Assembly (NCBI GenBank): GCA_949299935.1
Contig: CASGCE010000016.1
Coordinates: 1-64,000, forward strand
DNA length: 64,000 nucleotides
Direction of reading: 5' to 3'
Source: an uncultured bacterium
GTDB taxonomy: Bacteria > Cyanobacteriota > Vampirovibrionia > Gastranaerophilales > Gastranaerophilaceae
The notes below the pieces were generated by a model. It did not search any database. It saw only the letters and a list, made by a program, of their open reading frames with translations, and had not been told where the DNA came from. This document shows, piece after piece, positions 1 to 64,000 of this stretch. Within the stretch, counting starts at the first letter, position 1. Each line of letters opens with the position of its first letter. A program made the position numbers and the translations under genes.

Positions 1-310
1 CGGAAGCAACGGGTGTAAAGTCATTAACCCAAGAAGATACGTAACTGACTAAATAAGTACCGTCTTGTTGAGCGACTAAAGAGGTAATGGAATTAGACAA
101 ACTGCCATCTTCAAAGGTATAAACAGTTCTGGTGTAATCAGAAGTAGAAGGTGGGACCGGAACAGTCATACCTAACAATTGGTTGTAGTAGTTAGCAGAT
201 TGATTAGCCAAGGTAGTTCTTTGCTGGTTAATCTGTTGTCCTTCATATTCTACGTTTGTCTTTCTAGCCGTGAGGCCTAAAAATCTGGCCTGAGATGCCG
301 CCATACCCAT
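1..310 (-). CDS. Partial lineage-specific protein, MGMAASQAR family (3' end outside window)
   Basis: The gene runs off the left edge; 103 residues are visible from the ATG at 308-310, which has an AAGGGA ribosome site seven bases upstream. The protein starts MGMAASQARFLGLTARKTN, continues as a Gln/Asn-rich helical segment (QQINQQRTTLANQSANYYNQ), then a Ser/Thr/Tyr-rich stretch. No cleavable signal peptide is apparent. The first nine residues are identical to those of the 649-residue protein at 39567, although the bodies differ, so the two appear to share an N-terminal module. I do not recognise a named family. A sigma-28-like promoter precedes it. An export signal or assembly helix is possible but is inference. 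Confidence 0.85.
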   Translation of the reverse strand, partial: MGMAASQARFLGLTARKTNVEYEGQQINQQRTTLANQSANYYNQLLGMTVPVPPSTSDYTRTVYTFEDGSLSNSITSLVAQQDGTYLVSYVSSWVNDFTPVAS

Positions 311-346
311 GACTTGTTCCCTTTCATTTTTTTCCTTGTATTCATG

Positions 347-373
347 TTTACGGCAGTTTTATTATTTTCTTTA
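347..373 (-). promoter_or_regulatory. Sigma-28/sigma-D-like promoter of the window-start gene
   Basis: Reading the minus strand, TAAA (370-373), a 15-base spacer and GCCGTAAA (347-354) lie 36 bases before the ATG at 310. The known flagellar sigma-28/sigma-D pattern is TAAA-N14 to 16-GCCGATAA/T. The match is good, with one mismatch in the -10 part. No canonical TATAAT lies closer to the start. Confidence 0.5.
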
Positions 374-435
374 ATTTTTTATTTGTTTTTTGTAATATTT
401 CGTTACAATAAATGCCATAATACACTGATAACAGG

Positions 436-465
436 AAAAAGAGATTACACATGTAATCTCTTTTT
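436..465 (-). terminator. Rho-independent terminator of the phosphorylase-like gene
   Basis: GAGATTAC (441-448) and GTAATCTC (453-460) form an eight-pair stem with loop ACAT, flanked by A5 on the left and T5 on the right. It can stop transcription in either direction and sits just after the stop of the minus-strand gene at 492-2183. Confidence 0.85.
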
Positions 466-491
466 AATAATATATTTATAAAAGTCAAGGT

Positions 492-2183
492 TTACTTGAT
501 GTTAGAGAATGTCCAAGCATCAAACGTTGGTGTTTCAGAGATTTTCATTTCTTTTTTGACCGTGCCTGCACAGGAATCATCGTGTGCAATAGGTTTGTAT
601 AACCTGTTGTAATACTCTATTACCATACGATCAGAGTTGAAATACGCTTCAGATGTTCTTATGGCTTGTTGCATCAACCTTGCCCATTCTGTTTTATTTT
701 CATAGTAGGTAGGTATAATTTGGTTTTCAATAATGTTCATTAAACATTCATGATCTTTCAAATGTCTTTCTTCCCAAGGCATTTCGTCATCAAGTTCAGG
801 GTATTCAACGGTATAACCGTTAATACCGTTAAAGGTTCCTTCAACGGTCCATCCGTCATATATTGATAAATGTAACGCCCCGTTGGCATTAGCAGACATA
901 CCAGACGTACCTGAAGCTTCAAATGGCCTTAACGGCGTATTTAACCATATATCAGAACCACGTTTTAGCATTCCTGATAGTTGCAATTCATATCCGGGCA
1001 GTACCACAACATTTTTTAATGTATGTGACTGGTTAAGAAGTTTGTTGAACATTTCTTTACCCATGACATCATCAGGATGAAACTTCCCTGCAAAAATTAT
1101 TTGTATCTTATTCTCATCGAGCAGCTTGTTTATTCTTTCTCTATCCATCAAAATCAGCCAGGCTCGCTTGTAATCTGCAAACCTCCTTGCCCATGTGATC
1201 GTCAATACGTCAGGATCGAACCTTTTACCCGCTACATTTGCTACATACTTAAACAATTCACATTTCATTTCACGTTTGACAGCTAATAATTGTTCCGCTG
1301 TTTGTGCTGCTTTTATGCGTGTATCTTGCCAGTAATGGAGATTTACAGCATTTGTTATGGCGCGAATCGGACACCTGCCGTCCACCCATTCCCACATTTT
1401 GTTTGCTACAAGTCCGTGTAATTGTGAAACTGCATTTGCAATCCTGCTCATCCTGAGCGCGGCTACTGTTAATGAAAAGTTATCCCCGCCTAAATTTACG
1501 GCTGTTTCTCTTGAACAACCGGCAAAAAAGCCTCCCTCTAAAAGTGTATCTACCCAGTGTACTTCATTACCTGCGGCTACCGGTGTGTGTGTTGTAAATA
1601 CTGTCTTCTTTTTTACTTCTTCCAAATTACCGTTGTATTGTCTTAATAATTCAAACGCTGCAGGCAGTGCGTGGCCTTCGTTCATGTGTATTACATCAAA
1701 GTTATAACCTACCGCCTGTAATATCCTTATTCCGGCTATGCCAAGCACTGTTTCCTGGGCTATTCTTATTTTTTCATTACCATCATATAGTTTATATGAT
1801 ATACTCTTTGCCCAATCGCTATTGCCGTCTATATCTGTTGTTAGCAGATATACCGGACATGTGCCGAATAGTTCCGGTTCTACCAAATATGCCTTTACTT
1901 TTACTTTTTCTCCGAAAATTTCGACTTCTGTTGTTACACCCACATCTTTTAGAAAGTCGTAGTACTTTCTTATATAGGCAACTTCTACTTGACCTTTGTG
2001 ATCTATTCGTTGATCATAATATCCGTATGACCATAATATTGTTACACCTACCATCGGTAATTGCAGATATCCTGCACTTAACATGTGTGAGCCTGCAAGA
2101 AATCCTAAACCGCCTGAATATGTGCTTAATGACTGATCCATAGCGATTTCCATTGAAAAATATGCTACGTTTGGTAATGTCAT
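492..2183 (-). CDS. Alpha-glucan phosphorylase-like glycosyltransferase (GT35), PLP lysine missing
   Basis: The 563-residue protein reads as the alpha-glucan phosphorylase family (GT35). It has FSMEIA near the start, STYSGGLGFLAG, the HMNEGHA block, TTHTPVAAGNE, WARRFADYKRA, FAGKFHPDD and the C-terminal EASGTSGM block. It lacks the N-terminal DUF3417 extension of longer relatives. Family members phosphorolyse glycogen or maltodextrins using pyridoxal phosphate bound to the lysine of the GNMK/SGMK motif. Here that position is Ser430 (EASGTSGMSANANGALHLS, residues 422-440), so classical phosphorylase activity is doubtful. It may be a glycosyltransferase of another kind or a regulator. The ATG at 2183 has an AAAGGTTAGG ribosome site. 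It is monocistronic with its own terminator. Confidence 0.82.
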   Translation of the reverse strand: MTLPNVAYFSMEIAMDQSLSTYSGGLGFLAGSHMLSAGYLQLPMVGVTILWSYGYYDQRIDHKGQVEVAYIRKYYDFLKDVGVTTEVEIFGEKVKVKAYLVEPELFGTCPVYLLTTDIDGNSDWAKSISYKLYDGNEKIRIAQETVLGIAGIRILQAVGYNFDVIHMNEGHALPAAFELLRQYNGNLEEVKKKTVFTTHTPVAAGNEVHWVDTLLEGGFFAGCSRETAVNLGGDNFSLTVAALRMSRIANAVSQLHGLVANKMWEWVDGRCPIRAITNAVNLHYWQDTRIKAAQTAEQLLAVKREMKCELFKYVANVAGKRFDPDVLTITWARRFADYKRAWLILMDRERINKLLDENKIQIIFAGKFHPDDVMGKEMFNKLLNQSHTLKNVVVLPGYELQLSGMLKRGSDIWLNTPLRPFEASGTSGMSANANGALHLSIYDGWTVEGTFNGINGYTVEYPELDDEMPWEERHLKDHECLMNIIENQIIPTYYENKTEWARLMQQAIRTSEAYFNSDRMVIEYYNRLYKPIAHDDSCAGTVKKEMKISETPTFDAWTFSNIK

Positions 2184-2359
2184 AACCTAACCTTTCTTAT
2201 TATCTTAAACCTTATATTTTAAACACTCTTTTGAGGGTTAATTACAGCATACCACAAAATTTTCTTTGTCAAAATTTTTAATATTTATTCGTTGTTTATT
2301 TTTATGCAACAAGTTTTTTCACTCAATTCGGAACTTTAAAAAACTTTACAATCAGAAAT

Positions 2360-3589
2360 TTAATTATATTTTTCAAGAATTTTCTTCAGTGCAATTTTAA
2401 TGTGAGCGTAGTTCAACCCACCCTGCATATAAGCAACATAAGGCGGGCGCATAGGCCCGTCTGCCGATAATTCTATTGTTGAGCCTTCGATGAATGTTCC
2501 ACCAGCCATTATAATTTTGTCCTCGTAGCCTGGAACATATTCCGGAATCGGAGTAACGTATCCGTTTACAGGAGAATATGATTGGATTGTTCTGCAAAAA
2601 TGCTCCAAAGCTTCCGGTGTATTGAAAATAATATTTTGAATAATATCAGTACGTTCGTCATTATATTTAGGGTATGAATTAAAGCCTATATCTTCAAATA
2701 TTTTTGATGCTAAAACCGCACCTTTAACTGCATCTGCTACAACAGATGGTGCCATAAATATCCCTTGAAATATAAGACGATGTTGATTAAGCATTGCACC
2801 GCCTTGACTGCCTATACCCGGAGCTGTTAAACGATTTGCTGCACTGTTTACAAATTTTTCTTTGCCTGCTATATATCCGCCGGCTTCTACAATTCCGCCT
2901 CCGGGGTTTTTTATTAATGAACCGGCAATGATGTCCGCACCTGCTTCAAGCGGCTCCGTTTTTTCTACAAATTCGCCGTAACAATTATCTACAAAGCAAA
3001 TACAGTTTGGATTTTTATTTTTTACTATTTTACATATCTCTCCAATTTCTTTTATGCTCAAAGACTTGCGGGTCGAATATCCCTTAGAACGCTGTATTAG
3101 TACCATTGTTACAGTGTTATCAATCCTTGACTCTATTCCTTGATAGTCTACGTTCATTCCGTCTTTTAACGGTATTTCTTCGTATGCTATTCCGTGTGCT
3201 ATTAATGAATCTGCTTTTGTTTCGTCAGTGCCTGCTGTACCGATAACCTCCAACATGGTGTCATAAGGAGTTCCAGCTACTGATATCAGTTTGTCTTTGG
3301 GCCTTAAATTCCCATAAAGACAACATGCCAGCGTATGTGTTCCGGATACAAAATGAACACGTACTATTGCCTTTTCTCCCTTAAAAATGTCTGCGTAAAC
3401 TTTGTCTAATACTTCTCTGCCAAGGTCATCATGTCCGTATCCTGTTACTGTGTAAAAATGTTCGGGGGCTACTTTATTCTTTATAAATGCATTTAAAACT
3501 TTTTCTTGATTATAATCCCTTATTTCGTCTATTTTTGTGAATTGCTCACTTAATGCTTGTTCTGCAATTTTTATTAAATCTTTGTTCAT
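2360..3589 (-). CDS. Methionine gamma-lyase family / aluminium resistance-type PLP enzyme
   Basis: The 409-residue protein belongs to the cystathionine-lyase-like PLP family often labelled aluminium resistance or YnbB. Recognisable pieces are DDLGREVLDKVYADIF, FVSGTHTLACCLYG, the cofactor-contacting FVDNCYGEFVE, and GSLIKNPGGGI, whose lysine is the expected Schiff base. A C-terminal GSTIELSADGPMRPPYVAYMQGGL block is typical. It would act in the cytoplasm on a sulfur amino acid or a related gamma-substituted substrate. The exact substrate is not established for the family and cannot be read from the sequence. The ATG at 3589 faces away from the VWA gene on the other strand. Confidence 0.85.
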   Translation of the reverse strand: MNKDLIKIAEQALSEQFTKIDEIRDYNQEKVLNAFIKNKVAPEHFYTVTGYGHDDLGREVLDKVYADIFKGEKAIVRVHFVSGTHTLACCLYGNLRPKDKLISVAGTPYDTMLEVIGTAGTDETKADSLIAHGIAYEEIPLKDGMNVDYQGIESRIDNTVTMVLIQRSKGYSTRKSLSIKEIGEICKIVKNKNPNCICFVDNCYGEFVEKTEPLEAGADIIAGSLIKNPGGGIVEAGGYIAGKEKFVNSAANRLTAPGIGSQGGAMLNQHRLIFQGIFMAPSVVADAVKGAVLASKIFEDIGFNSYPKYNDERTDIIQNIIFNTPEALEHFCRTIQSYSPVNGYVTPIPEYVPGYEDKIIMAGGTFIEGSTIELSADGPMRPPYVAYMQGGLNYAHIKIALKKILEKYN

Positions 3590-3670
3590 AATATTTTATG
3601 ATATTGCAAGAAAAAATAAAGGTCAATCGGATTAGATGATTTGTTCAGTGCAAAGTTTTTCTGTTCGGTT

Positions 3671-3676
3671 GATAAT
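3671..3676 (+). promoter_or_regulatory. -10 hexamer six bases before an ATG (leaderless)
   Basis: GATAAT followed by six T residues and the ATG at 3683. No Shine-Dalgarno sequence lies between. The -35 is not recognisable, so this is one of the weaker members of the leaderless set. Confidence 0.4.
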
Positions 3677-3682
3677 TTTTTT

Positions 3683-4396
3683 ATGTTAAGAGTGTTAATA
3701 GCCTTAATTTTATTTAGCGGAGCAATGGTTTTTGCGAGTGATTATAGTGTATACAGCCCGAATAATTACAATCTCCGCTCTGAACCGGGTGAAAAAATAT
3801 TGTTTATTTTGGACTTTTCAAACAGTATGAGCGAGTATCTTGACGGTGCTCGAAAAGTTGATTTGATGCTTGATACCATGTCTAAAATATTACCTTATAT
3901 AGATACTAATACTTCAGTTGGGCTTCGTGTTTACGGACATAAGATGGGATTTACTGCTATAGATGCTTGCAGAGCTTCCAGTCTTTTGGTACCTATTTCG
4001 CCTTTGAATGCGGGTGAAATATCTGCTTCGTTGTTCAAAACAAAACCCAAGGGAATGACTCCTATAACTTTTTCGTTAAAACAAGCCGTAAAAAATGATT
4101 TTCTGGGTTTTACGGGGAAAAAACGAATTATTCTTCTTACTGATGGCGGTGAAAATTGTGATGAAAGTCCCTGTGTTTACGCTATGGAACTTGTCAAAGT
4201 AAGAAAAGATATTATTATTGATGTCATCGCCTTCAATATTAATGATGAGAACGATTTGGACCAGCTTCAGTGTGCTGCACTTGTCACCAGCGGAAAATTC
4301 TATACCGCTAATACCGCTGCCGAGCTTGCTAAAACACTTTCTGACAGTGTTAATACCAAAAAAAATGTTAAGGCTAAAATTTTAACTGATTATTGA
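3683..4396 (+). CDS. Secreted von Willebrand factor A (VWA) domain protein
   Basis: The 237-residue protein starts at ATG 3683 with a signal peptide (MLRVLIALILFSGAMVFAS). An upstream TTG at 3641 is open but would bury this signal. The VWA fold follows: beta strand and metal-ion site DFSNSMS (D44), a later KGMTPI giving the MIDAS threonine, and LLTDGGENCD. Six cysteines after the signal (DACRAS, GENCDESPCVY, LQCAAL) could pair in the periplasm. VWA proteins of this kind bind protein partners through a divalent metal. The partner is unknown; the next gene on the opposite strand is a phospholipase D-like protein, converging one base away. Confidence 0.83.
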   Translation: MLRVLIALILFSGAMVFASDYSVYSPNNYNLRSEPGEKILFILDFSNSMSEYLDGARKVDLMLDTMSKILPYIDTNTSVGLRVYGHKMGFTAIDACRASSLLVPISPLNAGEISASLFKTKPKGMTPITFSLKQAVKNDFLGFTGKKRIILLTDGGENCDESPCVYAMELVKVRKDIIIDVIAFNINDENDLDQLQCAALVTSGKFYTANTAAELAKTLSDSVNTKKNVKAKILTDY

Positions 4397-6202
4397 TTAT
4401 CTACAGCCGGAGTCTTCTCCGTCTGTTAATCCGTCAAAATCATTATCTACACCGTCATAACACGATCCTATTGATTCCTTTCCCTCCGCTTTTGCGTTTG
4501 TTGTTAAGTATTTGTCCGGAATTTTTGACCATAAATATATAAAATAGTTTTTGTATTCTTTTGCTACCCTTTCATTTTCTATTATTAAAAGATTTTCATC
4601 ATTTTTATTTTCTCCGCTGTTTGAAAAATTCATTGAGCCGGCAATTATATATTTATCGTCAATTATCATTGATTTTGAATGAAGTTTACCTGCATAATTT
4701 TCTGTTTTAAGCATAATTCCGTTTTGCCTTAGAATTGTATGTTTGGTGTTTCTTGTAGTCACATTGTTTGCATCTAGTATTATTTTTATATCTACATTTC
4801 TGCGTTTTGCTCTTATTAGTGCATCGGTTATTCCGCCGTGTGTTATCAAAAATGTTGGTATATATATGTATTCGCGGGCACTGTCTATTATAGGTATAAT
4901 TTTTTCGGAGGCTTTATCGTAAGGCGAAAAATATATGCCTATTTTTGTCCCGTTTAATGCAAATGTATTTTCCAATTCGGGTTTTGATTTGAGTTCATGA
5001 AATTTACCAGAAAGCATCTGTTCAAATTCGGCACTGTACAACTTTGCTATCTCAGGTGAGTATGTAATTATTACAGTATTTGCGTTATAGTCTGATAAAC
5101 CTGCAATACTTATATTTGCTGACCCTGTATAAACGGTTTTGTTATCAAATATAAAAAATTTGTTGTGCATTAGGCGGTTTGTGTAGGTTGGTTTATCTTT
5201 CACGTAATCGTTGTTGGATTCAGCCGTGAGCTTAAGGATGTTTTCTGTTTCTTTGTAGTAATTTTTTTCCGGAAGCATTGCTTTGTCATATACCATCCTT
5301 ATCCGCACGTTTCTTAATTTGGCAGCTTCTAACGCGGAATATATTTTGGGTATCATGTCCATTCCGTATACTGCAATGTCTATGGTCTCTTTTGACTTGT
5401 TTATTTCTTCCAATAATGCCAGGCAGGCTTTTGTATCGCAGTTTCTGTCCGGTTTCAATTTTTGGGTAAAATCCGTTAAAATAATTTTTAGTTCCCCTTC
5501 CGTGAATGTTGTATTAGCTATTTTTTGAGGCTTGGGGCAGTTTTTTGGTATATCATTCGGATTTTTTTTGTTCTCTTTAATTACGTGACAATATTTGCAG
5601 GGTGACGCATCTTTGGGCAGACGTTTTTTCTCCACCACCGAATAGTCGCTGCTCATAAGACCGTATTCACAATCAAGCTTATGATATTTACCGCTTTTTA
5701 TGTTATATATGACTAAATTAAGTTTCTTTGCTGCTTCAAGATTTTCCTGTAAACTTTTTTTATTATATTCACCTTTTTTGGCGCCAAAGCCTGTGCTGAC
5801 AAGAAGGTCTGCATAATTTCGGGTTCCGTTTACGTAGATGTCACCAAATCTGCAATGGGATGCTTTTTCTCCGTTCAATTTGAGTTTCACCGGCTTTGAT
5901 ATTAAAACTCCCTTAGCGTAATTGTCTGACATATATCCAAGTGATATTATTTCATTTTTTGTTAAACCCAATTCTTTTGAAAATTCAGGTGATTGTCCTT
6001 TTATATCCAGTTTAAAAGCTTCGGTATCTGTTATGCATACAGTTTCATTATCGTCTATTACGCCGTTATTATTTATATCAATTTGTATGGTTACCGGATC
6101 GATTATATTTAAAACCGGGGTGTAGGATTTTTTGCAATATACAAAAATCGTAAATGCAATAAAAGTTATCAAAATTGTTGCGGCTGTGAGATTTTTGTTC
6201 AT
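4397..6202 (-). CDS. Membrane-anchored phospholipase D-family protein with two HKD motifs
   Basis: The 601-residue protein has an N-terminal membrane anchor (about residues 5-24) and then an EF-hand/dockerin-like DINNNGVIDDNE. Next is a Cys-bearing region with a thermonuclease-like LLVSTGFGAKKGEYNKKS stretch and a CKYC pair. Two phospholipase D halves follow: MHNKFFIFDNKTVYTGSANIS and KLHSKSMIIDDKYIIAGSMNFS, each with HxK, Asp and GS(A/M)N. The tail has a calcium-type DNDFDGLTDGEDSGC. Members cleave phosphodiesters in lipids or nucleic acids; two intact motifs indicate a complete active site. It overlaps the upstream ChbG-like gene by four bases (ATGA), so the two are translationally coupled. 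The substrate is unknown. Confidence 0.83.
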   Translation of the reverse strand: MNKNLTAATILITFIAFTIFVYCKKSYTPVLNIIDPVTIQIDINNNGVIDDNETVCITDTEAFKLDIKGQSPEFSKELGLTKNEIISLGYMSDNYAKGVLISKPVKLKLNGEKASHCRFGDIYVNGTRNYADLLVSTGFGAKKGEYNKKSLQENLEAAKKLNLVIYNIKSGKYHKLDCEYGLMSSDYSVVEKKRLPKDASPCKYCHVIKENKKNPNDIPKNCPKPQKIANTTFTEGELKIILTDFTQKLKPDRNCDTKACLALLEEINKSKETIDIAVYGMDMIPKIYSALEAAKLRNVRIRMVYDKAMLPEKNYYKETENILKLTAESNNDYVKDKPTYTNRLMHNKFFIFDNKTVYTGSANISIAGLSDYNANTVIITYSPEIAKLYSAEFEQMLSGKFHELKSKPELENTFALNGTKIGIYFSPYDKASEKIIPIIDSAREYIYIPTFLITHGGITDALIRAKRRNVDIKIILDANNVTTRNTKHTILRQNGIMLKTENYAGKLHSKSMIIDDKYIIAGSMNFSNSGENKNDENLLIIENERVAKEYKNYFIYLWSKIPDKYLTTNAKAEGKESIGSCYDGVDNDFDGLTDGEDSGCR

Positions 6203-7041
6203 AAGCTTAAATTCTTGTAATTAGTAATTTCAAACCCTAACCTGCGAATTTTGTCCTCAAGCATTTTATCCAGTGTTAATGAAAATTCTGTTGAATGTGA
6301 ATTCCTAATATTTTGGACATAACTGCAAGGATGAATTAATGCTTCTGCTATGCTATCAATTTCAAGTTTCTTTAAACCGTATTCGATAGTTGCCGAATCC
6401 ATCATGTTTGTGTATCCTACTCCAAGAATATAATCATTTGTCTTTAAGTTATATTTTTTTAAAGTTTTTTTGTTGATGTATGTAAAAATTTTTAACAGAA
6501 TGATTTTTATTATATTAATAAAGTAAGAAAGACTCAAATGTTTTTTTATTGAAGGGATAAAATAAATTTGTTCATTTTGGGTTCTAACAAAGGGAATTTC
6601 ATATTCTTGAGCAAGTTTGCAAGTGAGTTTAAATATTTCGGGAATAGCGTGGAGGTGTATGTGCGAATCAATATGATCGACTGCCGTATACTTTTTAACA
6701 AGTTCTATTTGCGCACGAAATTCTTGTTCAAGCTCTTTTTGAACATTTTTATTGTACGAATTCAATATAAAATATAGGTAACTTCTTTTAAAAACACCGT
6801 TTTTGTTTGTCAGTAACTTACATTGAGAAATCGATTTACCCTCAAAAGCGTTTAAATGGATTCCTAATCCGAGTCCGGGACATTCGGGAATAATATCGTT
6901 TACCGCTGCAGGAAACGCATTACCATTTGCGCACAGGCTTGCAGATGTTAAAAAACCGTTGTTATATCCGTCTAAAACTGCTTTGTTAAATTCCTTTGTC
7001 ATGCCGAAATCATCAGCATTCAGTATGAATTTTTTCCCCAT
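6199..7041 (-). CDS. ChbG/HpnK (YdjC-like) carbohydrate deacetylase
   Basis: 280 residues of the YdjC/ChbG-HpnK family, metal-dependent deacetylases of N-acetylated sugars or hopanoid glycans. Visible active-site elements are LNADDFG (residues 7-13, Asp pair), LGIHLNAFEG and VDHIDSHIHLHAIPE, which together give the Asp/His metal ligands. A hydrophobic stretch around residues 165-195 (FINIIKIILLKIF) may attach it to the membrane. The ATG at 7041 has AAGGA seven bases upstream. It forms an operon with the phospholipase D-like gene. Divergent from the glycosyltransferase at 7088, it may act on the same surface glycan. Confidence 0.83.
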   Translation of the reverse strand: MGKKFILNADDFGMTKEFNKAVLDGYNNGFLTSASLCANGNAFPAAVNDIIPECPGLGLGIHLNAFEGKSISQCKLLTNKNGVFKRSYLYFILNSYNKNVQKELEQEFRAQIELVKKYTAVDHIDSHIHLHAIPEIFKLTCKLAQEYEIPFVRTQNEQIYFIPSIKKHLSLSYFINIIKIILLKIFTYINKKTLKKYNLKTNDYILGVGYTNMMDSATIEYGLKKLEIDSIAEALIHPCSYVQNIRNSHSTEFSLTLDKMLEDKIRRLGFEITNYKNLSL

Positions 7042-7051
7042 AAAAATTTCC

Positions 7052-7078
7052 TTGCATTTGTCTTAGGAATATTATAAT
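7052..7078 (+). promoter_or_regulatory. Promoter of the membrane glycosyltransferase, within a divergent intergenic
   Basis: TTGCAT (7052-7057), 15 bases, TATAAT (7073-7078). The ATG follows nine bases later at 7088, leaving a leader of about two or three bases. The same AT block also offers minus-strand -10 candidates for the ChbG-like gene at 7041. Confidence 0.5.
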
Positions 7079-7087
7079 ATAAAAATC

Positions 7088-8047
7088 ATGAGAAAGTTTA
7101 ATCCGATACTTGCAGTTGTTATCCCTTGTTATAATGAAGAATTATGTATTGGCTCTACCATAAATAGGCTTTTAGAAGTACTGCAGGTATTAATTCAAAA
7201 AAATAAAATTAGTGATAAAAGCTACTTGTATATTGTCGATGATGGTTCAGCGGATAATACATGGGGTATTGTAACGGAATTTCACAGTGTAAATCCTAAT
7301 GTAAAAGGTGTGAAGTTTATAAAAAATTTTGGGAATCAAAAGGCATTAATTGCGGGTTACGAGGGCGTAAGAGAGATTGGCTGTGATTGTGCGGTGTCGA
7401 TTGATGCAGACTTACAACAGGATGAATGGTCTATTGAAAAATTTATCGAAAAATTTTCAGAAGGTGCGGAGATTGTTTCAGGAATACGCAATAGCCGTGA
7501 TACAGATAGTTTTTTAAAGAAAAACTTTGCTGTGTTGTTTTACAAATTGATGTACGTATTAGGTGCTAAAATTCCCATGAACCATTCGGATTTTCGGTTA
7601 GTCAGTAAAAGAGCCCTAGATATTATGGAGCTTTATCCTGAAAAACATTTATTTTTACGTGGTTTTTTTAACGATGTGGGTCTAAAAACTGCCTATGTAA
7701 ACTTTGATGTAAAACCCAGAGCTGCGGGTGAATCTAAATTTAATTTTTTGAAGTTAATGGGGCTTGCACTAAATGGTATAACCTCATTTAGTGTTGTTCC
7801 ATTAAGGATAATATCCGTATTGGGTTTTGTAATGGCTGTTGTAAGTTTTCTTATAGGCACGGAAACAGTAATTGAAAAAATCTTTTTCCATAATGCTTCA
7901 AACGGTTGGGCGACAAATATAATACTTTTGTGTTTTTTCGGCGGGATACAAATATGCTGTTTAGGTATAATAGGCGAATATGTCGGCCAGGTATATAAAG
8001 AGGTAAAATCACGTCCGAGATATATAAAAGAGACAGAGTTAAAGTAA
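7088..8047 (+). CDS. GT2 glycosyltransferase, polyprenyl-phosphate sugar type (GtrB/DPM1-like)
   Basis: 319 residues. The N-terminal GT2 domain contains VVIPCYNEE (13-21), VDDGSADNTW, the metal-binding SIDADLQQDEW and GIRNSRDTDSFLKK. A polyprenyl-phosphate-type ending has two transmembrane helices (about residues 235-257 and 272-295) and a basic tail. Such enzymes transfer a nucleotide sugar to undecaprenyl phosphate on the inner face of the membrane, to feed glycan decoration. The sugar is not predictable. The start is fixed by a -10 box nine bases upstream; there is no Shine-Dalgarno. The adjacent divergent deacetylase operon suggests shared glycan work (inference). Confidence 0.86.
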   Translation: MRKFNPILAVVIPCYNEELCIGSTINRLLEVLQVLIQKNKISDKSYLYIVDDGSADNTWGIVTEFHSVNPNVKGVKFIKNFGNQKALIAGYEGVREIGCDCAVSIDADLQQDEWSIEKFIEKFSEGAEIVSGIRNSRDTDSFLKKNFAVLFYKLMYVLGAKIPMNHSDFRLVSKRALDIMELYPEKHLFLRGFFNDVGLKTAYVNFDVKPRAAGESKFNFLKLMGLALNGITSFSVVPLRIISVLGFVMAVVSFLIGTETVIEKIFFHNASNGWATNIILLCFFGGIQICCLGIIGEYVGQVYKEVKSRPRYIKETELK

Positions 8048-8050
8048 AAA

Positions 8051-8308
8051 GCCGTGCCACTGTCTATCGAATTTGTAAAATGCAGTCTTTATAAGTATTA
8101 TCTCTTTTTAAAATTACCACACCCGCAAAGATTGTCTTAGTGCTGCTATGTTTCCATCCTGACACGGTTCGGCAGTTTGCGCCGTAATAAGTTTAAACGT
8201 CATCAATTCTACTTATATCAAAAGCACCTTATAAACCCTCACAACAGGCTCTGCACCCCGCATAAACTTCGGGTCAAGAGATTGCAATTCCCCGTGGAGC
8301 ACGGCTTG
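8051..8308 (-). ncRNA. ffs: Signal recognition particle RNA, large bacterial type with Alu domain
   Basis: On the minus strand the 5' end GCCGTGC (8299-8305) pairs with the 3' end GCACGGC (8051-8057), closing a molecule of about 258 nt followed by T5. Near the 5' end CCGTGCTCCACGGGGA fits the Alu-domain start of Bacillus-type SRP RNA. The diagnostic helix 8 is present: GTCAGGATGGAAACATAGCAGC has the GTCAGG and AGCAGC sides of the Ffh-binding internal loops, and a GAAA tetraloop on an ATG/CAT stem. E. coli has GGAA on TCC/GGA, so stem and loop covary. The RNA scaffolds Ffh for co-translational membrane targeting. The Alu half would slow elongation. Confidence 0.9.
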
Positions 8309-8313
8309 TGTTC

Positions 8314-8340
8314 ATTATATCACAAAATTTTATTAATCAA
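8314..8340 (-). promoter_or_regulatory. Promoter of the SRP RNA
   Basis: TATAAT at 8314-8319 (minus strand) predicts a start at about 8307, exactly where the closing stem of the RNA begins. TTGATT at 8335-8340 is the likely -35, with a slightly short 15-base spacer. The -35 overlaps the last codons of the minus-strand gene at 8333-9085. Confidence 0.7.
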
Positions 8341-9085
8341 CTATTTTTACGCTGAGTGTAGGAATATTATTGTAAAAATAGGGTAATCGATCTCCTGCGG
8401 TTGTCCATGCTGTCCATAAGACACCCTTTGGCATACCTGCAAGTCTTTTTTCTAGATTAGAGCTGTTTTCCATTTTCCCTATTTTAAGGTTACTGATTTT
8501 TTCGAGATTACCTATATTCACTATTGTGCACTGACCGGTAGCATTGTAATGTGTAATAGCATTGTCTATTGCCTTGTGTACATCCTTTAGCGGAAGTTTC
8601 TTATTAGGATATTTGAGTTCTTCTATATGAATTCCGAGTTCTTTAGCATGTGATAAAAATGCTTTAAGGTAAGTTTTTACCAATACTTCATCAGCATCTG
8701 CAATGATAAGCCCCGTCTTTAAATCTTTTGCAAGAAAGCTCTTATCGCCCATCAATATTGCTTTCATCGGGTATAAAATTTTATCCTTTAATAGTTTGCT
8801 TGTTCTGCTGCCGAATGTGAGTTTGTCCAATCCGGATTTTTTATTTTCGAGTTCTACAACACTTTTTGGTATAGCATTTCGTCCGAAAAACTTTTTAAAT
8901 GAAAAAAAAGCCAGTCCTAATGCTACTAAACCTCCTATTAAATCTGCCTTGTTATTTTTAAAAAATGACTTAGTTCTATAGGATTCACCTGCAGTATACC
9001 AAAAAGGATTTGGTATTTCCGCGGGTTTATCGTACTGTTGTTTTGCAAACTTAATATCGTTTGAAGCAATTTTAGCAATTTTCAT
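8333..9085 (-). CDS. Lineage-specific protein with one membrane segment
   Basis: Unrecognised, 250 residues. It begins MKIAKIASNDIKFAKQQYDK, which resembles the short Met-Lys/Gln-Ile-Asn leaders of the proteins at 31256 and 34024. A single hydrophobic segment (LIGGLVALGLAFFSF, about residues 49-63) lies between basic stretches, which suggests a one-pass inner-membrane protein. The remainder looks globular and contains GLIIADADEVLVKTYLKAFL, weakly reminiscent of a nucleotide or phosphate-binding strand-loop but not enough to assign. The ATG at 9085 has no Shine-Dalgarno; a TAAAAT box sits six bases upstream. It is followed immediately by the SRP RNA promoter. Confidence 0.7.
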   Translation of the reverse strand: MKIAKIASNDIKFAKQQYDKPAEIPNPFWYTAGESYRTKSFFKNNKADLIGGLVALGLAFFSFKKFFGRNAIPKSVVELENKKSGLDKLTFGSRTSKLLKDKILYPMKAILMGDKSFLAKDLKTGLIIADADEVLVKTYLKAFLSHAKELGIHIEELKYPNKKLPLKDVHKAIDNAITHYNATGQCTIVNIGNLEKISNLKIGKMENSSNLEKRLAGMPKGVLWTAWTTAGDRLPYFYNNIPTLSVKIVD

Positions 9086-9091
9086 GACATT

Positions 9092-9097
9092 ATTTTA
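9092..9097 (-). promoter_or_regulatory. -10 hexamer six bases before the ATG at 9085 (leaderless)
   Basis: Minus-strand TAAAAT, then AATGTC, then ATG. A CTGACA lies 20 bases upstream as a poor -35. No ribosome site is present. Confidence 0.5.
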
Positions 9098-9220
9098 AAC
9101 CGTATAATATTTTTTTTTGTCAGATTATTAAGTTTTTTAAATATAGTAATTTCAAGCTAGCTTATCCGGAGAATGAAAACAATTATAAAACAATATATCT
9201 TCAATTACAGGAGAAAAAAA

Positions 9221-9619
9221 ATGACCAAAAGATTAGAAATGTACAGATGCGAGATATGCGGGAACCTTGTGCAGGTAATACTCGAGGGAGAAGGTGAGCT
9301 GGTATGCTGCGGCAAACCAATGATTTTATTAAATGCAAAAGACAAGGATGCAGAAGGTTTAGAAAAGCATATTCCTGTTTTCAGGAAAACTGAGGACGGC
9401 AAGTTAGAAATTCGTGTGGGCAGTGTTCCTCATCCAATGAGTAAGGAGCACTATATTATGTTTATTGAAACAATTTCCGATGATAAAAGTCAAGTTTATC
9501 TAGGGTATTTGCAGCCGGAAATGGAAGCAAAAATTTTAGCGGAAAATATAACAGGGAACGTAACGGCGCGTGAGTATTGCAATATACACGGGCTGTGGGA
9601 GGGTAAAAGTGATAAGTGA
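9221..9619 (+). CDS. Desulfoferrodoxin (superoxide reductase)
   Basis: The start is ATG 9221 with AGGAG just upstream, not the earlier in-frame ATG at 9173. 132 residues. The N-terminal desulforedoxin domain has YRCEICGN and VCCGKP, giving four cysteines for a rubredoxin-like Fe site. The neelaredoxin domain has EKHIPVF, VGSVPHPMSKEHYIMFIE and YCNIHGLWEG, giving the four histidines and the cysteine of the square-pyramidal Fe centre. The enzyme reduces superoxide to peroxide without making oxygen, typical of anaerobes. Its stop overlaps the ferritin start, coupling superoxide removal with iron storage. Confidence 0.95.
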   Translation: MTKRLEMYRCEICGNLVQVILEGEGELVCCGKPMILLNAKDKDAEGLEKHIPVFRKTEDGKLEIRVGSVPHPMSKEHYIMFIETISDDKSQVYLGYLQPEMEAKILAENITGNVTAREYCNIHGLWEGKSDK

Positions 9620-10115
9620 TAAAGTAAAAAATGTTTTAAACGAGCAGATAAATAAAGAATTTTATTCAGCATATTTGTATCTTGCGATGTCAGCGTATTT
9701 TTATGATGAGGGATTATACGGTTTTGCAAATTGGACAAAAGTTCAAGCACGAGAAGAAGTTGATCACGGTATGATAATATTTGATTATATTATTGATCGC
9801 GATGCAACTGTTGAATTGAAGCCAATTAATGTACCCGATATAGATTATAAATCTCCGTTAATGGCTTTTGAAAAAATTCTTGAACATGAAAGATATGTGA
9901 CATCACTAATAGAATCAATTGCGAATCTTTCAATGGACGAATGTGATTTGGCGACGAGGAATTTTATCAATTGGTATTTGAGAGAACAGGTTGAAGAAGA
10001 AAAGAATGCAAGTGATATTATAACAAAGTTAAAGCTTTTTGGAGATGATAAAGCAGCATTATATCTGATGAACAAGGAGCTGGCAAAACGCGAATATCAC
10101 AAACATGAGTATTGA
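9609..10115 (+). CDS. Ferritin (non-haem, bacterial Ftn type)
   Basis: 168 residues from GTG 9609, preceded by GGGAGGG six bases upstream and overlapping the desulfoferrodoxin gene by 11 bases. The longer open frame from 9570 adds 13 unrelated residues and was rejected. The four-helix bundle shows the ferroxidase ligands: E of NKEFYSAYLYLAM, EEVDHG in helix B, E in KILEHERYV, and EQVEEE in helix D. It stores Fe(III) in the cytoplasm. Placed with superoxide reductase, it would absorb iron freed by oxidative damage and limit Fenton chemistry. Confidence 0.95.
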   Translation: MISDKVKNVLNEQINKEFYSAYLYLAMSAYFYDEGLYGFANWTKVQAREEVDHGMIIFDYIIDRDATVELKPINVPDIDYKSPLMAFEKILEHERYVTSLIESIANLSMDECDLATRNFINWYLREQVEEEKNASDIITKLKLFGDDKAALYLMNKELAKREYHKHEY

Positions 10116-10132
10116 TAAATATTTCAAATTTG

Positions 10133-10172
10133 TAAACTATTTGTCTTAAACCCGATAATAAATTATTATAAT
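10133..10172 (+). promoter_or_regulatory. Promoter region of the sensor kinase (leaderless -10; alternative sigma-28-like site)
   Basis: TATAAT at 10167-10172 leaves six bases (AGTAAT) to the ATG at 10179 with no ribosome site. In the same region TAAA (10133-10136), 14 bases and CCCGATAA (10151-10158) resemble a sigma-28/sigma-D promoter. Either or both may be used. Confidence 0.5.
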
Positions 10173-10178
10173 AGTAAT

Positions 10179-11765
10179 ATGGGTAAGATTGTAGTAGTTG
10201 ATGATGAGAAAATGGTTACCTCAGCCTTCAAGACTTTATTGAAGGTTGAAGGTTTAACTGATGCTGTTTTTTTTAATAACCCTCGTGAAGCAGTCGAATA
10301 CTTAAAAACTGAGACTCCTGACATAATTATTTCAGATTTTGTAATGCCGGAAATGAATGGTTTGGAGTTTTTGAAAGCAGCAAAAAAGCTTCACCCGGAA
10401 GTTAGTATGATACTTTTGACGGGATACGCCGATAAAGAAAATGCTATAAAAGCCATAAATGAAACAGGTTTGTATAAATATATTGAAAAACCCTGGGATA
10501 ATGATGACTTAATAATAAACATTAAAAACGGTATAGAAAGAAGTCACCTATTGGCAAATCTGCGAGAAAAAATATCAGAATTAGAAGGCGCCAAGTCCAA
10601 GCTTGAAGATTATTCTCAAAATTTAGAAAATATGGTAAAAGAACGCACGGAAGAGTTGCTGTCTGCCAATTCAAAACTTAGCGGGATTATAAATTACTGT
10701 GCTGATGGAATTATCATTATAGACAACCTTGGAACAATCTTACAGGTTAATCCTGCGTGTGAGAACATGACAGGTTTATCCTCACACGCACTTTGCCACA
10801 TGAGATTACAGGAGATAGCATATTCGGAAAATGTTGATTTCAATAAAGTATCAAAGAGCAAAACCGGTATATTCGGACTTGGTCCGGATAAGTCAGAAAT
10901 ACTAATAAGGGATTGTTACATAAGAAATTCGCTAAGTGACAAAAGAATACCGGTGGAGATAAATTTTGCTTCAATAGTGTCCGAAGGAAAACAAAAATAT
11001 GTTGGTGTAATAAGAGATGTCAGTTATCAAAAAGATACAGAGCGGTTACGGGATGACTTCATTGCGACGCTTACTCATGATCTTAGGACACCGCTTCTTG
11101 CGGTAATACAGACACTTAAATTTTTTCTGGACGGCTCTTTGGGGAATTTGGATGAAAAGCAAAGTATACTTTTATCCACAATGCTTCAAAGTAATGAAGA
11201 CTTGTTGGGTTTAGTAAATGCACTTTTGGAAGTTTATAAATTCGAAAGCGGTAAACTTACCTTGTGTAAAACTTGTTTTTCGGTAAAGGAATTAATCAAA
11301 CAATGCTATGATGAATTAAAGCCGCTTGCGGAGAATAAGAATATCGAATTTGTCTTGAGTTGTGATATCGAGGATAATATTGATATATATGCGGACAAGA
11401 GTGAAATTAAACGAGTAATGATAAATCTGTGTGGCAATGCGGTAAATTATACCAATAAAAACGGGAAAATAGTTATATTTGCAAAAGCGCAGGCCGGCGA
11501 CTTTATTTTTTCAGTATCAGATAACGGTAACGGAATTCCGAAGGAGGATATACCGCATTTGTTTACGAGGTTTTCACAAGGAACAAGTAAAAAACGTTCA
11601 ACAGGCACCGGACTGGGCTTATATTTATCAAGACAAATTGTGGAAGCTCACGATGGCAAAATCTGGCTTGAAAGCAAAATGTCTAAGGGTAGTGAATTCA
11701 GTTTTCTGTTGCCGAATGCTGTAGTTAAAAATGTTGTTAACGAAAGACAGGTTGTAAATGGGTAA
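10179..11765 (+). CDS. Hybrid sensor: receiver-coiled coil-PAS-histidine kinase
   Basis: 528 residues. The N-terminal receiver domain (about 1-125) has VVDDEK, phospho-acceptor Asp in IIISDFVMPEMNG, LLTGYA and the IEKPW lysine. A coiled coil (about 128-165) and a PAS domain (about 168-285) follow. HisKA has the phospho-His at residue 300 (THDLRTP). The HATPase domain has NLCGNAVNYTNKNGK, DNGNGIP and GTGLGL. No membrane segment is present, so it is a cytoplasmic sensor that receives phosphate at its own N-terminus. It overlaps the NarL-type regulator by eight bases, so they form a pair. Confidence 0.92.
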   Translation: MGKIVVVDDEKMVTSAFKTLLKVEGLTDAVFFNNPREAVEYLKTETPDIIISDFVMPEMNGLEFLKAAKKLHPEVSMILLTGYADKENAIKAINETGLYKYIEKPWDNDDLIINIKNGIERSHLLANLREKISELEGAKSKLEDYSQNLENMVKERTEELLSANSKLSGIINYCADGIIIIDNLGTILQVNPACENMTGLSSHALCHMRLQEIAYSENVDFNKVSKSKTGIFGLGPDKSEILIRDCYIRNSLSDKRIPVEINFASIVSEGKQKYVGVIRDVSYQKDTERLRDDFIATLTHDLRTPLLAVIQTLKFFLDGSLGNLDEKQSILLSTMLQSNEDLLGLVNALLEVYKFESGKLTLCKTCFSVKELIKQCYDELKPLAENKNIEFVLSCDIEDNIDIYADKSEIKRVMINLCGNAVNYTNKNGKIVIFAKAQAGDFIFSVSDNGNGIPKEDIPHLFTRFSQGTSKKRSTGTGLGLYLSRQIVEAHDGKIWLESKMSKGSEFSFLLPNAVVKNVVNERQVVNG

Positions 11766-12429
11766 AATAAGAGTATTGATTGTAGAAGATCATGATATGG
11801 CACGAATGGGATTATCCGTAATATTATCAAAAAATCCTGATATTGAGATAGCTGATATGTCTGCAGATGGTGAAGATGGTGTGGAAAAAGCTTTGAAATT
11901 GAAGCCTGATGTTGTGATAATGGATATAGGATTACCGACGCTTGACGGAATAGAGTCAACAAGAAAAATTAAAACAGCGAATCCTGCAATTAAGGTTTTG
12001 ATGTATACTTCACGCGAGGAAGAACAGGATATATTTGATTCCTTCAAAGCAGGTGCTGACGGCTATATTACTAAGGGTGCAACTTCTGATCAGACAGTTG
12101 CGGCGGTTGTTGCCGTTTCCGAAGGTGCAGGATGGCTTGACCCGGCTATTGCTAAAATTGTTCTTACCAATATCAGAAAAGGTTCTGACTCGGATAAAAA
12201 GCGCGGTGTGATTAATTATAAATTGGGTAAAAATTTATATGGCTTAACTGAACGTGAAATGGAGGTTCTTGCTTTGATTGTCGACGGAATGAGTAACCCG
12301 CAAATTTCTGAAAAACTCGTTATTACTTTGTCTACAACCAAAACTCATGTTCATAGTATTTTACAGAAGTTATATGTCGAAAGTCGTTCAAAAGCTGTTG
12401 CAACTGCTATGAAAGAAGGTTTGGTCTAA
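11758..12429 (+). CDS. NarL/FixJ-type response regulator
   Basis: 223 residues. Receiver domain (1-125): LIVEDHDMARMG, acceptor Asp in VVIMDIGLP, MYTSREE and KGATSDQ. LuxR-type helix-turn-helix (about 160-223): LTEREMEVLALIVDGMSNPQIS and LYVESRSKAVATAMKEGLV. It most likely takes phosphate from the overlapping upstream kinase and controls transcription. Targets are unknown; the next gene, one base downstream, encodes a secreted protein and is probably co-transcribed. Confidence 0.93.
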   Translation: MGKIRVLIVEDHDMARMGLSVILSKNPDIEIADMSADGEDGVEKALKLKPDVVIMDIGLPTLDGIESTRKIKTANPAIKVLMYTSREEEQDIFDSFKAGADGYITKGATSDQTVAAVVAVSEGAGWLDPAIAKIVLTNIRKGSDSDKKRGVINYKLGKNLYGLTEREMEVLALIVDGMSNPQISEKLVITLSTTKTHVHSILQKLYVESRSKAVATAMKEGLV

Positions 12430-12430
12430 T

Positions 12431-13789
12431 TTGCGTCAATTTATTTTACTTTTAATATCGGCTATAATTTTGGGTTCATTGAGCGCTTATGCGTTTTCTT
12501 TTAGTAAAAATGACATTCGTAGCAAAGAAGCCCAATATAACCATAAGGTTTTAAAGCAAGAAGAAAAAGAAATATATGAACGTAAAAAACTGAATTACAA
12601 ACCTTCAGGTTATATGACAGTAGATGAATATGAGGCGCTTTCATCCTACAAGGATAAATCCTCAGACAAAATCGAAATTCCAAAGCTATCGGCAGGTTCC
12701 GATATGAAATATGTGCCTCAGCCTACTTACAGGATTGTCAGATATAATGATCCGCCGGGCAGTCCTGAGCTCAATATTACTAAAAATTTCTATAAGTTAC
12801 GCCAATATAACGGACAAGGTATTGCTTCTCCGGATTTTTCTATTATGGTTTATCCGGTCGTTTATTATTATCCGAACAGTGCATCCACTGCTGCTGATTT
12901 ATTTGTTATTGACCTGGAAAAAGACGGCACAAGTTTAAGTAAGCTATTACGGGCTAATATAAAAAAAAGACGACCTAATCCGATTGTTTCTACCGAAAAA
13001 TCAATTGATAATCTGTCTGCTTTCAGAACACTTACTCCTGTAGATTTTTCCGAAGACGGTACTAAACTTTTGGTAAAAGAAAAAATCGGCAGTTCTTATG
13101 ACGGAATCTGGAAAACTAACGCTATTGTTTACCACTTTGACAGCAAAATTTCTTATAATCTTGTGGAAATTCGTGACGCGATTATTTATTATTGGAAAGA
13201 ATATCACGATATAAATCTTGATAATTTAAGATGGGATATCTATCCGATAGGGTTTATAAAAAACGAACCGAACAGGATTGCTGCATATGCATATGGTTAT
13301 ACTGGTAAAAAACCTGTGTTTTTGGGTATTTGGAGTGTTGATTGCTTTGGCGAACAGGCAAGGCTTTTGTCATTTGATTTAGATACCGTAGAATTAAGTG
13401 TTAACGGTTTTAAGCTTGTTCAAGATGGTATTGTTAAACCTGTCATTCTTGAAAAGGAGCAAAAAACTCTTAAAAAAATTGAAAAAATGCAGGCTAAAGC
13501 CTTAAAGGATAAGGAAAAAGCTGATCTTAAGCAAATGAAGCTTGAGTACAAGAATAAAATTAAAATACTGGATACTCATTTTGAAGAACGGATGAAAGAC
13601 TTTGATAAACAGCAAAGCCTTGGTGGTACAACTACTTTTAACGAAGCTATAACAGAATTTAGAGAAATAAAAGTCAATCAGCTACAGAAAGATATTAAAA
13701 AAGAAGAAAAAGAGCTTGAAAAACAATTAAAATATATTCGAAAGTTAGATAATGAGCTTGAAAAATTACAAATCAGGCATGTCAGGTGA
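12431..13789 (+). CDS. Secreted protein of unknown function with C-terminal coiled coil
   Basis: 452 residues from TTG 12431, one base after the response regulator stop, with AAGAAGGT upstream for translational coupling. The signal peptide is MRQFILLLISAIILGSLSAYA. The middle (about 100-340) is probably beta-rich: it has repeated Asp-Gly turns (DLEKDGTS, DFSEDGTKLLV) and Tyr/Pro-rich strands, and could be a beta-propeller-like or DUF-type periplasmic domain. Residues about 350-452 are a long charged coiled coil. Not recognised. The operon position suggests it is an output or accessory of the two-component system. It overlaps the convergent GIY-YIG gene by 24 bases. Confidence 0.75.
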   Translation: MRQFILLLISAIILGSLSAYAFSFSKNDIRSKEAQYNHKVLKQEEKEIYERKKLNYKPSGYMTVDEYEALSSYKDKSSDKIEIPKLSAGSDMKYVPQPTYRIVRYNDPPGSPELNITKNFYKLRQYNGQGIASPDFSIMVYPVVYYYPNSASTAADLFVIDLEKDGTSLSKLLRANIKKRRPNPIVSTEKSIDNLSAFRTLTPVDFSEDGTKLLVKEKIGSSYDGIWKTNAIVYHFDSKISYNLVEIRDAIIYYWKEYHDINLDNLRWDIYPIGFIKNEPNRIAAYAYGYTGKKPVFLGIWSVDCFGEQARLLSFDLDTVELSVNGFKLVQDGIVKPVILEKEQKTLKKIEKMQAKALKDKEKADLKQMKLEYKNKIKILDTHFEERMKDFDKQQSLGGTTTFNEAITEFREIKVNQLQKDIKKEEKELEKQLKYIRKLDNELEKLQIRHVR

Positions 13790-14035
13790 TGTTCTATTTA
13801 TTATAAATTCTTTTTCACGCCTGGAAAGCTGTTTTATACGATATTCTTCCTTTTGTGCATCAGATTTGGAATTGAATTCTTTCTGCCATATTAATTTAAC
13901 GGGTTTATTTGCGCGCGTATATTTTGCGCCGTAACCATTTAAATGAGCTTTATATCGTTTTTGCAGGTCATCGGTATATCCGCAATAGTAGGTGTTTCTT
14001 TCGGTAAGCAGTATGTAAACATAATATTTTTTCAT
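13766..14035 (-). CDS. GIY-YIG nuclease-domain protein (UPF0213/YhbQ-like)
   Basis: 89 residues, a single GIY-YIG domain: YYVYILLTERNTYYCGYTDDLQKR carries the two Tyr-containing strands and the catalytic Arg, followed by HLNGYGAKYTRANKPV and a helical WQKEFNSKSDAQKEEYRIKQLSR with the Glu. This matches the size of YhbQ/URI-type proteins. They nick or cleave DNA and are thought to act in repair; the physiological role is not settled. A GAGAG precedes the ATG at 14035. The 3' end overlaps the convergent gene. Confidence 0.87.
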   Translation of the reverse strand: MKKYYVYILLTERNTYYCGYTDDLQKRYKAHLNGYGAKYTRANKPVKLIWQKEFNSKSDAQKEEYRIKQLSRREKEFIINRTSPDMPDL

Positions 14036-14052
14036 AATACTCTCATTTAAAC

Positions 14053-14083
14053 AAAAAAGAACGGTCTTGGTAACCGCTCTTTG
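14053..14083 (-). terminator. Rho-independent terminator of the Ser/Gly/Cys-tail protein gene
   Basis: Minus strand: AGAGCGGT, loop TACCAAG, ACCGTTCT, then T6. Eight pairs with one G-T. It lies 19 bases after the stop of the gene at 14102-14458. Confidence 0.75.
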
Positions 14084-14101
14084 ATGTATTTAAAAAAAAC
14101 T

Positions 14102-14458
14102 TTAACAAACTGAAGAAAACCCTCCGCCGCAAGAACTGCAGCTGCCTGATGAAAATCCGCCGGAAAATCCGTCCGCAAATCCGCCGTCTGAAAAACTCCC
14201 AAGCGAGGAGATTGCATTTGAAAAATCACCTAAAAAACCGCCCATTGCAATTGTATCGTTGCCTTCAAATGTTGCGTACATGCTGTAATCAATTACAAAA
14301 GGGTTATTCGTAACAAATTCGTCATACTGTCCCATTGTCATCAAGCCGTTTTCGAACAGCATTGCAAGTGAACCGGCTGTTTCAACTGCATCGGATGGTT
14401 TCGGTACTTCTGCTACATATGCTCTTTCTGAATTTGATGGTTGTGATAAGGTAATCAT
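14102..14458 (-). CDS. Lineage-specific small protein with Gly/Ser/Cys-rich tail
   Basis: 118 residues, unrecognised. Residues 1-75 are ordinary (MITLSQPSNSERAYVAEVPK). The last 45 are low complexity, with repeated (S/D)GGFxDGFSGGFSSG and a terminal CSSCGGGFSSVC with three cysteines. There is no signal peptide or membrane helix. The tail looks like a flexible or cross-linking end of a surface or structural protein (inference). A GTGAGGA ribosome site precedes the ATG. The promoter carries the ACTTTATATA element shared with four other genes in this window. Confidence 0.72.
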   Translation of the reverse strand: MITLSQPSNSERAYVAEVPKPSDAVETAGSLAMLFENGLMTMGQYDEFVTNNPFVIDYSMYATFEGNDTIAMGGFLGDFSNAISSLGSFSDGGFADGFSGGFSSGSCSSCGGGFSSVC

Positions 14459-14483
14459 CTTAAATCCTCACTTGTGTTACATT

Positions 14484-14514
14484 TATATAAAGTTTTTGTG
14501 TTTTGCGTAATTTC
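14484..14514 (-). promoter_or_regulatory. ACTTTATATA-class promoter
   Basis: Minus-strand ACTTTATATA at 14484-14493, 25 bases before the ATG at 14458. GAAAT begins 21 bases upstream of it (14510-14514), a one-base variant of the GCAAT box found at the same distance at 23368, 50400 and 51422. Confidence 0.5.
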
Positions 14515-14651
14515 AGCATGGTTATTTTTTGTAACATAAGTTAATATTAAATCTAAAACTGTTGATTTACCTAAAAATAAACCTATCGATTGATGTTAAA
14601 CCGCTGACAAAGCTTTAGCATGTAAGTGGGTAAACAGACTAGGGGACAGTT

Positions 14652-15281
14652 GTGAAAAAAATATTAGTAATATTTGCAATATTGTTTATGGGGCTTGCTG
14701 TAAATGCCTCGGAAAATTATTTGAGAACAGTTGTTGTAGAAGGTACAGATGACGGTTACAACATTATTTTGAAAGCTGATGGTATGCCCACCATTAAAAA
14801 AACAGTGAAAGATAGTAACAATATAATTTTGGACGTTAAAGGTATTTCAACATCAGCAGCTGTTAATGCTATTTATAAAAGTACATCCGATGTTAGCAAT
14901 TTGATTGTTGAAAATGTTGCTGACGATGAGTTAAAGGTATACATTAAAGCAAAAGAGGTCTCAAAAGCAACTATCATGGCGCAAACATTGACTGGGGAAC
15001 CTGTGATATTAAGTGAACGTTTTCCTGTTGAGAAAATTCTCTGGTCATTGGTGGTTTTGATTATTCTCGGTATGATTATCAAATCTGCTAAATCTATTAC
15101 CGATTATGAAAATTCCATTGTTATTAAAAAAGATATTAAAGACAGAGAGATTGAACTGTACAGAAATTTCCAAAAAGAACTTGAAACTTTGCCAAAGATT
15201 AACTGTAAGATTAACAGCTCATACGCAACCACAGTTATGCTTCGTTCAAGAAGAAATTATAAAGAACTTGCCAGAAGATAG
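14652..15281 (+). CDS. AMIN-domain-like envelope protein with C-terminal membrane helix
   Basis: 209 residues from GTG 14652 with AGGGG upstream. The signal peptide is MKKILVIFAILFMGLAVNAS. Residues about 22-105 look like an AMIN domain: YNIILKADGMPTIKKTVKDS and NNIILDVKG followed by a second strand pair. AMIN domains in amidases and PilQ secretins place proteins in the periplasm on peptidoglycan. One transmembrane helix (about 128-145, LWSLVVLIILGMIIKSA) leaves a short basic cytoplasmic tail. The assignment is by pattern, with moderate certainty. Monocistronic. Confidence 0.7.
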   Translation: MKKILVIFAILFMGLAVNASENYLRTVVVEGTDDGYNIILKADGMPTIKKTVKDSNNIILDVKGISTSAAVNAIYKSTSDVSNLIVENVADDELKVYIKAKEVSKATIMAQTLTGEPVILSERFPVEKILWSLVVLIILGMIIKSAKSITDYENSIVIKKDIKDREIELYRNFQKELETLPKINCKINSSYATTVMLRSRRNYKELARR

Positions 15282-15289
15282 AATTATTT

Positions 15290-16402
15290 TTACACCGAAA
15301 AATAATTTCTTATAATCTTTTCTATTCTTAAAGCTGATTTTCCGTCCCCGTAAGGATTTTGTACTTTTAGTCTGGATTCGACTTTTGATTTTGAAAGAAT
15401 TTCTTCACTGTAGTCAATAATTTTTTCGTAATCAGCACCTACAAGCACTGATACACCTGCGTTAATTCCTTCCTGGCGTTCTGTTTCGTATCGCATCACA
15501 AGTGTCGGACAGCCGAACGACGGTGCTTCTTCTTGTATGCCTCCGGAATCCGTCAAAATTAGTTTCGCATTTTTCATTAAATATACAAGGTTCGGGTAAT
15601 CTAGCGGCTGGAATAATTTAATCTGAGTGTATTTTTCCAATCTCTCATAAATTTTGTTATGCACATTCGGATTTGGGTGCACAGGGATAATAAATGTGTG
15701 GTCAGCGTATTCTTTTGCTAGATGCTCTATTGCATCTAAAATTTTGTCAATCCTTGCTCCGTGATTTTCTCGTCTGTGTACTGTTATCAATACCAGTTTG
15801 TTGTTGATTATTACATTATTGCGTTTGAAAAATTCTGCAGCATCATTTAAAGTATCATTTGATAGGCAAAACAGGGCATCTATAACGGTATTACCCGTTA
15901 CATAAATTTTATCCTCTGAAATATTTTCACTTAGTAATGCTTCTTTGTTTTTTTCAGTTGGAGCAAAATTAAGTTCGGCAACTCTTGTTGTCATTTGTCG
16001 CATGATTTCTTCAGGAAATGGCTCATATATGTCATATGACCTTAAACCTGCTTCTATATGAAATACCGGGATTTTTCTGTAATAGCTGGCTAATGCTCCG
16101 CACAATACCGTCATCGTATCCCCTTGCACAATCGTTGCATCAAATGTTTTACTTTCAAAAACACTATCAAGTGCCTGTAGTATCCTGCTTTGCACTGAAA
16201 TAAGAGATTGATTTTCACGCATACAGTCCAAATTAATGTCTGCTTTTAAACCGAAATATTGTAAAGTTTGGTTTGAAAGCTCTTTTTGCTGCTCGGTGTT
16301 ACATAGAGTTACGTCATAATTGTGTTTTTTTAGCTCCAGAATTACTGGTGCCAGTTTTATTACTTCCGGACGTGTTCCGAATACTACCAATATGTTTTTC
16401 AT
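15290..16402 (-). CDS. wecB: UDP-N-acetylglucosamine 2-epimerase (non-hydrolysing)
   Basis: 370 residues, full length for the family. Diagnostic blocks are FGTRPEVIKLAPVILEL, VQGDTMTVLCGALASYYRKIPVFHIEAGLRS, FPEEIMRQMTTRVAELNFAPT, VTGNTVIDAL, TVHRRENHG, PVHPNPNV, LTDSGGIQEEAPSFGCPTLVMR and ERQEGINAGVSVLVG. It interconverts UDP-GlcNAc and UDP-ManNAc in the cytoplasm for surface polysaccharide. A TATAAT lies 11 bases before the ATG at 16402, giving a leader of only a few bases. It has no adjacent wecC, so UDP-ManNAc use must be encoded elsewhere. Confidence 0.95.
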   Translation of the reverse strand: MKNILVVFGTRPEVIKLAPVILELKKHNYDVTLCNTEQQKELSNQTLQYFGLKADINLDCMRENQSLISVQSRILQALDSVFESKTFDATIVQGDTMTVLCGALASYYRKIPVFHIEAGLRSYDIYEPFPEEIMRQMTTRVAELNFAPTEKNKEALLSENISEDKIYVTGNTVIDALFCLSNDTLNDAAEFFKRNNVIINNKLVLITVHRRENHGARIDKILDAIEHLAKEYADHTFIIPVHPNPNVHNKIYERLEKYTQIKLFQPLDYPNLVYLMKNAKLILTDSGGIQEEAPSFGCPTLVMRYETERQEGINAGVSVLVGADYEKIIDYSEEILSKSKVESRLKVQNPYGDGKSALRIEKIIRNYFSV

Positions 16403-16515
16403 ATCTTGAGTTTATTATAAACAATTTGTGCATGCAAGATTGTCACAAATACTGTACAATACGGTGATTTAATATTTACAGATTTATTTATAATGTTTAT
16501 GCGGGGGAAAATACT

Positions 16516-16749
16516 ATGCTTGATTTGTTTGTTTCAAAAACTTGTCCTTATTGTATCAAGGTAATGAATTTTTTTAATGATAATAAGATTGATTACGCTG
16601 CATTTGATATTAATTATGAACAAAATTTAAAAAAATTAATGACATTAGGCGGTCTTGAGCAAGTCCCGTTTTTATTCGACGAAGCAAATAATATCAGAAT
16701 GTACGAATCTGACCGAATTATTGATTATGCAAAAAATTTGAATAAATAG
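16516..16749 (+). CDS. Glutaredoxin
   Basis: 77 residues, the usual glutaredoxin length, with active site KTCPYC at residues 8-13, the cis-proline strand LEQVPFLFDE and a terminal helix. It reduces disulfides or mixed disulfides, or couples to ribonucleotide reductase. The ATG at 16516 has a GGGGGA ribosome site. The next gene, seven bases downstream, is the degenerate hybrid-cluster-protein homologue, so the two are one operon. NrdH-like or mycoredoxin use cannot be excluded. Confidence 0.9.
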   Translation: MLDLFVSKTCPYCIKVMNFFNDNKIDYAAFDINYEQNLKKLMTLGGLEQVPFLFDEANNIRMYESDRIIDYAKNLNK

Positions 16750-16756
16750 GTGCATT

Positions 16757-18352
16757 ATGTTTTATAGTAAAAGTAATTTATTTGAATATAACGAATGTAT
16801 CGGACGTGGTATGTGCTCAATATTCCCTACCATATCTTCATTTCAGGAGGTTATGCTCATTATTTTCAGAACTTTGAGCTATTATATTCTGAAGCTGGAA
16901 AAATTGGGTGAAGATTGTTATGAGTATAAATTACACGTCGCAGATGGTGTCTCAAATCTTATTTCTACAACCGGATATTCTGATGAACAGCTTTTAAGTC
17001 TTATTATAAGCAATTATAACGATTTGATTAAGGTTAGAAAAAAGTATTCTCAAATTTGCAAAACCAAAGACATTTCTTGCAAACATATTAAGCTCACTTT
17101 AAAATTGTTGCCAAATATGGGATTATCGGACGTCTTGTCTTTGGGACACAGGTTTATAAGTGATAAAAATAAAAAAATGTCAACTGCACAAAAGTGTTAC
17201 TCAGAGCTTTTATTTGTTGCCATTAAAAGTGTATCTTTAAGTTTAGAGAAGCTTTTTGATTATAACATTGCGGATGAAAGTTCTATTGATAATATAATAG
17301 TTGCTTTATCGTTGTTCAATTTCAGCATTTTCCCGGTTAATAAGGCTAAAATATTGATTACAAAGCTTGTAGAATCGGATTTAAGATTATGGAAACTTAG
17401 AGAAAATGTTCAGCGCAGTACTTTTGGTGAAATTTCCAACGTCAAAGTGTCCTTTTCGACTGAACCGGGGAAGGCTATTTTGGTTTCAGGATCTTGCCTT
17501 AATGATTTGTATAATATTTTGGAGTACACTAAAGATGTAAAAATCGATATTTATACACACGGTGATTTATTAATCGCTCATTCATTTGAACATTTCAGAA
17601 AATATAAAAACCTTAAAGGTCATTTCGGTTCTTCTAGCGATAATTGTGTTTTGGATTTTGCAACTTTCCCCGGTGCAATATTGTTAAGTAAACATGCTAC
17701 GCAAAATATTGAATTTCTTATAAGAGGAAGGCTTTTTACTACGGACAGAATCGCGCCTAAAGGTGTGGTTAGCGTTTCAGATAACGATTTTTCTCAGGTT
17801 TTGGACGCAGCATATATTGCAAAAGGTTTCTCGAAAGGCAGAAAAAAAGATGCTGTGTTTGTCGGCTTTGACTACAATGAGTTGAATAATAAACTTGATT
17901 CTGTCGCTTCTGATTTGATGTCCGGTAAACTGCGACATATTTTTATCTTCGGTATGTCTAATTTCTCTAATGAGCAAAATTTTTATTTTAATAATTTCTT
18001 GAAATTTATGCCTAAAGATTGTTTTGTATTAAGCTTTTCTTATCACTGTGATTGCGATAATTTGCTTTATGTAAATATTGCAAACAACTTCCCTTTGCAA
18101 TTAACCGTTTTGGGTATGTTGTTTGACAAGATTTCTGTTGAATCCTCGAAACTTACTTTTTTCCTGACAAAATGTGATTCTAATACAATATCTGCTATGA
18201 TAAGTTTAAAGCAGCATGGTGCTAAAAATATTTATCTTGCAAATTGTCCTCCTACTATTATTAATCCTGCTGTTATGACTTCATTTATGAGATTATATTC
18301 AATAAAATCAATAACAAATGCTGAAAATGATATAAATGATATATTAATATAA
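16757..18352 (+). CDS. Hybrid cluster protein (Hcp) homologue lacking the Fe-S/hybrid cluster ligands
   Basis: 531 residues, close to Hcp length. The C-terminal half follows Hcp block by block: ILVSGSCLNDLYNILEYTKD, IDIYTHGDLLIAHSFEHFRK, KGHFGS, FPGAILLS, GRLFTTD, KLRHIFIFG, PKDCFVLSF and HGAKNIYL. Hcp binds a 4Fe cluster through an N-terminal Cys cluster and a hybrid Fe-S-O cluster through His, two Glu and four Cys. Here the N-terminal Cys set is gone and HGE is HGD (D270). The TTNC, GGCDG (now GMSNF, 399-403), GQCND and WFEQK blocks have lost their ligand residues. NO or hydroxylamine reduction is therefore unlikely. The role is unknown; it is coupled to glutaredoxin. Confidence 0.82.
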   Translation: MFYSKSNLFEYNECIGRGMCSIFPTISSFQEVMLIIFRTLSYYILKLEKLGEDCYEYKLHVADGVSNLISTTGYSDEQLLSLIISNYNDLIKVRKKYSQICKTKDISCKHIKLTLKLLPNMGLSDVLSLGHRFISDKNKKMSTAQKCYSELLFVAIKSVSLSLEKLFDYNIADESSIDNIIVALSLFNFSIFPVNKAKILITKLVESDLRLWKLRENVQRSTFGEISNVKVSFSTEPGKAILVSGSCLNDLYNILEYTKDVKIDIYTHGDLLIAHSFEHFRKYKNLKGHFGSSSDNCVLDFATFPGAILLSKHATQNIEFLIRGRLFTTDRIAPKGVVSVSDNDFSQVLDAAYIAKGFSKGRKKDAVFVGFDYNELNNKLDSVASDLMSGKLRHIFIFGMSNFSNEQNFYFNNFLKFMPKDCFVLSFSYHCDCDNLLYVNIANNFPLQLTVLGMLFDKISVESSKLTFFLTKCDSNTISAMISLKQHGAKNIYLANCPPTIINPAVMTSFMRLYSIKSITNAENDINDILI

Positions 18353-18353
18353 C

Positions 18354-18380
18354 AAAAAGCCCCGTTTGTGCGGGACTTTT
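18354..18380. terminator. Bidirectional terminator between the Hcp-like gene and rpsG
   Basis: A5, then AGCCCCG, loop TTTGTG, CGGGACT, T4. It sits between two convergent genes and serves both. Confidence 0.75.
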
Positions 18381-18399
18381 GTGTATTTTAAGACCAAAA

Positions 18400-18870
18400 T
18401 TAGTATCTATAGTGAGCGAATGCTTTATTAGCCTCTGCCATTTTATGGGTGTCCTCACGTTTTTTGCAGGCAGCTCCTTGACCATTTGAGGCATCAATAA
18501 GCTCACTGGTTAGTTTATCAATGAAAGATTTACCGTGGCGTTTTTTAGCCGCTTCAATAAGCCAAGATGATGCAAGTGCAAAGCCTCTGTCTGTTTTTAC
18601 TTCAATTGGTACCTGATACGTAGAACCTCCTATACGTCTTGCTTTTACTTCCAATAGCGGAGTAGCATTCGCAACTGCTTTTTGGAACAACTCCATAGGT
18701 TTTTCATTAGTTCTTTCTTCAATTTTAGTCATTGTTGAATAAAAAATCTTCTCAGCAAGAGATTTTTTACCGCGTCTCATAATTCTGTTGATAAATTTGG
18801 ATATATCAACACTATTGTATACCGGATCCGCTAACGGTACTCTTTTTGCCGGTTTAGAACGTCTTGACAT
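18400..18870 (-). CDS. rpsG: 30S ribosomal protein S7
   Basis: 156 residues, the standard length: [64 protein letters not shown] and MAEANKAFAHYRY at the end. It binds the 3' major domain of 16S rRNA and the exit-site side of the subunit head. It directly abuts rpsL (shared base 18870). In most bacteria fusA and tuf follow in this operon; here transcription meets a terminator right after rpsG. Confidence 0.98.
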   Translation of the reverse strand: MSRRSKPAKRVPLADPVYNSVDISKFINRIMRRGKKSLAEKIFYSTMTKIEERTNEKPMELFQKAVANATPLLEVKARRIGGSTYQVPIEVKTDRGFALASSWLIEAAKKRHGKSFIDKLTSELIDASNGQGAACKKREDTHKMAEANKAFAHYRY

Positions 18871-19250
18871 TACTTACCTCCCTTTGCTTTTTTAGCACCG
18901 TATTTAGACCTGCTTTGTGCGCGGTTTGCCACTCCTGCAGTATCCAATGTACCTCTTACTATGTGATATCTTACACCCGGAAGATCTTTAACACGGCCTC
19001 CTCTTATAAGAACTACACTGTGTTCTTGCAAATTATGACCAATCCCCGGAATATATGATGTAACTTCAAATCCGTTAGTTAAACGTACTCTGGCAACTTT
19101 TCTCAGTGCTGAGTTTGGTTTTTTAGGGGTTGTAGTATAAACCCTTGTGCATACTCCGCGTCTTTGTGGACAATCCATCAATGCCGGAGATTTTGTTTTG
19201 TCAATTAGCTTTTTACGTTCTCTGCGAACAAGCTGGTTAATTGTAGGCAT
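18870..19250 (-). CDS. rpsL: 30S ribosomal protein S12
   Basis: 126 residues: [44 protein letters not shown] (with the decoding-centre Lys of KKPNSALRK), and [21 protein letters not shown] with the second drug-contact loop RVKDLPGV. It helps decoding at the A site. An AAGGAG site precedes the ATG at 19250. It is co-transcribed with rpsG from a promoter with a leader of about 160 bases. Confidence 0.98.
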
Positions 19251-19417
19251 TTTTTTCTCCTTTTAATTTTACTAACATCGGCCGAATATTTACTTTTAAC
19301 CTGAAACCCTTACTCATTCCGGTCTTTGTCTGAAACAATTCTTACATTATTTAAGACATTATTCTGCCACACCGCGTCGTCAAATCCAGCACGAAAATTT
19401 CGACTGAGTGTACTTAT

Positions 19418-19446
19418 ATCTAACTACAACCAAAAATAATTGTCAA
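19418..19446 (-). promoter_or_regulatory. rpsL-rpsG promoter
   Basis: TTGACA (19441-19446), 17-base spacer, TTAGAT (19418-19423) on the minus strand. TATAAG (19413-19418) is an alternative -10 with an over-long spacer. The long untranslated leader (about 19251-19410) could hold autogenous control by S7; I see no clear terminator or S7-site structure by eye. Confidence 0.6.
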
Positions 19447-19455
19447 TCTTAGCGG

Positions 19456-19950
19456 TTAAATAAATTTAAAATCTCCATTTTTCTTAATATGTTCAACCAG
19501 ACCGCCGTCTTGAAGCAATTTTATCATTACCGAGGGGAGCGGTTCTATTTGGGTTATAGTCCCATTAGTTTTATTTTTTATTATTCCTTTTTCAATATTT
19601 AGTTCCAATTCATCTCCGGCATCTATTGAATCCGTATCACATTCTATAGCAAGTAAACCTATGTTTATTGCGTTTCTGTAAAATATTCTGGCAAAGGATT
19701 TAGCTATAACCGCGCCGACTCCTGCAATTTTCATTATTAGCGGTGCGTGCTCCCTTGACGAACCTAATCCAAAGTTCTCTCCTGCGACAACAAAATCTCC
19801 CGGTCGCATTTTAGCCGCAAATGTCTCATCCGCATCCTCAAGCACGTGTTTTGCAAATTCAGGCAGATTGGAGCGTAAATGATATAATCTTCCGGGGGCT
19901 ATGTGGTCTGTTGAAATATTGTCACCAAATTTGAAGGCTCGTCCTTTCAT
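19456..19950 (-). CDS. leuD: 3-isopropylmalate dehydratase small subunit (LeuD type 2)
   Basis: 164 residues. The swivel domain includes GDNISTDHIAPGR, GDFVVAGENFGLGSSREHAP, SFARIFYRNAINIGLLAIEC and GLVEHIKKNGD. It forms the aconitase-like isomerase of leucine biosynthesis with a LeuC partner that carries the 4Fe-4S cluster and is not in this window. The YLRL-type loop region LYHLRSNLPEF decides between isopropylmalate and homoaconitate, and I cannot settle this by eye. An AGGAGG site precedes the ATG at 19950. Confidence 0.9.
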   Translation of the reverse strand: MKGRAFKFGDNISTDHIAPGRLYHLRSNLPEFAKHVLEDADETFAAKMRPGDFVVAGENFGLGSSREHAPLIMKIAGVGAVIAKSFARIFYRNAINIGLLAIECDTDSIDAGDELELNIEKGIIKNKTNGTITQIEPLPSVMIKLLQDGGLVEHIKKNGDFKFI

Positions 19951-20030
19951 AAATTCCTCCTATTTACATCAATTGTACTACAAATTTATTTAAAACTATG
20001 TTATAATTAAGAAAGATAAAGAGGTCATTT

Positions 20031-20657
20031 ATGTATTTTAACAGAAAATGTAAAATTACTTTTATATGTCACGGAGCGACCATATATTCTGAAGAAAACA
20101 GACTTTCGGAAGTCGAAAATTATCCGCAGCTTAGCGAACTTGGGCTGGATGAGGTTGAGCGTATAACGGAATATTTAAGAAGAAGAGCTGTTAAAAATGA
20201 TATAATATACACTTCACCTGCTGTCAGGACTATGCAAACCGCAAAGATTATTTCCAAGTTGTACAAACAAGAGCCAATCATTCTGGATGATTTACACCCG
20301 AGAAAGTGCGGTAAACTCAACGGCTTAACAATCGAACAAATTGAAAATAAATATCCTGATCTTTTGGAAAGCTGGTTTAATAATCCTGAATATGACGATA
20401 ACCTTGAGGCAGAAAGTATAAATGATTTTATTTCACGCGTTAAAAGGATTATAGATGTTGTTGTATCAAGCAATGAGGGTAACAGAGTTATTATTGTTAC
20501 TCATCCGGAGGTTATTCAAGCAGCAATTTGTGCAGCATTAGACATGCCTGCTGCCAAAATCGCCAAAATATTCATCAGAACAGGCAGTGCTACTCAGATA
20601 AGTTATTACGAAAAATGGTCAAGTCTTGTTTATTCTGATTATACTCCGATTTTTTGA
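20031..20657 (+). CDS. Histidine phosphatase-superfamily (phosphoglycerate mutase-like) protein, RHG motif altered
   Basis: 208 residues with the histidine phosphatase layout: ICHGATIYSEENRLS near the start, YTSPAVRTMQTAKII, and VIIVTHPEVIQAAI near the C-terminus. Both phosphate-pocket histidines are present. The usual RHG is CHG, removing one of the two pocket arginines, and the second motif reads THPE instead of SHGG. The family hydrolyses or transfers phosphate on small molecules such as alpha-ribazole phosphate or phosphoglycerate. The changes suggest altered substrate or weak activity. The ATG at 20031 has AGAGGT. The last 39 bases overlap the convergent radical SAM gene. Confidence 0.82.
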   Translation: MYFNRKCKITFICHGATIYSEENRLSEVENYPQLSELGLDEVERITEYLRRRAVKNDIIYTSPAVRTMQTAKIISKLYKQEPIILDDLHPRKCGKLNGLTIEQIENKYPDLLESWFNNPEYDDNLEAESINDFISRVKRIIDVVVSSNEGNRVIIVTHPEVIQAAICAALDMPAAKIAKIFIRTGSATQISYYEKWSSLVYSDYTPIF

Positions 20658-22184
20658 CAATAACCTTTTATTCTCGCTTATTAAAAATTTTTTTTCGGGT
20701 CTTGTATTTATAAAATCCCATGGTAGCGGCATATCAAATTCGTAGTTTTCTGTCGCATAGAAGTCGGAATTAATGTTATTGTTCGCTGCCGACTTAAATG
20801 AACCCAGGCTAATACCGTTTCTGTAGCCATCAATTATAAAATCCGTCAGTTTTTCATCCCCGCGTGACAAAACTGCCTGATAATAGTCCCATTTTATACT
20901 CGAAAATTGCGCTTTTATACCAAGTTTATGAAACTCTTTTTTTAGATATTGAACTTTCTTTTCCAGTGATTTTGTATTTTCTCGTCCGCACCATTGAAAA
21001 GGTGTATTGGCCTTTGGAACAAAGCTGGAAAAACTGAATGATATTTCGAAATTTTTATATTTTTGCTTTATTTCTTTAACCAGACTTAAAAGCTCGTTCA
21101 AGTCCGTGTAGCTCTCTGTCGGCAAGCCTAGCATACCGTATAATTTTAATCCTTTTAAACCGTTTTCAACTGCTATATCTACGGCATCAAATATTTGTTT
21201 CGTATTTAAATTCTTATTAATAACTTTACGCAATCTTTCACTGCCTGCTTCTATCGCTAAAGTTATGTTTTTTTGTCCCGCTGCCACAAGCATTTTAACT
21301 ACCTCAGCACAAAATGCATCCGCACGCATAGACGAGATACTCACGCTTATTTTCTCTCCGGCTTGGATTTTATTATATAAGTATGTGCAAATATCCTTGA
21401 ACTGCGGATGTGCAGTTATTTGTGCGCCTAATAAGGCTATTTTGTTAGTATAATTTAGACCGTGTTCTATTGTTGCTATAATTTTTTCATATGGTACATA
21501 TCTTACCGGTAAATTGAGGTATGATGCAAGGCAAAATGCACAACAATTCGAGCATCCTCGCTCTATTTCCACTATAAATGTATTTTTAAAAAATGACTTG
21601 TCGCTCAGTATTGGCGTATATATGCATTCATCAAGCGCTTTCGTTATTTTATTTACCTTTTTTGAGGATAATCCCGGCACATATATACCGTCTTGTTCTG
21701 ATAATATCTTTAAAATTACCGATTTGGGCTTATCTTTATTTTCCTTGCATATTTGTGCAACTATTAGGTTTAAATCCTCTCCGTCACCTATGATAAAAAA
21801 ATCAAAAAATGCATCATATGGTTTCGGATTTGCCGTTACTACGGGACCTCCCGCAAATATTATCGGATAATTGTTTGATCGGTCTTTCGATTTTAGAGGA
21901 ATTTTTCTTTGCTCAAGCATACCAAGGATACTAAAAATATCCATATCAAACGAAAATGAAAATCCCATTAAACTTACGCTTTTAGTTGAAAAACGCGTAT
22001 TTTTTGTGTCTTGATATATCGCTTCAATATTTATATCGGGTGATTCATCTATAGATTTGTACATCCACAAAAATCCTAATGATGATAATGCAAATGACTC
22101 TGGGCCTGGAAAAGCCATCCAGATTTTGTAATCTGTTTTTTTATGCGGAACTTTGTCATACAAATAAACTGTATTATTCTTCAA
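20619..22184 (-). CDS. B12-binding-type radical SAM protein
   Basis: 521 residues. An N-terminal Rossmann-like region (about 1-170, IIFAGGPVVTANPKPYDAFFDFFIIGDGE) resembles the cobalamin-binding domain of B12-dependent radical SAM enzymes. The radical SAM core follows with cluster motif ERGCSNCCAFCLAS (CX3CX2C, about residue 212), IALLGAQITAHPQF, ISISSMRADAF, AIEAGSERLRKVINKN and GLPTES. Related enzymes include methylthiotransferases and the reverse-lyase-type family seen beside ribonuclease genes; the substrate is not predictable. It overlaps the AI-2E permease gene by 11 bases, so they form an operon. Confidence 0.87.
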   Translation of the reverse strand: MKNNTVYLYDKVPHKKTDYKIWMAFPGPESFALSSLGFLWMYKSIDESPDINIEAIYQDTKNTRFSTKSVSLMGFSFSFDMDIFSILGMLEQRKIPLKSKDRSNNYPIIFAGGPVVTANPKPYDAFFDFFIIGDGEDLNLIVAQICKENKDKPKSVILKILSEQDGIYVPGLSSKKVNKITKALDECIYTPILSDKSFFKNTFIVEIERGCSNCCAFCLASYLNLPVRYVPYEKIIATIEHGLNYTNKIALLGAQITAHPQFKDICTYLYNKIQAGEKISVSISSMRADAFCAEVVKMLVAAGQKNITLAIEAGSERLRKVINKNLNTKQIFDAVDIAVENGLKGLKLYGMLGLPTESYTDLNELLSLVKEIKQKYKNFEISFSFSSFVPKANTPFQWCGRENTKSLEKKVQYLKKEFHKLGIKAQFSSIKWDYYQAVLSRGDEKLTDFIIDGYRNGISLGSFKSAANNNINSDFYATENYEFDMPLPWDFINTRPEKKFLISENKRLLSKNRSIIRINKT

Positions 22185-23214
22185 TATCTTCTTTGCTCCT
22201 GTTTATAGGAATAAGATATAATTCATCAATTAATACGCATATTGTTGCAGCTATTGCGGGGGCTAAAATTACTCCCCATACGCCTAAAAACTGTTGTGCT
22301 ACAAATAATGAGAAGAATACCATCAACGGATGCAATGCCATAAACTTACCAAATAAAAACGGTCTTATCATATAATTTGAAATTTGTTGTACGACTAGAA
22401 ATGCAACTATTGCAAGAATAACTTTAATCCATCCGGCTTGTGCGGCAACTAAGATTATAAGTGCAACGGCAATTGTAGGTCCTAATATCGGTATTATATC
22501 CAAAATTCCAGAAATTAAACCCAATAACAAAGCGTATTCCACTCTTAGTAATATTAGCGACAACATTACCATAATACCTACAGTTATCATTGATAATATT
22601 TGCGCTCTTACGTAACTTCCTACTTTTAAGGTTATTGAAGAAAGTATATTACTTGCTGCATCTTTTAGATTCGGCGGAAAAAATTCTAAAAATTTGGTTC
22701 TTAAGTAACTTTTGTCGACCAGAAGGTAAAATACTATCATAAATATTGCAAATGCTACGATAATAACCTGTGTAAATCCCATTGTTATATTAACTGATTG
22801 ATTGAAAATGTTTTGTGCAAGGTTTGTTGATGAACCCAAAATTGAACTTAAATCTACCAAATCAGATATGCTTTGTCCGTTAAATTTTTGTGCCAATATA
22901 AAGTCAGACAATGCAGCAAGTTTTTCCGGAAGCATTGTTACGAAAACACGGATTTCCTTGAAGGCTATCACAAATATAGGCAGAAACAGTGCAATTACAG
23001 CGACTGTACATCCCGTCAGAACTATTGTTGTAGCTAATCCTCGACTCATCTTATTTTGTAGTTTGTTTACATACGGATTAAGTGCCGCCGCAATTACGTA
23101 TGATGCAAAAAATAACAGTAATATTCCTGATATTTGCGGCAAAAATAGCAGCAGTATTATCGCTAAAATTAAAAATATCACATTTTTTGTTGTCCAAAAA
23201 TTTTTCTTAAACAT
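22174..23214 (-). CDS. AI-2E family transporter (PerM/TqsA-type permease)
   Basis: 346 residues with about eight transmembrane helices: paired helices at the N-terminus (VIFLILAIILLLFLPQISGILLLFFASYVIAAAL), a soluble loop around 95-145, and a C-terminal block with the family signature LLGLISGILDIIPILGPTIAV. Members export autoinducer-2 or serve as Na+/H+ antiporters; most are uncharacterised. GGTGAGG precedes the ATG at 23214. First gene of an operon with the radical SAM protein. Confidence 0.92.
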   Translation of the reverse strand: MFKKNFWTTKNVIFLILAIILLLFLPQISGILLLFFASYVIAAALNPYVNKLQNKMSRGLATTIVLTGCTVAVIALFLPIFVIAFKEIRVFVTMLPEKLAALSDFILAQKFNGQSISDLVDLSSILGSSTNLAQNIFNQSVNITMGFTQVIIVAFAIFMIVFYLLVDKSYLRTKFLEFFPPNLKDAASNILSSITLKVGSYVRAQILSMITVGIMVMLSLILLRVEYALLLGLISGILDIIPILGPTIAVALIILVAAQAGWIKVILAIVAFLVVQQISNYMIRPFLFGKFMALHPLMVFFSLFVAQQFLGVWGVILAPAIAATICVLIDELYLIPINRSKEDIEE

Positions 23215-23367
23215 ATTACCTCACCTGCAATAATTTTATATAAAAAATTTTATTTATGCAATAAATCGTGTTTATAATATATTTGTTGTTATATACTTTT
23301 CTATAATCATTATATACACTTTATATAAATTATATGTTAAGTAATGTAACAAAATAGCTCAAATTCA

Positions 23368-23398
23368 GCAATAATACATGATATATATACTTTATATA
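23368..23398 (+). promoter_or_regulatory. ACTTTATATA-class promoter
   Basis: GCAAT at 23368-23372 and ACTTTATATA at 23389-23398, starts 21 bases apart, the second ending 29 bases before the ATG at 23428. A further CACTTTATATAAAT copy lies upstream near 23310. Confidence 0.55.
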
Positions 23399-23427
23399 AT
23401 TAACGAGAAATAACACGAGGACAAAAC

Positions 23428-24045
23428 ATGGGTTTCTTATTAGGCGCATACGGAAAATTAATGGCCGGCAAGAGAGTTCGACAACTCCAAGCCCGTATGA
23501 TGAGTGTTCAATCACAATTGAGACGCGCTACTCGTGATATTGAAAATATGGAACGTTCACTTAACCAAGAAGAGAAGCGTATAAAATATGCAAACCAAAG
23601 CTGGATGTCTAATATGATGTTCGGTATGTCCGCAAGTATGCAAAACAGTATATGGGATGCACTTGTTGCAGGTGGTATGGGGCAAGATAGAGTAGCGCAA
23701 TTGAAACAAATTCAACAAAGCGGTGGTAACATGTATGCGGCACTTGAAGGCAATGAAGCTACAATGTTTACTAATATTCAGCAGCAGCTGACAACCCAAT
23801 TACAATACCAACAACAGGCTATGCAAAGCGCGTTGATGCAACAAAATTCAATGGTTGAGAATAATTTTGAAGCTTACAAAGAGCTTCAACTTCAACCGCT
23901 CAAAGATTTGGAAGAAGATTTGCATCTTGAAAAAGATTCTTTAGAAACACAAATTCAATTGGCACAACAAGATTATGAAGCTTGCAAAGAAATGGAAAAA
24001 GCCGGTGCTAAAAACTTAGTTCCGCAATATACAGGTCAAGGTTAA
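23428..24045 (+). CDS. Lineage-specific Met/Gln-rich coiled-coil protein
   Basis: 205 residues, unrecognised. Two long coiled coils (about 15-62 and 150-195) flank a Met/Asn/Gln/Gly-rich centre (MMFGMSASMQNSIWDALVAG, then QQQLTTQLQYQQQAMQSALM). No signal peptide or membrane helix. The helical ends with a flexible middle resemble secreted structural or translocon-type proteins, but this is only an analogy. The ATG follows a CGAGGA ribosome site. It is monocistronic between its own promoter and a strong terminator. Confidence 0.75.
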   Translation: MGFLLGAYGKLMAGKRVRQLQARMMSVQSQLRRATRDIENMERSLNQEEKRIKYANQSWMSNMMFGMSASMQNSIWDALVAGGMGQDRVAQLKQIQQSGGNMYAALEGNEATMFTNIQQQLTTQLQYQQQAMQSALMQQNSMVENNFEAYKELQLQPLKDLEEDLHLEKDSLETQIQLAQQDYEACKEMEKAGAKNLVPQYTGQG

Positions 24046-24064
24046 TATAAAAGATTAGTTAATC

Positions 24065-24101
24065 AAAAAAAGGCTCAATGTTTCTTCATTGGGTCTTTTT
24101 T
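24065..24101. terminator. Bidirectional terminator
   Basis: AGGCTCAATG and CATTGGGTCT form ten pairs (two G-T) with flanking A and T runs, between the convergent coiled-coil protein gene and the ferredoxin gene. Confidence 0.85.
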
Positions 24102-24103
24102 AA

Positions 24104-24289
24104 TTAAAAATCCAAAATATTTATAGCCTTTACGGGACACTCAATTGCGGCATCAATGCAGCTGTCTTCGTTGCCGTTTACAAAATCCGGATTGACTACC
24201 GCGAAGTTGCGATTTATTTCAAAAATCTCTGGATTTATTGCGGAACAAGCACCGCAGCCTACACAATTAGAGGATATACTTATACGCAT
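24104..24289 (-). CDS. Ferredoxin, single 4Fe-4S cluster
   Basis: 61 residues. CVGCGAC (residues 9-15) and a distal CP in AIECPVKAI supply four ligands for one 4Fe-4S cluster; the distal half of the fold has ordinary residues plus one unused Cys (DSCIDAAI). This is the Bacillus/Thermotoga-type monocluster ferredoxin, a low-potential electron carrier. TATAAT (24296-24301 on the minus strand) lies six bases before the ATG and there is no ribosome site, so the mRNA is probably leaderless. Confidence 0.93.
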   Translation of the reverse strand: MRISISSNCVGCGACSAINPEIFEINRNFAVVNPDFVNGNEDSCIDAAIECPVKAINILDF

Positions 24290-24295
24290 AAACAG

Positions 24296-24301
24296 ATTAT
24301 A
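24296..24301 (-). promoter_or_regulatory. -10 hexamer six bases before the ferredoxin ATG (leaderless)
   Basis: Minus-strand TATAAT, CTGTTT, ATG. The -35 is not clear. Confidence 0.55.
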
Positions 24302-24335
24302 TCCCTATTTATGAACAATTTCATGCCCTGAAAGT

Positions 24336-25283
24336 TTAATCTTCATTACTTATAACTTGGGCACCATTTTCTTCAATGGTCAATGTCTTTATTACAGCCT
24401 TAACGTTTAAATCTGCCCAGGTTTCTTTTACCACCGAATGTATTTTATCTAAGTCGTTTTTCTGTGAAATAATGAGTATGGAAGGTCCTGCACCACTTAA
24501 AACACATCCCAGAACATTTTCTTCGTGCTTCAGATTATCCATAATCCTTTCTAATCCCGGAACAAGCTTCATTCTGTACGGTTGGTGAAGCTTGTCCTGA
24601 AGCGCAAGTCGCATTAAATCGGCATCTTTAGTATTTACGGCCTCAACGAACATTGCCATGCGTTTTGCATTAAAAACGGCATCTTTCATGGGCACTTCTT
24701 TAGGTAAAACTGATCTTGATATATCGGTTGATAATTCATAATCGGGTATACAGGCAGTAATTGACCACTCTTCAGGCCAAGTTAATTTTCTGTATACAAC
24801 TGTACAGTCCTCCTCCTGTGAAGATATTACCAACCCGCCTACAATTGCCGGAGTGATATTGTCAGGATGACCTTCTACCTCGGTTGCTATTGATAACAAT
24901 GCTGCTTCATCTGCCGGTCGACCTAATAATTCGTTCGCGGCGATTAATCCGCCCACTATTACGGAGGCACTGCTTCCTAGACCCCTTGCTATAGGTATAT
25001 TTGTGTGTATGTTTATTTTTAATTCACTCGGAGTTTGACCTATAGAATTGTATAAAAGCTCTACTGCTTTGTATACAAGGCTGTTTTCATCCAGGGCAAG
25101 GTGCTCTATGGATAATTCGTCTACTGTTGAATCCTCTGATATAACATTAATTTCAATTCCGGTACCCGGTAACACTGTTTCTTCTATTGTTATTGTATTG
25201 TATATTGGCAACGCCATCCCCAGACAATCAAAACCTGGACCTATATTTGCCGCTGTTGCCGGTACTTTTACACTTATTTTCAT
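24336..25283 (-). CDS. thrB: Homoserine kinase
   Basis: 315 residues, GHMP kinase family: VPATAANIGPGFDCLGMALP at the start, the ATP-binding loop PIARGLGSSASVIVGGL, EGHPDNITPAIVGGL and the C-terminal GCVLSGAGPSILI. It phosphorylates homoserine for threonine synthesis in the cytoplasm. AGAGGAAA precedes the ATG at 25283. Full length; no thrA or thrC neighbour. Confidence 0.96.
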   Translation of the reverse strand: MKISVKVPATAANIGPGFDCLGMALPIYNTITIEETVLPGTGIEINVISEDSTVDELSIEHLALDENSLVYKAVELLYNSIGQTPSELKINIHTNIPIARGLGSSASVIVGGLIAANELLGRPADEAALLSIATEVEGHPDNITPAIVGGLVISSQEEDCTVVYRKLTWPEEWSITACIPDYELSTDISRSVLPKEVPMKDAVFNAKRMAMFVEAVNTKDADLMRLALQDKLHQPYRMKLVPGLERIMDNLKHEENVLGCVLSGAGPSILIISQKNDLDKIHSVVKETWADLNVKAVIKTLTIEENGAQVISNED

Positions 25284-25350
25284 ATTTTCCTCTTTCTTTA
25301 CAGTATATCAAAAACATGAAAAAATGCTAATTATAAGATTTTTTACATTC

Positions 25351-25378
25351 TTGAACTATTTTTTAAAGCGTCTATAAT
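25351..25378 (+). promoter_or_regulatory. Promoter of the MnmD-like gene (leaderless)
   Basis: TTGAAC (25351-25356), 16 bases, TATAAT (25373-25378), then GTCTAT and ATG at 25385. It also fixes the start codon. Confidence 0.65.
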
Positions 25379-25384
25379 GTCTAT

Positions 25385-26587
25385 ATGTATGAGTTTTATC
25401 CTTATTTTACCAATGATGGTTCTGTAGGTCTGTATAGCCCTTCGGATGATGATGTTTATCATTCTACTTACGGCGCTTTAACCGAAGCTTATCAAAAATT
25501 TATTCAACCGGCTAATTTTGATGAGTTTTTTAAATCTCATAACGATATTAAAGTGCTGGATATTTGCTTCGGCATCGGTTATAATTCGAAATATTTTTTA
25601 AATTATTTCTTTGAAAATTTTGACAAAAAATTGAAGGCTTTAAATACTAATATCGATACGATAGGTACCGATAACAAGTTTTGTAAAATTTATATAAAAG
25701 CAGTAGACACAGATAAAAATTTAATATATATATCACCATTTATAAACGGAGAATGCAAAAAACTTTATCGAAATAAACTGAATTTTACACACGAAAAAAT
25801 TGCAAAGCTGCTAAACAAAAAAACAAAACCCAAATATAAAATAAACAAATACATAAATATAATATTATTAAAAAAGATTCTAAAAAATCACGTAGAAATA
25901 TTTGAAGATGAAGATTTCAACAAAATAATCAAGTCCCCCAAATATCAAAAATATTTAGACAAAAGTCTAAGGCGATTATACGCATTTTACAAAAACGAGG
26001 GGTACAGTAAAACCTTTTTAGGGCGTTTAAGCGGCTTCTTACATAATATATATTATAGGTATCTATCTACGAGTTATAAAAAGGCTTCTAAATACCTGAA
26101 ATTAGTTGATTTTACATTCGACACTCAAATCGGCGATGCTCGTGAAGTTATTTTAGATGATAAAGATATCTACAATTTTATTTTTTTAGATGCATTCACA
26201 CCCGCCAAGTGTCCTTGTCTTTGGACCGTAGATTTTTTTAAAGAGTTAAATAAACATCTTGCAGATGATGGCATGATCTTAACGTATTCAAATTCTGCCG
26301 CTGTTAGAAACGCATTTATTTCTGCCGGATTTTGGACCGGCAAAATTTATAATAAAGAAAATGACAAATTCATGGGAACAATCGCGGCTAAAAAATTAGA
26401 GCTTATAAAATTCGGGCTCTCAGAATACGATTTAGGGCTTATAAAATCAAAAGCAGGTATTATGTATAGGGATAAGAATTTAACCCTCAATAACGAGGCA
26501 ATATTAAGGGCGCATAAAAAAGAGGTCGAAAATTCAGACCTTATCTCAAGCTCAAAATTCATAAAAACCTTCAGAGGTGGCAAATGA
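25385..26587 (+). CDS. MnmD-type tRNA 2-thiouridine methyltransferase with a large insertion
   Basis: 400 residues. The ends match MnmD/MnmC-N: FTNDGSVGLYSPSDDDVYHSTYGALTEA, VLDICFGIGYNSKYF (SAM loop), IFLDAFTPAKCPCLWTVDFFKEL and LTYSNSAAVRNAFISAGF. The family methylates the aminomethyl group on U34 of tRNA. Normal MnmD is about 250 residues. Here about 150 Lys/Asn/Ile-rich residues (roughly 95-240) are inserted after the SAM loop, before IGDAREVI. The insert has unusually many AAA/ATA codons. It overlaps the next flavoprotein by four bases, which recalls the MnmC fusion of methyltransferase with an FAD oxidase. Confidence 0.83.
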   Translation: MYEFYPYFTNDGSVGLYSPSDDDVYHSTYGALTEAYQKFIQPANFDEFFKSHNDIKVLDICFGIGYNSKYFLNYFFENFDKKLKALNTNIDTIGTDNKFCKIYIKAVDTDKNLIYISPFINGECKKLYRNKLNFTHEKIAKLLNKKTKPKYKINKYINIILLKKILKNHVEIFEDEDFNKIIKSPKYQKYLDKSLRRLYAFYKNEGYSKTFLGRLSGFLHNIYYRYLSTSYKKASKYLKLVDFTFDTQIGDAREVILDDKDIYNFIFLDAFTPAKCPCLWTVDFFKELNKHLADDGMILTYSNSAAVRNAFISAGFWTGKIYNKENDKFMGTIAAKKLELIKFGLSEYDLGLIKSKAGIMYRDKNLTLNNEAILRAHKKEVENSDLISSSKFIKTFRGGK

Positions 26588-27879
26588 TGTATGACGTAGT
26601 TATTGTAGGCGGGGGAACTGCCGGCTGTGCTGCTGCCTATACTGCCGGTAAACTAGGATTGAAAACTTTATTGATTGAAAAAAATATCCATCTTGGCGGA
26701 ACAATTACTTCTGCACTCGTAGTACCTGCAATGAAATCCGGTGAACATCAGATAAATACTGATTTCTACTACGCTTTAATCGAGGAATTGCGCAATATAG
26801 GAGGACAAGCGACTTATCAGGATAATCATGGCTGGTTCAATCCCGAGCTTACAAAGCTTGCTTTGGATAATCTTATGGCAAAAGCTAATGTGGAAGTGTT
26901 TTTTGACGTTCATATTCGTAATGTCTTGCTTGATAACAAGCGTATAAAAGCTATTATTATATCAAAAGAAATGTTATCAGTATATAACGAAACGATAGAA
27001 AGAGCAAATAAAGAGTTATCGGTATCTATCGAAGCGAGGTATATAATTGATGCAACCGGAAATTGTGAAATCGGAAAATTATGCGGGTGTAATTTTTTAG
27101 AAGCGAATACAAAAAATCAGCCGGTAAGTTTACGATTCATGATGGGCGGAGTAGACGTCCCGAATTTTGCGAAGTGGTTAAAAGCCTACGATAAAGACAG
27201 GGCAGTAACGACAGTAGAAGATGTAGACGGATTTATACACTTATCAACGGCATACGCGTGGGACCAGGACAAAAAATGGGCATTATCCGGATTATTTGAA
27301 GATGCGGTAGAAAAGGGCATACTGACTGACCATGACAGGAACTATTTTCAGATATTCACAGTAGCCGGAATGCCGTCAACCATAGCTTTTAATTGCCCAA
27401 GAATAATAGATTACACAAAGACATTAGATGTTGAAAATATGTCAAAAGCCTTACAAATAGGGCGTAAGAGTATATACAGACTGGCTGAATTTTGTAAAAC
27501 ATATTTACCGGGATTTAAAAATGCATACATATCCAACATAGCGGACATGCTTGGTATAAGGGTTTCCAGGAGAATAAAAGGTAAGTATGTATACACATTA
27601 GCGGATTTAAAATCAGGAAAAACATTCGAAAATCCCGCCGTAATATCAAATTATCCAATAGATGTACATTCCGAAGAAAAAGACAGTTCAACATTAGATT
27701 TGGTAAGGGATTATCAATTACCGATTGAAAGCTTAATGTCAGCAGATATAGATAATTTATTTGTAGCGGGAAGATGTTTGTCTGCAGATTACATGGCGCA
27801 AGGTGCGCTAAGAGTCCAAGCGAGCTGTTTTTCAATGGGGGAAGCAGTTTCAAAATATATAAAATCTAATCTTTTTTAA
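26584..27879 (+). CDS. FAD-dependent oxidoreductase
   Basis: 431 residues. N-terminal dinucleotide site VVIVGGGTAGCAAAYTAG, then LIEKNIHLGGTITSALV, and the second FAD motif IIDATGNCEIGKL. The C-terminal half contains ISRRIKG-like and LFVAGRCLSADYMAQGALRVQASCFSMG. It belongs to the FAD_oxidored family (PF12831-like) of unknown substrates. Start ATG 26584 overlaps the MnmD-like stop. In MnmC the same order encodes a methyltransferase and an FAD enzyme, but this protein does not look like the MnmC DAAO-type domain, so a tRNA role is only a suggestion. It ends overlapping the convergent gene by 14 bases. Confidence 0.85.
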   Translation: MMYDVVIVGGGTAGCAAAYTAGKLGLKTLLIEKNIHLGGTITSALVVPAMKSGEHQINTDFYYALIEELRNIGGQATYQDNHGWFNPELTKLALDNLMAKANVEVFFDVHIRNVLLDNKRIKAIIISKEMLSVYNETIERANKELSVSIEARYIIDATGNCEIGKLCGCNFLEANTKNQPVSLRFMMGGVDVPNFAKWLKAYDKDRAVTTVEDVDGFIHLSTAYAWDQDKKWALSGLFEDAVEKGILTDHDRNYFQIFTVAGMPSTIAFNCPRIIDYTKTLDVENMSKALQIGRKSIYRLAEFCKTYLPGFKNAYISNIADMLGIRVSRRIKGKYVYTLADLKSGKTFENPAVISNYPIDVHSEEKDSSTLDLVRDYQLPIESLMSADIDNLFVAGRCLSADYMAQGALRVQASCFSMGEAVSKYIKSNLF

Positions 27880-29227
27880 TTTTAGCAAGTAAAATCTGTG
27901 CTGCATTAAGTAAAGGATCAATAGTCGGTGAAAACGGCGGGGCATAAGTCAGGTCATTTTTTGTAAACTCCTCAACCGTAAGCCTTCCTATTAAAGCAGC
28001 TGTTAAAGTATTAATCCTTTTATCCGCATCACCTGCGCCAACGGCTTGGCCACCAAGTAATAACCCTGTAGTTTTATCCGCAATAAGCTTAAGCGTAATA
28101 TTATTAACATCAGGCATATATCCAACACGGTCAAATTTAGTTACGGTAGCAGACACCGGCTGGAATCCTGCAAGTGAAGCTTTTTTTTCGGTATATCCAG
28201 TCATGGACATTGTTAGAGATAAGCATCTTACGACAGCCGAACCCAATACACCTTCGAAATCCTGATCACCACCGCTTATATTAATAGCAGCAACTCTTCC
28301 CTCTTTGTTCGCAGTAGAGCCTAGCGGTATCCAAACTTTTGCTCCGTCAATCATTAACATTTTTTCAGCACAATCACCACAAGCGTATATATTTTGAAAA
28401 TTCGTACGCATATGTTTGTTAACTTTTATGGCACCGGTTTCACCAATTGCAACGCCAGCCTCTCTGGCAAACTCAATATTAGGCTTAACTCCGGCGCAAA
28501 TTACAACCATATCGGTAAAAAACTCCTTACCTTTTCCGGTCTTAAATCCGGTAACTTCTCCACGCTCATTATTATATAATTCCGTTACAAGCTCGGAAGT
28601 GAGTATTTGAAACCTGTTATCACTTATACCGGCAAGTTGTTCCTGTATAAGGCTTGAAATATCAGTATCAAAAATAGGTAACACAAACGGAGCAAATTCA
28701 ACGATTGTAACTTTTAGGCCCAATTCCACAAATGCTTCCAAAAGCTCCAACCCGATGTAACCGCTGCCTATAATAGTTGCATGCCTTGAAGTTAAAGCTT
28801 TTTCCCTTATTGCTATACCGTCTTCTATATGCCTAAGTGTAAACACGTTTTTCAGATTAACATTTTTAATAGGCGGTATAACAGCCCTTGCACCCGTTGC
28901 TATAACAAGTTGATCATATTCGACTAAAAATGCCCTATTTTCTTTTAAATCCTGAATAAGTACTTGATTTAACTCAGGTAAAATTTTTATTGCTCGGGAC
29001 AGCAAATGAATATGTACTCCCTGAGCTTCAAATTCTTGAGGAGAACGCACAAGAAGTGTTTTGTAATCAGCGAAATTTCCTTGAATATAATAAGGAAGTC
29101 CGCACGCCGAATATGAAATATGAGTGTCATCCGTGTAAAGATCAATTTCAGCATCAGGCATTAACCGTCTTAATTTTGCTGCTGCTTTTGCACCTGCTGC
29201 CACTCCGCCTAGAATTACTATTTTCAT
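27866..29227 (-). CDS. CoA-disulfide reductase / NADH oxidase-type flavoprotein
   Basis: 453 residues of the pyridine nucleotide-disulfide family. FAD site VILGGVAAGAKAAAKL, redox Cys in SYSACGLPYYIQG (Cys about residue 42, the single-Cys SFxxCGLPYY motif of CoA-disulfide reductase and NADH oxidase/peroxidase), second nucleotide site ATIIGSGYIGLELLEAF, and YACGDCAEK. The C-terminal dimerisation domain ends FSPTIDPLLNAAQI. It likely reduces CoA disulfide, polysulfide, peroxide or oxygen with NAD(P)H in an anaerobe. The ATG at 29227 lacks a clear ribosome site; a weak TAAATT lies six bases upstream. Confidence 0.9.
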   Translation of the reverse strand: MKIVILGGVAAGAKAAAKLRRLMPDAEIDLYTDDTHISYSACGLPYYIQGNFADYKTLLVRSPQEFEAQGVHIHLLSRAIKILPELNQVLIQDLKENRAFLVEYDQLVIATGARAVIPPIKNVNLKNVFTLRHIEDGIAIREKALTSRHATIIGSGYIGLELLEAFVELGLKVTIVEFAPFVLPIFDTDISSLIQEQLAGISDNRFQILTSELVTELYNNERGEVTGFKTGKGKEFFTDMVVICAGVKPNIEFAREAGVAIGETGAIKVNKHMRTNFQNIYACGDCAEKMLMIDGAKVWIPLGSTANKEGRVAAINISGGDQDFEGVLGSAVVRCLSLTMSMTGYTEKKASLAGFQPVSATVTKFDRVGYMPDVNNITLKLIADKTTGLLLGGQAVGAGDADKRINTLTAALIGRLTVEEFTKNDLTYAPPFSPTIDPLLNAAQILLAKIKKD

Positions 29228-29273
29228 AGACTTAATTTATTAAAAAACATTTGTTTATACATTCCACAAACGT

Positions 29274-29414
29274 CTAATTTAAGCCCGATGTTGACAAAAA
29301 CATACCTTTCATAAAATCGCAATATGCATCTATATCTGATTTATATTCCCGTACATTATCAATCAGAGTATATAACTCTTTTATAACATCTTCTTTGCTG
29401 AATTTTTCTTCCAT
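29274..29414 (-). CDS. Small hypothetical protein (46 residues)
   Basis: Minus-strand ATG at 29412-29414 opens 46 codons to a TAG at 29274. The product starts MEEKFSKEDVIKELYTLIDN, is acidic and amphipathic helical, and ends KGMFLSTSGLN. The ribosome site is weak (GTGGGG about ten bases upstream). Codon use and amino-acid balance look coding. No family recognised. It fills an otherwise empty 280-base gap. Confidence 0.5.
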   Translation of the reverse strand: MEEKFSKEDVIKELYTLIDNVREYKSDIDAYCDFMKGMFLSTSGLN

Positions 29415-29512
29415 AAAAATACACACCCCACATAATCTAACAACAAAATATAAGTACGGAATGTGTATTGATAAACTTTAGAAAATAATTGAATATTTTA
29501 CATATTTTAATA

Positions 29513-29782
29513 TTAAGCAATAAGATTCAATTTTTTAGCGTCAAAACCACCATTACTTTCGAAATTTATGGTGCCTTGCGGGTCGAATTGCTCCAAATCA
29601 AAACCTTTATCCGATTTTTTGGTATCTTTTGAATTAGCTTTGTTTATCTTTGTCGCTTCAAGATAATTTTTATATTCAGCATAACTGATTACACCGTCAC
29701 CGTCTTTGTCATACTCATCAAAAGTTAATCTTTCAAACGAACTTAGCGCAGTTCTCATCAAACCTTGTGTAATTGCAACCAT
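29513..29782 (-). CDS. EF-hand-like calcium-binding small protein
   Basis: 89 residues. One clear EF-hand loop, DKDGDGVISYAE (about residues 24-35), is preceded and followed by helices; a second, Asp-poor candidate (DLEQFDPQGTINFES) is degenerate. No signal peptide. Single EF-hands usually bind calcium as dimers or serve as dockerin-like modules. Ribosome site GAGAGGAG. Driven by the ACTTTATATA-class promoter, which puts it in the same putative regulon as the Gly/Ser tail and coiled-coil proteins. Confidence 0.78.
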   Translation of the reverse strand: MVAITQGLMRTALSSFERLTFDEYDKDGDGVISYAEYKNYLEATKINKANSKDTKKSDKGFDLEQFDPQGTINFESNGGFDAKKLNLIA

Positions 29783-29812
29783 AAAAATGCTCCTCTCTTA
29801 TTTTGCTCTCTA

Positions 29813-29843
29813 TATATAAAGTAAAAAAACGCAGTGAAAATTC
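29813..29843 (-). promoter_or_regulatory. ACTTTATATA-class promoter
   Basis: Minus-strand ACTTTATATA at 29813-29822, 30 bases before the ATG at 29782. GAATT (29839-29843) stands at the 21-base position where related promoters have GCAAT. Confidence 0.5.
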
Positions 29844-29913
29844 AGATATAATATTTTTTTTACAAATCTTAACAATATTAATGATATAATTTAAAGCAGT
29901 AAGGAGATAATGT

Positions 29914-31179
29914 ATGACAACACAAATAATAGAGGCAAAAAAAGGTAACATAACCGAAGAAATGAAATACATAGCATTAAAAGAGGGAGTAACGGCGGAG
30001 TATGTATGCGAACAGGTAGCCACAGGCAGGGTGGTAATATTAAAGAACACCAGGCGTGAGAACGTAATCCCCACAGCAATAGGTGAGGGGATGACCGTAA
30101 AAATTAATGCCAATATAGGGACGTCAATGGAGCGTTCCGACCTAGAGCAAGAACTTGAGAAAGTACGCATAATAGAAGCGACGGATGCGGATGTACTAAT
30201 GGATTTATCAACCGGAAAAGATATAGACGGAACAAGAAAACAAATAATAAAAGCAACCAAGTTACCAATAGGGACAGTCCCCATATATCAGGCAGGTAAA
30301 GAAGCACTGGATGAATTTAAAGATATATCGAAGCTATCGAAAGATAAATTATTTTCGGATATAAAAAAACAATGTGAAGACGGAGTAGATTTTATAACAG
30401 TACACTGCGGAGTAACGAAATTTGTAGTAGAACAACTGGAAAAACAAGGTCGAGTGATGGATATAGTATCACGGGGTGGAGCGATGCTAGCATCATGGAT
30501 AAAATCCACAGGGAAAGAAAATCCATTATATGAACATTACGATGAATTACTGGAAATAGCAAGGGAATATGATTGTACACTATCATTAGGAGACGGATTA
30601 AGACCCGGATGTATAGCTGATGCGGGAGATAGAGGTCAAGTTGCCGAAACTATCATTTTAGGAGAACTTGTTAGCCGAGCACGTGATTATGGAGTACAAG
30701 CAATGGTGGAAGGCCCCGGACATGTTCCGCTCAATAAAATACCAGCGATGATAGAAACAGCAAAAGTATTAACAAATCACGCACCGCTGTACGTTCTAGG
30801 GCCATTGGTAACAGATATAGCCCCAGGATACGATCACATAACCTCAGCAATCGGAGGAACACTTGCCGCATATCATGGAGCCGACTTTTTGTGCTACGTA
30901 ACACCTGCAGAACATATCGGACTTCCGGATGCAAAACAGGTCAGAGAAGGTATTATTGCCAGCAAAATAGCCGCCCACGCAGCAGATTTGGCAAGAGGTA
31001 ATAGGCAAGCATATCAAAAAGATTTAGAAATGTCGTTAGCACGTAAAAATCTTGACTGGGAAGCTCAACGCGCAGCCGCAATTGACAAATGTACACTTGA
31101 AAAGATAAATAACGGCGAACCTTGCACAATGTGTGGTAAATACTGTAGTGTAAAGGTATTTAAGGAATATTTTAATTAA
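29914..31179 (+). CDS. thiC: Phosphomethylpyrimidine synthase
   Basis: 421 residues, short-form ThiC without the N-terminal extension. NIGTS, VMVEGPGHVPLNKI, GPLVTDIAPGYDHI, AYHGADFLCYVTPAEHIGLP and C-terminal EPCTMCGKYCSVK give the zinc-site and CX2CX4C cluster regions. It converts aminoimidazole ribotide to the pyrimidine of thiamine through SAM radical chemistry. AAGGAG precedes the ATG. The 131-base leader region has no recognisable TPP-riboswitch core, unlike many thiC genes. No other thi gene is nearby. Confidence 0.97.
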   Translation: MTTQIIEAKKGNITEEMKYIALKEGVTAEYVCEQVATGRVVILKNTRRENVIPTAIGEGMTVKINANIGTSMERSDLEQELEKVRIIEATDADVLMDLSTGKDIDGTRKQIIKATKLPIGTVPIYQAGKEALDEFKDISKLSKDKLFSDIKKQCEDGVDFITVHCGVTKFVVEQLEKQGRVMDIVSRGGAMLASWIKSTGKENPLYEHYDELLEIAREYDCTLSLGDGLRPGCIADAGDRGQVAETIILGELVSRARDYGVQAMVEGPGHVPLNKIPAMIETAKVLTNHAPLYVLGPLVTDIAPGYDHITSAIGGTLAAYHGADFLCYVTPAEHIGLPDAKQVREGIIASKIAAHAADLARGNRQAYQKDLEMSLARKNLDWEAQRAAAIDKCTLEKINNGEPCTMCGKYCSVKVFKEYFN

Positions 31180-31255
31180 AATATATTAAAATAAAATTTC
31201 AACTAGCAAAAAAAAAAATTTCAATATTTATAAAGGGTGAGAAAAGGAGATAAAA

Positions 31256-31633
31256 ATGCAAATAAATAAAATTTCAAGCACCCCAAGTTTTCAAGCTAGC
31301 TTCTTTAACAATAAGTATTCAAGTGAAATATTTGAAGAAATTCTAACAAATATGACTAAAAATGGTCTGGATCGGGCGGCACAAAAGAATAAATTAAGTA
31401 AAGAACTTGAAAAACTTGCTACACACCATGAAGGTACCTTATTATCAGTAACAACCCGATTTATGCCGGTAAGAAATAAAGCCAAAATTGTTAACGTGGC
31501 AGAGCGCCGCTGTATAACAAATTTAACAACAGGCAGTGTTATTCATTTTGACTTAAACAAAATAGATTTGGAAATGGTAAAATCACTTAACAATTCCAAA
31601 AGTAAAAATTTCCAAAAAATATTTGAAAAATAA
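31256..31633 (+). CDS. Lineage-specific small protein with MQIN-type leader
   Basis: 125 residues, unrecognised. Starts MQINKISSTPSFQASFFNNK, then a basic helical segment (LDRAAQKNKLSKELEKLATH) and two short strands. No signal peptide or membrane helix. The opening resembles that of the protein at 34024 (MQINNNVNFTG), with Met-Gln-Ile-Asn, a short spacer and a Phe-Gln/Thr-Ala/Gly turn, while the remainders differ. AAAAGGAG ribosome site. Its stop lies four bases before the convergent permease stop. Confidence 0.7.
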   Translation: MQINKISSTPSFQASFFNNKYSSEIFEEILTNMTKNGLDRAAQKNKLSKELEKLATHHEGTLLSVTTRFMPVRNKAKIVNVAERRCITNLTTGSVIHFDLNKIDLEMVKSLNNSKSKNFQKIFEK

Positions 31634-31637
31634 AGAA

Positions 31638-32516
31638 CTATTCTTCAATGTAAACCAGATTTTTGCGTAAATACCACTGAAAAAGTGTAAGCACAAGAAT
31701 AACGATGAACAAAACATAGGCAATGGCGGAAGCTTTGCCTATGTTAAAGTATTCAAAAGCATTTTTATAAATAGCATAGACAATGACATTGGTAGAATCC
31801 AAAGGACCGCCCTGTGTCATCAAATAAATCAGATCGAATACTTGAAAAGAACTTATTGCGGTAATAATAACAACAAAGAAAATAGAAGGAGATAAAAGCG
31901 GAACCAAAACATTTTTGAAGGTATGAAAAAAATCAGCACCGTCGATTTTAGCCGCATCAAATAAGTTTTGGTTAATAGTGCTTAAAGCAGAGAGAAAAAT
32001 AATCATGTTATAACCTATGAGCTTCCAAACAGAGACAATAATGAGAGCAGGCAAAGCAAAGCGGGAATCATAAAGCCAATTAATATGCAAATGTAAAAAA
32101 TTATTTAAGAAACCGATATTGGGGTCGAAAATCCATTGCCAAACAACACCAATAACAATCATAGGAGTAATAAAAGGGAGGAAGTAAGCGGTTTTAAAAA
32201 ATTCAGAACCACGGATTTTATCATTCAAAATGACAGCAAGAATAAGAGGAATAATAACACCAAAAATTGAAGTAGCAAAAGCAAATATAAAAGTATTAAA
32301 AAAAATTTTATAAAATAAAGGCTCAGTAAAAATTTGTCTGTAATTATCAAAACCAACAAAACAAATAGGGTTAATAAGATCCCAGGAAGAAAAACTTAGC
32401 GCAAACGAACAAAAAACTGGAATTAAAATAAAAACAAAAGTGCCCGCAAGAGCCGGCAGGACAAAAATCAGTCCGGCAAAAGCTTGTTCGTTAAAAAGAG
32501 CATGACGCAAGTTCAT
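31638..32516 (-). CDS. Sugar ABC transporter permease (MalF/UgpA type), orphan
   Basis: 292 residues from ATG 32516; the open frame extends upstream to 32564, but a TATAAT six bases before 32516 fixes this start. Six transmembrane helices and the EAA loop AAKIDGADFFHTFKNVLVPLLSP, which contacts the ATPase, are typical of carbohydrate importers of the CUT1 class. No binding protein, second permease or ATPase is adjacent. A complete UgpA/UgpE-like pair lies at 56.4-58.1 kb, so this may serve a dispersed transporter and share a common ATPase. Confidence 0.88.
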   Translation of the reverse strand: MNLRHALFNEQAFAGLIFVLPALAGTFVFILIPVFCSFALSFSSWDLINPICFVGFDNYRQIFTEPLFYKIFFNTFIFAFATSIFGVIIPLILAVILNDKIRGSEFFKTAYFLPFITPMIVIGVVWQWIFDPNIGFLNNFLHLHINWLYDSRFALPALIIVSVWKLIGYNMIIFLSALSTINQNLFDAAKIDGADFFHTFKNVLVPLLSPSIFFVVIITAISSFQVFDLIYLMTQGGPLDSTNVIVYAIYKNAFEYFNIGKASAIAYVLFIVILVLTLFQWYLRKNLVYIEE

Positions 32517-32518
32517 GA

Positions 32519-32532
32519 TATAATTATATAAT
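32519..32532. promoter_or_regulatory. Overlapping divergent promoters (permease / phosphohexomutase)
   Basis: The palindromic block TATAATTATATAAT carries plus-strand TATAAT at 32519-32524 and 32527-32532, and a minus-strand TATAAT at 32523-32528 six bases before the permease ATG (32514-32516). For the minus promoter TTGCAT lies 18 bases upstream. Divergent polymerases would compete for this site. Confidence 0.65.
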
Positions 32533-32546
32533 AGCGGAGATAACTT

Positions 32547-33977
32547 ATGCAAAAATATGAACACGCCTTCGGCAAAAATGACATAAGAGGCATATACGAA
32601 AAGGATATAACAGAAGAGTTATATTACAATATAGGACTGGGTTTTATAAAATGGTTAAAGAAAGAATCAGGTAAAGAAGCTGAAGAAATGACAATAACGG
32701 TATGTAGAGATGCGCGTATACACTCCCAAAGTCTTTCGGAGGCACTGATAGCGGGTTTAACCTCAACAGGAGCAAAAGTAATAAATCTTGGACTTGCCCC
32801 TACCCCAATAGGTTACTATTCGGAAGTTACAATGCCGCAAGTCATTTCCGCAATGATAATCACAGCGAGCCACAATCCGCCGGAATATAACGGACTTAAA
32901 ATGACGTATTGTCATCAAACACTTAATGAAGTACAAATTAAGGAAGTACGAGAGTTAACATTTAATAACTGGGAAAACAAGCAACCGGCTGCAAATTTAT
33001 CACAAGTAAAAACCTATAACATAATACCTGAATATATATTAGATATGAAAAAACGTTTTGGAAAAATCGGTAAGGGTATAACCGTAGTTGTAGACAGCGC
33101 AAACGGAACCGGAGGAATAGTCGGTCCCAAATTGTATCGCGAACTCGGATGTAAGGTTATAGAATTGTATTCAAAGCCGGACGGGAGATTTCCAAACCAT
33201 CACCCCAATCCGAGTGACCTTAAAACACTAACAGAGATAGAATCGGCAGTAGTAAAAAATAGAGCTGATGTAGGAATAGCCTATGACGGAGACAGCGACC
33301 GAATAGGGGTTATAAATTCGGCAGGTCAACCTCTAACAGGTGACAAGCTTCTTTTGCTGTACGCGATGGACTTAATCGCAAATTCCAACGATAAACCAAT
33401 TATAGTTTCAGAAGTCAAATGCTCTCAGGTGCTTTATGACACAATAAATAAGACAGGTGCAAAAGCCATAATGTGCAAAACCGGACACGGTTATATAAAA
33501 GAAAAAATGAAAGAAACAGGTGCAATACTTGCCGGTGAAATGAGCGGACATACATTTTTTAAAGACAGATATTACGGATTTGACGACGCAATATATGCCG
33601 GATGCCGTATTATCGAAATTATTGCAAAGAATAAAAAGTCTAACCCGTGTTTTAATATTCAAGAGCTTTTAAAGCCGTTTGATTCGGTTTATACCTCAAA
33701 TGAAGTCCGCTTTCCATGCTCAAATGAACTGAAAAAGCCCGTGTTGAATAAATTGAAAGAATATATCAACCTGCACAAAGACATGTTTACAACAGAAATT
33801 AAAGATATTGTGACCTTGGACGGCATGCGAATAGTTTTTGATGGCGGATTTGCACTCATCAGACAAAGTAATACAGAACCCGTATTTACACTGCGTTTTG
33901 AGGCTAAAACCAAAGATGAATGTGAACATATTCAAAAATGTATGCTGGACAAATTAGAGGAATTTATAAACTGCTAG
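32547..33977 (+). CDS. Phosphomannomutase/phosphoglucomutase
   Basis: 476 residues of the alpha-D-phosphohexomutase family: FGKNDIRGIYEKD, active-site serine loop ITASHNPPEYNGLKMT, metal loop AYDGDSDRIGV, sugar-binding GEMSGH and C-terminal phosphate loop RQSNTEPVFTLRFEA. It interconverts hexose 1- and 6-phosphates for nucleotide-sugar synthesis in LPS or exopolysaccharide. GGAG precedes the ATG at 32547. Manno versus gluco specificity cannot be decided from sequence alone. Confidence 0.93.
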   Translation: MQKYEHAFGKNDIRGIYEKDITEELYYNIGLGFIKWLKKESGKEAEEMTITVCRDARIHSQSLSEALIAGLTSTGAKVINLGLAPTPIGYYSEVTMPQVISAMIITASHNPPEYNGLKMTYCHQTLNEVQIKEVRELTFNNWENKQPAANLSQVKTYNIIPEYILDMKKRFGKIGKGITVVVDSANGTGGIVGPKLYRELGCKVIELYSKPDGRFPNHHPNPSDLKTLTEIESAVVKNRADVGIAYDGDSDRIGVINSAGQPLTGDKLLLLYAMDLIANSNDKPIIVSEVKCSQVLYDTINKTGAKAIMCKTGHGYIKEKMKETGAILAGEMSGHTFFKDRYYGFDDAIYAGCRIIEIIAKNKKSNPCFNIQELLKPFDSVYTSNEVRFPCSNELKKPVLNKLKEYINLHKDMFTTEIKDIVTLDGMRIVFDGGFALIRQSNTEPVFTLRFEAKTKDECEHIQKCMLDKLEEFINC

Positions 33978-34023
33978 CAAAATTTTTTTTTTTGAGTTTT
34001 AAGTAATAAAAAAAGGAAAATTT

Positions 34024-34581
34024 ATGCAAATTAACAACAACGTGAATTTTACGGGTATTTACAAGCTGCCATATAATAGTGCAAATTTAAAAGAGGTTAC
34101 CTCATTTGTTTTACCAATGTATCAGACAATGAAAAAAGAGCCTTGGGTATGTTTTTCGGGCAGAAATCCGCTTAGTCCATTTATAAATGATGCTTTGGAA
34201 ACTATAGCTGAGCTTGCAGGCGGTTCAAAAGAATGGCTTAAGCTTAATGCAGAAAATTTCAACATATCAACAGACATTTTTAAAAATTTCAGTATATATG
34301 CTATCACGTCAAAAGCTGACGTACAAAGTTATGAAAGAAAATATTCATTTTCAACAGATAAGATTTATAACCGTTTAGAAAAAGGATTAAAACGAGAATT
34401 CAGCAAAAAATTATTATTTAACAATTCAAATATGGAGCTGCCCTTTCATATAAAATGTCTGAAATATATCATTAACGAAGATAAAAAAATAATGAATAAA
34501 TTTGAAAAATTCATGGCAAAGAAAGTACAGGATTTTGAAGAACCACAAGAACTTTTTTGGCATTTAATGTGCAATAAGTAA
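34024..34581 (+). CDS. Lineage-specific protein with MQIN-NFTG leader
   Basis: 185 residues, unrecognised. Opening MQINNNVNFTGIYKLPYN, then a helical domain (DALETIAELAGGSKEWLKLN) and basic C-terminal half (KGLKREFSKKLLF). No membrane helix. AAAAGGAA site upstream. After the TAA at 34579-34581 the same frame stays open for 44 codons (ending at 34714-34716) and reads like coding sequence (LSEKLLTNILSIAEKQHVFD), so the stop may be a recent nonsense change or the downstream part may be a remnant. Confidence 0.68.
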   Translation: MQINNNVNFTGIYKLPYNSANLKEVTSFVLPMYQTMKKEPWVCFSGRNPLSPFINDALETIAELAGGSKEWLKLNAENFNISTDIFKNFSIYAITSKADVQSYERKYSFSTDKIYNRLEKGLKREFSKKLLFNNSNMELPFHIKCLKYIINEDKKIMNKFEKFMAKKVQDFEEPQELFWHLMCNK

Positions 34582-34731
34582 AACTGCTTGCAAAATATTT
34601 TTATTTGTGATAGATTGAATTTGTCAGAAAAGTTACTCACGAATATTTTATCAATAGCTGAGAAACAGCATGTTTTTGATGTATTCGTACCCGATAAAGG
34701 ATTTACATTAAGTTAATGAAAGGTAAAATCA

Positions 34732-35415
34732 ATGGATTTAGAAAAGAAAGACGAAATGGACGTTGAAGTAACCGCAGAAGAAAGTGCCGAAAAAGCGACT
34801 GTCGAGGAAACAACCGAAGAAGAACTAAAGTCACCGGAACCGGCAGAAGAACTTCAACCGGAGGAAGGCAGACCTTCAAAAAGGAGATCCCGCGGTACTA
34901 AAAAGCCACGGATAGAAACTATCGAAGAAAAGCCTCAAAGTGAATGGACAGAACAGGTTGTCCAAATAAACCGTGTAACAAAAGTCGTAAAAGGCGGTAA
35001 GAAATTAAGTTTTCGAGCAATAGTAATAGTAGGAAACAAAAAAGGACAAGTAGGTATAGGATGTGCAAAAGCAGCAGAAGTAATAATAGCAATACAAAAA
35101 GCAATTGCAGATGGCAGAAAAAATCTTATAACCGTACCTATATTTAAAACGACAATTCCGCACCCGATAACTGGTAAATCAGGCGCAGGTTCGGTAATGC
35201 TAAGACCCGCATCACAAGGTACCGGTATAATAGCCGGAGGTGCAGTAAGACCGGTGTTGGAGCTTGCAGGTATTGAAAATATTTTGGCAAAATCGCTCGG
35301 TTCAAAGTCACCTTTGAATGCTGCCTACGCTACGATTAATGCGTTAAAAGCTCTTACGCCGTTTAGTGAAGTCGCAAAAAAACGTGGTTTATCAATGGCG
35401 GAATTGCTAAATTAA
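34732..35415 (+). CDS. rpsE: 30S ribosomal protein S5 with acidic N-terminal extension
   Basis: 227 residues. From about residue 78 it is a normal S5: [68 protein letters not shown] and the C-terminal AINAL-type helix. Preceding it are about 75 residues rich in Glu ([16 protein letters not shown]), then a basic patch ([14 protein letters not shown]). Canonical S5 is about 160-170 residues. S5 acts in mRNA entry and translational accuracy. It opens a cluster with rpmD, rplO and secY but lacks the usual rplF-rplR just upstream. Confidence 0.96.
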
Positions 35416-35470
35416 TCAGTTATGTAATTGACTAATTGATATAATAAAATTAAGTAAAAGGATATAAATT

Positions 35471-35656
35471 ATGGCTAAAAGTAAAAAAATAAAAATTAAA
35501 CTTTCAAGAAGTTTAATCGGAGCATCAAAAACACAACGCAAAGTTGTGGAATCACTTGGTTTAAGCAAAAAAGATCAAGTTGTAGAACATAGTGAAACCC
35601 CAACAATAATGGGAATGGTTAAGAAGGTATCCCACTTATTGGAAGTGGTAAAATAA
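35471..35656 (+). CDS. rpmD: 50S ribosomal protein L30
   Basis: 61 residues: KIKIKLSRSLIGASKTQRKVVESLGL, matching L30. It binds 23S rRNA on the solvent side. Ribosome site AAAGGA. It sits 55 bases after rpsE; a TATAAT-like sequence (GATATAAT) in that gap could provide a secondary start. Confidence 0.96.
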   Translation: MAKSKKIKIKLSRSLIGASKTQRKVVESLGLSKKDQVVEHSETPTIMGMVKKVSHLLEVVK

Positions 35657-35727
35657 GTACATAACCGCGTACAGTTACGTGTGTAACTATAGTTAATAGC
35701 GAGCGGACAAAAAAAGAGGAAATTAAA

Positions 35728-36177
35728 ATGAAAAATATTACATTAGAAGATTTAAAACCGGCAGAAGGTTCAACCCACAAGACAAAACGAGTCGGTCGCG
35801 GAAGATCATCAGGCAGAGGTAAAACTTCCTGCAGAGGTCATAACGGAGAAGGTCAACGTTCAGGCAGCAGCTCAAAAAGAGGATTTGAAGGCGGTCAAAT
35901 GCCTGCTTACAGGCGCCTGCCTAAATTAAAAGGCTTCCAGATAATTAACAAAATCAATTATGCAGAAATAAACGTTGGCAGAATTGCACAGCTCGGACTT
36001 AAAGAAGTTACGCTGGAGTCTTTGAAAGAAGCTAAGAGAATACACCCCTCAAGTGAAGGATTACGTGTTCTCGGAAACGGTGAGATTAAAAAAGCCGTTA
36101 AAGTAAAAGCAAGTTATGTTACACCATCAGCAAAAGAAAAAATAGAAGCCGCAGGCGGAAAGGTTGAGTTAGTATAA
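35728..36177 (+). CDS. rplO: 50S ribosomal protein L15
   Basis: 149 residues: HKTKRVGRGRSSGRGKTSCRGHNGEGQRSG, GFEGGQMPAYRRLPKLKGF and LGNGEIKKAVKVKA. Early assembly protein of the large subunit. AGAGGA ribosome site. Its last base overlaps the first base of secY. Confidence 0.98.
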   Translation: MKNITLEDLKPAEGSTHKTKRVGRGRSSGRGKTSCRGHNGEGQRSGSSSKRGFEGGQMPAYRRLPKLKGFQIINKINYAEINVGRIAQLGLKEVTLESLKEAKRIHPSSEGLRVLGNGEIKKAVKVKASYVTPSAKEKIEAAGGKVELV

Positions 36178-37514
36178 TGGCACAAGGTATTAAAATGCCT
36201 ACAACTGAAGATTTGATGTCAATGTGGCAAGCATCAGGTCTAAAACAGAAGATTTTGTATACGTTCATGATGATTGCTGCCTTCAGACTCGGAGTTCAAA
36301 TGCCGCTTTTTGGGATCAATAATCAAGTGTTTTCCAATATAGCACAAGGCAATAACATTATTGGATTTCTTGATTTGTTTTCAGGCGGCGCTTTAGGTAC
36401 GGTATCAATTTTTGCATTGGGTATCGGGCCTTTCATAACAGCATCTATCATAATTCAGTTGGTTTCTGTTGTAATTCCTTCGTTAGAAAAATTACAAAAA
36501 GAAGAAGGCGAGGCTGGCAGAAGAAAATTATCACAATACACACGTATATTTACTGTAATACTTGCAGTATTCCAATCGTTAATATTTATGTTATACTTGC
36601 ACCACCTGCCCGGCGCTGTATTACCGAATTTGAATCCGGTGATGTTTTTCGTAAGCTCTGTGGTTGTCCTTACTGCAGGTTCGGTACTTGTTATGTGGAT
36701 ATCTGAGCTTATTACCGAAAAAGGCATTGGCAACGGCGGTTCATTAATAATCTTCGTTGGTATATTGTCCGGCATTCCGGTTTACGCATCAAGAACATCT
36801 CAAATGGTTATGAATAATACTGCATTGCAGCTCGGTTTGGCAGTGCTGTTGGCAATATTTTTTGCGGCAATGATATTCATTGTAGTCATGCAAGAAGCTG
36901 TCAGAAAAGTTGTTATTGTTAACCCTAAAAGACAGGTAGGTAATAAAGTTTACGGCGGTATGAATTCATTTATACCTTTCAAACTTAATCCTGGAGGTGT
37001 AATGCCCATTATCTTCGCAATTGCTATATTACTTTTCCCGTCTACAGTTTTAAGTTTAGTTGGTCAGGCAAACTTTAAATCAGAAGCTGCGAAAAATATT
37101 GTTATGTCACTTAATCACTGGTTAAGCCCCGACGGCATCACGTATTATATTCTATATTTCTTGCTGATAGTTGCATTGACGTTTTTCTATGCGTCAATTA
37201 TGCCCAACATGCAGCCTAAGGATATTGCCGATAACTTGAAAAAATACGGATCTTCTATCCCCGGCATTAAACCAGGTAAGCCTACAGCTGAAGCTCTCGA
37301 TAAAATATTGTCTAAAACAACATTTATCGGCGCAATGGGGCTTGGTGTTATTGCTCTTGTTCCTTCACTTGCAAGTTATATTACAAATATTAAAACCTTG
37401 CAAGGTATCGGTGCAACTTCCTTGATAATTATGGTTGGTGTCGCACTTGACTTGATTAATCAGGTCAGAACTCATCTTCTGGCCAGAAATTATGAATCTT
37501 TCCTTAAAGAGTAG
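36177..37514 (+). CDS. secY: Preprotein translocase subunit SecY
   Basis: 445 residues with ten transmembrane helices: LFSGGALGTVSIFALGIGPFITASIIIQL (plug region), EGEAGRRKLSQYTR, ELITEKGIGNGGSLIIF, MPNMQPKDIADNLKKYGSSIPGIKPGKPT and the C-terminal LLARNYESFLKE. Central channel for protein export and membrane insertion. It ends the ribosomal cluster; the usual adk-map-infA do not follow and a strong terminator lies 25 bases downstream. Confidence 0.98.
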   Translation: MAQGIKMPTTEDLMSMWQASGLKQKILYTFMMIAAFRLGVQMPLFGINNQVFSNIAQGNNIIGFLDLFSGGALGTVSIFALGIGPFITASIIIQLVSVVIPSLEKLQKEEGEAGRRKLSQYTRIFTVILAVFQSLIFMLYLHHLPGAVLPNLNPVMFFVSSVVVLTAGSVLVMWISELITEKGIGNGGSLIIFVGILSGIPVYASRTSQMVMNNTALQLGLAVLLAIFFAAMIFIVVMQEAVRKVVIVNPKRQVGNKVYGGMNSFIPFKLNPGGVMPIIFAIAILLFPSTVLSLVGQANFKSEAAKNIVMSLNHWLSPDGITYYILYFLLIVALTFFYASIMPNMQPKDIADNLKKYGSSIPGIKPGKPTAEALDKILSKTTFIGAMGLGVIALVPSLASYITNIKTLQGIGATSLIIMVGVALDLINQVRTHLLARNYESFLKE

Positions 37515-37536
37515 TAATTTTTATCTATTATCTGAC

Positions 37537-37564
37537 AAAAACAGCTCGTTTGGGCTGTTTTTTT
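37537..37564 (+). terminator. Terminator after secY
   Basis: ACAGCTC, loop GTTT, GGGCTGT, then T7. Ends the rpsE-secY operon. Confidence 0.85.
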
Positions 37565-37657
37565 GTTTTAAATTATTAATATTTCAGACAATGTTTTAAA
37601 AAATAAATATCGTATTATATTTATGTAAATCCTCAACTCTTCTGATTGCTCAGCTTT

Positions 37658-37684
37658 GCCTCTCATATTTGAGAGGCTTTTTTT
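37658..37684 (+). terminator. Second intrinsic terminator, orphan
   Basis: GCCTCTCA, loop TATT, TGAGAGGC, T7. It has no open frame directly upstream; the 90 bases between it and the secY terminator could encode a small RNA or it is a fail-safe stop. Confidence 0.8.
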
Positions 37685-37693
37685 GTAAAGTAG

Positions 37694-37722
37694 CTGACAA
37701 AATTTGACAAATCAGGTATAAT
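37694..37722 (+). promoter_or_regulatory. Promoter of the PilZ gene
   Basis: CTGACA (37694-37699), 17 bases, TATAAT (37717-37722), giving a leader of about 75 bases to the ATG at 37803. TATAAT near 37743 is a possible second -10. Confidence 0.6.
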
Positions 37723-37802
37723 AATATATGTCAAGCTGAGTATATAATGCTTCACTCTGTATGAGCCGGAGCGCAGTGAATCTCTATGAAAGGGTCTGTA
37801 AA

Positions 37803-38393
37803 ATGAGAGAATTAATTTCAAAAAATCAAAGAATAATAATGGTTCCGCATGATTTTAAATTTGCTAACAAGGGTGTGATAACCGATGTAGCCCCTGATTA
37901 TTTCATTTTGGAATTGGATTATGCTCCGGAGGGAATTTTAAAAAGTAATTACTGCGAGTTTTACACGCAAACTAAGCACGGGACGCTATACTTTGATTCC
38001 TATGCTAAAGAAATTAACGGAAATACATTAAAAATTGCCAGCCCTGCAAAACATAAGTTTTTACAAAGACGTCAGTATACACGTATAAAATTTGTCATGG
38101 AGCTTGAGCTGGTTAGTAATGAAAAATTATTAAAAATAACAACATTGGATATATCTGCAGGTGGCATGAAATTCAAAACTTTTGAACATATTAATATTGA
38201 TGAAAATTATAAAATTACATTGCCGCTTTCTGAAGAACAAAATATTGAATGCAAATTTTCACCTATACGTATTGAAAAAAATAATGATGACGGATACACC
38301 GTTTCCGGAAGATTTGAATACGTTTCAAGCCGTGACAAAATGACTTTGATTCAATATTGTGCGAAACGTAATATAGAAATTAAAAATAAATAA
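37803..38393 (+). CDS. PilZ-domain cyclic-di-GMP-binding protein (YcgR-like)
   Basis: The start is ATG 37803 after GAAAGGG; an upstream in-frame ATG at 37761 has no ribosome site. 196 residues. An N-terminal beta-rich YcgR-N-like domain (about 5-85) is followed by a PilZ domain with both cyclic-di-GMP motifs intact: QRRQYTRIKF and DISAGGMKF. YcgR proteins slow flagellar motors or adjust adhesion and exopolysaccharide when cyclic-di-GMP rises. Together with sigma-28-like promoters in this window it hints at a motility or surface programme, though no flagellar structural gene is visible. Confidence 0.88.
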   Translation: MRELISKNQRIIMVPHDFKFANKGVITDVAPDYFILELDYAPEGILKSNYCEFYTQTKHGTLYFDSYAKEINGNTLKIASPAKHKFLQRRQYTRIKFVMELELVSNEKLLKITTLDISAGGMKFKTFEHINIDENYKITLPLSEEQNIECKFSPIRIEKNNDDGYTVSGRFEYVSSRDKMTLIQYCAKRNIEIKNK

Positions 38394-38432
38394 TATTATA
38401 AAATAATAAATGAAGGTCAGCAATAAAAAGAC

Positions 38433-39470
38433 ATGAGTTTGGTAAAACTTTTAAAAAAAAGAACAAAAAAAATACTTTTTACCACCCCGTCACACTCACA
38501 AAGGTTAGCCATATATAAACCGTTAAGATCACTATACAAAATAGATATTTCCGAAACGGAGGCGCAGGATCCTATAAGAGGTCTTTTAAAAGCGCAAGAG
38601 CGAGCTAAAAAAATATACGGGACTAATTCCACATTTTTTTTAACTAACGGCTCCACAAGCGGCATATTGGCCTCAGTTTTAACATGTGTTAATCCCGGAG
38701 AAAAAGTAATGATATGGCATGATTCACATCCTTGTCATTTAAATGCGGTCCGACTTGCAGGTGCAATACCTGTATTTTATGATTTAGAAATTGATGACGT
38801 ATGGGGAATTCCTCTGCAAACACCTGTACATATGATTGAAAGTTACTTTAATGCATATGACATTAAAGCTTTAATAATAACTTCGCCAACTTATGAAGGG
38901 ATAGTTTCTGATGTGGCAAAAATAAAATTAATCTGCGAAAAATATAATGTATATTTAATTGTTGATGAGGCACATGGAGCATTATACCCATTTTCCGACA
39001 GATTACCCAAAAGTGCGGCAAATATAGCAGATTTTACGGTACAATCATTGCACAAAACGGCAGGCGGATTAAATCCTACTGCACTTTTGCATTGTATGTG
39101 TAATTTAAATGCTGAAAAAGCTTTAAAAATGATAAACACCACCTCACCATCATATCCGCTTTTAGCATCTATCGAAGAAAATATAAATTATTTGAACAGC
39201 TGGTGGGGTAAAAGAAAACTCGACCTGTTGCTGGATGAATTGGAAATATTAAAAGATGAATGTGTAAATTGTGAATTTTACGGAGACGATCCGACTAAAA
39301 TCTTGGTTAAAGTCCACAATTTAACGGGTGCTGAGTTATCTGAAATTTTGTATAAAAAATACAACATTGAAGATGAAAAAACAAACCAAAAATCAACACT
39401 GTTATTGTGCGGAATAGGAACTGACAAAAAGAAAATAAGACGTCTTAAAGAAGCATTATTAGATTTGTAA
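38433..39470 (+). CDS. PLP enzyme of the Orn/Lys/Arg decarboxylase (fold I) family, short form
   Basis: 345 residues. It matches the major domain of biosynthetic arginine/lysine decarboxylases: TTPSHSQRL, FFLTNGSTSGILASVLTCVNPGEKVMI, ITSPTYEGIVSDV, LIVDEAHGALYPF and the PLP lysine in TVQSLHKTAGGLNPTAL. The usual C-terminal decarboxylase domain (about 100 residues or more) is mostly missing. It probably makes a polyamine precursor; an aminotransferase-like role is possible. It starts ATG 38433, overlapping a nine-codon upstream ORF (from 38410) by four bases. Confidence 0.82.
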   Translation: MSLVKLLKKRTKKILFTTPSHSQRLAIYKPLRSLYKIDISETEAQDPIRGLLKAQERAKKIYGTNSTFFLTNGSTSGILASVLTCVNPGEKVMIWHDSHPCHLNAVRLAGAIPVFYDLEIDDVWGIPLQTPVHMIESYFNAYDIKALIITSPTYEGIVSDVAKIKLICEKYNVYLIVDEAHGALYPFSDRLPKSAANIADFTVQSLHKTAGGLNPTALLHCMCNLNAEKALKMINTTSPSYPLLASIEENINYLNSWWGKRKLDLLLDELEILKDECVNCEFYGDDPTKILVKVHNLTGAELSEILYKKYNIEDEKTNQKSTLLLCGIGTDKKKIRRLKEALLDL

Positions 39471-39499
39471 CAATTTGTTAATAAATCAGCGACAAATAT

Positions 39500-39527
39500 T
39501 AAAGAATTTAATAAAAAAAGCCGATAA
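39500..39527 (+). promoter_or_regulatory. Sigma-28/sigma-D-type promoter
   Basis: TAAAG at 39500-39504 and a perfect GCCGATAA at 39520-39527; TAAA to GCCGATAA spacing is 16, within the sigma-D range. It lies 39 bases before the ATG at 39567 and is the best sigma-28 match in the window. Confidence 0.65.
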
Positions 39528-39566
39528 CCGTAGTAAGGATACAATCAGGAAAGGGCAACACCAACT

Positions 39567-41516
39567 ATGGGAATGGCCGCTTCACAAGCAAGATTATTAT
39601 CAATCACCTCTCGAATGGCTGACAATGAGCTTAGGTCTCAGATTATCAACAATTCGAAGATGCGTCTCGCTACAGAAAGTTCGCGAGTCAGTGAAGATTA
39701 CATAAATGCCTTAAACTCAGCGACCATGATGATGTCAAACTACGATATCGCAGGTGAAAGTCAGTATCAAAAATTGAGCTTTAATTCATTAACAAGCTAT
39801 AGCTCTTACAATAACCAGTATGGTCTGGTAAATCCGAACGGAAAACTTCTTGTATCTGAAAATGACGCAGAAATATACAGGAACGTTAAAAATGGCGGGG
39901 GTGACTTATATGATTTTCTGGCTGCCTACGGGCTGGAATATAAATCAACCTTCTTCACAGAAGATGTAATCGGCGGTACTGCAGTTAACTTTGAAGATAT
40001 CGGTGAAACATACACATTGGAAGAACTTGAGGCGATGTACTACGGTGATGACGCTAGCGGTATTATGAGCTACAATAATGCGCTGCAATCACCTCAATAT
40101 ATTAATTTCGGCGATTATTACAACGAATTATTACTAGCAGATGAAAATTACTTAGCTACTGTTAAAGAAGCTGCAAAAAATGACATCTTTGGCGGTAATT
40201 GGGATTCCATGTACGAAGACTACGTAGAGGCAAACCCTGAAGATCACTCTGCAGTCTATTTTGCCGGCGGTATAGAAAACATCAAAATTTTAATTCAAAG
40301 ATTAGAAGATGAAGGAAAACTTCCCGACAGCGAGTGGTTAGAGCAATTGGAATCAAAAATTTATTCATTCTCATATTTACCTAGTTTCGAAGGACCATTA
40401 GAAATACTTGAAGATGTTGAAATTGTGCAAGACCCAAATGATACTACAATTTACACAATTGACGGTAATATTAAACTTGACACACAACATGAACATGATG
40501 ATGGATCATCCGACTACAACGTAAGTGTTATTACGGAAGAGGACGAGGATGAGGATTTGAAATTCGAAATTGTAGATGGCCCATGTTTCAACCCATCTCA
40601 GATTGGAAACTCCGTAACCTTTGATTTTCAATATAAAATAACTTCCACAGATGAAGAGGCACCAAGTGAAGAAATCTACACATATTACTACACAAGTTCC
40701 AATTCTGGTAGAAGTGTAAAAAAAGGTACCGAGATAACCGATCCTGAAACGGCGCAATATTTGGTTTCAGAAGTTATACTTGACTTCAAAGAAAATATAC
40801 TAAATCATATAAATAGGGATGCCTATGTTAATGATGATCCGAATGCAGCTGCAGCCCAAACGGCATATAATGAAGCGTTAGATAAATATATTGAATTGAT
40901 ATTCGGAGAAAATCTAACTGATGAACAAAAAGAAGCTGTATCAGCCAACATAGACATATTATATGATCCCGGAACAATAATTACTTGGGCTCGGGACAAT
41001 AATATTACAACCTCATCAGACTTTGAAATAATAAAACAAATATATATATTAGACAGGTTATTCGAAGTATATGGTGAACCCAAAAGCGGATGGGTTGACG
41101 TAAATAATCCGAACGAAAATGCCGATGCAAAAGCACAATGGTATACAAATCTATATAACCGTATGGAAAAAGGCTATTCAGTAATTCTGGATGGGCTTGC
41201 CTCAAGCAATGAGTGGATACAATTTGCCTTAGAAAGCGGACTTGTAACCATAGAACAAGTAGATACCGAAAACAATTGGGTATCCACAGCATATACAAAC
41301 TGCAGTGATATAACTGAAGTTACAGACAATACCGAAATTGCAAAAGCAGAGGCCGAATATAACAAAGCAATGAATAATATCGAAAATAAGGATAAACGCT
41401 ACGATATAGAGCTAAAAAATATCGACACCGAACATAATTCGTTGCAAACAGAATACGAATCGGTCAAATCCGTAATAGATAAAAACATAGAACGATCATT
41501 TAAAATATATTCATAG
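39567..41516 (+). CDS. Large lineage-specific protein, MGMAASQAR family
   Basis: 649 residues, unrecognised. The first 60 or so are one helical region (MGMAASQARLLSITSRMADN, then LRSQIINNSKMRLATESSR). A long acidic, Asn/Tyr-rich centre (about 70-560) has beta-like stretches. The last 75 or so form a coiled coil ending SVIDKNIERSFKIYS. Helical termini around a variable core are the layout of flagellin, hook-associated and type III-secreted axial proteins, but I see no flagellin signature. The ribosome site is AGGAAAGGG, about 11 bases upstream. It has a sigma-28-like promoter and its own terminator, so it is expressed alone. Confidence 0.8.
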   Translation: MGMAASQARLLSITSRMADNELRSQIINNSKMRLATESSRVSEDYINALNSATMMMSNYDIAGESQYQKLSFNSLTSYSSYNNQYGLVNPNGKLLVSENDAEIYRNVKNGGGDLYDFLAAYGLEYKSTFFTEDVIGGTAVNFEDIGETYTLEELEAMYYGDDASGIMSYNNALQSPQYINFGDYYNELLLADENYLATVKEAAKNDIFGGNWDSMYEDYVEANPEDHSAVYFAGGIENIKILIQRLEDEGKLPDSEWLEQLESKIYSFSYLPSFEGPLEILEDVEIVQDPNDTTIYTIDGNIKLDTQHEHDDGSSDYNVSVITEEDEDEDLKFEIVDGPCFNPSQIGNSVTFDFQYKITSTDEEAPSEEIYTYYYTSSNSGRSVKKGTEITDPETAQYLVSEVILDFKENILNHINRDAYVNDDPNAAAAQTAYNEALDKYIELIFGENLTDEQKEAVSANIDILYDPGTIITWARDNNITTSSDFEIIKQIYILDRLFEVYGEPKSGWVDVNNPNENADAKAQWYTNLYNRMEKGYSVILDGLASSNEWIQFALESGLVTIEQVDTENNWVSTAYTNCSDITEVTDNTEIAKAEAEYNKAMNNIENKDKRYDIELKNIDTEHNSLQTEYESVKSVIDKNIERSFKIYS

Positions 41517-41525
41517 AATAATGAT

Positions 41526-41553
41526 AAGCGACTTAAAAAGTCGCTTCTTTTTT
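41526..41553 (+). terminator. Terminator of the 649-residue protein gene
   Basis: AAGCGACTT, loop AAA, AAGTCGCTT, C, T6. Nine perfect pairs. Confidence 0.88.
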
Positions 41554-41634
41554 AAATAATGTAAGATATAAAGATTATGTAAGGAAATCTTAAATAAGAC
41601 AAATTTTGAATTATAATGATAACAAAGGTAATAA

Positions 41635-41931
41635 ATGGAGAAAGAAATGGAAACCGTTAACGAAATACTAAATAAGTTGGAAACAGCAGATAACACAACA
41701 AAAAATGAGCTGGAAAATAAGCTTGTAAACATAGGTTTATCAGTGGTACCCCAGTTGGTAGATCAATTACAGGTAGTAAGAGGTATTAAGCGCGGAGTTG
41801 TTGCAATGACGCTTATAAGAATCGGTAATGCGTCAGTTAAGTATCTAAAAAAGGCTGCAGAAGTTAATAAGGATTTTGAATGGGTTGCACAATACTTAAT
41901 CCGAGAAATTGAAGGTGTTCAAGCAGCATAG
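41635..41931 (+). CDS. Small HEAT-repeat-like protein
   Basis: 98 residues. Helix pairs such as NELENKLVNIGLSVVPQLVDQL and RGVVAMTLIRIGNASVKYLKKA have the spacing of one and a half HEAT repeats, a protein-binding scaffold common in cyanobacteria. ATG 41635 has AAAGG; an in-frame ATG four codons on also has a GGAGAAAG site, so the exact start is uncertain. Followed by a strong terminator. Confidence 0.7.
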   Translation: MEKEMETVNEILNKLETADNTTKNELENKLVNIGLSVVPQLVDQLQVVRGIKRGVVAMTLIRIGNASVKYLKKAAEVNKDFEWVAQYLIREIEGVQAA

Positions 41932-41945
41932 TTAAATATTAACAA

Positions 41946-41978
41946 TAAAAAAAGCCGGTAGTCATCACCGGCTTTTTT
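41946..41978 (+). terminator. Terminator between HEAT-like and patatin genes
   Basis: AAAGCCGGT, loop GTCATC-type, ACCGGCTTT, T5, preceded by an A run. Confidence 0.88.
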
Positions 41979-41982
41979 GTGA

Positions 41983-41988
41983 TAAAAT
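41983..41988 (+). promoter_or_regulatory. -10 hexamer six bases before the patatin ATG (leaderless)
   Basis: TAAAAT, GAAGAT, ATG at 41995. It abuts the preceding terminator, so any -35 would lie inside the terminator stem. Confidence 0.5.
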
Positions 41989-41994
41989 GAAGAT

Positions 41995-43191
41995 ATGCAG
42001 AATATGGAATATACATGCTTATTTGGCGGAGGAGCAATACGCGGTGCAGCATATGCCGGTGCCGTAAAAGCCTTGGAAGAACTGAATATATACCCGAACA
42101 ACGTAGGCGGCTCGTCCGTTGGCTCTATTGTTGCATCACTTATAGCTGTCGGGTATAACGCAGATGAGTTGAAAGAAATCTTCCTGGATGTAAATTTTGA
42201 TTTATTCAGAGATTTTCAATTCGGATTAGGCCCCAAGTTTGCGCTCAGCAAAGGTGAAGTCTTTCTGGAGTGGATACGTGATTTAATCGAAAAAAAATAC
42301 TATAAAGAAAAATATGAAAAGGGCAAAAATAAGGCGGTTACATTTAGAGATTTAGGCAAGAACCTGTTCATTATTACCACTGACTTATCAAACTTTGAAT
42401 GCAAAGAATTCTCAAAACACGAGACACCGGATTTTGAAGTGGCAAAGGCGGTTAGGATTTCGTGCAGCATGCCAGGATTAATGAAGCCCTTGGAATATAA
42501 TAACACAGTCTTGGTGGATGGTGACCTGCAAAAAAGCGTTCCAATGTGGAGATTATCAAAAAATCTCATATCAGAAAATAAAAGGATTTTGGAATTCAGG
42601 CTGGAGGGCGATTATGAAGGCTCCGACAAAAATGCCCTCGATTATGTAAATACAATTTATAGTTGTATAACCTCAATTGCGACATCATTTATTGTCGACT
42701 GCTATGGAAGAAAAGATGAATACGATTACATTGTAATTAATACCGGCGACGTAATTGTAGTTGATTTTAACTATCCGCGGCAGAAACGAGAGGAATTAAT
42801 AAAAAGCGGGTACAGACAAACAATGGATTACTTTACCAAATCTCTGCCACACAAAAAAGGTCATTTGCTCGATAATTACTATATTTTAATTAAGGAACTG
42901 AAAAAAATTGCAAAATATATCGAAAATAAAAAAATAATAAAGGCTAAACATGCAATATCAGATTTATTTGTTGCATTGTACGATATGAAAGATTATATTG
43001 ACACAAGCATAACAGAGGCTATAAAAGAATTTAACAGACAATACAACAACAACTTGCGTTATCCGGCCTTATTCGGTAAAGTTAAACTAACGGATGAAGA
43101 TAGTATAAAAAAGAATTTACAAGCAATAATAACCTTAATATCCGACAGAATATACGAATTGGAATCGTATTTGATAAAATTTCCCATTTGA
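41995..43191 (+). CDS. Patatin-like phospholipase
   Basis: 398 residues. The Ser-Asp dyad hydrolase motifs are intact: oxyanion loop GGGAIRGAAYAGAVKALEEL, nucleophile GGSSVGSIVASL (GxSxG) and DGD in VLVDGDLQKSVP. A C-terminal helical half of about 180 residues extends beyond the core. Patatins deacylate phospholipids and can be secreted effectors or lipid-turnover enzymes. No signal peptide is visible. Start ATG 41995 is supported by the -10 box six bases before it. It precedes tRNA-Leu on the same strand. Confidence 0.9.
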   Translation: MQNMEYTCLFGGGAIRGAAYAGAVKALEELNIYPNNVGGSSVGSIVASLIAVGYNADELKEIFLDVNFDLFRDFQFGLGPKFALSKGEVFLEWIRDLIEKKYYKEKYEKGKNKAVTFRDLGKNLFIITTDLSNFECKEFSKHETPDFEVAKAVRISCSMPGLMKPLEYNNTVLVDGDLQKSVPMWRLSKNLISENKRILEFRLEGDYEGSDKNALDYVNTIYSCITSIATSFIVDCYGRKDEYDYIVINTGDVIVVDFNYPRQKREELIKSGYRQTMDYFTKSLPHKKGHLLDNYYILIKELKKIAKYIENKKIIKAKHAISDLFVALYDMKDYIDTSITEAIKEFNRQYNNNLRYPALFGKVKLTDEDSIKKNLQAIITLISDRIYELESYLIKFPI

Positions 43192-43278
43192 CAATTAAAT
43201 ACTTTTTAAGTAATATAAATAGCGAAATTTGTGCGTAATATGCTATACATAAATAGCATAACGAATAATAAATTATAA

Positions 43279-43365
43279 GCTCCAGTGGCGGAATCGGTAG
43301 ACGCGTTGGACTTAAAATCCAATTGGGTTAATAACTCAGTGCCAGTTCAAGTCTGGCCTGGAGCA
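43279..43365 (+). tRNA. tRNA-Leu (anticodon TAA)
   Basis: Acceptor GCTCCAG (43279-43285) pairs with CTGGAGC (43358-43364). The anticodon loop CTTAAAA gives anticodon TAA. A long variable arm (TGGGTTAATAACTCA) marks a class II tRNA, and the T-loop is GTTCAAG. CCA is not encoded. A small inverted repeat (ATGCTAT / ATAGCAT, 43240-43259) lies just upstream. Confidence 0.96.
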
Positions 43366-43387
43366 AACTTATCGGGGCAATTGCATC

Positions 43388-44407
43388 CTAATCGTTTAAA
43401 ACTTTTTCAATACCGGACCAATTGAAAACATGCGAATTGGCAAACTCGACCAGATGAGCTTCATTCAAATGTTTCATATCGTATATTACCCGATCAAAAT
43501 CCTCTGAAGCATTCATGGAAATGATAGGCAAACCCGCATCTTCAGCTAATTTTTGAACTTTAGCATCATAATTTATTGCAACAGACTTGACACCAGCTTT
43601 CAAGCCAACAACTAAAGCATGATATCTCATAGCAAACATATATTCGAGCCCTGAAATATTCTCAATAATTTGTTCAATGGATGCATCATTAACAATTTCA
43701 ACCGGAATAGTCGAGTTAAGTGAATTCAGGATATTCTTAAATTTTTCGCAAACCGCAAAATCAATGGAATTCTGCAGAGAATAAATAACAATTTTTTTAT
43801 CAAAAAAATCTTTAACAATATACCTTGCAAGCTTAAATAATAAATTATCATTCATGGTTGCGAAGTCCCTCAATTGCACGCCAATAGTACCTTTTTTCTT
43901 ATTAGGTTTAATATCGACGGAAAAGATAGGATCGCATAAGAGTTCAGAATTAACATCCAAATTATGCAAAAGCACATGACTTCTAGCATCACGAACAGAA
44001 ACATAAGTACAATGCTTCAATATTTTAGCCGTTAAAAACCGTGCAAAACAATTTTTAATAGGTCCAATTCCTTGAGCAAAAATAATAATTTTTTTTTGGT
44101 AAAAAAGAGCAAGAAAAATAACCCACAAGTAATAGAAAAGCGACTTAAGGCTCGTAACATCCTGCAAAAGACTACCACCGCCGGAAATTAAGATATCGGA
44201 ATTTTTTATAAGGCCGGCGACTTGATGAAAATCAAATGAGAAAATTGAATTAACCAAATAATCCATAGACGTCTGTCTAGGGTTAGCAGAAAGTACAACC
44301 ACTTCAAAATCCAAAAGACTGAGTTTTTGAAGTAACAGAGCTAAAATAGCTTCGTCGCCAAAATTACCGAACCCGTAATATCCAGAAATTACGACCGTTT
44401 TAGTCAT
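43388..44407 (-). CDS. csaB: Polysaccharide pyruvyl transferase (CsaB-like)
   Basis: 339 residues: ISGYYGFGNFGDEAILALLL, DILISGGGSLLQDVTS, IIFAQGIGPIKN, VSVRDARSHVLL, MRYHALVVGLKAGV and a terminal helical segment. CsaB adds pyruvate ketals to a cell-wall polysaccharide; in gram-positives, Thermus and some cyanobacteria this anchors SLH-domain S-layer proteins. It directly abuts kdgK (no gap) with GAGGT as ribosome site. An S-layer or SLH system elsewhere in the genome would be expected. Confidence 0.88.
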   Translation of the reverse strand: MTKTVVISGYYGFGNFGDEAILALLLQKLSLLDFEVVVLSANPRQTSMDYLVNSIFSFDFHQVAGLIKNSDILISGGGSLLQDVTSLKSLFYYLWVIFLALFYQKKIIIFAQGIGPIKNCFARFLTAKILKHCTYVSVRDARSHVLLHNLDVNSELLCDPIFSVDIKPNKKKGTIGVQLRDFATMNDNLLFKLARYIVKDFFDKKIVIYSLQNSIDFAVCEKFKNILNSLNSTIPVEIVNDASIEQIIENISGLEYMFAMRYHALVVGLKAGVKSVAINYDAKVQKLAEDAGLPIISMNASEDFDRVIYDMKHLNEAHLVEFANSHVFNWSGIEKVLND

Positions 44408-45343
44408 TTAAACACCTCTAAAAATTGAATAAACATCATCATGGTAAGGAATAGACTTAATAGCACCAATCCCTTTAGCCTGGATACCTGCGGCAATAGA
44501 AGCGAGTTTAGTAGCCTCAAAAGGTGAACACCCGTGAGTCAAGCCGTGAAGAAATGCACCGTTAAAAACATCACCGGAGCATGTAGTATCGCAAACATCG
44601 TGTGTATAAAATTCCGTAAAAGTTATATTACCGTTATAACCGGTATAATAACCTTTGTCGAGACCGGATTTAACAATAATAATACTGACACCTTTATCCC
44701 ACAAGTATTTAATAGCTGCGTCAATTGATTCAATACCCAAAATTGGCAAATCGTGCTTAGCACTCATAAACAAAATATCAACGTTGTAAATAACCTCGTC
44801 AAAATATTCTCTTGCCTCATCAACAGAAGAAACAGCGGAAACAAAATTCGGATCATAAGCTGACAGGATTTGCATATTTTTTGCCAGCTGGAAGCATTTG
44901 AAGACAGCATCCTTAGCCGAAAGTGAAAGAGATTGAGTAATACCTGTGCTATAGACAACTTTTGCATTTCCGAGGTAGTTTTCAGAAATATCATCAGGTG
45001 ACAATTTGGCAGTAGCAGTTTTTTTACGATAAAAAGCGAATTCTTTTTCTAAATAACTCGGACGAGCAATCAGATAAAGCCCATTCTTCTCATTGGAAAA
45101 TGTAATTTGAGAAATATCAAGCCCCTCATTCTTCCAAGCATCAAGTAAAAAATCCTTGAAAGCATCGTTACCCAGCTTAGAAATAAAACCTACCTTAGAA
45201 CCGAGTCGAACAGCTGCGACTGCAGTAGCAAGGGCATCCCCACCAAAATATTTATGAAGACATTCAGCATCTTTCAACTTTTCATCGGTGGACAATTCCA
45301 CCAAACTTTCACCTATAGCTACAATATCAAATTTTTCTTCCAT
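44408..45343 (-). CDS. kdgK: PfkB-family sugar kinase, probably 2-keto-3-deoxygluconate kinase
   Basis: 311 residues of the ribokinase/PfkB family: VAIGESLVELS, KYFGGDALATAVAAVRLGSKVGFISKLG, and the ATP/catalytic loop DTTCSGDVFNGAFLHGL with the base Asp. It lies eight bases after a KDPG/KHG aldolase gene, which makes 2-keto-3-deoxygluconate the likely substrate, giving KDPG for cleavage. A fructokinase role is the alternative. Part of the eda-kdgK-csaB operon. Confidence 0.85.
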   Translation of the reverse strand: MEEKFDIVAIGESLVELSTDEKLKDAECLHKYFGGDALATAVAAVRLGSKVGFISKLGNDAFKDFLLDAWKNEGLDISQITFSNEKNGLYLIARPSYLEKEFAFYRKKTATAKLSPDDISENYLGNAKVVYSTGITQSLSLSAKDAVFKCFQLAKNMQILSAYDPNFVSAVSSVDEAREYFDEVIYNVDILFMSAKHDLPILGIESIDAAIKYLWDKGVSIIIVKSGLDKGYYTGYNGNITFTEFYTHDVCDTTCSGDVFNGAFLHGLTHGCSPFEATKLASIAAGIQAKGIGAIKSIPYHDDVYSIFRGV

Positions 45344-45351
45344 AAAACCTC

Positions 45352-45954
45352 TTAAAGTTTAGCAACCGTCTCCAGAACTCTTTCGGTAATTTCCGAATAA
45401 GAATACCCGTCGTAAAGATCCCTGCCGACCCCCACAGCAACGGCACCGGAATTAATATAATTTTTCACCTCAGATAACTTAACATTACCTTGAGGTATGA
45501 CACTCAAAAATGGCATTGGGCGTATTAAATCCTCAATGTACAAAAGTCCGCCCAAGGCAGTAACCGGATAAATTTTTACCAAAGGTATTCTTGCTTTCCA
45601 AGCAACATAAGCTTCATTCGCCGTAGAAGTACCGGCGATATACGGTATATGTTTATCTTTCGAAAGTTTAACAAGATTCATATGAAAAATGGGAGAGGAA
45701 AAGCACTTAACACCTGCTAAAATAGCAGCATTAGCCTGCATCGACGTAATAACACCGCCTGCACAAATATCAGCATGCTTTGAAACAGAACTTATCGCAT
45801 CATAAATTGACGGGTTAACAACATTTATCTCCATAATCTTTAATCCGCCTTTTAATAGTGCTTCGACAGTATTAACAACAGTATCCGGATTGTCACTCCT
45901 GATTATCGGGAATATTTTTTGCTCAGCCAAAGACGTTATTAAATTTTTGTTCAT
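45352..45954 (-). CDS. eda: KDPG/KHG aldolase
   Basis: 200 residues: FPIIRSDNPDTVVNTVEALLKGGLKIMEI, CAGGVITSMQANAAILAGVKCFSSPI, the Schiff-base lysine in LVKIYPVTALGG, and VGVGRDLYDG. It cleaves 2-keto-3-deoxy-6-phosphogluconate to pyruvate and glyceraldehyde 3-phosphate. First gene of the operon; AAAGGGA ribosome site and a TATAAT in the divergent region shared with the cyclase gene. The pyruvate produced matches the need of the downstream pyruvyltransferase only indirectly (that enzyme uses PEP). Confidence 0.92.
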   Translation of the reverse strand: MNKNLITSLAEQKIFPIIRSDNPDTVVNTVEALLKGGLKIMEINVVNPSIYDAISSVSKHADICAGGVITSMQANAAILAGVKCFSSPIFHMNLVKLSKDKHIPYIAGTSTANEAYVAWKARIPLVKIYPVTALGGLLYIEDLIRPMPFLSVIPQGNVKLSEVKNYINSGAVAVGVGRDLYDGYSYSEITERVLETVAKL

Positions 45955-46003
45955 ATACTATCCCTTTTTCAAAATTTATTATATCATAAAATTGGGTGGG
46001 TCT

Positions 46004-47950
46004 ATGAAAAATTTAAAATCAAAAATATTTTTTATTAAGTCAGCGATAATTCACTTATTTTTATCATTATTTGTAATTTTAGCATCATGGCAATTTTTTG
46101 AACCAAGCGCATACAATTTTATGCACAAGTTGTTCACTGCCCGCACAACCGGTTCGGATAACATCGTTTTAATAGTAATAGATGATAAATCTATCGAGCA
46201 ATACCGCTGGCCCTGGCAACGAAGTTTATATGCCGAAATTTTCAAATACTTATCAAAATATTCAAAGCCTCGAATCATAGCATTTGACGCAATTTTATCA
46301 AGTCTTGATAAAGAAAATCCCGACTCGGATGTACAACTTTTCAACACAATAAAAAATATTGATAATCTTGTAGTTGGATTCAGTCCGCTTATACAGAATT
46401 ATCCGTCTGATGTCGACGGCAAGGCATATGAACAAAAGTTTGAGGCAAAGTTCAAAATAAACATAGATGATAACGCTTACAACTATGACAAAACAAAATA
46501 CAAAAGCATATCAAGGTTTCCCGAGCAATATTTCGATTCAATAAAGTATACAGGTTCGGTAAATACAACACAAACTACGAGCGGTTATGTTACTCAAAGT
46601 GACCAAATTATAAACGTAAACGGTAAAAACTATCCTTCTTTGGCACTTAGAATGTATCTTTTATTGCATAACACCGACACAATTTCACTTTATAAAAACA
46701 AAATATTAACTGACGAAACAAACCTTAGCATACCGGTTACATACACGCAAGATGCAGTTCAAAATTATATACGTTTCTACAAAACTCAACCTGACAGTGA
46801 ATATACTCACAAAAAATATTCTGCAATAGATATCATAACATCACTAAGAAACATTGAGCGTGGAATTCCGCCAATAATAAATCCTGAAGAATTTAAAGAC
46901 AAGATAGTTTTTGTCGGAGCCAATGCCAAAGCCTCTGCCTTAGCGCTTGAAGATGCACTTCCTACTCCTATACTGCAAAAACATCCCGGTGTTGATATTC
47001 AGGCAACAAATCTGGACAATATTATAAACAATCAATTTGTAAGACAAACTACAATAATACAAGATTTAATACTGCTAGTGATACTTACGATAACAGTATT
47101 TGTATTAATCACGAAACTATCCTTTTTCAAATCATTGGGAATATTAATATTAATCGCAATAGGCTATATGTGTTTTACGGCAATATGCTTTATGCACGGG
47201 GTAGCACCCAACGTAATAACACCGTTAGCAATACAGTTAATAACGATGATTTTCGGATATTCATACAGATTTATACTGGAGGGAAAAAACAAAGAAAAAA
47301 TCAAACAAGCAATGGGCAAATACTTATCGCAAGACATAATGCAGAATGTGGTAAAAAATATAGATGACATAAAACTTGGCGGGAAAAAAGCAGTAGTAAC
47401 GGTATTATTTGCGGATATAAGAGGATTCACCAGTATAAGCGAAAGATTAACTGCAGAGGAAGTATCCCTGATACTAAACGAATATTTTACGGAAATTGAG
47501 CCAATAATAACAAAATACAACGGAGTAATAAACAAGTTTATAGGTGACGCAGTAATGGCAATATTCGGAGAACCCATACAGGATATAAATCATGCCAAAA
47601 ATGCTGTATTATGCGCAAACGAAATGTTGAAGAAGGTTGACGAATTAAGGGACAAATGGCTTTTTGAAGGGAAACCGAAGATAGAAATCGGAATAGGAAT
47701 AAACACGGGAGAAGCCTTTGTTGGAAATATAGGTTCAGAGAAGCGACTGGAATACACGGTAATAGGTGACATGGTAAATTTTGCGAGCAGAATTGAAAGT
47801 TATAATAAGGTATATAAAACAAATCTTTTAATAAGCAGCACAACATACTCATACGTAAGCAGTATAGCAGACGTCATAAAGATAAGCGAAGTAACAATAC
47901 GCGGCAAATCAAAGAAAATGGATATATATGAAGTATTGAGGCTTACATAA
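46004..47950 (+). CDS. CHASE2-domain adenylate/guanylate cyclase
   Basis: Start ATG 46004 (MKNLKSKIFF); an open frame from 45890 overlaps the divergent eda gene and adds no sensible domain. 648 residues: an N-terminal membrane helix, a periplasmic CHASE2 sensor (about 30-365; VLIVIDDKSIEQYRWPWQRS and FVGANAKASALALEDALPTP), two or three membrane helices (about 365-440), and a class III cyclase domain (about 475-648). The cyclase has the metal site VLFADIRGFTSISERL, FIGDAVMAIFGEP and GINTGEAFVGNIGS. It makes cyclic AMP or GMP in response to an external signal; this layout is common in cyanobacteria. Confidence 0.93.
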   Translation: MKNLKSKIFFIKSAIIHLFLSLFVILASWQFFEPSAYNFMHKLFTARTTGSDNIVLIVIDDKSIEQYRWPWQRSLYAEIFKYLSKYSKPRIIAFDAILSSLDKENPDSDVQLFNTIKNIDNLVVGFSPLIQNYPSDVDGKAYEQKFEAKFKINIDDNAYNYDKTKYKSISRFPEQYFDSIKYTGSVNTTQTTSGYVTQSDQIINVNGKNYPSLALRMYLLLHNTDTISLYKNKILTDETNLSIPVTYTQDAVQNYIRFYKTQPDSEYTHKKYSAIDIITSLRNIERGIPPIINPEEFKDKIVFVGANAKASALALEDALPTPILQKHPGVDIQATNLDNIINNQFVRQTTIIQDLILLVILTITVFVLITKLSFFKSLGILILIAIGYMCFTAICFMHGVAPNVITPLAIQLITMIFGYSYRFILEGKNKEKIKQAMGKYLSQDIMQNVVKNIDDIKLGGKKAVVTVLFADIRGFTSISERLTAEEVSLILNEYFTEIEPIITKYNGVINKFIGDAVMAIFGEPIQDINHAKNAVLCANEMLKKVDELRDKWLFEGKPKIEIGIGINTGEAFVGNIGSEKRLEYTVIGDMVNFASRIESYNKVYKTNLLISSTTYSYVSSIADVIKISEVTIRGKSKKMDIYEVLRLT

Positions 47951-50326
47951 TTGGAGAATTTGGAACAAATAAAACTTGCAATAGATGTTGAAATAAGACA
48001 CCGCTACATAGATGTACACGGTCGTAAGCAAACATTTTCAAAATATATAAAGGAGATATCAAAAGAGAACTATAAGGCATCCAAAAAAAATCCGAAATGG
48101 GCGGTAATGATAGAAACCTTTGAACAATACCCGTATGCTTCTGTACCTGAAAGACGACGAGCGATACAAGGATTAATAAAAGTAATACAATCAGAACAAA
48201 CGCCGCCAAGAGAACAATCGAAAGCAAGCGAACCATACAAACCTGCGAATTTAACAGAAGTAACATACGTAAAAGGAGTCGGGCCAAAAGTAGCATACAA
48301 ATTAAACAAACTAGGGATATATACGGCACAAGATTTAATAACATATTTTCCCAAAAAGCATGTGGACTATTCGACAAGAACACTAATAAGCGCATTAAAA
48401 GAAGGCACCACAACAACAGTTTTCGGCTACATAAAATCGGTAAGTGCATTTACCACTCGGAACAATTTATCAGTAATAAAAATAACCATAGCAGACGAAA
48501 GCGGGAATATGGAGCTAAACTTTTTTCACGCCAAAAGCAACCGATATATACTTGAGAAAATAAAGTCACAATTTCCAAAGAATGCCGGAATAATGGTATC
48601 AGGAACGGTAAAAACAGACAAATACAATTACAAACTGACGATAGACAAACCGAGCTACTCAATAATGACAGGTGATTTTTTGGACGGAAACAGAGATAAC
48701 CTAAATCTTGCGAGAATAGTGCCAATATATACGATATGCGAGGGTTTAAGCATAAAGACGCTGCGCAGAGCGATATACAATGCAATACAAACATATAAAG
48801 GGGATATTGAAAACACAATTCCAGAGAACATAAGAAAGCGACTGGGACTTTTAGACAAGAAAATAGCAACAGAGCAGATACATTTTCCTGAAAGCAATGA
48901 AATGCTTGACAGAGCACGCTTCACACTAATATTTGAAGAACTGTTTATAGTACAGTTAAAATTACTAAGACTCCGCGAAAATACCGCAAAAAACACCAAA
49001 TCCATAGCATTAAACATCAAAGAAGACGGGCTGGTGCAAAAATTTATCAAAAGTTTGCCATTTGAGCTTACAAAAGGTCAAAAAGACGCCGTAAACGAGA
49101 TATTAAGTGACCTGCACTCAAAATCCCCCATGCAAAGGCTGTTACAAGGAGATGTTGGCAGCGGCAAAACCGTTGTTGCAACGATTATGCTGCTTGCAGC
49201 AGTAGAAAACGGCTATCAGGGTGCGATTATGGCACCAACGGAAATCCTTGCTCAACAGCATTACAATAACATGATTCAATGGCTAACACCATTAGGAATA
49301 AGTGTTGGACTGTTTTTGGGAAGCCACGGTAAAAAAATCAGAACAAAATTTGAAACTGCACTAAGAAACGGTCAAATGAACATAGCAGTCGGCACCCACG
49401 CACTTATTCAGGACAACATCGAATTTTCAAACCTCGGAGCAATAGTGGTTGACGAGCAGCACAGGTTCGGAGTAAAACAGCGAAATATACTAAAGAAAAA
49501 ATCACAAAACCCGCAAATGTTAACCATGACAGCCACCCCAATACCCAGAACACTTGCACTTACTGTTCATGGAGATTTGGATTTAACAATAATAAATGAA
49601 CTTCCGAAAGGCAGACTGCCGATTAAGACATCTTTAACCGGATCTCACAAAGGCGTTTGGGAACTCGTCCGCAGAGAATTAAATTCCGGCAGGCAGGCAT
49701 ACATTGTTTATCCGTTAATAGATGAAAGTGAAACACTTTCAGCAAAGGCAGCTACTATTGAAGCGGAAAAACTTCAAAAAGAGGTTTTTCCGGATTTCAA
49801 AGTAGGACTTTTACACGGAAAACTCAAAAATGACGAAAAAGAACAGGTCATGGCTGATTTTAAAAATAAAAAATATGACATACTGGTTTCCACGACGGTT
49901 GTAGAAGTAGGTGTAGACGTGCCAAATGCCACAATCATGGTAATCGAAAATGCAGAACGTTTCGGGCTTTCACAGCTTCACCAACTGCGAGGCAGAGTAG
50001 GTCGCAGTAATTTACAATCTTACTGTATTCTTGTCAGTAAAACTCAATCACAAGACACACGCGAAAGGCTTAATATCATGACTCAAACAAACGACGGGTT
50101 TGTTATTGCTGAAAAAGACTTACAGCTTAGAGGACCGGGAGAATTCCTCGGCACTAGACAAAGCGGTTTGCCGGATTTAATAATTTCTGACATTGTTCGT
50201 GATGCCAAAATTCTTGAGCTTGCAAGATACGAAGCCATAAATTTTCTTAATAAAAATGACATCGACAAATTCCCGAAGCTCAAAAACGCGACCGCCTTAG
50301 AATTGTTCTCGGGGTTAGATATATAA
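47951..50326 (+). CDS. recG: ATP-dependent DNA helicase RecG
   Basis: 791 residues from TTG 47951, directly after the cyclase stop, with GAGG eight bases upstream. N-terminal extension of about 95 residues precedes the wedge domain (VTYVKGVGPKVAYKLNKLGI, OB-fold to about 260). Helicase motifs follow: LLQGDVGSGKTVVA (Walker A), VDEQHRFGVKQR (Walker B, DEQH), TATPIPRTLA, VVEVGVDVPNATIMVIENAERFGLSQLHQLRGRVGR. The longer N-terminus is a feature shared with cyanobacterial RecG. It regresses stalled forks and processes Holliday junctions. Confidence 0.97.
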   Translation: MENLEQIKLAIDVEIRHRYIDVHGRKQTFSKYIKEISKENYKASKKNPKWAVMIETFEQYPYASVPERRRAIQGLIKVIQSEQTPPREQSKASEPYKPANLTEVTYVKGVGPKVAYKLNKLGIYTAQDLITYFPKKHVDYSTRTLISALKEGTTTTVFGYIKSVSAFTTRNNLSVIKITIADESGNMELNFFHAKSNRYILEKIKSQFPKNAGIMVSGTVKTDKYNYKLTIDKPSYSIMTGDFLDGNRDNLNLARIVPIYTICEGLSIKTLRRAIYNAIQTYKGDIENTIPENIRKRLGLLDKKIATEQIHFPESNEMLDRARFTLIFEELFIVQLKLLRLRENTAKNTKSIALNIKEDGLVQKFIKSLPFELTKGQKDAVNEILSDLHSKSPMQRLLQGDVGSGKTVVATIMLLAAVENGYQGAIMAPTEILAQQHYNNMIQWLTPLGISVGLFLGSHGKKIRTKFETALRNGQMNIAVGTHALIQDNIEFSNLGAIVVDEQHRFGVKQRNILKKKSQNPQMLTMTATPIPRTLALTVHGDLDLTIINELPKGRLPIKTSLTGSHKGVWELVRRELNSGRQAYIVYPLIDESETLSAKAATIEAEKLQKEVFPDFKVGLLHGKLKNDEKEQVMADFKNKKYDILVSTTVVEVGVDVPNATIMVIENAERFGLSQLHQLRGRVGRSNLQSYCILVSKTQSQDTRERLNIMTQTNDGFVIAEKDLQLRGPGEFLGTRQSGLPDLIISDIVRDAKILELARYEAINFLNKNDIDKFPKLKNATALELFSGLDI

Positions 50327-50399
50327 GCTTTTTGGGTATATATTACTTAAACACACTGACCCTTATTGTTAAGTTTTTTTAAGTCTTTCTTAAAAAATA

Positions 50400-50430
50400 G
50401 CAATTATATATAATTTATATATTTTATATA
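50400..50430 (+). promoter_or_regulatory. ACTTTATATA-class promoter (variant)
   Basis: GCAAT at 50400-50404 and ATTTTATATA at 50421-50430 (one mismatch), starts 21 bases apart, 24 bases before the ATG at 50455. The region is very AT-rich, which lowers specificity. Confidence 0.4.
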
Positions 50431-50454
50431 TATAGCATAATTCAGGAGAACAAA

Positions 50455-51393
50455 ATGCCAATAAGACATGCAATGACATTCAAACCACAAAGGCAACAAA
50501 CCGTTGTCTTTAATCGAACGTATGTTGTACAACAGCAAAACTGTAAACATGCCGGTGGTCTGGGCGGAATCGGATGGGCATTTTTCGGACTGAGCGCACT
50601 TGGTTCAATATTCAGCGGATTATCATCATCCGGTCTATTTAGCAGACAAACTGCAATTACGCAGCAGACCGCTAATCAACAAAATTCACAAGAATTCGCA
50701 AACCTTAAAAAAGTAGCGAAAGACTTCGGGTATGAATTAATAAATAATGGAAATGATTACACAGCTTACAAACCCGACAAAAGTGCCCTGCCAATTACAG
50801 GGGACTATACAACTGTTCTTAATAGCTTATTAAAAGTAAATGGTGAACCCGAACCGGAAAAAACTGTTACTACACCCCCGGAAGGTAAAGGCGGATCAGA
50901 AATTATCACATCAAAAGACACTTATGGCATTAAAAAAGAAGCGGGTGTTAGTACATTAAAAATTGATAAAGGTTATACTTGGTACAACATTGCAACTGCA
51001 AAATATGATATTCCTGAAGGAATTAATCCGAGAAATGTTGCTTTGGCACTTGCTGCAGCAAATTCAGATAATACCGATTCTGGCGCAGCAATGGAACAAG
51101 CAAAACAGGGTATATATTTTAAAGTTGGTGATACAATAAAACTTCCTGACAGTTTAACCATAAATAACAAGACCATAAAATTAAAGAGCGAACATGAAAA
51201 AGCAAACGTGAACGCAGAAAATTACAATTTTGCATCAAATGCTGAATTCTGGAGTGCAAAAATAGAACAAGTTGGAGATAAATGGTATGTAACAAAAAAT
51301 GGTCAAATTGTAGGCAATGCATACGCTACAGAACAAGCTGCACAAGAGGCAAAAGCACAGCTGGAAAATCAGCAACAACAAAATTTATTGTAA
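50455..51393 (+). CDS. Lineage-specific protein with LysM-like domain, tandem paralogue 1
   Basis: 312 residues. N-terminal segment RTYVVQQQNCKHAGG followed by a Gly/Ser/Phe-rich hydrophobic patch (about 38-65). Then a small domain ANLKKVAKDFGYELINNGND...YTAYKPD...ITGDYTTVLNSLL shared with the next gene. Next a LysM-like domain (about 165-240: YTWYNIATAKYDIPEG, GIYFKVGDTIKLPD) that would bind peptidoglycan or chitin-type glycans, and a C-terminal repeat-like KIEQVGDKWYVTKNGQIVGNAY. No classical signal peptide despite the envelope-type domain. Ribosome site AGGAGAAC. Confidence 0.78.
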   Translation: MPIRHAMTFKPQRQQTVVFNRTYVVQQQNCKHAGGLGGIGWAFFGLSALGSIFSGLSSSGLFSRQTAITQQTANQQNSQEFANLKKVAKDFGYELINNGNDYTAYKPDKSALPITGDYTTVLNSLLKVNGEPEPEKTVTTPPEGKGGSEIITSKDTYGIKKEAGVSTLKIDKGYTWYNIATAKYDIPEGINPRNVALALAAANSDNTDSGAAMEQAKQGIYFKVGDTIKLPDSLTINNKTIKLKSEHEKANVNAENYNFASNAEFWSAKIEQVGDKWYVTKNGQIVGNAYATEQAAQEAKAQLENQQQQNLL

Positions 51394-51421
51394 ACAAATG
51401 TAAAAAACATAACAAAAAAAG

Positions 51422-51452
51422 GCAATAATATATTTAATGCATACTTTATATA
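51422..51452 (+). promoter_or_regulatory. ACTTTATATA-class promoter
   Basis: GCAAT at 51422-51426 and ACTTTATATA at 51443-51452, starts 21 bases apart, 28 bases before the ATG at 51481. Closest match to the promoter at 23368. Confidence 0.55.
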
Positions 51453-51480
51453 TATAATAACAAAATAGCGAGGATAGACA

Positions 51481-52317
51481 ATGGTACACGGAATTTACAG
51501 ACCTTGGATGGGAGGTCCCCAAAGGACAGTAGTCCAAAACAACTACATATTTAGAAATAATCCGCAATGTCATCATACAGGTAACGGCTCATTTTGGGGC
51601 GGATTTCTAGGCGGATTACTCGGTGGCGGATTATTTTCACAAGGTGGACTATTTCCGCAATGCGGGATATTCGGTTATGGATTTGGAACACCAATGTTTG
51701 GAGGTAGCATGTATAATGCAATACCTTCAATGCAAAATTATATGAGTCCATACGCATACTTAAACAGTCAACAACTTCCCGCATCACCATCTAACCCAAT
51801 GGAAAATTTAAAACAAATAGCAAAATCGTATAAATATGAAATTATACAAAATCCGGATGGAACATTCACAGCGTATAATAAAAACAAAGATGCAATCACC
51901 GGCACTTATGAAGAAGTACGTGATAAATTAATAGAAGCTGAAACTGAACCGGTTATAGAAGTTGAAGAGGATCCTCCTCTTCCGCAAAAAGTGGATCCAG
52001 AAATTCCAACTGTTGTAGATACTGATACGTCTGCTGTAAAAGTAACAACAGAAGATATAACCAAGGCATATCAAAGTGGGCAATGTGAGACAGCAAATGA
52101 GGAAGTTCAAGATTTCAATGATTTGCAAGAAGAAGAAAGACATGGTGCAACTCTACAACTGATTAAAACAGAAGGAGATGACTTTGCAAAATATCTTTTA
52201 ACAACAGCGAATGGTGATAAACATGTAGCTGCTACCATGACTGCTGTAAGAAAACTACTTGAAGATTTATACCCATCAGAAACTGAGCCAGAGGAGCCTA
52301 AAATATATATGAAGTAG
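51481..52317 (+). CDS. Lineage-specific protein, tandem paralogue 2, apparently frameshifted near its end
   Basis: 278 residues as read. It parallels paralogue 1: RTVVQNNYIFRNNPQCHHTG, a Gly/Phe-rich patch (GGFLGGLLGGGLFSQGGLFP), then NLKQIAKSYKYEIIQNPDGTFTAYNKN and ITGTYEEVRDKLIEAE. The later part differs and has no LysM. The frame ends at a TAG just after an (AT)4 tract at 52303-52310. One AT unit fewer would continue the protein for about 65 more residues to the TGA at 52509-52511. Ribosome site GCGAGGA. Confidence 0.75.
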   Translation: MVHGIYRPWMGGPQRTVVQNNYIFRNNPQCHHTGNGSFWGGFLGGLLGGGLFSQGGLFPQCGIFGYGFGTPMFGGSMYNAIPSMQNYMSPYAYLNSQQLPASPSNPMENLKQIAKSYKYEIIQNPDGTFTAYNKNKDAITGTYEEVRDKLIEAETEPVIEVEEDPPLPQKVDPEIPTVVDTDTSAVKVTTEDITKAYQSGQCETANEEVQDFNDLQEEERHGATLQLIKTEGDDFAKYLLTTANGDKHVAATMTAVRKLLEDLYPSETEPEEPKIYMK

Positions 52318-52511
52318 CAAATAATTTTCTTCACAAAGATTGCAATTTGCCCACACCAATAATAGCAGATCAAAAGTTAATAAGCAGAATAAAAATAGAT
52401 AATCTGGGGACTTTTGATAAAAATGGCAATATCGTTGAAGGTGCAGATTTAAGTAATCTAAAAATGCCTGATAAATCATGGCTTATAAGTAATGATTACA
52501 TAGAAAACTGA
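52313..52511 (+). pseudogene. Out-of-frame C-terminal continuation of paralogue 2
   Basis: In the frame reached by removing two bases of the (AT)4 tract, the sequence reads VANNFLHKDCNLPTPIIADQ, then KIDNLGTFDKNGNIVEGADL and ends KSWLISNDYIEN before TGA. The composition is clearly protein-like, there is no start codon or ribosome site of its own, and it meets the preceding gene without a gap. Confidence 0.6.
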
Positions 52512-52531
52512 TATATAAATTACGAATGTTC

Positions 52532-52572
52532 TTTACAAATAACTAATGAACCTGTATAATGACTATACAGGT
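52532..52572 (+). promoter_or_regulatory. rpiB-rsfS promoter with inverted repeat over the -10
   Basis: TTTACA (52532-52537), 17 bases, TATAAT (52555-52560). An inverted repeat ACCTGTAT (52550-52557) / ATACAGGT (52565-52572) with a seven-base spacer spans the -10 and the likely start site, placed well for a repressor. Confidence 0.65.
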
Positions 52573-52591
52573 TTATTTAATAGGAGAAGTT

Positions 52592-53026
52592 ATGGAACAT
52601 TTAAAGATAGCGATAGGAAGCGATCACGGCGGGTTTAAATACAAACAAAAAATTATAGAATACCTTGAATCAAGAAATATAGAATATAAAGATGTAGGGA
52701 CATACACACCTGAAGCCTGCGACTACCCTGTAATTGCAAGAGATGTAGCTGAATTAGTAGTTTCCGGACAGTCTGACAGAGGAATACTCGTTTGCGGAAC
52801 CGGTATTGGTATGTCTATTGCCGCAAATAAAATAAGGGGTGTACGTGCCGCGTTGTGCGGTGATACATACTCTGCCAGAGTGTCAAGAGCACATAATAAC
52901 GCAAATATACTCTGCCTTGGTGAACGCGTTATCGGAGAACATTTAGCGCTGGATATCGTCGATGTCTGGCTTAAGACCGGTTTTGAAGGCGGCAGACACA
53001 AACGTCGGGTTGATATTATTGAGTAA
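52592..53026 (+). CDS. rpiB: Ribose-5-phosphate isomerase B
   Basis: 144 residues from ATG 52592 with TAGGAG upstream (an earlier in-frame ATG at 52559 lies inside the promoter). GSDHGGFKYKQKI, DVGTYTPEACDYPVIA, VCGTGIGMSIAANKIRGVRAA with the catalytic Cys, and RAHNNANILCLGERVIG with the active-site His. It interconverts ribose 5-phosphate and ribulose 5-phosphate. Operon with rsfS, ten bases apart. Confidence 0.97.
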   Translation: MEHLKIAIGSDHGGFKYKQKIIEYLESRNIEYKDVGTYTPEACDYPVIARDVAELVVSGQSDRGILVCGTGIGMSIAANKIRGVRAALCGDTYSARVSRAHNNANILCLGERVIGEHLALDIVDVWLKTGFEGGRHKRRVDIIE

Positions 53027-53036
53027 GAGGCAAAAG

Positions 53037-53435
53037 ATGACTTTAATTGATTCAAAAATGCTGGCATGTGTCATTGCTCGCGTGCTGGATGATAAATTGG
53101 CTTTTAATATTACTATTTTAAATATAAGCAATGTGTCCTCTCTTGGCGACTACTTCGTTATTGCATCTGCAGATTCGCCGACTCAGGTAAGATCACTTAT
53201 GCTTAGTGTTAAAGAAATGATTAAAAAATACTTCGATAGATTACCTGATAAAACGGAAAATGACTTGAAAAATCGCTGGAATTTACTCGATTACGGTGAT
53301 GTGATTGTCCATATACTTCATAAGGATGAACGCGAAACTTACGCTATCGAAAAATTTTGGAATCACGCGTTCAGTATCCCTGAAAACGTTTGGATGGACG
53401 CTTCGAAGGAGTTTAGCGAATATAAATCTAACTGA
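53037..53435 (+). CDS. rsfS: Ribosomal silencing factor RsfS
   Basis: 132 residues from ATG 53037 with AGAGG upstream; the longer open frame overlaps rpiB. Family features: LNISNVSSLGDYFVIASADSPTQVRSL, NRWNLLDYGDVIVHILHKDERETYAIEKFW. It binds L14 to block subunit joining when nutrients are scarce. Confidence 0.96.
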   Translation: MTLIDSKMLACVIARVLDDKLAFNITILNISNVSSLGDYFVIASADSPTQVRSLMLSVKEMIKKYFDRLPDKTENDLKNRWNLLDYGDVIVHILHKDERETYAIEKFWNHAFSIPENVWMDASKEFSEYKSN

Positions 53436-53462
53436 TTTCTTATATTAACTTTTCTACACAAT

Positions 53463-53491
53463 TTTACAAAATACTTCAATTAGGATAAAAT
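53463..53491 (+). promoter_or_regulatory. Promoter of the TPR gene (leaderless)
   Basis: TTTACA (53463-53468), 17 bases, TAAAAT (53486-53491), then ATATAAGC-type six-base gap to the ATG at 53498. No ribosome site. Confidence 0.65.
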
Positions 53492-53497
53492 ATAAGC

Positions 53498-54565
53498 ATG
53501 GATAAAGCAGAATTAGATAAACAGATTAACGAAGCCATTATGGAAATGGCAAAGGATCCGCATAATCCCGAAGGTTACCATAAACTTGCACAGTTGTATT
53601 TGCAACAGGAGGATTACACCAAGGTTATGTCCGTTTTGGAAAGCCTTTTGGCTATCCAACCTGACGATATTCAGGCCCTCGTCGGCATGGGGACTATGTG
53701 GTTTTACGAAAAAGACTTTAGAAAATCTCTTTCTTACTACAATAAGGCACTGGAGATTAATCCGAAAAATTTCCTGATTTACTATAATATTGGTAACGTG
53801 TTCGCTGAGTGGAAAAACTTCCCTAAAGCACTGTTTTATTATAATCGCGCTATCGATTTGAACTCAACTAATCCGGAAATTTATAACGCTATTGCTCTTT
53901 TATATGCAGACTTCGAAGATTATGTAGAGTCAAAGGCTTATTACGAGAAAGCGCTGTCTCTCGATCCCGAAAATTTGACCGCATTGATTGATATGGGTAA
54001 TGTCTGTTTTAAACTTTATGACTACGAAACAGCTCTTGTTCTTTATAAAAAAGTTTTCAGCCTTAATCCCGATAACAAAATCGTTGCAATATGCATAGGT
54101 AATACTTTAACTCTTATGAAACAGCGTGAACAGGCTTATAACTACTTCGAAAAAGCTCTGAGTATGGAGGGTGATAACTACAAAGCCTACATCTGTTATG
54201 CAATTGCTCTTTCTGAGTTTAAAGAATATAATATGGCTGAAGAGATGTATAAACGTGCTATTAACCTGAATCCTAAAGCTAAAAATGCCTATGAGCTTTT
54301 GGGCAATTTGTATACAAACTATAATCGCATTGATTTGGCAATGAATATGTATAAAGAAGCTTTGCATAACGTTCCAAATGATCCGGAAGTTTATATGCTC
54401 TTGGGTAATGCCCATTACCTCGACGGTGATATCGAAAAAGCTATCGCTTCTTATAGATCCTCTATCAATATTGAACCCGAAAATGATGAATATAAACTGG
54501 TTTATACCCAGGTTCTCGAAGAATATATCGATAAAAAACGCAACGGAGAATTGGAAACTGCATAA
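53498..54565 (+). CDS. Tetratricopeptide repeat (TPR) protein
   Basis: 355 residues, about nine TPR units from residue 20 to 340. Examples are DIQALVGMGTMWFYEKDFRK, NFLIYYNIGNVFAEWKNFPK, NPEIYNAIALLYADFEDYVE and DPEVYMLLGNAHYLDGDIEK. No signal peptide, so it is a cytoplasmic scaffold. It overlaps the next membrane protein gene by one base (TAATG), which suggests joint function. Confidence 0.92.
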   Translation: MDKAELDKQINEAIMEMAKDPHNPEGYHKLAQLYLQQEDYTKVMSVLESLLAIQPDDIQALVGMGTMWFYEKDFRKSLSYYNKALEINPKNFLIYYNIGNVFAEWKNFPKALFYYNRAIDLNSTNPEIYNAIALLYADFEDYVESKAYYEKALSLDPENLTALIDMGNVCFKLYDYETALVLYKKVFSLNPDNKIVAICIGNTLTLMKQREQAYNYFEKALSMEGDNYKAYICYAIALSEFKEYNMAEEMYKRAINLNPKAKNAYELLGNLYTNYNRIDLAMNMYKEALHNVPNDPEVYMLLGNAHYLDGDIEKAIASYRSSINIEPENDEYKLVYTQVLEEYIDKKRNGELETA

Positions 54566-54975
54566 TGAGCCAATATTATCCAAAACCTTTTATGATTGAA
54601 CGTATTGTTGCAGCTTTGAGTTACATTACTATGGGGTTTGCAGGGTTTATTTGGCTTATCGTGGCTTTTTTTTCTAAATCTCATCTTAGACCTTTCATGC
54701 AGTATCATATTTTTCAATCAATTTTTATTTCAATTGCTTATTTTTTGCTGTGCTATGTCTTGGGCTTTTTGTTGAATATTCTTAGCTTTTTACCCTTTAT
54801 AAACCGACTTGTCGCGCAATTGACTTTCCTGTTTAATGCTCCCATATTCGGAATATATTCCATAATTCAGCTGATTATATATGCGATTGTGCTTTATCTA
54901 ACAGTCACTTCGTTTATGGGTAAATATAGCAGAATCCCTTGGATTTCAGATATTATTGACCAGAATGTCAGATAA
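54565..54975 (+). CDS. Small membrane protein, Tic20/DUF4870-like
   Basis: 136 residues with four hydrophobic segments (about 15-40, 50-75, 80-100, 105-125) and the pattern SHLRPFMQYHIFQSIFISIAY between helices 1 and 2, typical of Tic20/Ycf60 and DUF4870 proteins. The cyanobacterial function is poorly defined; the plastid relative forms a protein-import channel. Translationally coupled to the TPR gene. Confidence 0.7.
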   Translation: MSQYYPKPFMIERIVAALSYITMGFAGFIWLIVAFFSKSHLRPFMQYHIFQSIFISIAYFLLCYVLGFLLNILSFLPFINRLVAQLTFLFNAPIFGIYSIIQLIIYAIVLYLTVTSFMGKYSRIPWISDIIDQNVR

Positions 54976-54980
54976 CATTA

Positions 54981-56216
54981 TTAACTTTTTTTAGTAAGAA
55001 CAATCGCATTTGAAAGCGCAATGCCACCTTTGACTTGCGGTTTGTTTACTACTTTCCCGTTGACATACATAACCGTTGAACCTCCTCCGTCAAGATTGAT
55101 GGCATTTATACAACCGATGGATTGCATAAATTGGGCAAGCTGTATTAATGTCATTCCCACTGAACTGCCCTCTCGTCCGTCAACTGCTACAAGTATAAGA
55201 TTGTTTTGGGCTGTATATCCGATTGCACTTCTGGGATTTTTTCCGCCGATTGCTACAAGCTTTTGCTCAGTTATATCTACAAAAACTTCTCCGTTTTTTA
55301 CTAGAAACGGTCCGCCGCTTATTATGTGTTTGACGTTTTTCCATTCAGGGTTTGTTTTCAAACTTAAATTAACTTTGTCTTTAACTCGGAAATTTCCTAA
55401 TACTGATGCCGGACCCGCAATTACATAACCGTTTTCCGGTATTCGTAATGTATCGGTGGAAATATCAACTATAATACCGTTTTCTACTGCTATTTGCATA
55501 CCGTATTTTGGGGTTGGTGCTGAAAATTCACCCCAATCGGTCGTATACGCTAAAGTATAGGTGGAAAGCATTCTTGGTTGATTTATGTTGTCTACTTTAA
55601 TACTGTTTTTTCCGTTACTAAAACTTGCGTTTAATTGAATTCTTGCTACATCATAACCATCCTCAAAAATACCAAATGCCGCTCTGTCATAAACAGGACC
55701 AGTGTATAACTTTTCATTAATCATTAATGTGCCAAGCGGTACACCGGTCTGCGGCTTGAAATATGTCCCGTTAAGCGCAATTATTGACTTTGTATTTTGT
55801 GCAATATTGGTTATTGTTTTTTTGTTTGAAAGTTTATCGGATGCAAGTGCGGGCATTAACATATAATCTTTTGCAAGCTTTGTATCAATTTCTACAACAT
55901 TTATCCGCACAGCCTTGCCGTCATAATATTTTGTCGTTTGGATGTGCTTCACTCCGGTATCAACATCCGCTATTATTGCGTTGGGATATTTCCTTTTTAT
56001 TTCTTCATCAAATGCCTTGATTTTAAGCTCATCTGAAACCTCTCGCATTATTTTTATCTGACCTAAATCTAATACAGGCGCAGATACATTCGCAAATAAA
56101 TCGTTTGCCATAATCGGCACATATAACGTTTGTGTCGCTATAAACACTCCCATTATTAAAAAATTCACAGCTGTACCAAAGATGTTAATATTTCGATTTT
56201 CAAGACACAACAACAT
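54981..56216 (-). CDS. Secreted phosphodiester glycosidase-family protein (NAGPA domain)
   Basis: The most plausible start is ATG 56216, nine bases after GAGG; ATG 56225 lies too close to that site. 411 residues with an N-terminal membrane/signal segment (about 12-33). The NAGPA-type domain shows IALNGTYFKPQTGVPLG, AAFGIFEDG, ISGGPFLVKNGE, RSAIGYTAQNNLILVAVDGREG and NAINLDGGGSTVMYVNGK. The bacterial family removes sugars linked through phosphodiesters and often modifies cell-wall polymers. Full length. Confidence 0.92.
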   Translation of the reverse strand: MLLCLENRNINIFGTAVNFLIMGVFIATQTLYVPIMANDLFANVSAPVLDLGQIKIMREVSDELKIKAFDEEIKRKYPNAIIADVDTGVKHIQTTKYYDGKAVRINVVEIDTKLAKDYMLMPALASDKLSNKKTITNIAQNTKSIIALNGTYFKPQTGVPLGTLMINEKLYTGPVYDRAAFGIFEDGYDVARIQLNASFSNGKNSIKVDNINQPRMLSTYTLAYTTDWGEFSAPTPKYGMQIAVENGIIVDISTDTLRIPENGYVIAGPASVLGNFRVKDKVNLSLKTNPEWKNVKHIISGGPFLVKNGEVFVDITEQKLVAIGGKNPRSAIGYTAQNNLILVAVDGREGSSVGMTLIQLAQFMQSIGCINAINLDGGGSTVMYVNGKVVNKPQVKGGIALSNAIVLTKKS

Positions 56217-56273
56217 AGTATCCATACCTCATAATTAAAGTAACCGGATACCTTTTTGTTTATAGAGTGGGGT

Positions 56274-56309
56274 GGGGAATAACACTCTCTGGTAATATTA
56301 TTATTCCCC
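56274..56309. repeat. Inverted repeat between the NAGPA gene and the ABC permease genes
   Basis: GGGGAATAA (56274-56282) and TTATTCCCC (56301-56309), nine perfect pairs around 18 bases. No T run follows. It could be an operator or leader hairpin for the minus-strand gene. Confidence 0.5.
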
Positions 56310-56418
56310 TAAAACCCGCTTATATAACAGCTTTAACGCAATTTGAACCTTTTCTTTACAAAACTAAATAGTGAATATTTGACACTTAATATTGTGGTGT
56401 TATTACACGTTGATATGC

Positions 56419-56424
56419 TATAAT
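56419..56424 (+). promoter_or_regulatory. -10 hexamer six bases before the permease ATG (leaderless)
   Basis: TATAAT, CTTCAT, ATG at 56431. It argues against the longer open frame from 56392. Confidence 0.6.
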
Positions 56425-56430
56425 CTTCAT

Positions 56431-57303
56431 ATGTTTAAGTATTACGGTAAATACACACCTTACATGTTTTTGCTGCCTGCCGGGCTTGTGCTTGTCATAT
56501 TCTTCTTTATTCCTTTTTTTCATACTGTTGTATTGAGTTTTCAAGATTACACAAACAGCATATATTCACCGGATTTTGCAGGATTAAACAACTATATAGA
56601 CTTATTTAAAAATCCCATTTTTTATAAAGTACTTGCTAATACATTCATATATTTAATAGTGGCAGTTCCAATACTTGCAACAATTCCGTTGTTTTTAGCA
56701 ATATTAATTAACCAAAAGATACGCGGTATAACATTGTATAAAATCCTGATATATTTGCCGGTAATAGTTTCAATTGTGGTAGCAGCAATAGCATTTAAAT
56801 GGTTATATGCAGAGCAGGGGATTTTAAACTATATTGTTACAGCATTAGGTTTTAATGCGATAGGTTGGCTTACAAACCCCAAATGGTCGCTATATTCGGT
56901 GATAATCGTCACGATATGGAAGGGCATCGGTTATTATATGATGATATACCTTGCCGCCTTAATGAGCGTACCAAAGGAGCTTTACGAAGCTTGTGATATA
57001 GATGGTGCAAGCTTTATAAAAAAACATTTAACGGTTACTATCCCGCATATTATGCCTACAATTGCACTTGTAGTAACTATAAGCTCAATTTCGGCAATGA
57101 AGGTATTTGCGGAAATTTATGTTATGACAAAGGGGGGACCTTTAGATTCCAGCAAAACTATTGTTTATTATATTTACGAAAGAGCTTTTGAAAATCTTGA
57201 TTTAGGTTACGCATCAGCCCTTGCCGTTGTGCTTTTGATAATTGTAATGGCATTTTCATTAATCAATATATTATGTTTTGAAAGGAAAAAGTATCAGCTA
57301 TGA
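56431..57303 (+). CDS. Sugar ABC transporter permease (UgpA/MalF type)
   Basis: 290 residues: MFKYYGKYTPYMFLLPAG, six membrane helices, and the EAA loop ACDIDGASFIKKHLTVTIPHIMP. CUT1-family importer for glycerol phosphate, maltodextrin or another sugar. It overlaps the partner permease by four bases. The binding protein and ATPase are not in this window. Confidence 0.93.
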   Translation: MFKYYGKYTPYMFLLPAGLVLVIFFFIPFFHTVVLSFQDYTNSIYSPDFAGLNNYIDLFKNPIFYKVLANTFIYLIVAVPILATIPLFLAILINQKIRGITLYKILIYLPVIVSIVVAAIAFKWLYAEQGILNYIVTALGFNAIGWLTNPKWSLYSVIIVTIWKGIGYYMMIYLAALMSVPKELYEACDIDGASFIKKHLTVTIPHIMPTIALVVTISSISAMKVFAEIYVMTKGGPLDSSKTIVYYIYERAFENLDLGYASALAVVLLIIVMAFSLINILCFERKKYQL

Positions 57304-58142
57304 AAAAAAACTTTGCTAAATTAATAACACATACTATATTGATAATCGTTAGTATAATGTCAATATTTCCTTTTGTATGGCTGATATCCACATCACTTAA
57401 AGGCTCGGGAGAAAACATATTTGCATATCCGCCGATAATGATACCTCAAGATTTTACTTTTGAAAACTACACCGGCGTATGGCACAAGGTTAACCTTTTG
57501 GGATATTTCATTAATAGTATGATAGTCGCTGCAGGTACGGTACTTTTGAATTTAATTTTGTCGTCACTTGCAGCATATCCGCTTGCCAGAATGGAATTTC
57601 GAGGCAAAAAAATAACATTTTTTGCTATATTGGCAACAATAATGATACCTTTTCAAGCAATAATGCTTCCTGTATATCTTATCACAATAAAACTTCACCT
57701 TATAGACAGTGTTAACAACCTTGCCGGCTACATCGGGCTTATAATTCCTTTTGCAGTGAGCGCATTCGGGATATTTTTAATGCGGCAAGCATTTTTATCA
57801 ATTCCCAGAGAAATGGAGGAGGCTGCAATTGTTGACGGATGTAACGTTTTTCAGATATTTTGGAAAGTGCTGCTGCCTATGGTAAAACCTTCATTGGCAG
57901 TGCTCGCTATATTCACGTTTATAGGCTCTTGGGGTGAATTTTTATGGCCAAGTATAATTTTGACAAAAGAAAGCATGTATACTCTGCCCGTTGGTGTAAA
58001 CAACCTTCAAGGAATGTTCAGCTCTAACTGGCGTTATATTGCCGCAGGTTCAATAATTTCTATTATCCCGATAATTATTTTCTTCTTATCCATGCAAAGA
58101 TACTTCATTTCCGGAGAAAACGAGGGCGCTATAAAAGGCTAG
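57300..58142 (+). CDS. Sugar ABC transporter permease (UgpE/MalG type)
   Basis: 280 residues, six helices: WLISTSLKGSGENIFAYPP, AAYPLARMEFRGKK, the EAA loop EEAAIVDGCNVFQIFWKVLLPMVKPS and C-terminal LSMQRYFISGENEGAIKG, characteristic of MalG/UgpE. It dimerises with the preceding permease. The stop overlaps the convergent TPR gene by four bases. Confidence 0.95.
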   Translation: MKKNFAKLITHTILIIVSIMSIFPFVWLISTSLKGSGENIFAYPPIMIPQDFTFENYTGVWHKVNLLGYFINSMIVAAGTVLLNLILSSLAAYPLARMEFRGKKITFFAILATIMIPFQAIMLPVYLITIKLHLIDSVNNLAGYIGLIIPFAVSAFGIFLMRQAFLSIPREMEEAAIVDGCNVFQIFWKVLLPMVKPSLAVLAIFTFIGSWGEFLWPSIILTKESMYTLPVGVNNLQGMFSSNWRYIAAGSIISIIPIIIFFLSMQRYFISGENEGAIKG

Positions 58143-59188
58143 TCTCTGTCTAAAAATATCTCGCGAGAACCGCAAACTCTTAAATTTTTTAAAATCGCTT
58201 TATCCAGTGCCTCCGAAGCAACCAGTTTGCCATTTATATATGTTACATGTAAATTTTCGACTCTTTCATTATCCAGCTTGTCTACCATATGATCTTTTTC
58301 CTCGTCATACAGAATCGTCCTTGTAACCTCATTCATAACATCGAAAACGTACCTTTGTCTTGCGGAATTCCCCTGACTGTCTGTGATTAACATTGTAGCC
58401 TTTTCAAGCTCGTCAAGAGCCTCTGTATAATACTTCAAATGTCGTAATAAAATTGCAAGATTGTAATGCGCCTCATAATTCATTGGTGCTATTTGAATGG
58501 CCTTGCAGTATGTAAGTCCCGCATTATTATAATCACCCAGTAAATGATATGCCAATGCCAGATTATATCGGGCATCATAATCCTTTTTTAAAACCTTAAC
58601 AGCATTTTTATAAGCTTCTTTTGCTTTTTCCAGATATTGCCGCTGTAATCTCCAATCATCACCGGAATAAAGCGACTTTTGCCTGTACGCAACGCCCATG
58701 TTATAATATGCAATACCTTTATTTGCTTTATAACTCCTTCTGTTATTGTAAACAAAAGGAATTGATATTAAATGGCGCTTGGTCTTTATAATTTCATTAT
58801 ATTGCTCAATAGCCCCGTCAAAATCACCAAGTTTTTCGGCGGATACTATGCCGTAATTCATGCGTGCAATCATCATTTTGGGATTGTAATGAAATGCCTG
58901 TTCGTAAGCATCTACCGCAGAATAATAATCCTCGTACACAACATATATGTTCCCAAGATTAAACCACGCACTATAATGCTCCGGAAACAGCTTTAATGCA
59001 GTGCTATAGTAATCAATTGCCTTTTGCAGTTTCAACTTTTTAAATGCTTTATCACCTTTGTATATATAATACATACTGCACATTTTGTCATATTGCTTCG
59101 AAAACCACGCTTGATTGAAAAATACAATTGCTGCCATGGCAAGCAGTATTATAAAAGAAAGCAATTTGTACAACTTTATCTTAACCAT
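58139..59188 (-). CDS. Membrane-anchored TPR protein
   Basis: 349 residues from ATG 59188 (MVKIKLYKLLSFIILLAMAA, one N-terminal membrane helix). A longer open frame to 59224 runs through the promoter. About six TPR units follow, including HYSAWFNLGNIYVVYEDYYS, YDARYNLALAYHLLGDYNN and NYEAHYNLAILLRHLKYYTE, then a helical C-terminal region. A scaffold anchored on the outer face of the inner membrane is likely. Confidence 0.88.
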   Translation of the reverse strand: MVKIKLYKLLSFIILLAMAAIVFFNQAWFSKQYDKMCSMYYIYKGDKAFKKLKLQKAIDYYSTALKLFPEHYSAWFNLGNIYVVYEDYYSAVDAYEQAFHYNPKMMIARMNYGIVSAEKLGDFDGAIEQYNEIIKTKRHLISIPFVYNNRRSYKANKGIAYYNMGVAYRQKSLYSGDDWRLQRQYLEKAKEAYKNAVKVLKKDYDARYNLALAYHLLGDYNNAGLTYCKAIQIAPMNYEAHYNLAILLRHLKYYTEALDELEKATMLITDSQGNSARQRYVFDVMNEVTRTILYDEEKDHMVDKLDNERVENLHVTYINGKLVASEALDKAILKNLRVCGSREIFLDRD

Positions 59189-59195
59189 ACTATAA

Positions 59196-59224
59196 ATAAT
59201 ACAATTAAGCGCTGTATAAAGCAA
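59196..59224 (-). promoter_or_regulatory. Promoter of the membrane TPR gene (near-leaderless)
   Basis: Minus strand: TTGCTT (59219-59224), 17 bases, TATTAT (59196-59201), seven bases, ATG at 59188. Confidence 0.6.
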
Positions 59225-59273
59225 ATTTGTTAACTTTTAAGCAGAATGTAAACAAATATTAAGCAAAAATAGA

Positions 59274-59300
59274 TAATGAAGCAATTTGTGAAGTCGTAAA
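59274..59300 (+). promoter_or_regulatory. Degenerate sigma-28-like promoter
   Basis: TAAT, 15 bases, GTCGTAAA (59293-59300): two mismatches from the pattern seen before the window-start gene (TAAA-N15-GCCGTAAA). It lies 48 bases before the ATG at 59349. Weak on its own. Confidence 0.3.
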
Positions 59301-59348
59301 TTTTTAATATAAGTAAGGTAGGTTAAAGTTAATATGGAGGTTAGGAAA

Positions 59349-60119
59349 ATGTCTGACTACATGAATGTCGGAGCAATAGGTGGTTTTCCATTATACAATA
59401 ACTACATGAATTATGCAGGTTTAAGCAACTTGTATGACATGGATATAATGGGCAGCTGCGGGAGTGTATTCAACGGAATGATGCCATTTATGCCGTCATT
59501 CGGTGGTGGACTTAACTACGACTACTATTACAATACGATGAATGACTATTTGAATTTCACCTCCAATTATAACTTGCGAATGGTAGAAAACCAGCGTCGA
59601 AATGATTTAAGAATAAACGCAGCAGATGAAGCAATAAGGAATGCAGCAGCAGTATTAAATGAAAAAATTGTAAATAACGAGCAAGAACAGATAAAAAATG
59701 CATACATCAACTATGTAGAAGCAGTAGCCGCAAAATATCCCGGTGAAAACGAAAAAAATATAACTGCAAGAGCAAAAACAAATTATCAACAGTTATATAA
59801 TACAACAATAACAGACGATATCCGAAAATACGGACACGATTCGTTTACACACGGAATGTATAAAGCATTGACCTTTGGAATATACGGGAAAACCACACCC
59901 GAGGACAATATAGCCGCAATAACAGGTCAACCCAAAAGCAGATGGGATAAATACAAAGAAATAGGTGGTCTGGCAACAGGCGGAGCAGCAGTAGCAGGAG
60001 TAGGCTTGTTCGGAATTAAACATCTCGGATGGCTCGCGAAAGTTCCTAAGCTTGGCTGGTTATATGCAGGTATAATAGGTGCAAGCGCAGCTCTGGCAGC
60101 TATATTCGGAAGTAAATAA
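59349..60119 (+). CDS. Lineage-specific Tyr/Asn/Met-rich protein with C-terminal hydrophobic region
   Basis: 256 residues from ATG 59349, eight bases after GGAGG (the ATG at 59334 contains that site). An unusual Asn/Tyr/Met/Gly-rich N-terminus of about 80 residues (NYMNYAGLSNLYDMDIMGSC, YDYYYNTMNDY) is followed by a helical domain and AKYPGENEKNITARAKTNYQ. The last 50 or so residues contain two Gly/Ala-rich hydrophobic segments (GGAAVAGVGLFGIKHLGWLA and AGIIGASAALAAIFG) as in membrane-inserting or pore-type proteins. No signal peptide. Unrecognised. Confidence 0.75.
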   Translation: MSDYMNVGAIGGFPLYNNYMNYAGLSNLYDMDIMGSCGSVFNGMMPFMPSFGGGLNYDYYYNTMNDYLNFTSNYNLRMVENQRRNDLRINAADEAIRNAAAVLNEKIVNNEQEQIKNAYINYVEAVAAKYPGENEKNITARAKTNYQQLYNTTITDDIRKYGHDSFTHGMYKALTFGIYGKTTPEDNIAAITGQPKSRWDKYKEIGGLATGGAAVAGVGLFGIKHLGWLAKVPKLGWLYAGIIGASAALAAIFGSK

Positions 60120-60159
60120 TTTGACCCTTTAAATCGTAAATATGTGTATAAGTGTGTAG

Positions 60160-60187
60160 AAGGCTGACTTAATCAGCCTTTTTTTTT
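60160..60187 (+). terminator. Terminator of the preceding gene
   Basis: AAGGCTGA, loop CTTAA, TCAGCCTT, T7. Confidence 0.88.
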
Positions 60188-60192
60188 AAAGA

Positions 60193-60225
60193 AATTCCCA
60201 TAGCAAGGAGTAAGCTATGGGAATT
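60193..60225. repeat. 12-bp inverted repeat with an AGGAG loop
   Basis: AATTCCCATAGC (60193-60204) and GCTATGGGAATT (60214-60225) are perfect complements around AAGGAGTAA. No U tract follows, so it is not a simple terminator. It sits between a terminator and the next promoter. Confidence 0.7.
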
Positions 60226-60280
60226 ATATCAGTAAAAGAGACATCAATTACATTATGAAATACGATTTTAAAAAGTCAAA

Positions 60281-60309
60281 TTGATAGGATAAGTTTTTTA
60301 GTATATAAT
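60281..60309 (+). promoter_or_regulatory. Promoter of the secreted TPR gene (leaderless)
   Basis: TTGATA (60281-60286), 17 bases, TATAAT (60304-60309), TTTGTT, ATG at 60316. The best complete promoter among the leaderless set. Confidence 0.75.
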
Positions 60310-60315
60310 TTTGTT

Positions 60316-60885
60316 ATGAAAAAAATACTGGTAATACTTACAATATGCATATTAAATTCAGTGTTATGTTCAGCGAATGACCTGAATGACCAAATCAACA
60401 TATTGTATGCGGGGAATAATATAAAAGAAGCCTTCAATATCTTACTCAGCATTCCCGAGAGTGAAAGAAGTGCACAGAATTGGTTATTGATGGGGAATAT
60501 TTTACAAGATGAAGGCAAAGTTGATGACGCAATTTTCATGTACAACCATGCAATCTCGGTTGATGAAAAATGTTATAAAGCACACTACAATCTGGGTAAC
60601 ATATACATGCTGCAAGATAAACCCAATATGGCAATACGTGCATACAAAAATGCGGTAAAATATAATCCGGACTTAGCATATGGGTATTACAATTTAGGGT
60701 GCGCATACTTAAAAGCCGGAAAAATTAAATCTGCGAAATGGGAATTTTATAAAGCAATTGATATAAATAATCAAGAAGCTGATTTTCATTACAATTTAGC
60801 ATATACACTGAAAAAACTGAATAAAGATAAACAAGCAAAACAATATTTAGATAATTACAACCAAATAATAGAACGGGGACAATAG
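60316..60885 (+). CDS. Secreted TPR protein
   Basis: 189 residues with a signal peptide (MKKILVILTICILNSVLCSA; the Cys at 18 makes lipidation conceivable but there is no good lipobox). About four TPR units follow: NWLLMGNILQDEGKVDDAIF, YKAHYNLGNIYMLQDKPNMA, LAYGYYNLGCAYLKAGKIKS and ADFHYNLAYTLKKLNKDKQA. Periplasmic scaffold. It lies one base before the HAD gene. Confidence 0.87.
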   Translation: MKKILVILTICILNSVLCSANDLNDQINILYAGNNIKEAFNILLSIPESERSAQNWLLMGNILQDEGKVDDAIFMYNHAISVDEKCYKAHYNLGNIYMLQDKPNMAIRAYKNAVKYNPDLAYGYYNLGCAYLKAGKIKSAKWEFYKAIDINNQEADFHYNLAYTLKKLNKDKQAKQYLDNYNQIIERGQ

Positions 60886-60886
60886 C

Positions 60887-61558
60887 TTGAAAGGCATAAT
60901 ATTTGATTTTAACGGGACATTATTTTGGGATTCACAACTACATCTGGATGCCTGGAAGGAATATTCCAAAAAGTTACGCGGCATATCGTTTACGGAAGCC
61001 GAAATGTTGCAATACATGTTTGGCAGGACAAATAAAGACATAATAGAGTATGCAATAGGGAAAAAGCCAAACAAAAAATTGGTAGAGAAATATACCCAAG
61101 AAAAAGAAGCAGAATATAGAACAAAATGCCTGGAACACCCTGAAGAAATGAAACTTGCAGCAAATGCAGAAAAACTATTAGATTATATAAAAGCAAATAA
61201 CATCCCAACGACAATAGCAACAATGTCTGAATGGTGCAATGTTGAATTTTATATAAAAGAATTTAAACTGGATAAATGGTTTGACATTGATAAAATAGTA
61301 TATTCAAACGGTCTAATACCGGGGAAACCGGCGCCTGATATATACATAATTGCTGCAAAAAATATCGGACTAGCCCCATCAGAATGCGTTGTGGTAGAAG
61401 ATGCACTTTCAGGCATTGAATCAGCAAAAAATGCAGGTATAGGAAAAATTATTGCAATAGCATCAAGAGAACCCGTTGAATTTTACAAAAATATAGAGGG
61501 AGTATCCCAAATAATAACCGATTTTTGTCAAATAGACAAAAACCTTTTCGAGGTATAA
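60887..61558 (+). CDS. HAD-superfamily phosphatase (beta-phosphoglucomutase-like subclass)
   Basis: 223 residues from TTG 60887 with GGGGAC upstream. Motif I is IFDFNGTLFWD, with Asn where most enzymes have the second Asp (DxD). Cap domain about 15-85; motif II TIATMSEW; motif III lysine in GLIPGKPAPDIYI; motif IV VVVEDALSGIESA. The nucleophile Asp is present, so phosphatase activity is plausible, whereas a mutase needs the missing acid/base. The substrate is unknown. Operon with the secreted TPR gene. Confidence 0.88.
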   Translation: MKGIIFDFNGTLFWDSQLHLDAWKEYSKKLRGISFTEAEMLQYMFGRTNKDIIEYAIGKKPNKKLVEKYTQEKEAEYRTKCLEHPEEMKLAANAEKLLDYIKANNIPTTIATMSEWCNVEFYIKEFKLDKWFDIDKIVYSNGLIPGKPAPDIYIIAAKNIGLAPSECVVVEDALSGIESAKNAGIGKIIAIASREPVEFYKNIEGVSQIITDFCQIDKNLFEV

Positions 61559-61598
61559 ACATTTGTATTTTTTTTAGCAAAAAGAATTATGAGAATAA

Positions 61599-61886
61599 AC
61601 AGCAGAACTAGAAATACCATATAAAAATGAACAAGAAGCAAAATCAAAAAGCAAACTATTGGATGAACAACCAACAGATTTTGACAAAGCAATGTAAATA
61701 ACAAAAATACTTGACAGAAGGCGCTCGGATAAAACATTCTGGATAGCCAGCTTAGCAAGCAGAGGCTATGCAAATAAAGTTCAAGAGAAAATAGATAAAG
61801 CATTAGAGAAGTTTTATAATGGTGATTCCATTGAAGAAAAAAAGCGCATCGAATTAGTAAATGATATAACTAACAATTACAAGTAG
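61599..61886 (+). pseudogene. Decayed ORF with in-frame stop
   Basis: One frame reads as protein from 61599 (ELEIPYKNEQEAKSKSKLLD), is broken by TAA at 61695-61697, and goes on ITKILDRRRSDKTFWIASLA, then EKIDKALEKFYNGDSIEEKK to TAG 61884-61886. The part after the stop has no start codon, and the first part has none either. Beyond it, LSYNGETLKIELFPVNYKIK (about 61945-62004) may be another remnant in a different frame. The stretch 61559-62020 holds no intact gene that I can support. Confidence 0.55.
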
Positions 61887-62020
61887 TGAGCATAATAGAC
61901 GAATTTGCAACATAAAAATCATTCAAACAAAAGTCCGAACCTTAAGCTATAACGGAGAAACCCTTAAAATAGAATTATTTCCGGTAAACTACAAGATTAA
62001 ATACTGGAAAAATGTTAAAA

Positions 62021-62040
62021 ATGGGGCGTCTGATGGGATT
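62021..62040 (-). repeat. Duplicated tRNA-His 3' end (distal copy)
   Basis: ATGGGGCGTCTGATGGGATT on the plus strand is identical to 62200-62219, the last 19 bases of tRNA-His plus one. It is the distal member of a direct repeat pair, offset by 179 bases. Confidence 0.85.
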
Positions 62041-62199
62041 GTCTTGCTCGGCGGCGTAAAACGAGAATTCGTGTTTTGCTCTACACTTCCGTGTTTCGCA
62101 AAAACACTCCACTCTCTGCCGCCTCGCGCTCGAACCTTCCGGATGGGTTCTCATCTCCATCATACGCATAAAAAAACTCCACCATAGGAGCTTTTTATT
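62041..62199. mobile_element. 159-bp structured segment bounded by the tRNA-His direct repeats
   Basis: Much of it is richer in G+C than its surroundings. It contains GGCGGC (62050-62055) / GCCGCC (62118-62123) as an outer inverted repeat, GTGTTT (62091-62096) / AAACAC (62102-62107) as an inner hairpin, and a T-arm-like GAACC/GGTTC pair (62132-62150). Its right end includes the tRNA-His terminator. No gene fits inside. It resembles a small tRNA-targeted element or the scar of a larger one; the classification is tentative. Confidence 0.45.
62169..62196 (-). terminator. Terminator of tRNA-His
   Basis: Minus strand: AAAAGCTCC, loop TATGGT, GGAGTTTTTT. It starts four bases after the CCA end of the tRNA. 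Confidence 0.7.
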
Positions 62200-62200
62200 A

Positions 62201-62277
62201 TGGGGCGTCTGATGGGATTCGAACCCATGTATATCGGAACCACAATCCGAGGTCTTAACCGCTTGACGACAGACGCC
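62201..62277 (-). tRNA. tRNA-His (anticodon GTG)
   Basis: The minus strand folds as a 77-nt tRNA with encoded G-1 paired to C73, acceptor GCGTCTG/CAGACGC, anticodon loop TTGTGGT (anticodon GTG), T-loop GTTCGAATC and an encoded CCA end at 62201-62203. The extra 5' G and the CCA are correct for tRNA-His. Confidence 0.97.
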
Positions 62278-62327
62278 AACACACATACTATACTAACATA
62301 AAAATTATCTAAATCAATACATTTCAG

Positions 62328-62353
62328 AAAAAATCCCGCAAAAGCGGGACTTT
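62328..62353 (-). terminator. Terminator of rpaB
   Basis: Minus strand: AAAGTCCCGC, loop TTTT, GCGGGATTTTTT. It lies just after the stop codon region at 62359. Confidence 0.85.
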
Positions 62354-62358
62354 CACAA

Positions 62359-63108
62359 TCAGCTGATACGCTGAAACATATAACCAATACCTCTGGCTGT
62401 CAGAATCAATTCCGGATTAGCCGGGTCTGTTTCCAATTTAGAACGTAATCTTGAAATGTGAACATCCACCACGCGAGTATCAATTCTATGATCTGGCGGG
62501 TAAGCCCATACGTGTTGCAATATTTCATTTCTGGAAAAAGCCTGACCGGAATTATTAACTAACAATTCCAACAAGCTAAACTCCATACCAGTAAGTCTAA
62601 TTCTTTCATTTTTTCTAAAAACTTGGCGGCGGGCAGTATCAATTTTTATATTACCAGTAGTAATAACATTTTTAGTAACTTTACCGGTAGGTGCAGCAGC
62701 CTCACGATTATTAGTACGTCTTAAAACAGCCTTAACACGAGCTTCCAACTCTTTAGGGCTAAACGGTTTAATAACATAGTCATCCGCACCCAGCTCCAAG
62801 CCGGTAATTCTTTCTGAAACATCACCCAGCGCGGTCAAAATAATAATCGGTACATCAGAGGTTCTTCTAATTTCGCGAGTGACGCCATATCCGTCCATTT
62901 TAGGCATCATAACATCAAGGACTACCAAATCCGGATTATACTTGTTAAATGCATTTACGGTTTCTTCTCCGTCTTGGGCAGTATAAACATCATAACCTGC
63001 CATTTTTAAACGTGTTTCTAAAATACGTCTGATACTTGCCTCATCATCAGCCAGCAAAATTCGCTGACGATCTTCTGTTTCATTAGCCATTTCAGCATTT
63101 TCTGTCAT
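62359..63108 (-). CDS. rpaB: OmpR-family response regulator, RpaB (Ycf27)-like
   Basis: 249 residues. Receiver: LLADDEASIRRILETRLKMAGYDV, phospho-Asp65 in LVVLDVMMPKMDGYG, IILTALGDVSERITGLELGADDYVIKPFSPKELEARVKAVLRR. Winged helix: GMEFSLLELLVNNSGQAFSRNEILQHVWAY and RVVDVHISRLRSKLE. The receiver matches the cyanobacterial and plastid RpaB/Ycf27 consensus almost word for word. In cyanobacteria RpaB answers light and redox stress through the kinase Hik33/NblS. In a non-photosynthetic relative the regulon must differ. AAGGAAA ribosome site; no kinase is adjacent. Confidence 0.93.
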   Translation of the reverse strand: MTENAEMANETEDRQRILLADDEASIRRILETRLKMAGYDVYTAQDGEETVNAFNKYNPDLVVLDVMMPKMDGYGVTREIRRTSDVPIIILTALGDVSERITGLELGADDYVIKPFSPKELEARVKAVLRRTNNREAAAPTGKVTKNVITTGNIKIDTARRQVFRKNERIRLTGMEFSLLELLVNNSGQAFSRNEILQHVWAYPPDHRIDTRVVDVHISRLRSKLETDPANPELILTARGIGYMFQRIS

Positions 63109-63252
63109 AGTCTTTTCCTTACATTTAAAAATCTTACACCAATCACTTTAATAAAAATATTACAAATTATATATTTTTTTGTATTTTTATAACGATATAT
63201 TAACCTAAGTAAACATAAATTGCAAGCATTTTTTATAAAAAAAAAACATTTT

Positions 63253-63990
63253 TTATAATTGGGACTCAACTATTTTTCTAAATTTTTCCAAATCTTCGAC
63301 CGTATCGATACCTACGGGATTAAAATCAACCACACTGGTTTTAATTTTTATACCATACTGCAAAGCCCGCAACTGTTCCAAACTTTCAGAGAGTTCAAGC
63401 GAAGATTGAGGGGAGTTAGTCATTTTTTTCAAGGCATCGCGCTTATAGCCATAAATACCCAAGTGGCCGTAAAATACAGCGTGACCCTCATTACGTTCAA
63501 AAGGTATTTTAGAGCGGGAGAAGTACAAAGCATATCCATAATTATCGACAACGCATTTAACGATGTTAGGATTTTCAATATCTTTTTTATCGCGCAAGAT
63601 TCTAACCAAAGTTGAAATATCAGCCGAATCGTCCTCACGGATATTTTTTATAACCTCATCAATACTTTCAGGTTTAATGAGGGGTTCATCACCTTGAAGA
63701 TTAACAACGTATTGAATTTCGGGGTGGCGCTCCATAACCTCTTGTATTCTATCGCTGCCACAATTATGAGTATCCGAAGTCAATTCCGCCTCAGCGCCGA
63801 ACAAAAGGCACGTTGTCAAAATCTCCTGATTATCGGTAGCGATAATCACGCGATCAGCCAACGAAGCCTTAACAGCCTTTTCAAACACCCATTGAATAAT
63901 GGGTTTTCCGTTAACTTCAATCAAAGGTTTACCTTTTAACCGGCTTGAGCCGTAGCGTGCCGGAATTATAATTGCAGTATCTCCTGTCAT
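63253..63990 (-). CDS. kdsB: 3-deoxy-manno-octulosonate cytidylyltransferase (CMP-KDO synthetase)
   Basis: 245 residues: IIPARYGSSRLKGKPLIEVNGKPIIQWV, ATDNQEI, TSDTHNCGSDRIQEV, VNLQGDEPLIKPE, ALYFSRSKIPFERN, HLGIYGYKRDAL and GIDTVEDLEKF. It activates KDO for the lipid A inner core, so the cell makes lipopolysaccharide. GGAGAGA upstream of the ATG at 63990. Complete, ten bases from the window edge. Confidence 0.97.
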   Translation of the reverse strand: MTGDTAIIIPARYGSSRLKGKPLIEVNGKPIIQWVFEKAVKASLADRVIIATDNQEILTTCLLFGAEAELTSDTHNCGSDRIQEVMERHPEIQYVVNLQGDEPLIKPESIDEVIKNIREDDSADISTLVRILRDKKDIENPNIVKCVVDNYGYALYFSRSKIPFERNEGHAVFYGHLGIYGYKRDALKKMTNSPQSSLELSESLEQLRALQYGIKIKTSVVDFNPVGIDTVEDLEKFRKIVESQL

Positions 63991-64000
63991 TTTTCTCTCC

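Follow-up and report, generated by a model that had tools for sequence, protein, structure and literature searches.

Within the window, a stretch of 64,000 nucleotides of Gastranaerophilaceae DNA, a small glutaredoxin gene (grx) is followed after seven bases by hcpX, which encodes a degenerate paralogue of the hybrid cluster protein (Hcp). Both frames are intact, and an earlier note on this DNA had given the 531-residue frame, the CPYC glutaredoxin and the spacing between them correctly. The two genes stand between wecB and rpsG/rpsL, and a terminator-like hairpin occupies the gap between hcpX and rpsG. Judged by this layout, grx and hcpX probably form a two-gene operon. A promoter scan gave a number of matches that was not above chance. 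The features are listed in Table 1, where D. vulgaris Hcp residues are marked Dv.

Table 1. Genes, ligand-position codons and cysteine codons at the grx-hcpX locus, in positions of the window.
Feature	Position	Strand	Evidence or remark
wecB	15290-16402		divergent from grx-hcpX
Glutaredoxin (grx), 77 aa, CPYC, small Grx2/GST-N-like type	16516..16749	+	PF13417 35.3 bits, PF00462 35.0 bits
hcpX, degenerate Hcp paralogue, 531 aa	16757..18352	+	PF03063, TIGR01703, AF2 model, Foldseek
C14 codon, third cysteine of canonical N-terminal [4Fe-4S] motif, kept	16796..16798	+	100/100 in Grx-linked clade
C20 codon, fourth cysteine of canonical N-terminal [4Fe-4S] motif, kept	16814..16816	+	100/100 in Grx-linked clade
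S246 codon, replaces ligand His Dv H244	17492..17494	+	
D270 codon, replaces ligand Glu Dv E268	17564..17566	+	
A314 codon, replaces ligand Cys Dv C312	17696..17698	+	
S401 codon, replaces persulfide Cys Dv C406	17957..17959	+	
C473 codon, new Cys replacing Dv Y493, adjoins former Glu ligand	18173..18175	+	99/100 in clade
D474 codon, replaces ligand Glu Dv E494	18176..18178	+	Asp in 97/100 of clade
C497 codon, new Cys in loop equivalent to Dv GPTLPAF	18245..18247	+	98/100 in clade
Terminator-like hairpin, hcpX/rpsG gap	18355..18380		best formed on the - strand
rpsG/rpsL	18400-19250		convergent on hcpX

HcpX was assigned to the Prismane / Hcp-CODH superfamily by PF03063 (88.7 bits, gathering cut-off 27), and hcpX was the sole PF03063 gene found in its genome. 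The hydroxylamine reductase model TIGR01703 matched residues 12-427 with 200.9 bits (E 3e-59), below its equivalog cut-off of 360.8. Sequence matches in the PDB were exclusively to Hcp; 1e2u (D. vulgaris Hcp) aligned to residues 13-527 and the profile alignment spanned residues 2-532. AlphaFold (AF2) models of HcpX had pLDDT values of 87.5 and 88.7, and a Foldseek search with the model returned E. coli Hcp 7de4 (TM 0.81) first and D. vulgaris 1e1d (TM 0.79) second. Foldseek and the profile alignment together show a full-length Hcp fold. The Hcp likeness that the earlier note described through the second half of the chain was real but too narrow, as the homology covers the whole chain. HcpX has in common with the class I Hcps (D. 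vulgaris, D. desulfuricans, M. thermolithotrophicus; TIGR01703/PF03063) the monomer-type full-length fold with outer helices, the domain order, the YTHG and FPG segments and the CX5C spacing of the last two N-terminal cysteines. It differs from them in its ligands, in two new fixed cysteines and in a score under the equivalog cut-off. HcpX is an Hcp by fold, not by its defining ligands.

Ligand positions were mapped from the alignment to 1e2u, in D. vulgaris numbering, and from canonical Hcps of related genomes. At all seven hybrid-cluster ligand positions (one His, two Glu and four Cys) HcpX has a different residue. Besides the replacements in Table 1, Dv C434 has become Y429 and Dv C459 has become A442; the changes at Dv E268 and E494 are conservative substitutions of Asp for Glu. 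The same losses were seen across 100 relatives of the Grx-linked clade, where the ligand columns vary (S, N or G for the His; E, S or A for Dv C312), except that of Dv E494, which is Asp. Core residues of the Hcp fold, e.g. G245, Y266, F301, P305, G306 and G357, were retained. The loss of the hybrid-cluster ligands claimed in the earlier note therefore stands at all seven positions and holds in the survey of relatives; such a protein cannot bind the hybrid cluster. Two of its details do not: the GHP segment, said to have changed to GEI, holds no ligand, the ligand His being that of SGHDL, now SGSCL, and the Glu column of WFEQK, said to be lost, persists as D474.

In the N-terminal cluster, cysteines 1 and 2 are gone and cysteines 3 and 4 persist as C14 and C20, so that two of four cluster cysteines are left and the claim that all had been replaced was wrong. 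A reading of HcpX as an ordinary Hcp, one that reduces NO or hydroxylamine and whose ligands have simply moved along the sequence, would fit the Foldseek match and the conservative D474 and D270. We consider it very improbable from the aligned ligand columns. The four hybrid-cluster cysteines and the His have given way to variable, mostly non-coordinating residues, and in M. marburgensis HCP the absence of cysteine 1 is by itself enough to remove the [4Fe-4S] cluster (PMC10502027). Furthermore, a canonical Hcp co-occurs in 12 of 35 sampled relatives of the family, about a third. An evolutionarily altered active-site centre within the Hcp/CODH superfamily is also seen in CODH-V of Carboxydothermus hydrogenoformans, which, unlike HcpX, retains a hybrid-type cluster and the CODH architecture (PMC10502027). 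Going by the ligands, an automatic annotation of hcpX genes as, for example, hydroxylamine reductase would be wrong.

C473 and C497, which the earlier note had overlooked, were found in none of 20 canonical Hcps; C497 stands where these have Thr, Ser or Asn. All four cysteines were present in 118 of 131 HcpX members, and no member among the 131 had only one of C473 and C497. With divergent members added, both were lost together in the same four of 35 clusters at 50% identity (hypergeometric p 2e-5), so this pair is gained and lost as a unit. C14 and C20 alone are retained in L062, L055/L166, L170 and L172, of which L055/L166 are nonetheless linked to a glutaredoxin, and one clade (clade b) shows the reverse of L062, having lost the N-terminal pair and kept C473/C497. 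In four of five clusters that lack one N-loop cysteine, C497 has another cysteine beside it, against three of 26 others (Fisher p 0.005; with about two origins, a weak test), which suggests that the four thiols lie in one site. A fifth cysteine, C101 (17057-17059), closes a helix of domain 1; its conservation in HcpX is 93%, and canonical Hcps almost never have it.

In the AlphaFold model C473 and C497 each lie three residues past consecutive strands of one beta-alpha-beta unit. Residues 1-21, which include C14 and C20, had pLDDT values below 50 in models built from 45 and from 113 sequences, and the N-loop is unplaced. A known relative places the two regions close to each other. When M. marburgensis HCP lacks one N-terminal cluster cysteine, its N-terminal domain is disordered and the regions around Glu434 and Trp461 shift by 5.3-5.8 A (PMC10502027). 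Glu434 corresponds to D474 of HcpX, and Trp461 lies, by residue count, four residues past the C497 position. In that protein the N-terminal cysteine region is thus a neighbour of the loops equivalent to those of C473 and C497. The terms "stripped of its metal ligands" and "cluster-free" in the earlier note went too far: with two cluster cysteines kept and two new ones fixed, a protein free of metal and one with a metal site rebuilt from four cysteines are equally likely.

The glutaredoxin scored above the PF00462 cut-off of 22.9 bits and carries the CPYC motif. Its best NCBIfam match was NF007702, glutaredoxin 2, at a score far under the cut-off of that model. It shares with the glutaredoxin 2 / GST-N type (GrxB, NF007702) the CPYC site, the cis-Pro VP segment and the ESD segment; it differs in length (77 aa) and in lacking the C-terminal helical domain, and roughly one in five linked loci has CPYS instead. 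CPYC was found in 73 of 105 linked loci, and CPYS, in which the second active-site Cys is replaced, in at least 22 (e.g. L054:5300-5527). A survey of relatives agreed with the glutaredoxin neighbour described in the earlier note: in 79 of the 80 closest loci it lies directly upstream of hcpX, at a spacing of -20 to +16. Much of this linkage tracks a conserved wecB-grx-hcpX-rpsG order, and the pair persists in other gene surroundings in L045 and L054. In the divergent subclades of L050, L055, L159-L161, L163 and L166 the upstream glutaredoxin is of another type, Grx3-like and 88-93 aa long, and in six of these genomes it is the only glutaredoxin found. The two types point to hcpX having been paired with a glutaredoxin at least twice. 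None of 28 canonical Hcp loci had a glutaredoxin within about 1.5 kb. In about eight divergent subclades no glutaredoxin adjoins hcpX, and most such genomes encode one elsewhere. Glutaredoxin adjacency showed no association with either HcpX cysteine pair. The glutathione gene gshB was found in the genome of the window and in 39 of 40 family genomes, and glutathione is therefore probably made; gshB showed no trend with cysteine or glutaredoxin retention, only G018 (L062) being without it.

These data bear on a metal-free thiol switch, in which C473/C497, at the vestigial active site, and C14/C20, in the N-loop, would each make up an independent dithiol. Both would alternate between the thiol and the disulfide state, or bear glutathione or NO, and would be reduced by the glutaredoxin. 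The two cysteines of a pair are mostly present or absent together, clade b and L062 show that either pair can be present without the other, and both the linked glutaredoxin and gshB would suit such a protein. The extra cysteine beside C497 in members that miss an N-loop cysteine argues instead for one shared site, and a CPYS glutaredoxin in at least a fifth of loci would be no plain dithiol reductase there. On balance, we regard two separate dithiols as somewhat unlikely.

A scan of GTDB genomes with the single sequence found no relative of HcpX; an alignment-based scan recovered them. The HcpX profile matched 166 of 170 genomes of the family in the phylum sample, and weaker matches inspected in representatives were likewise degenerate. 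Frames were intact in almost all of the 166 hcpX-bearing genomes. The dN/dS ratio was 0.105 at a dS of 0.21 for L057/L060, the only unsaturated pair. HcpX is under purifying selection, and the earlier description of the gene as maintained and not decaying is borne out. The many positions lost relative to Hcp could be taken as the mark of a pseudogene or decaying gene, a reading that is refuted by the intact frames, the low dN/dS and the fixation of new cysteines, and to which we give practically no credence. In L018 it is the canonical hcp that carries an internal TAA, with HcpX intact in the same genome. Close HcpX genes were also present in L126 and L143, whose GTDB titles read Brachyspira and Heliobacteriaceae; these assemblies are probably misnamed.

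In the tree, the HcpX sequences of the family form one clade (100/99 support) and the canonical Hcps a separate clade (100/100). Between them branch the partly degenerate Hcps from two further families of the order, L032 and L033/L034 on the one hand and L035/L036 on the other. The topology would be compatible with a single old duplication and a subsequent step-wise loss of ligands. The Hcp of L032 (L032:800-2446), from another family of the order, has lost part of its ligands as HcpX has, yet its four N-terminal cysteines are intact, as are some of its hybrid-cluster ligands; it is a possible intermediate. L033/L034 and L035/L036 have an Hcp fold with ligands lost, as in HcpX, and in L035/L036 even C14 and C20 are missing. 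Unlike HcpX, none of these proteins has the C473/C497 pair or an adjacent glutaredoxin.

Conservation without catalytic ligands could also mean that HcpX is a structural or regulatory pseudoenzyme, a scaffold or binding partner whose cysteines serve only folding stability. The retained fold core would agree with this, as would the hcpX copies that stand in tandem (three in L038:4620-9485, two in L042:429-3688), which lack an adjacent glutaredoxin and diverge freely. For cysteines in surface loops, however, fixation at 98-100%, a paired gain and a glutaredoxin link would not be expected, and we find this explanation doubtful. Among the papers searched, none treated Melainabacteria together with hydroxylamine reductase, or hybrid cluster protein together with pseudoenzymes, and the sole match for Gastranaerophilales with glutaredoxin was an unrelated phage paper.

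Our preferred explanation, to which we give somewhat less than an even chance, is that grx-hcpX is a redox module in which HcpX has exchanged two clusters for one predicted four-cysteine site served by the glutaredoxin. An old duplication of Hcp in Gastranaerophilales would have given rise to HcpX. Neither the hybrid cluster nor the canonical N-terminal [4Fe-4S] cluster would have survived in it, and the protein would have been kept for a new function. The inherited C14 and C20 and the gained C473 and C497, the latter two predicted to sit on adjacent loops in the Rossmann domain at the C-terminus, may form a single site at the interface of the N-loop and the old active-site loops. The adjacent glutaredoxin could service these thiols, either by glutathione-linked disulfide exchange or by handling a held metal centre. 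Against a single four-cysteine site stand the low pLDDT of the N-loop, the lineages with the N-terminal pair only, the failure of glutaredoxin adjacency to track either pair and the subclades without an adjoining glutaredoxin. More specifically, HcpX may hold an Fe-S or Zn cluster at the new place, between C14/C20 and C473/C497, and the glutaredoxin would be dedicated to assembling or reducing this cluster. This is offered tentatively; if true, a metalloenzyme would have shed both of its clusters and built a new one out of what remained.

What Hcp does has been disputed for decades. A paralogue kept under selection after loss of the catalytic cluster separates the role of the scaffold from that of the cluster. 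The series from canonical Hcp through the partly degenerate L032 protein to HcpX with its new cysteines would offer a direct route to studying how one redox centre is replaced by another. In this family of gut bacteria, which are related to cyanobacteria, nearly every genome has HcpX, with the catalytic metal site gone, four cysteines fixed and, in most cases, a glutaredoxin gene beside it; this suggests that an old metalloenzyme was rebuilt there for a new thiol or metal job.
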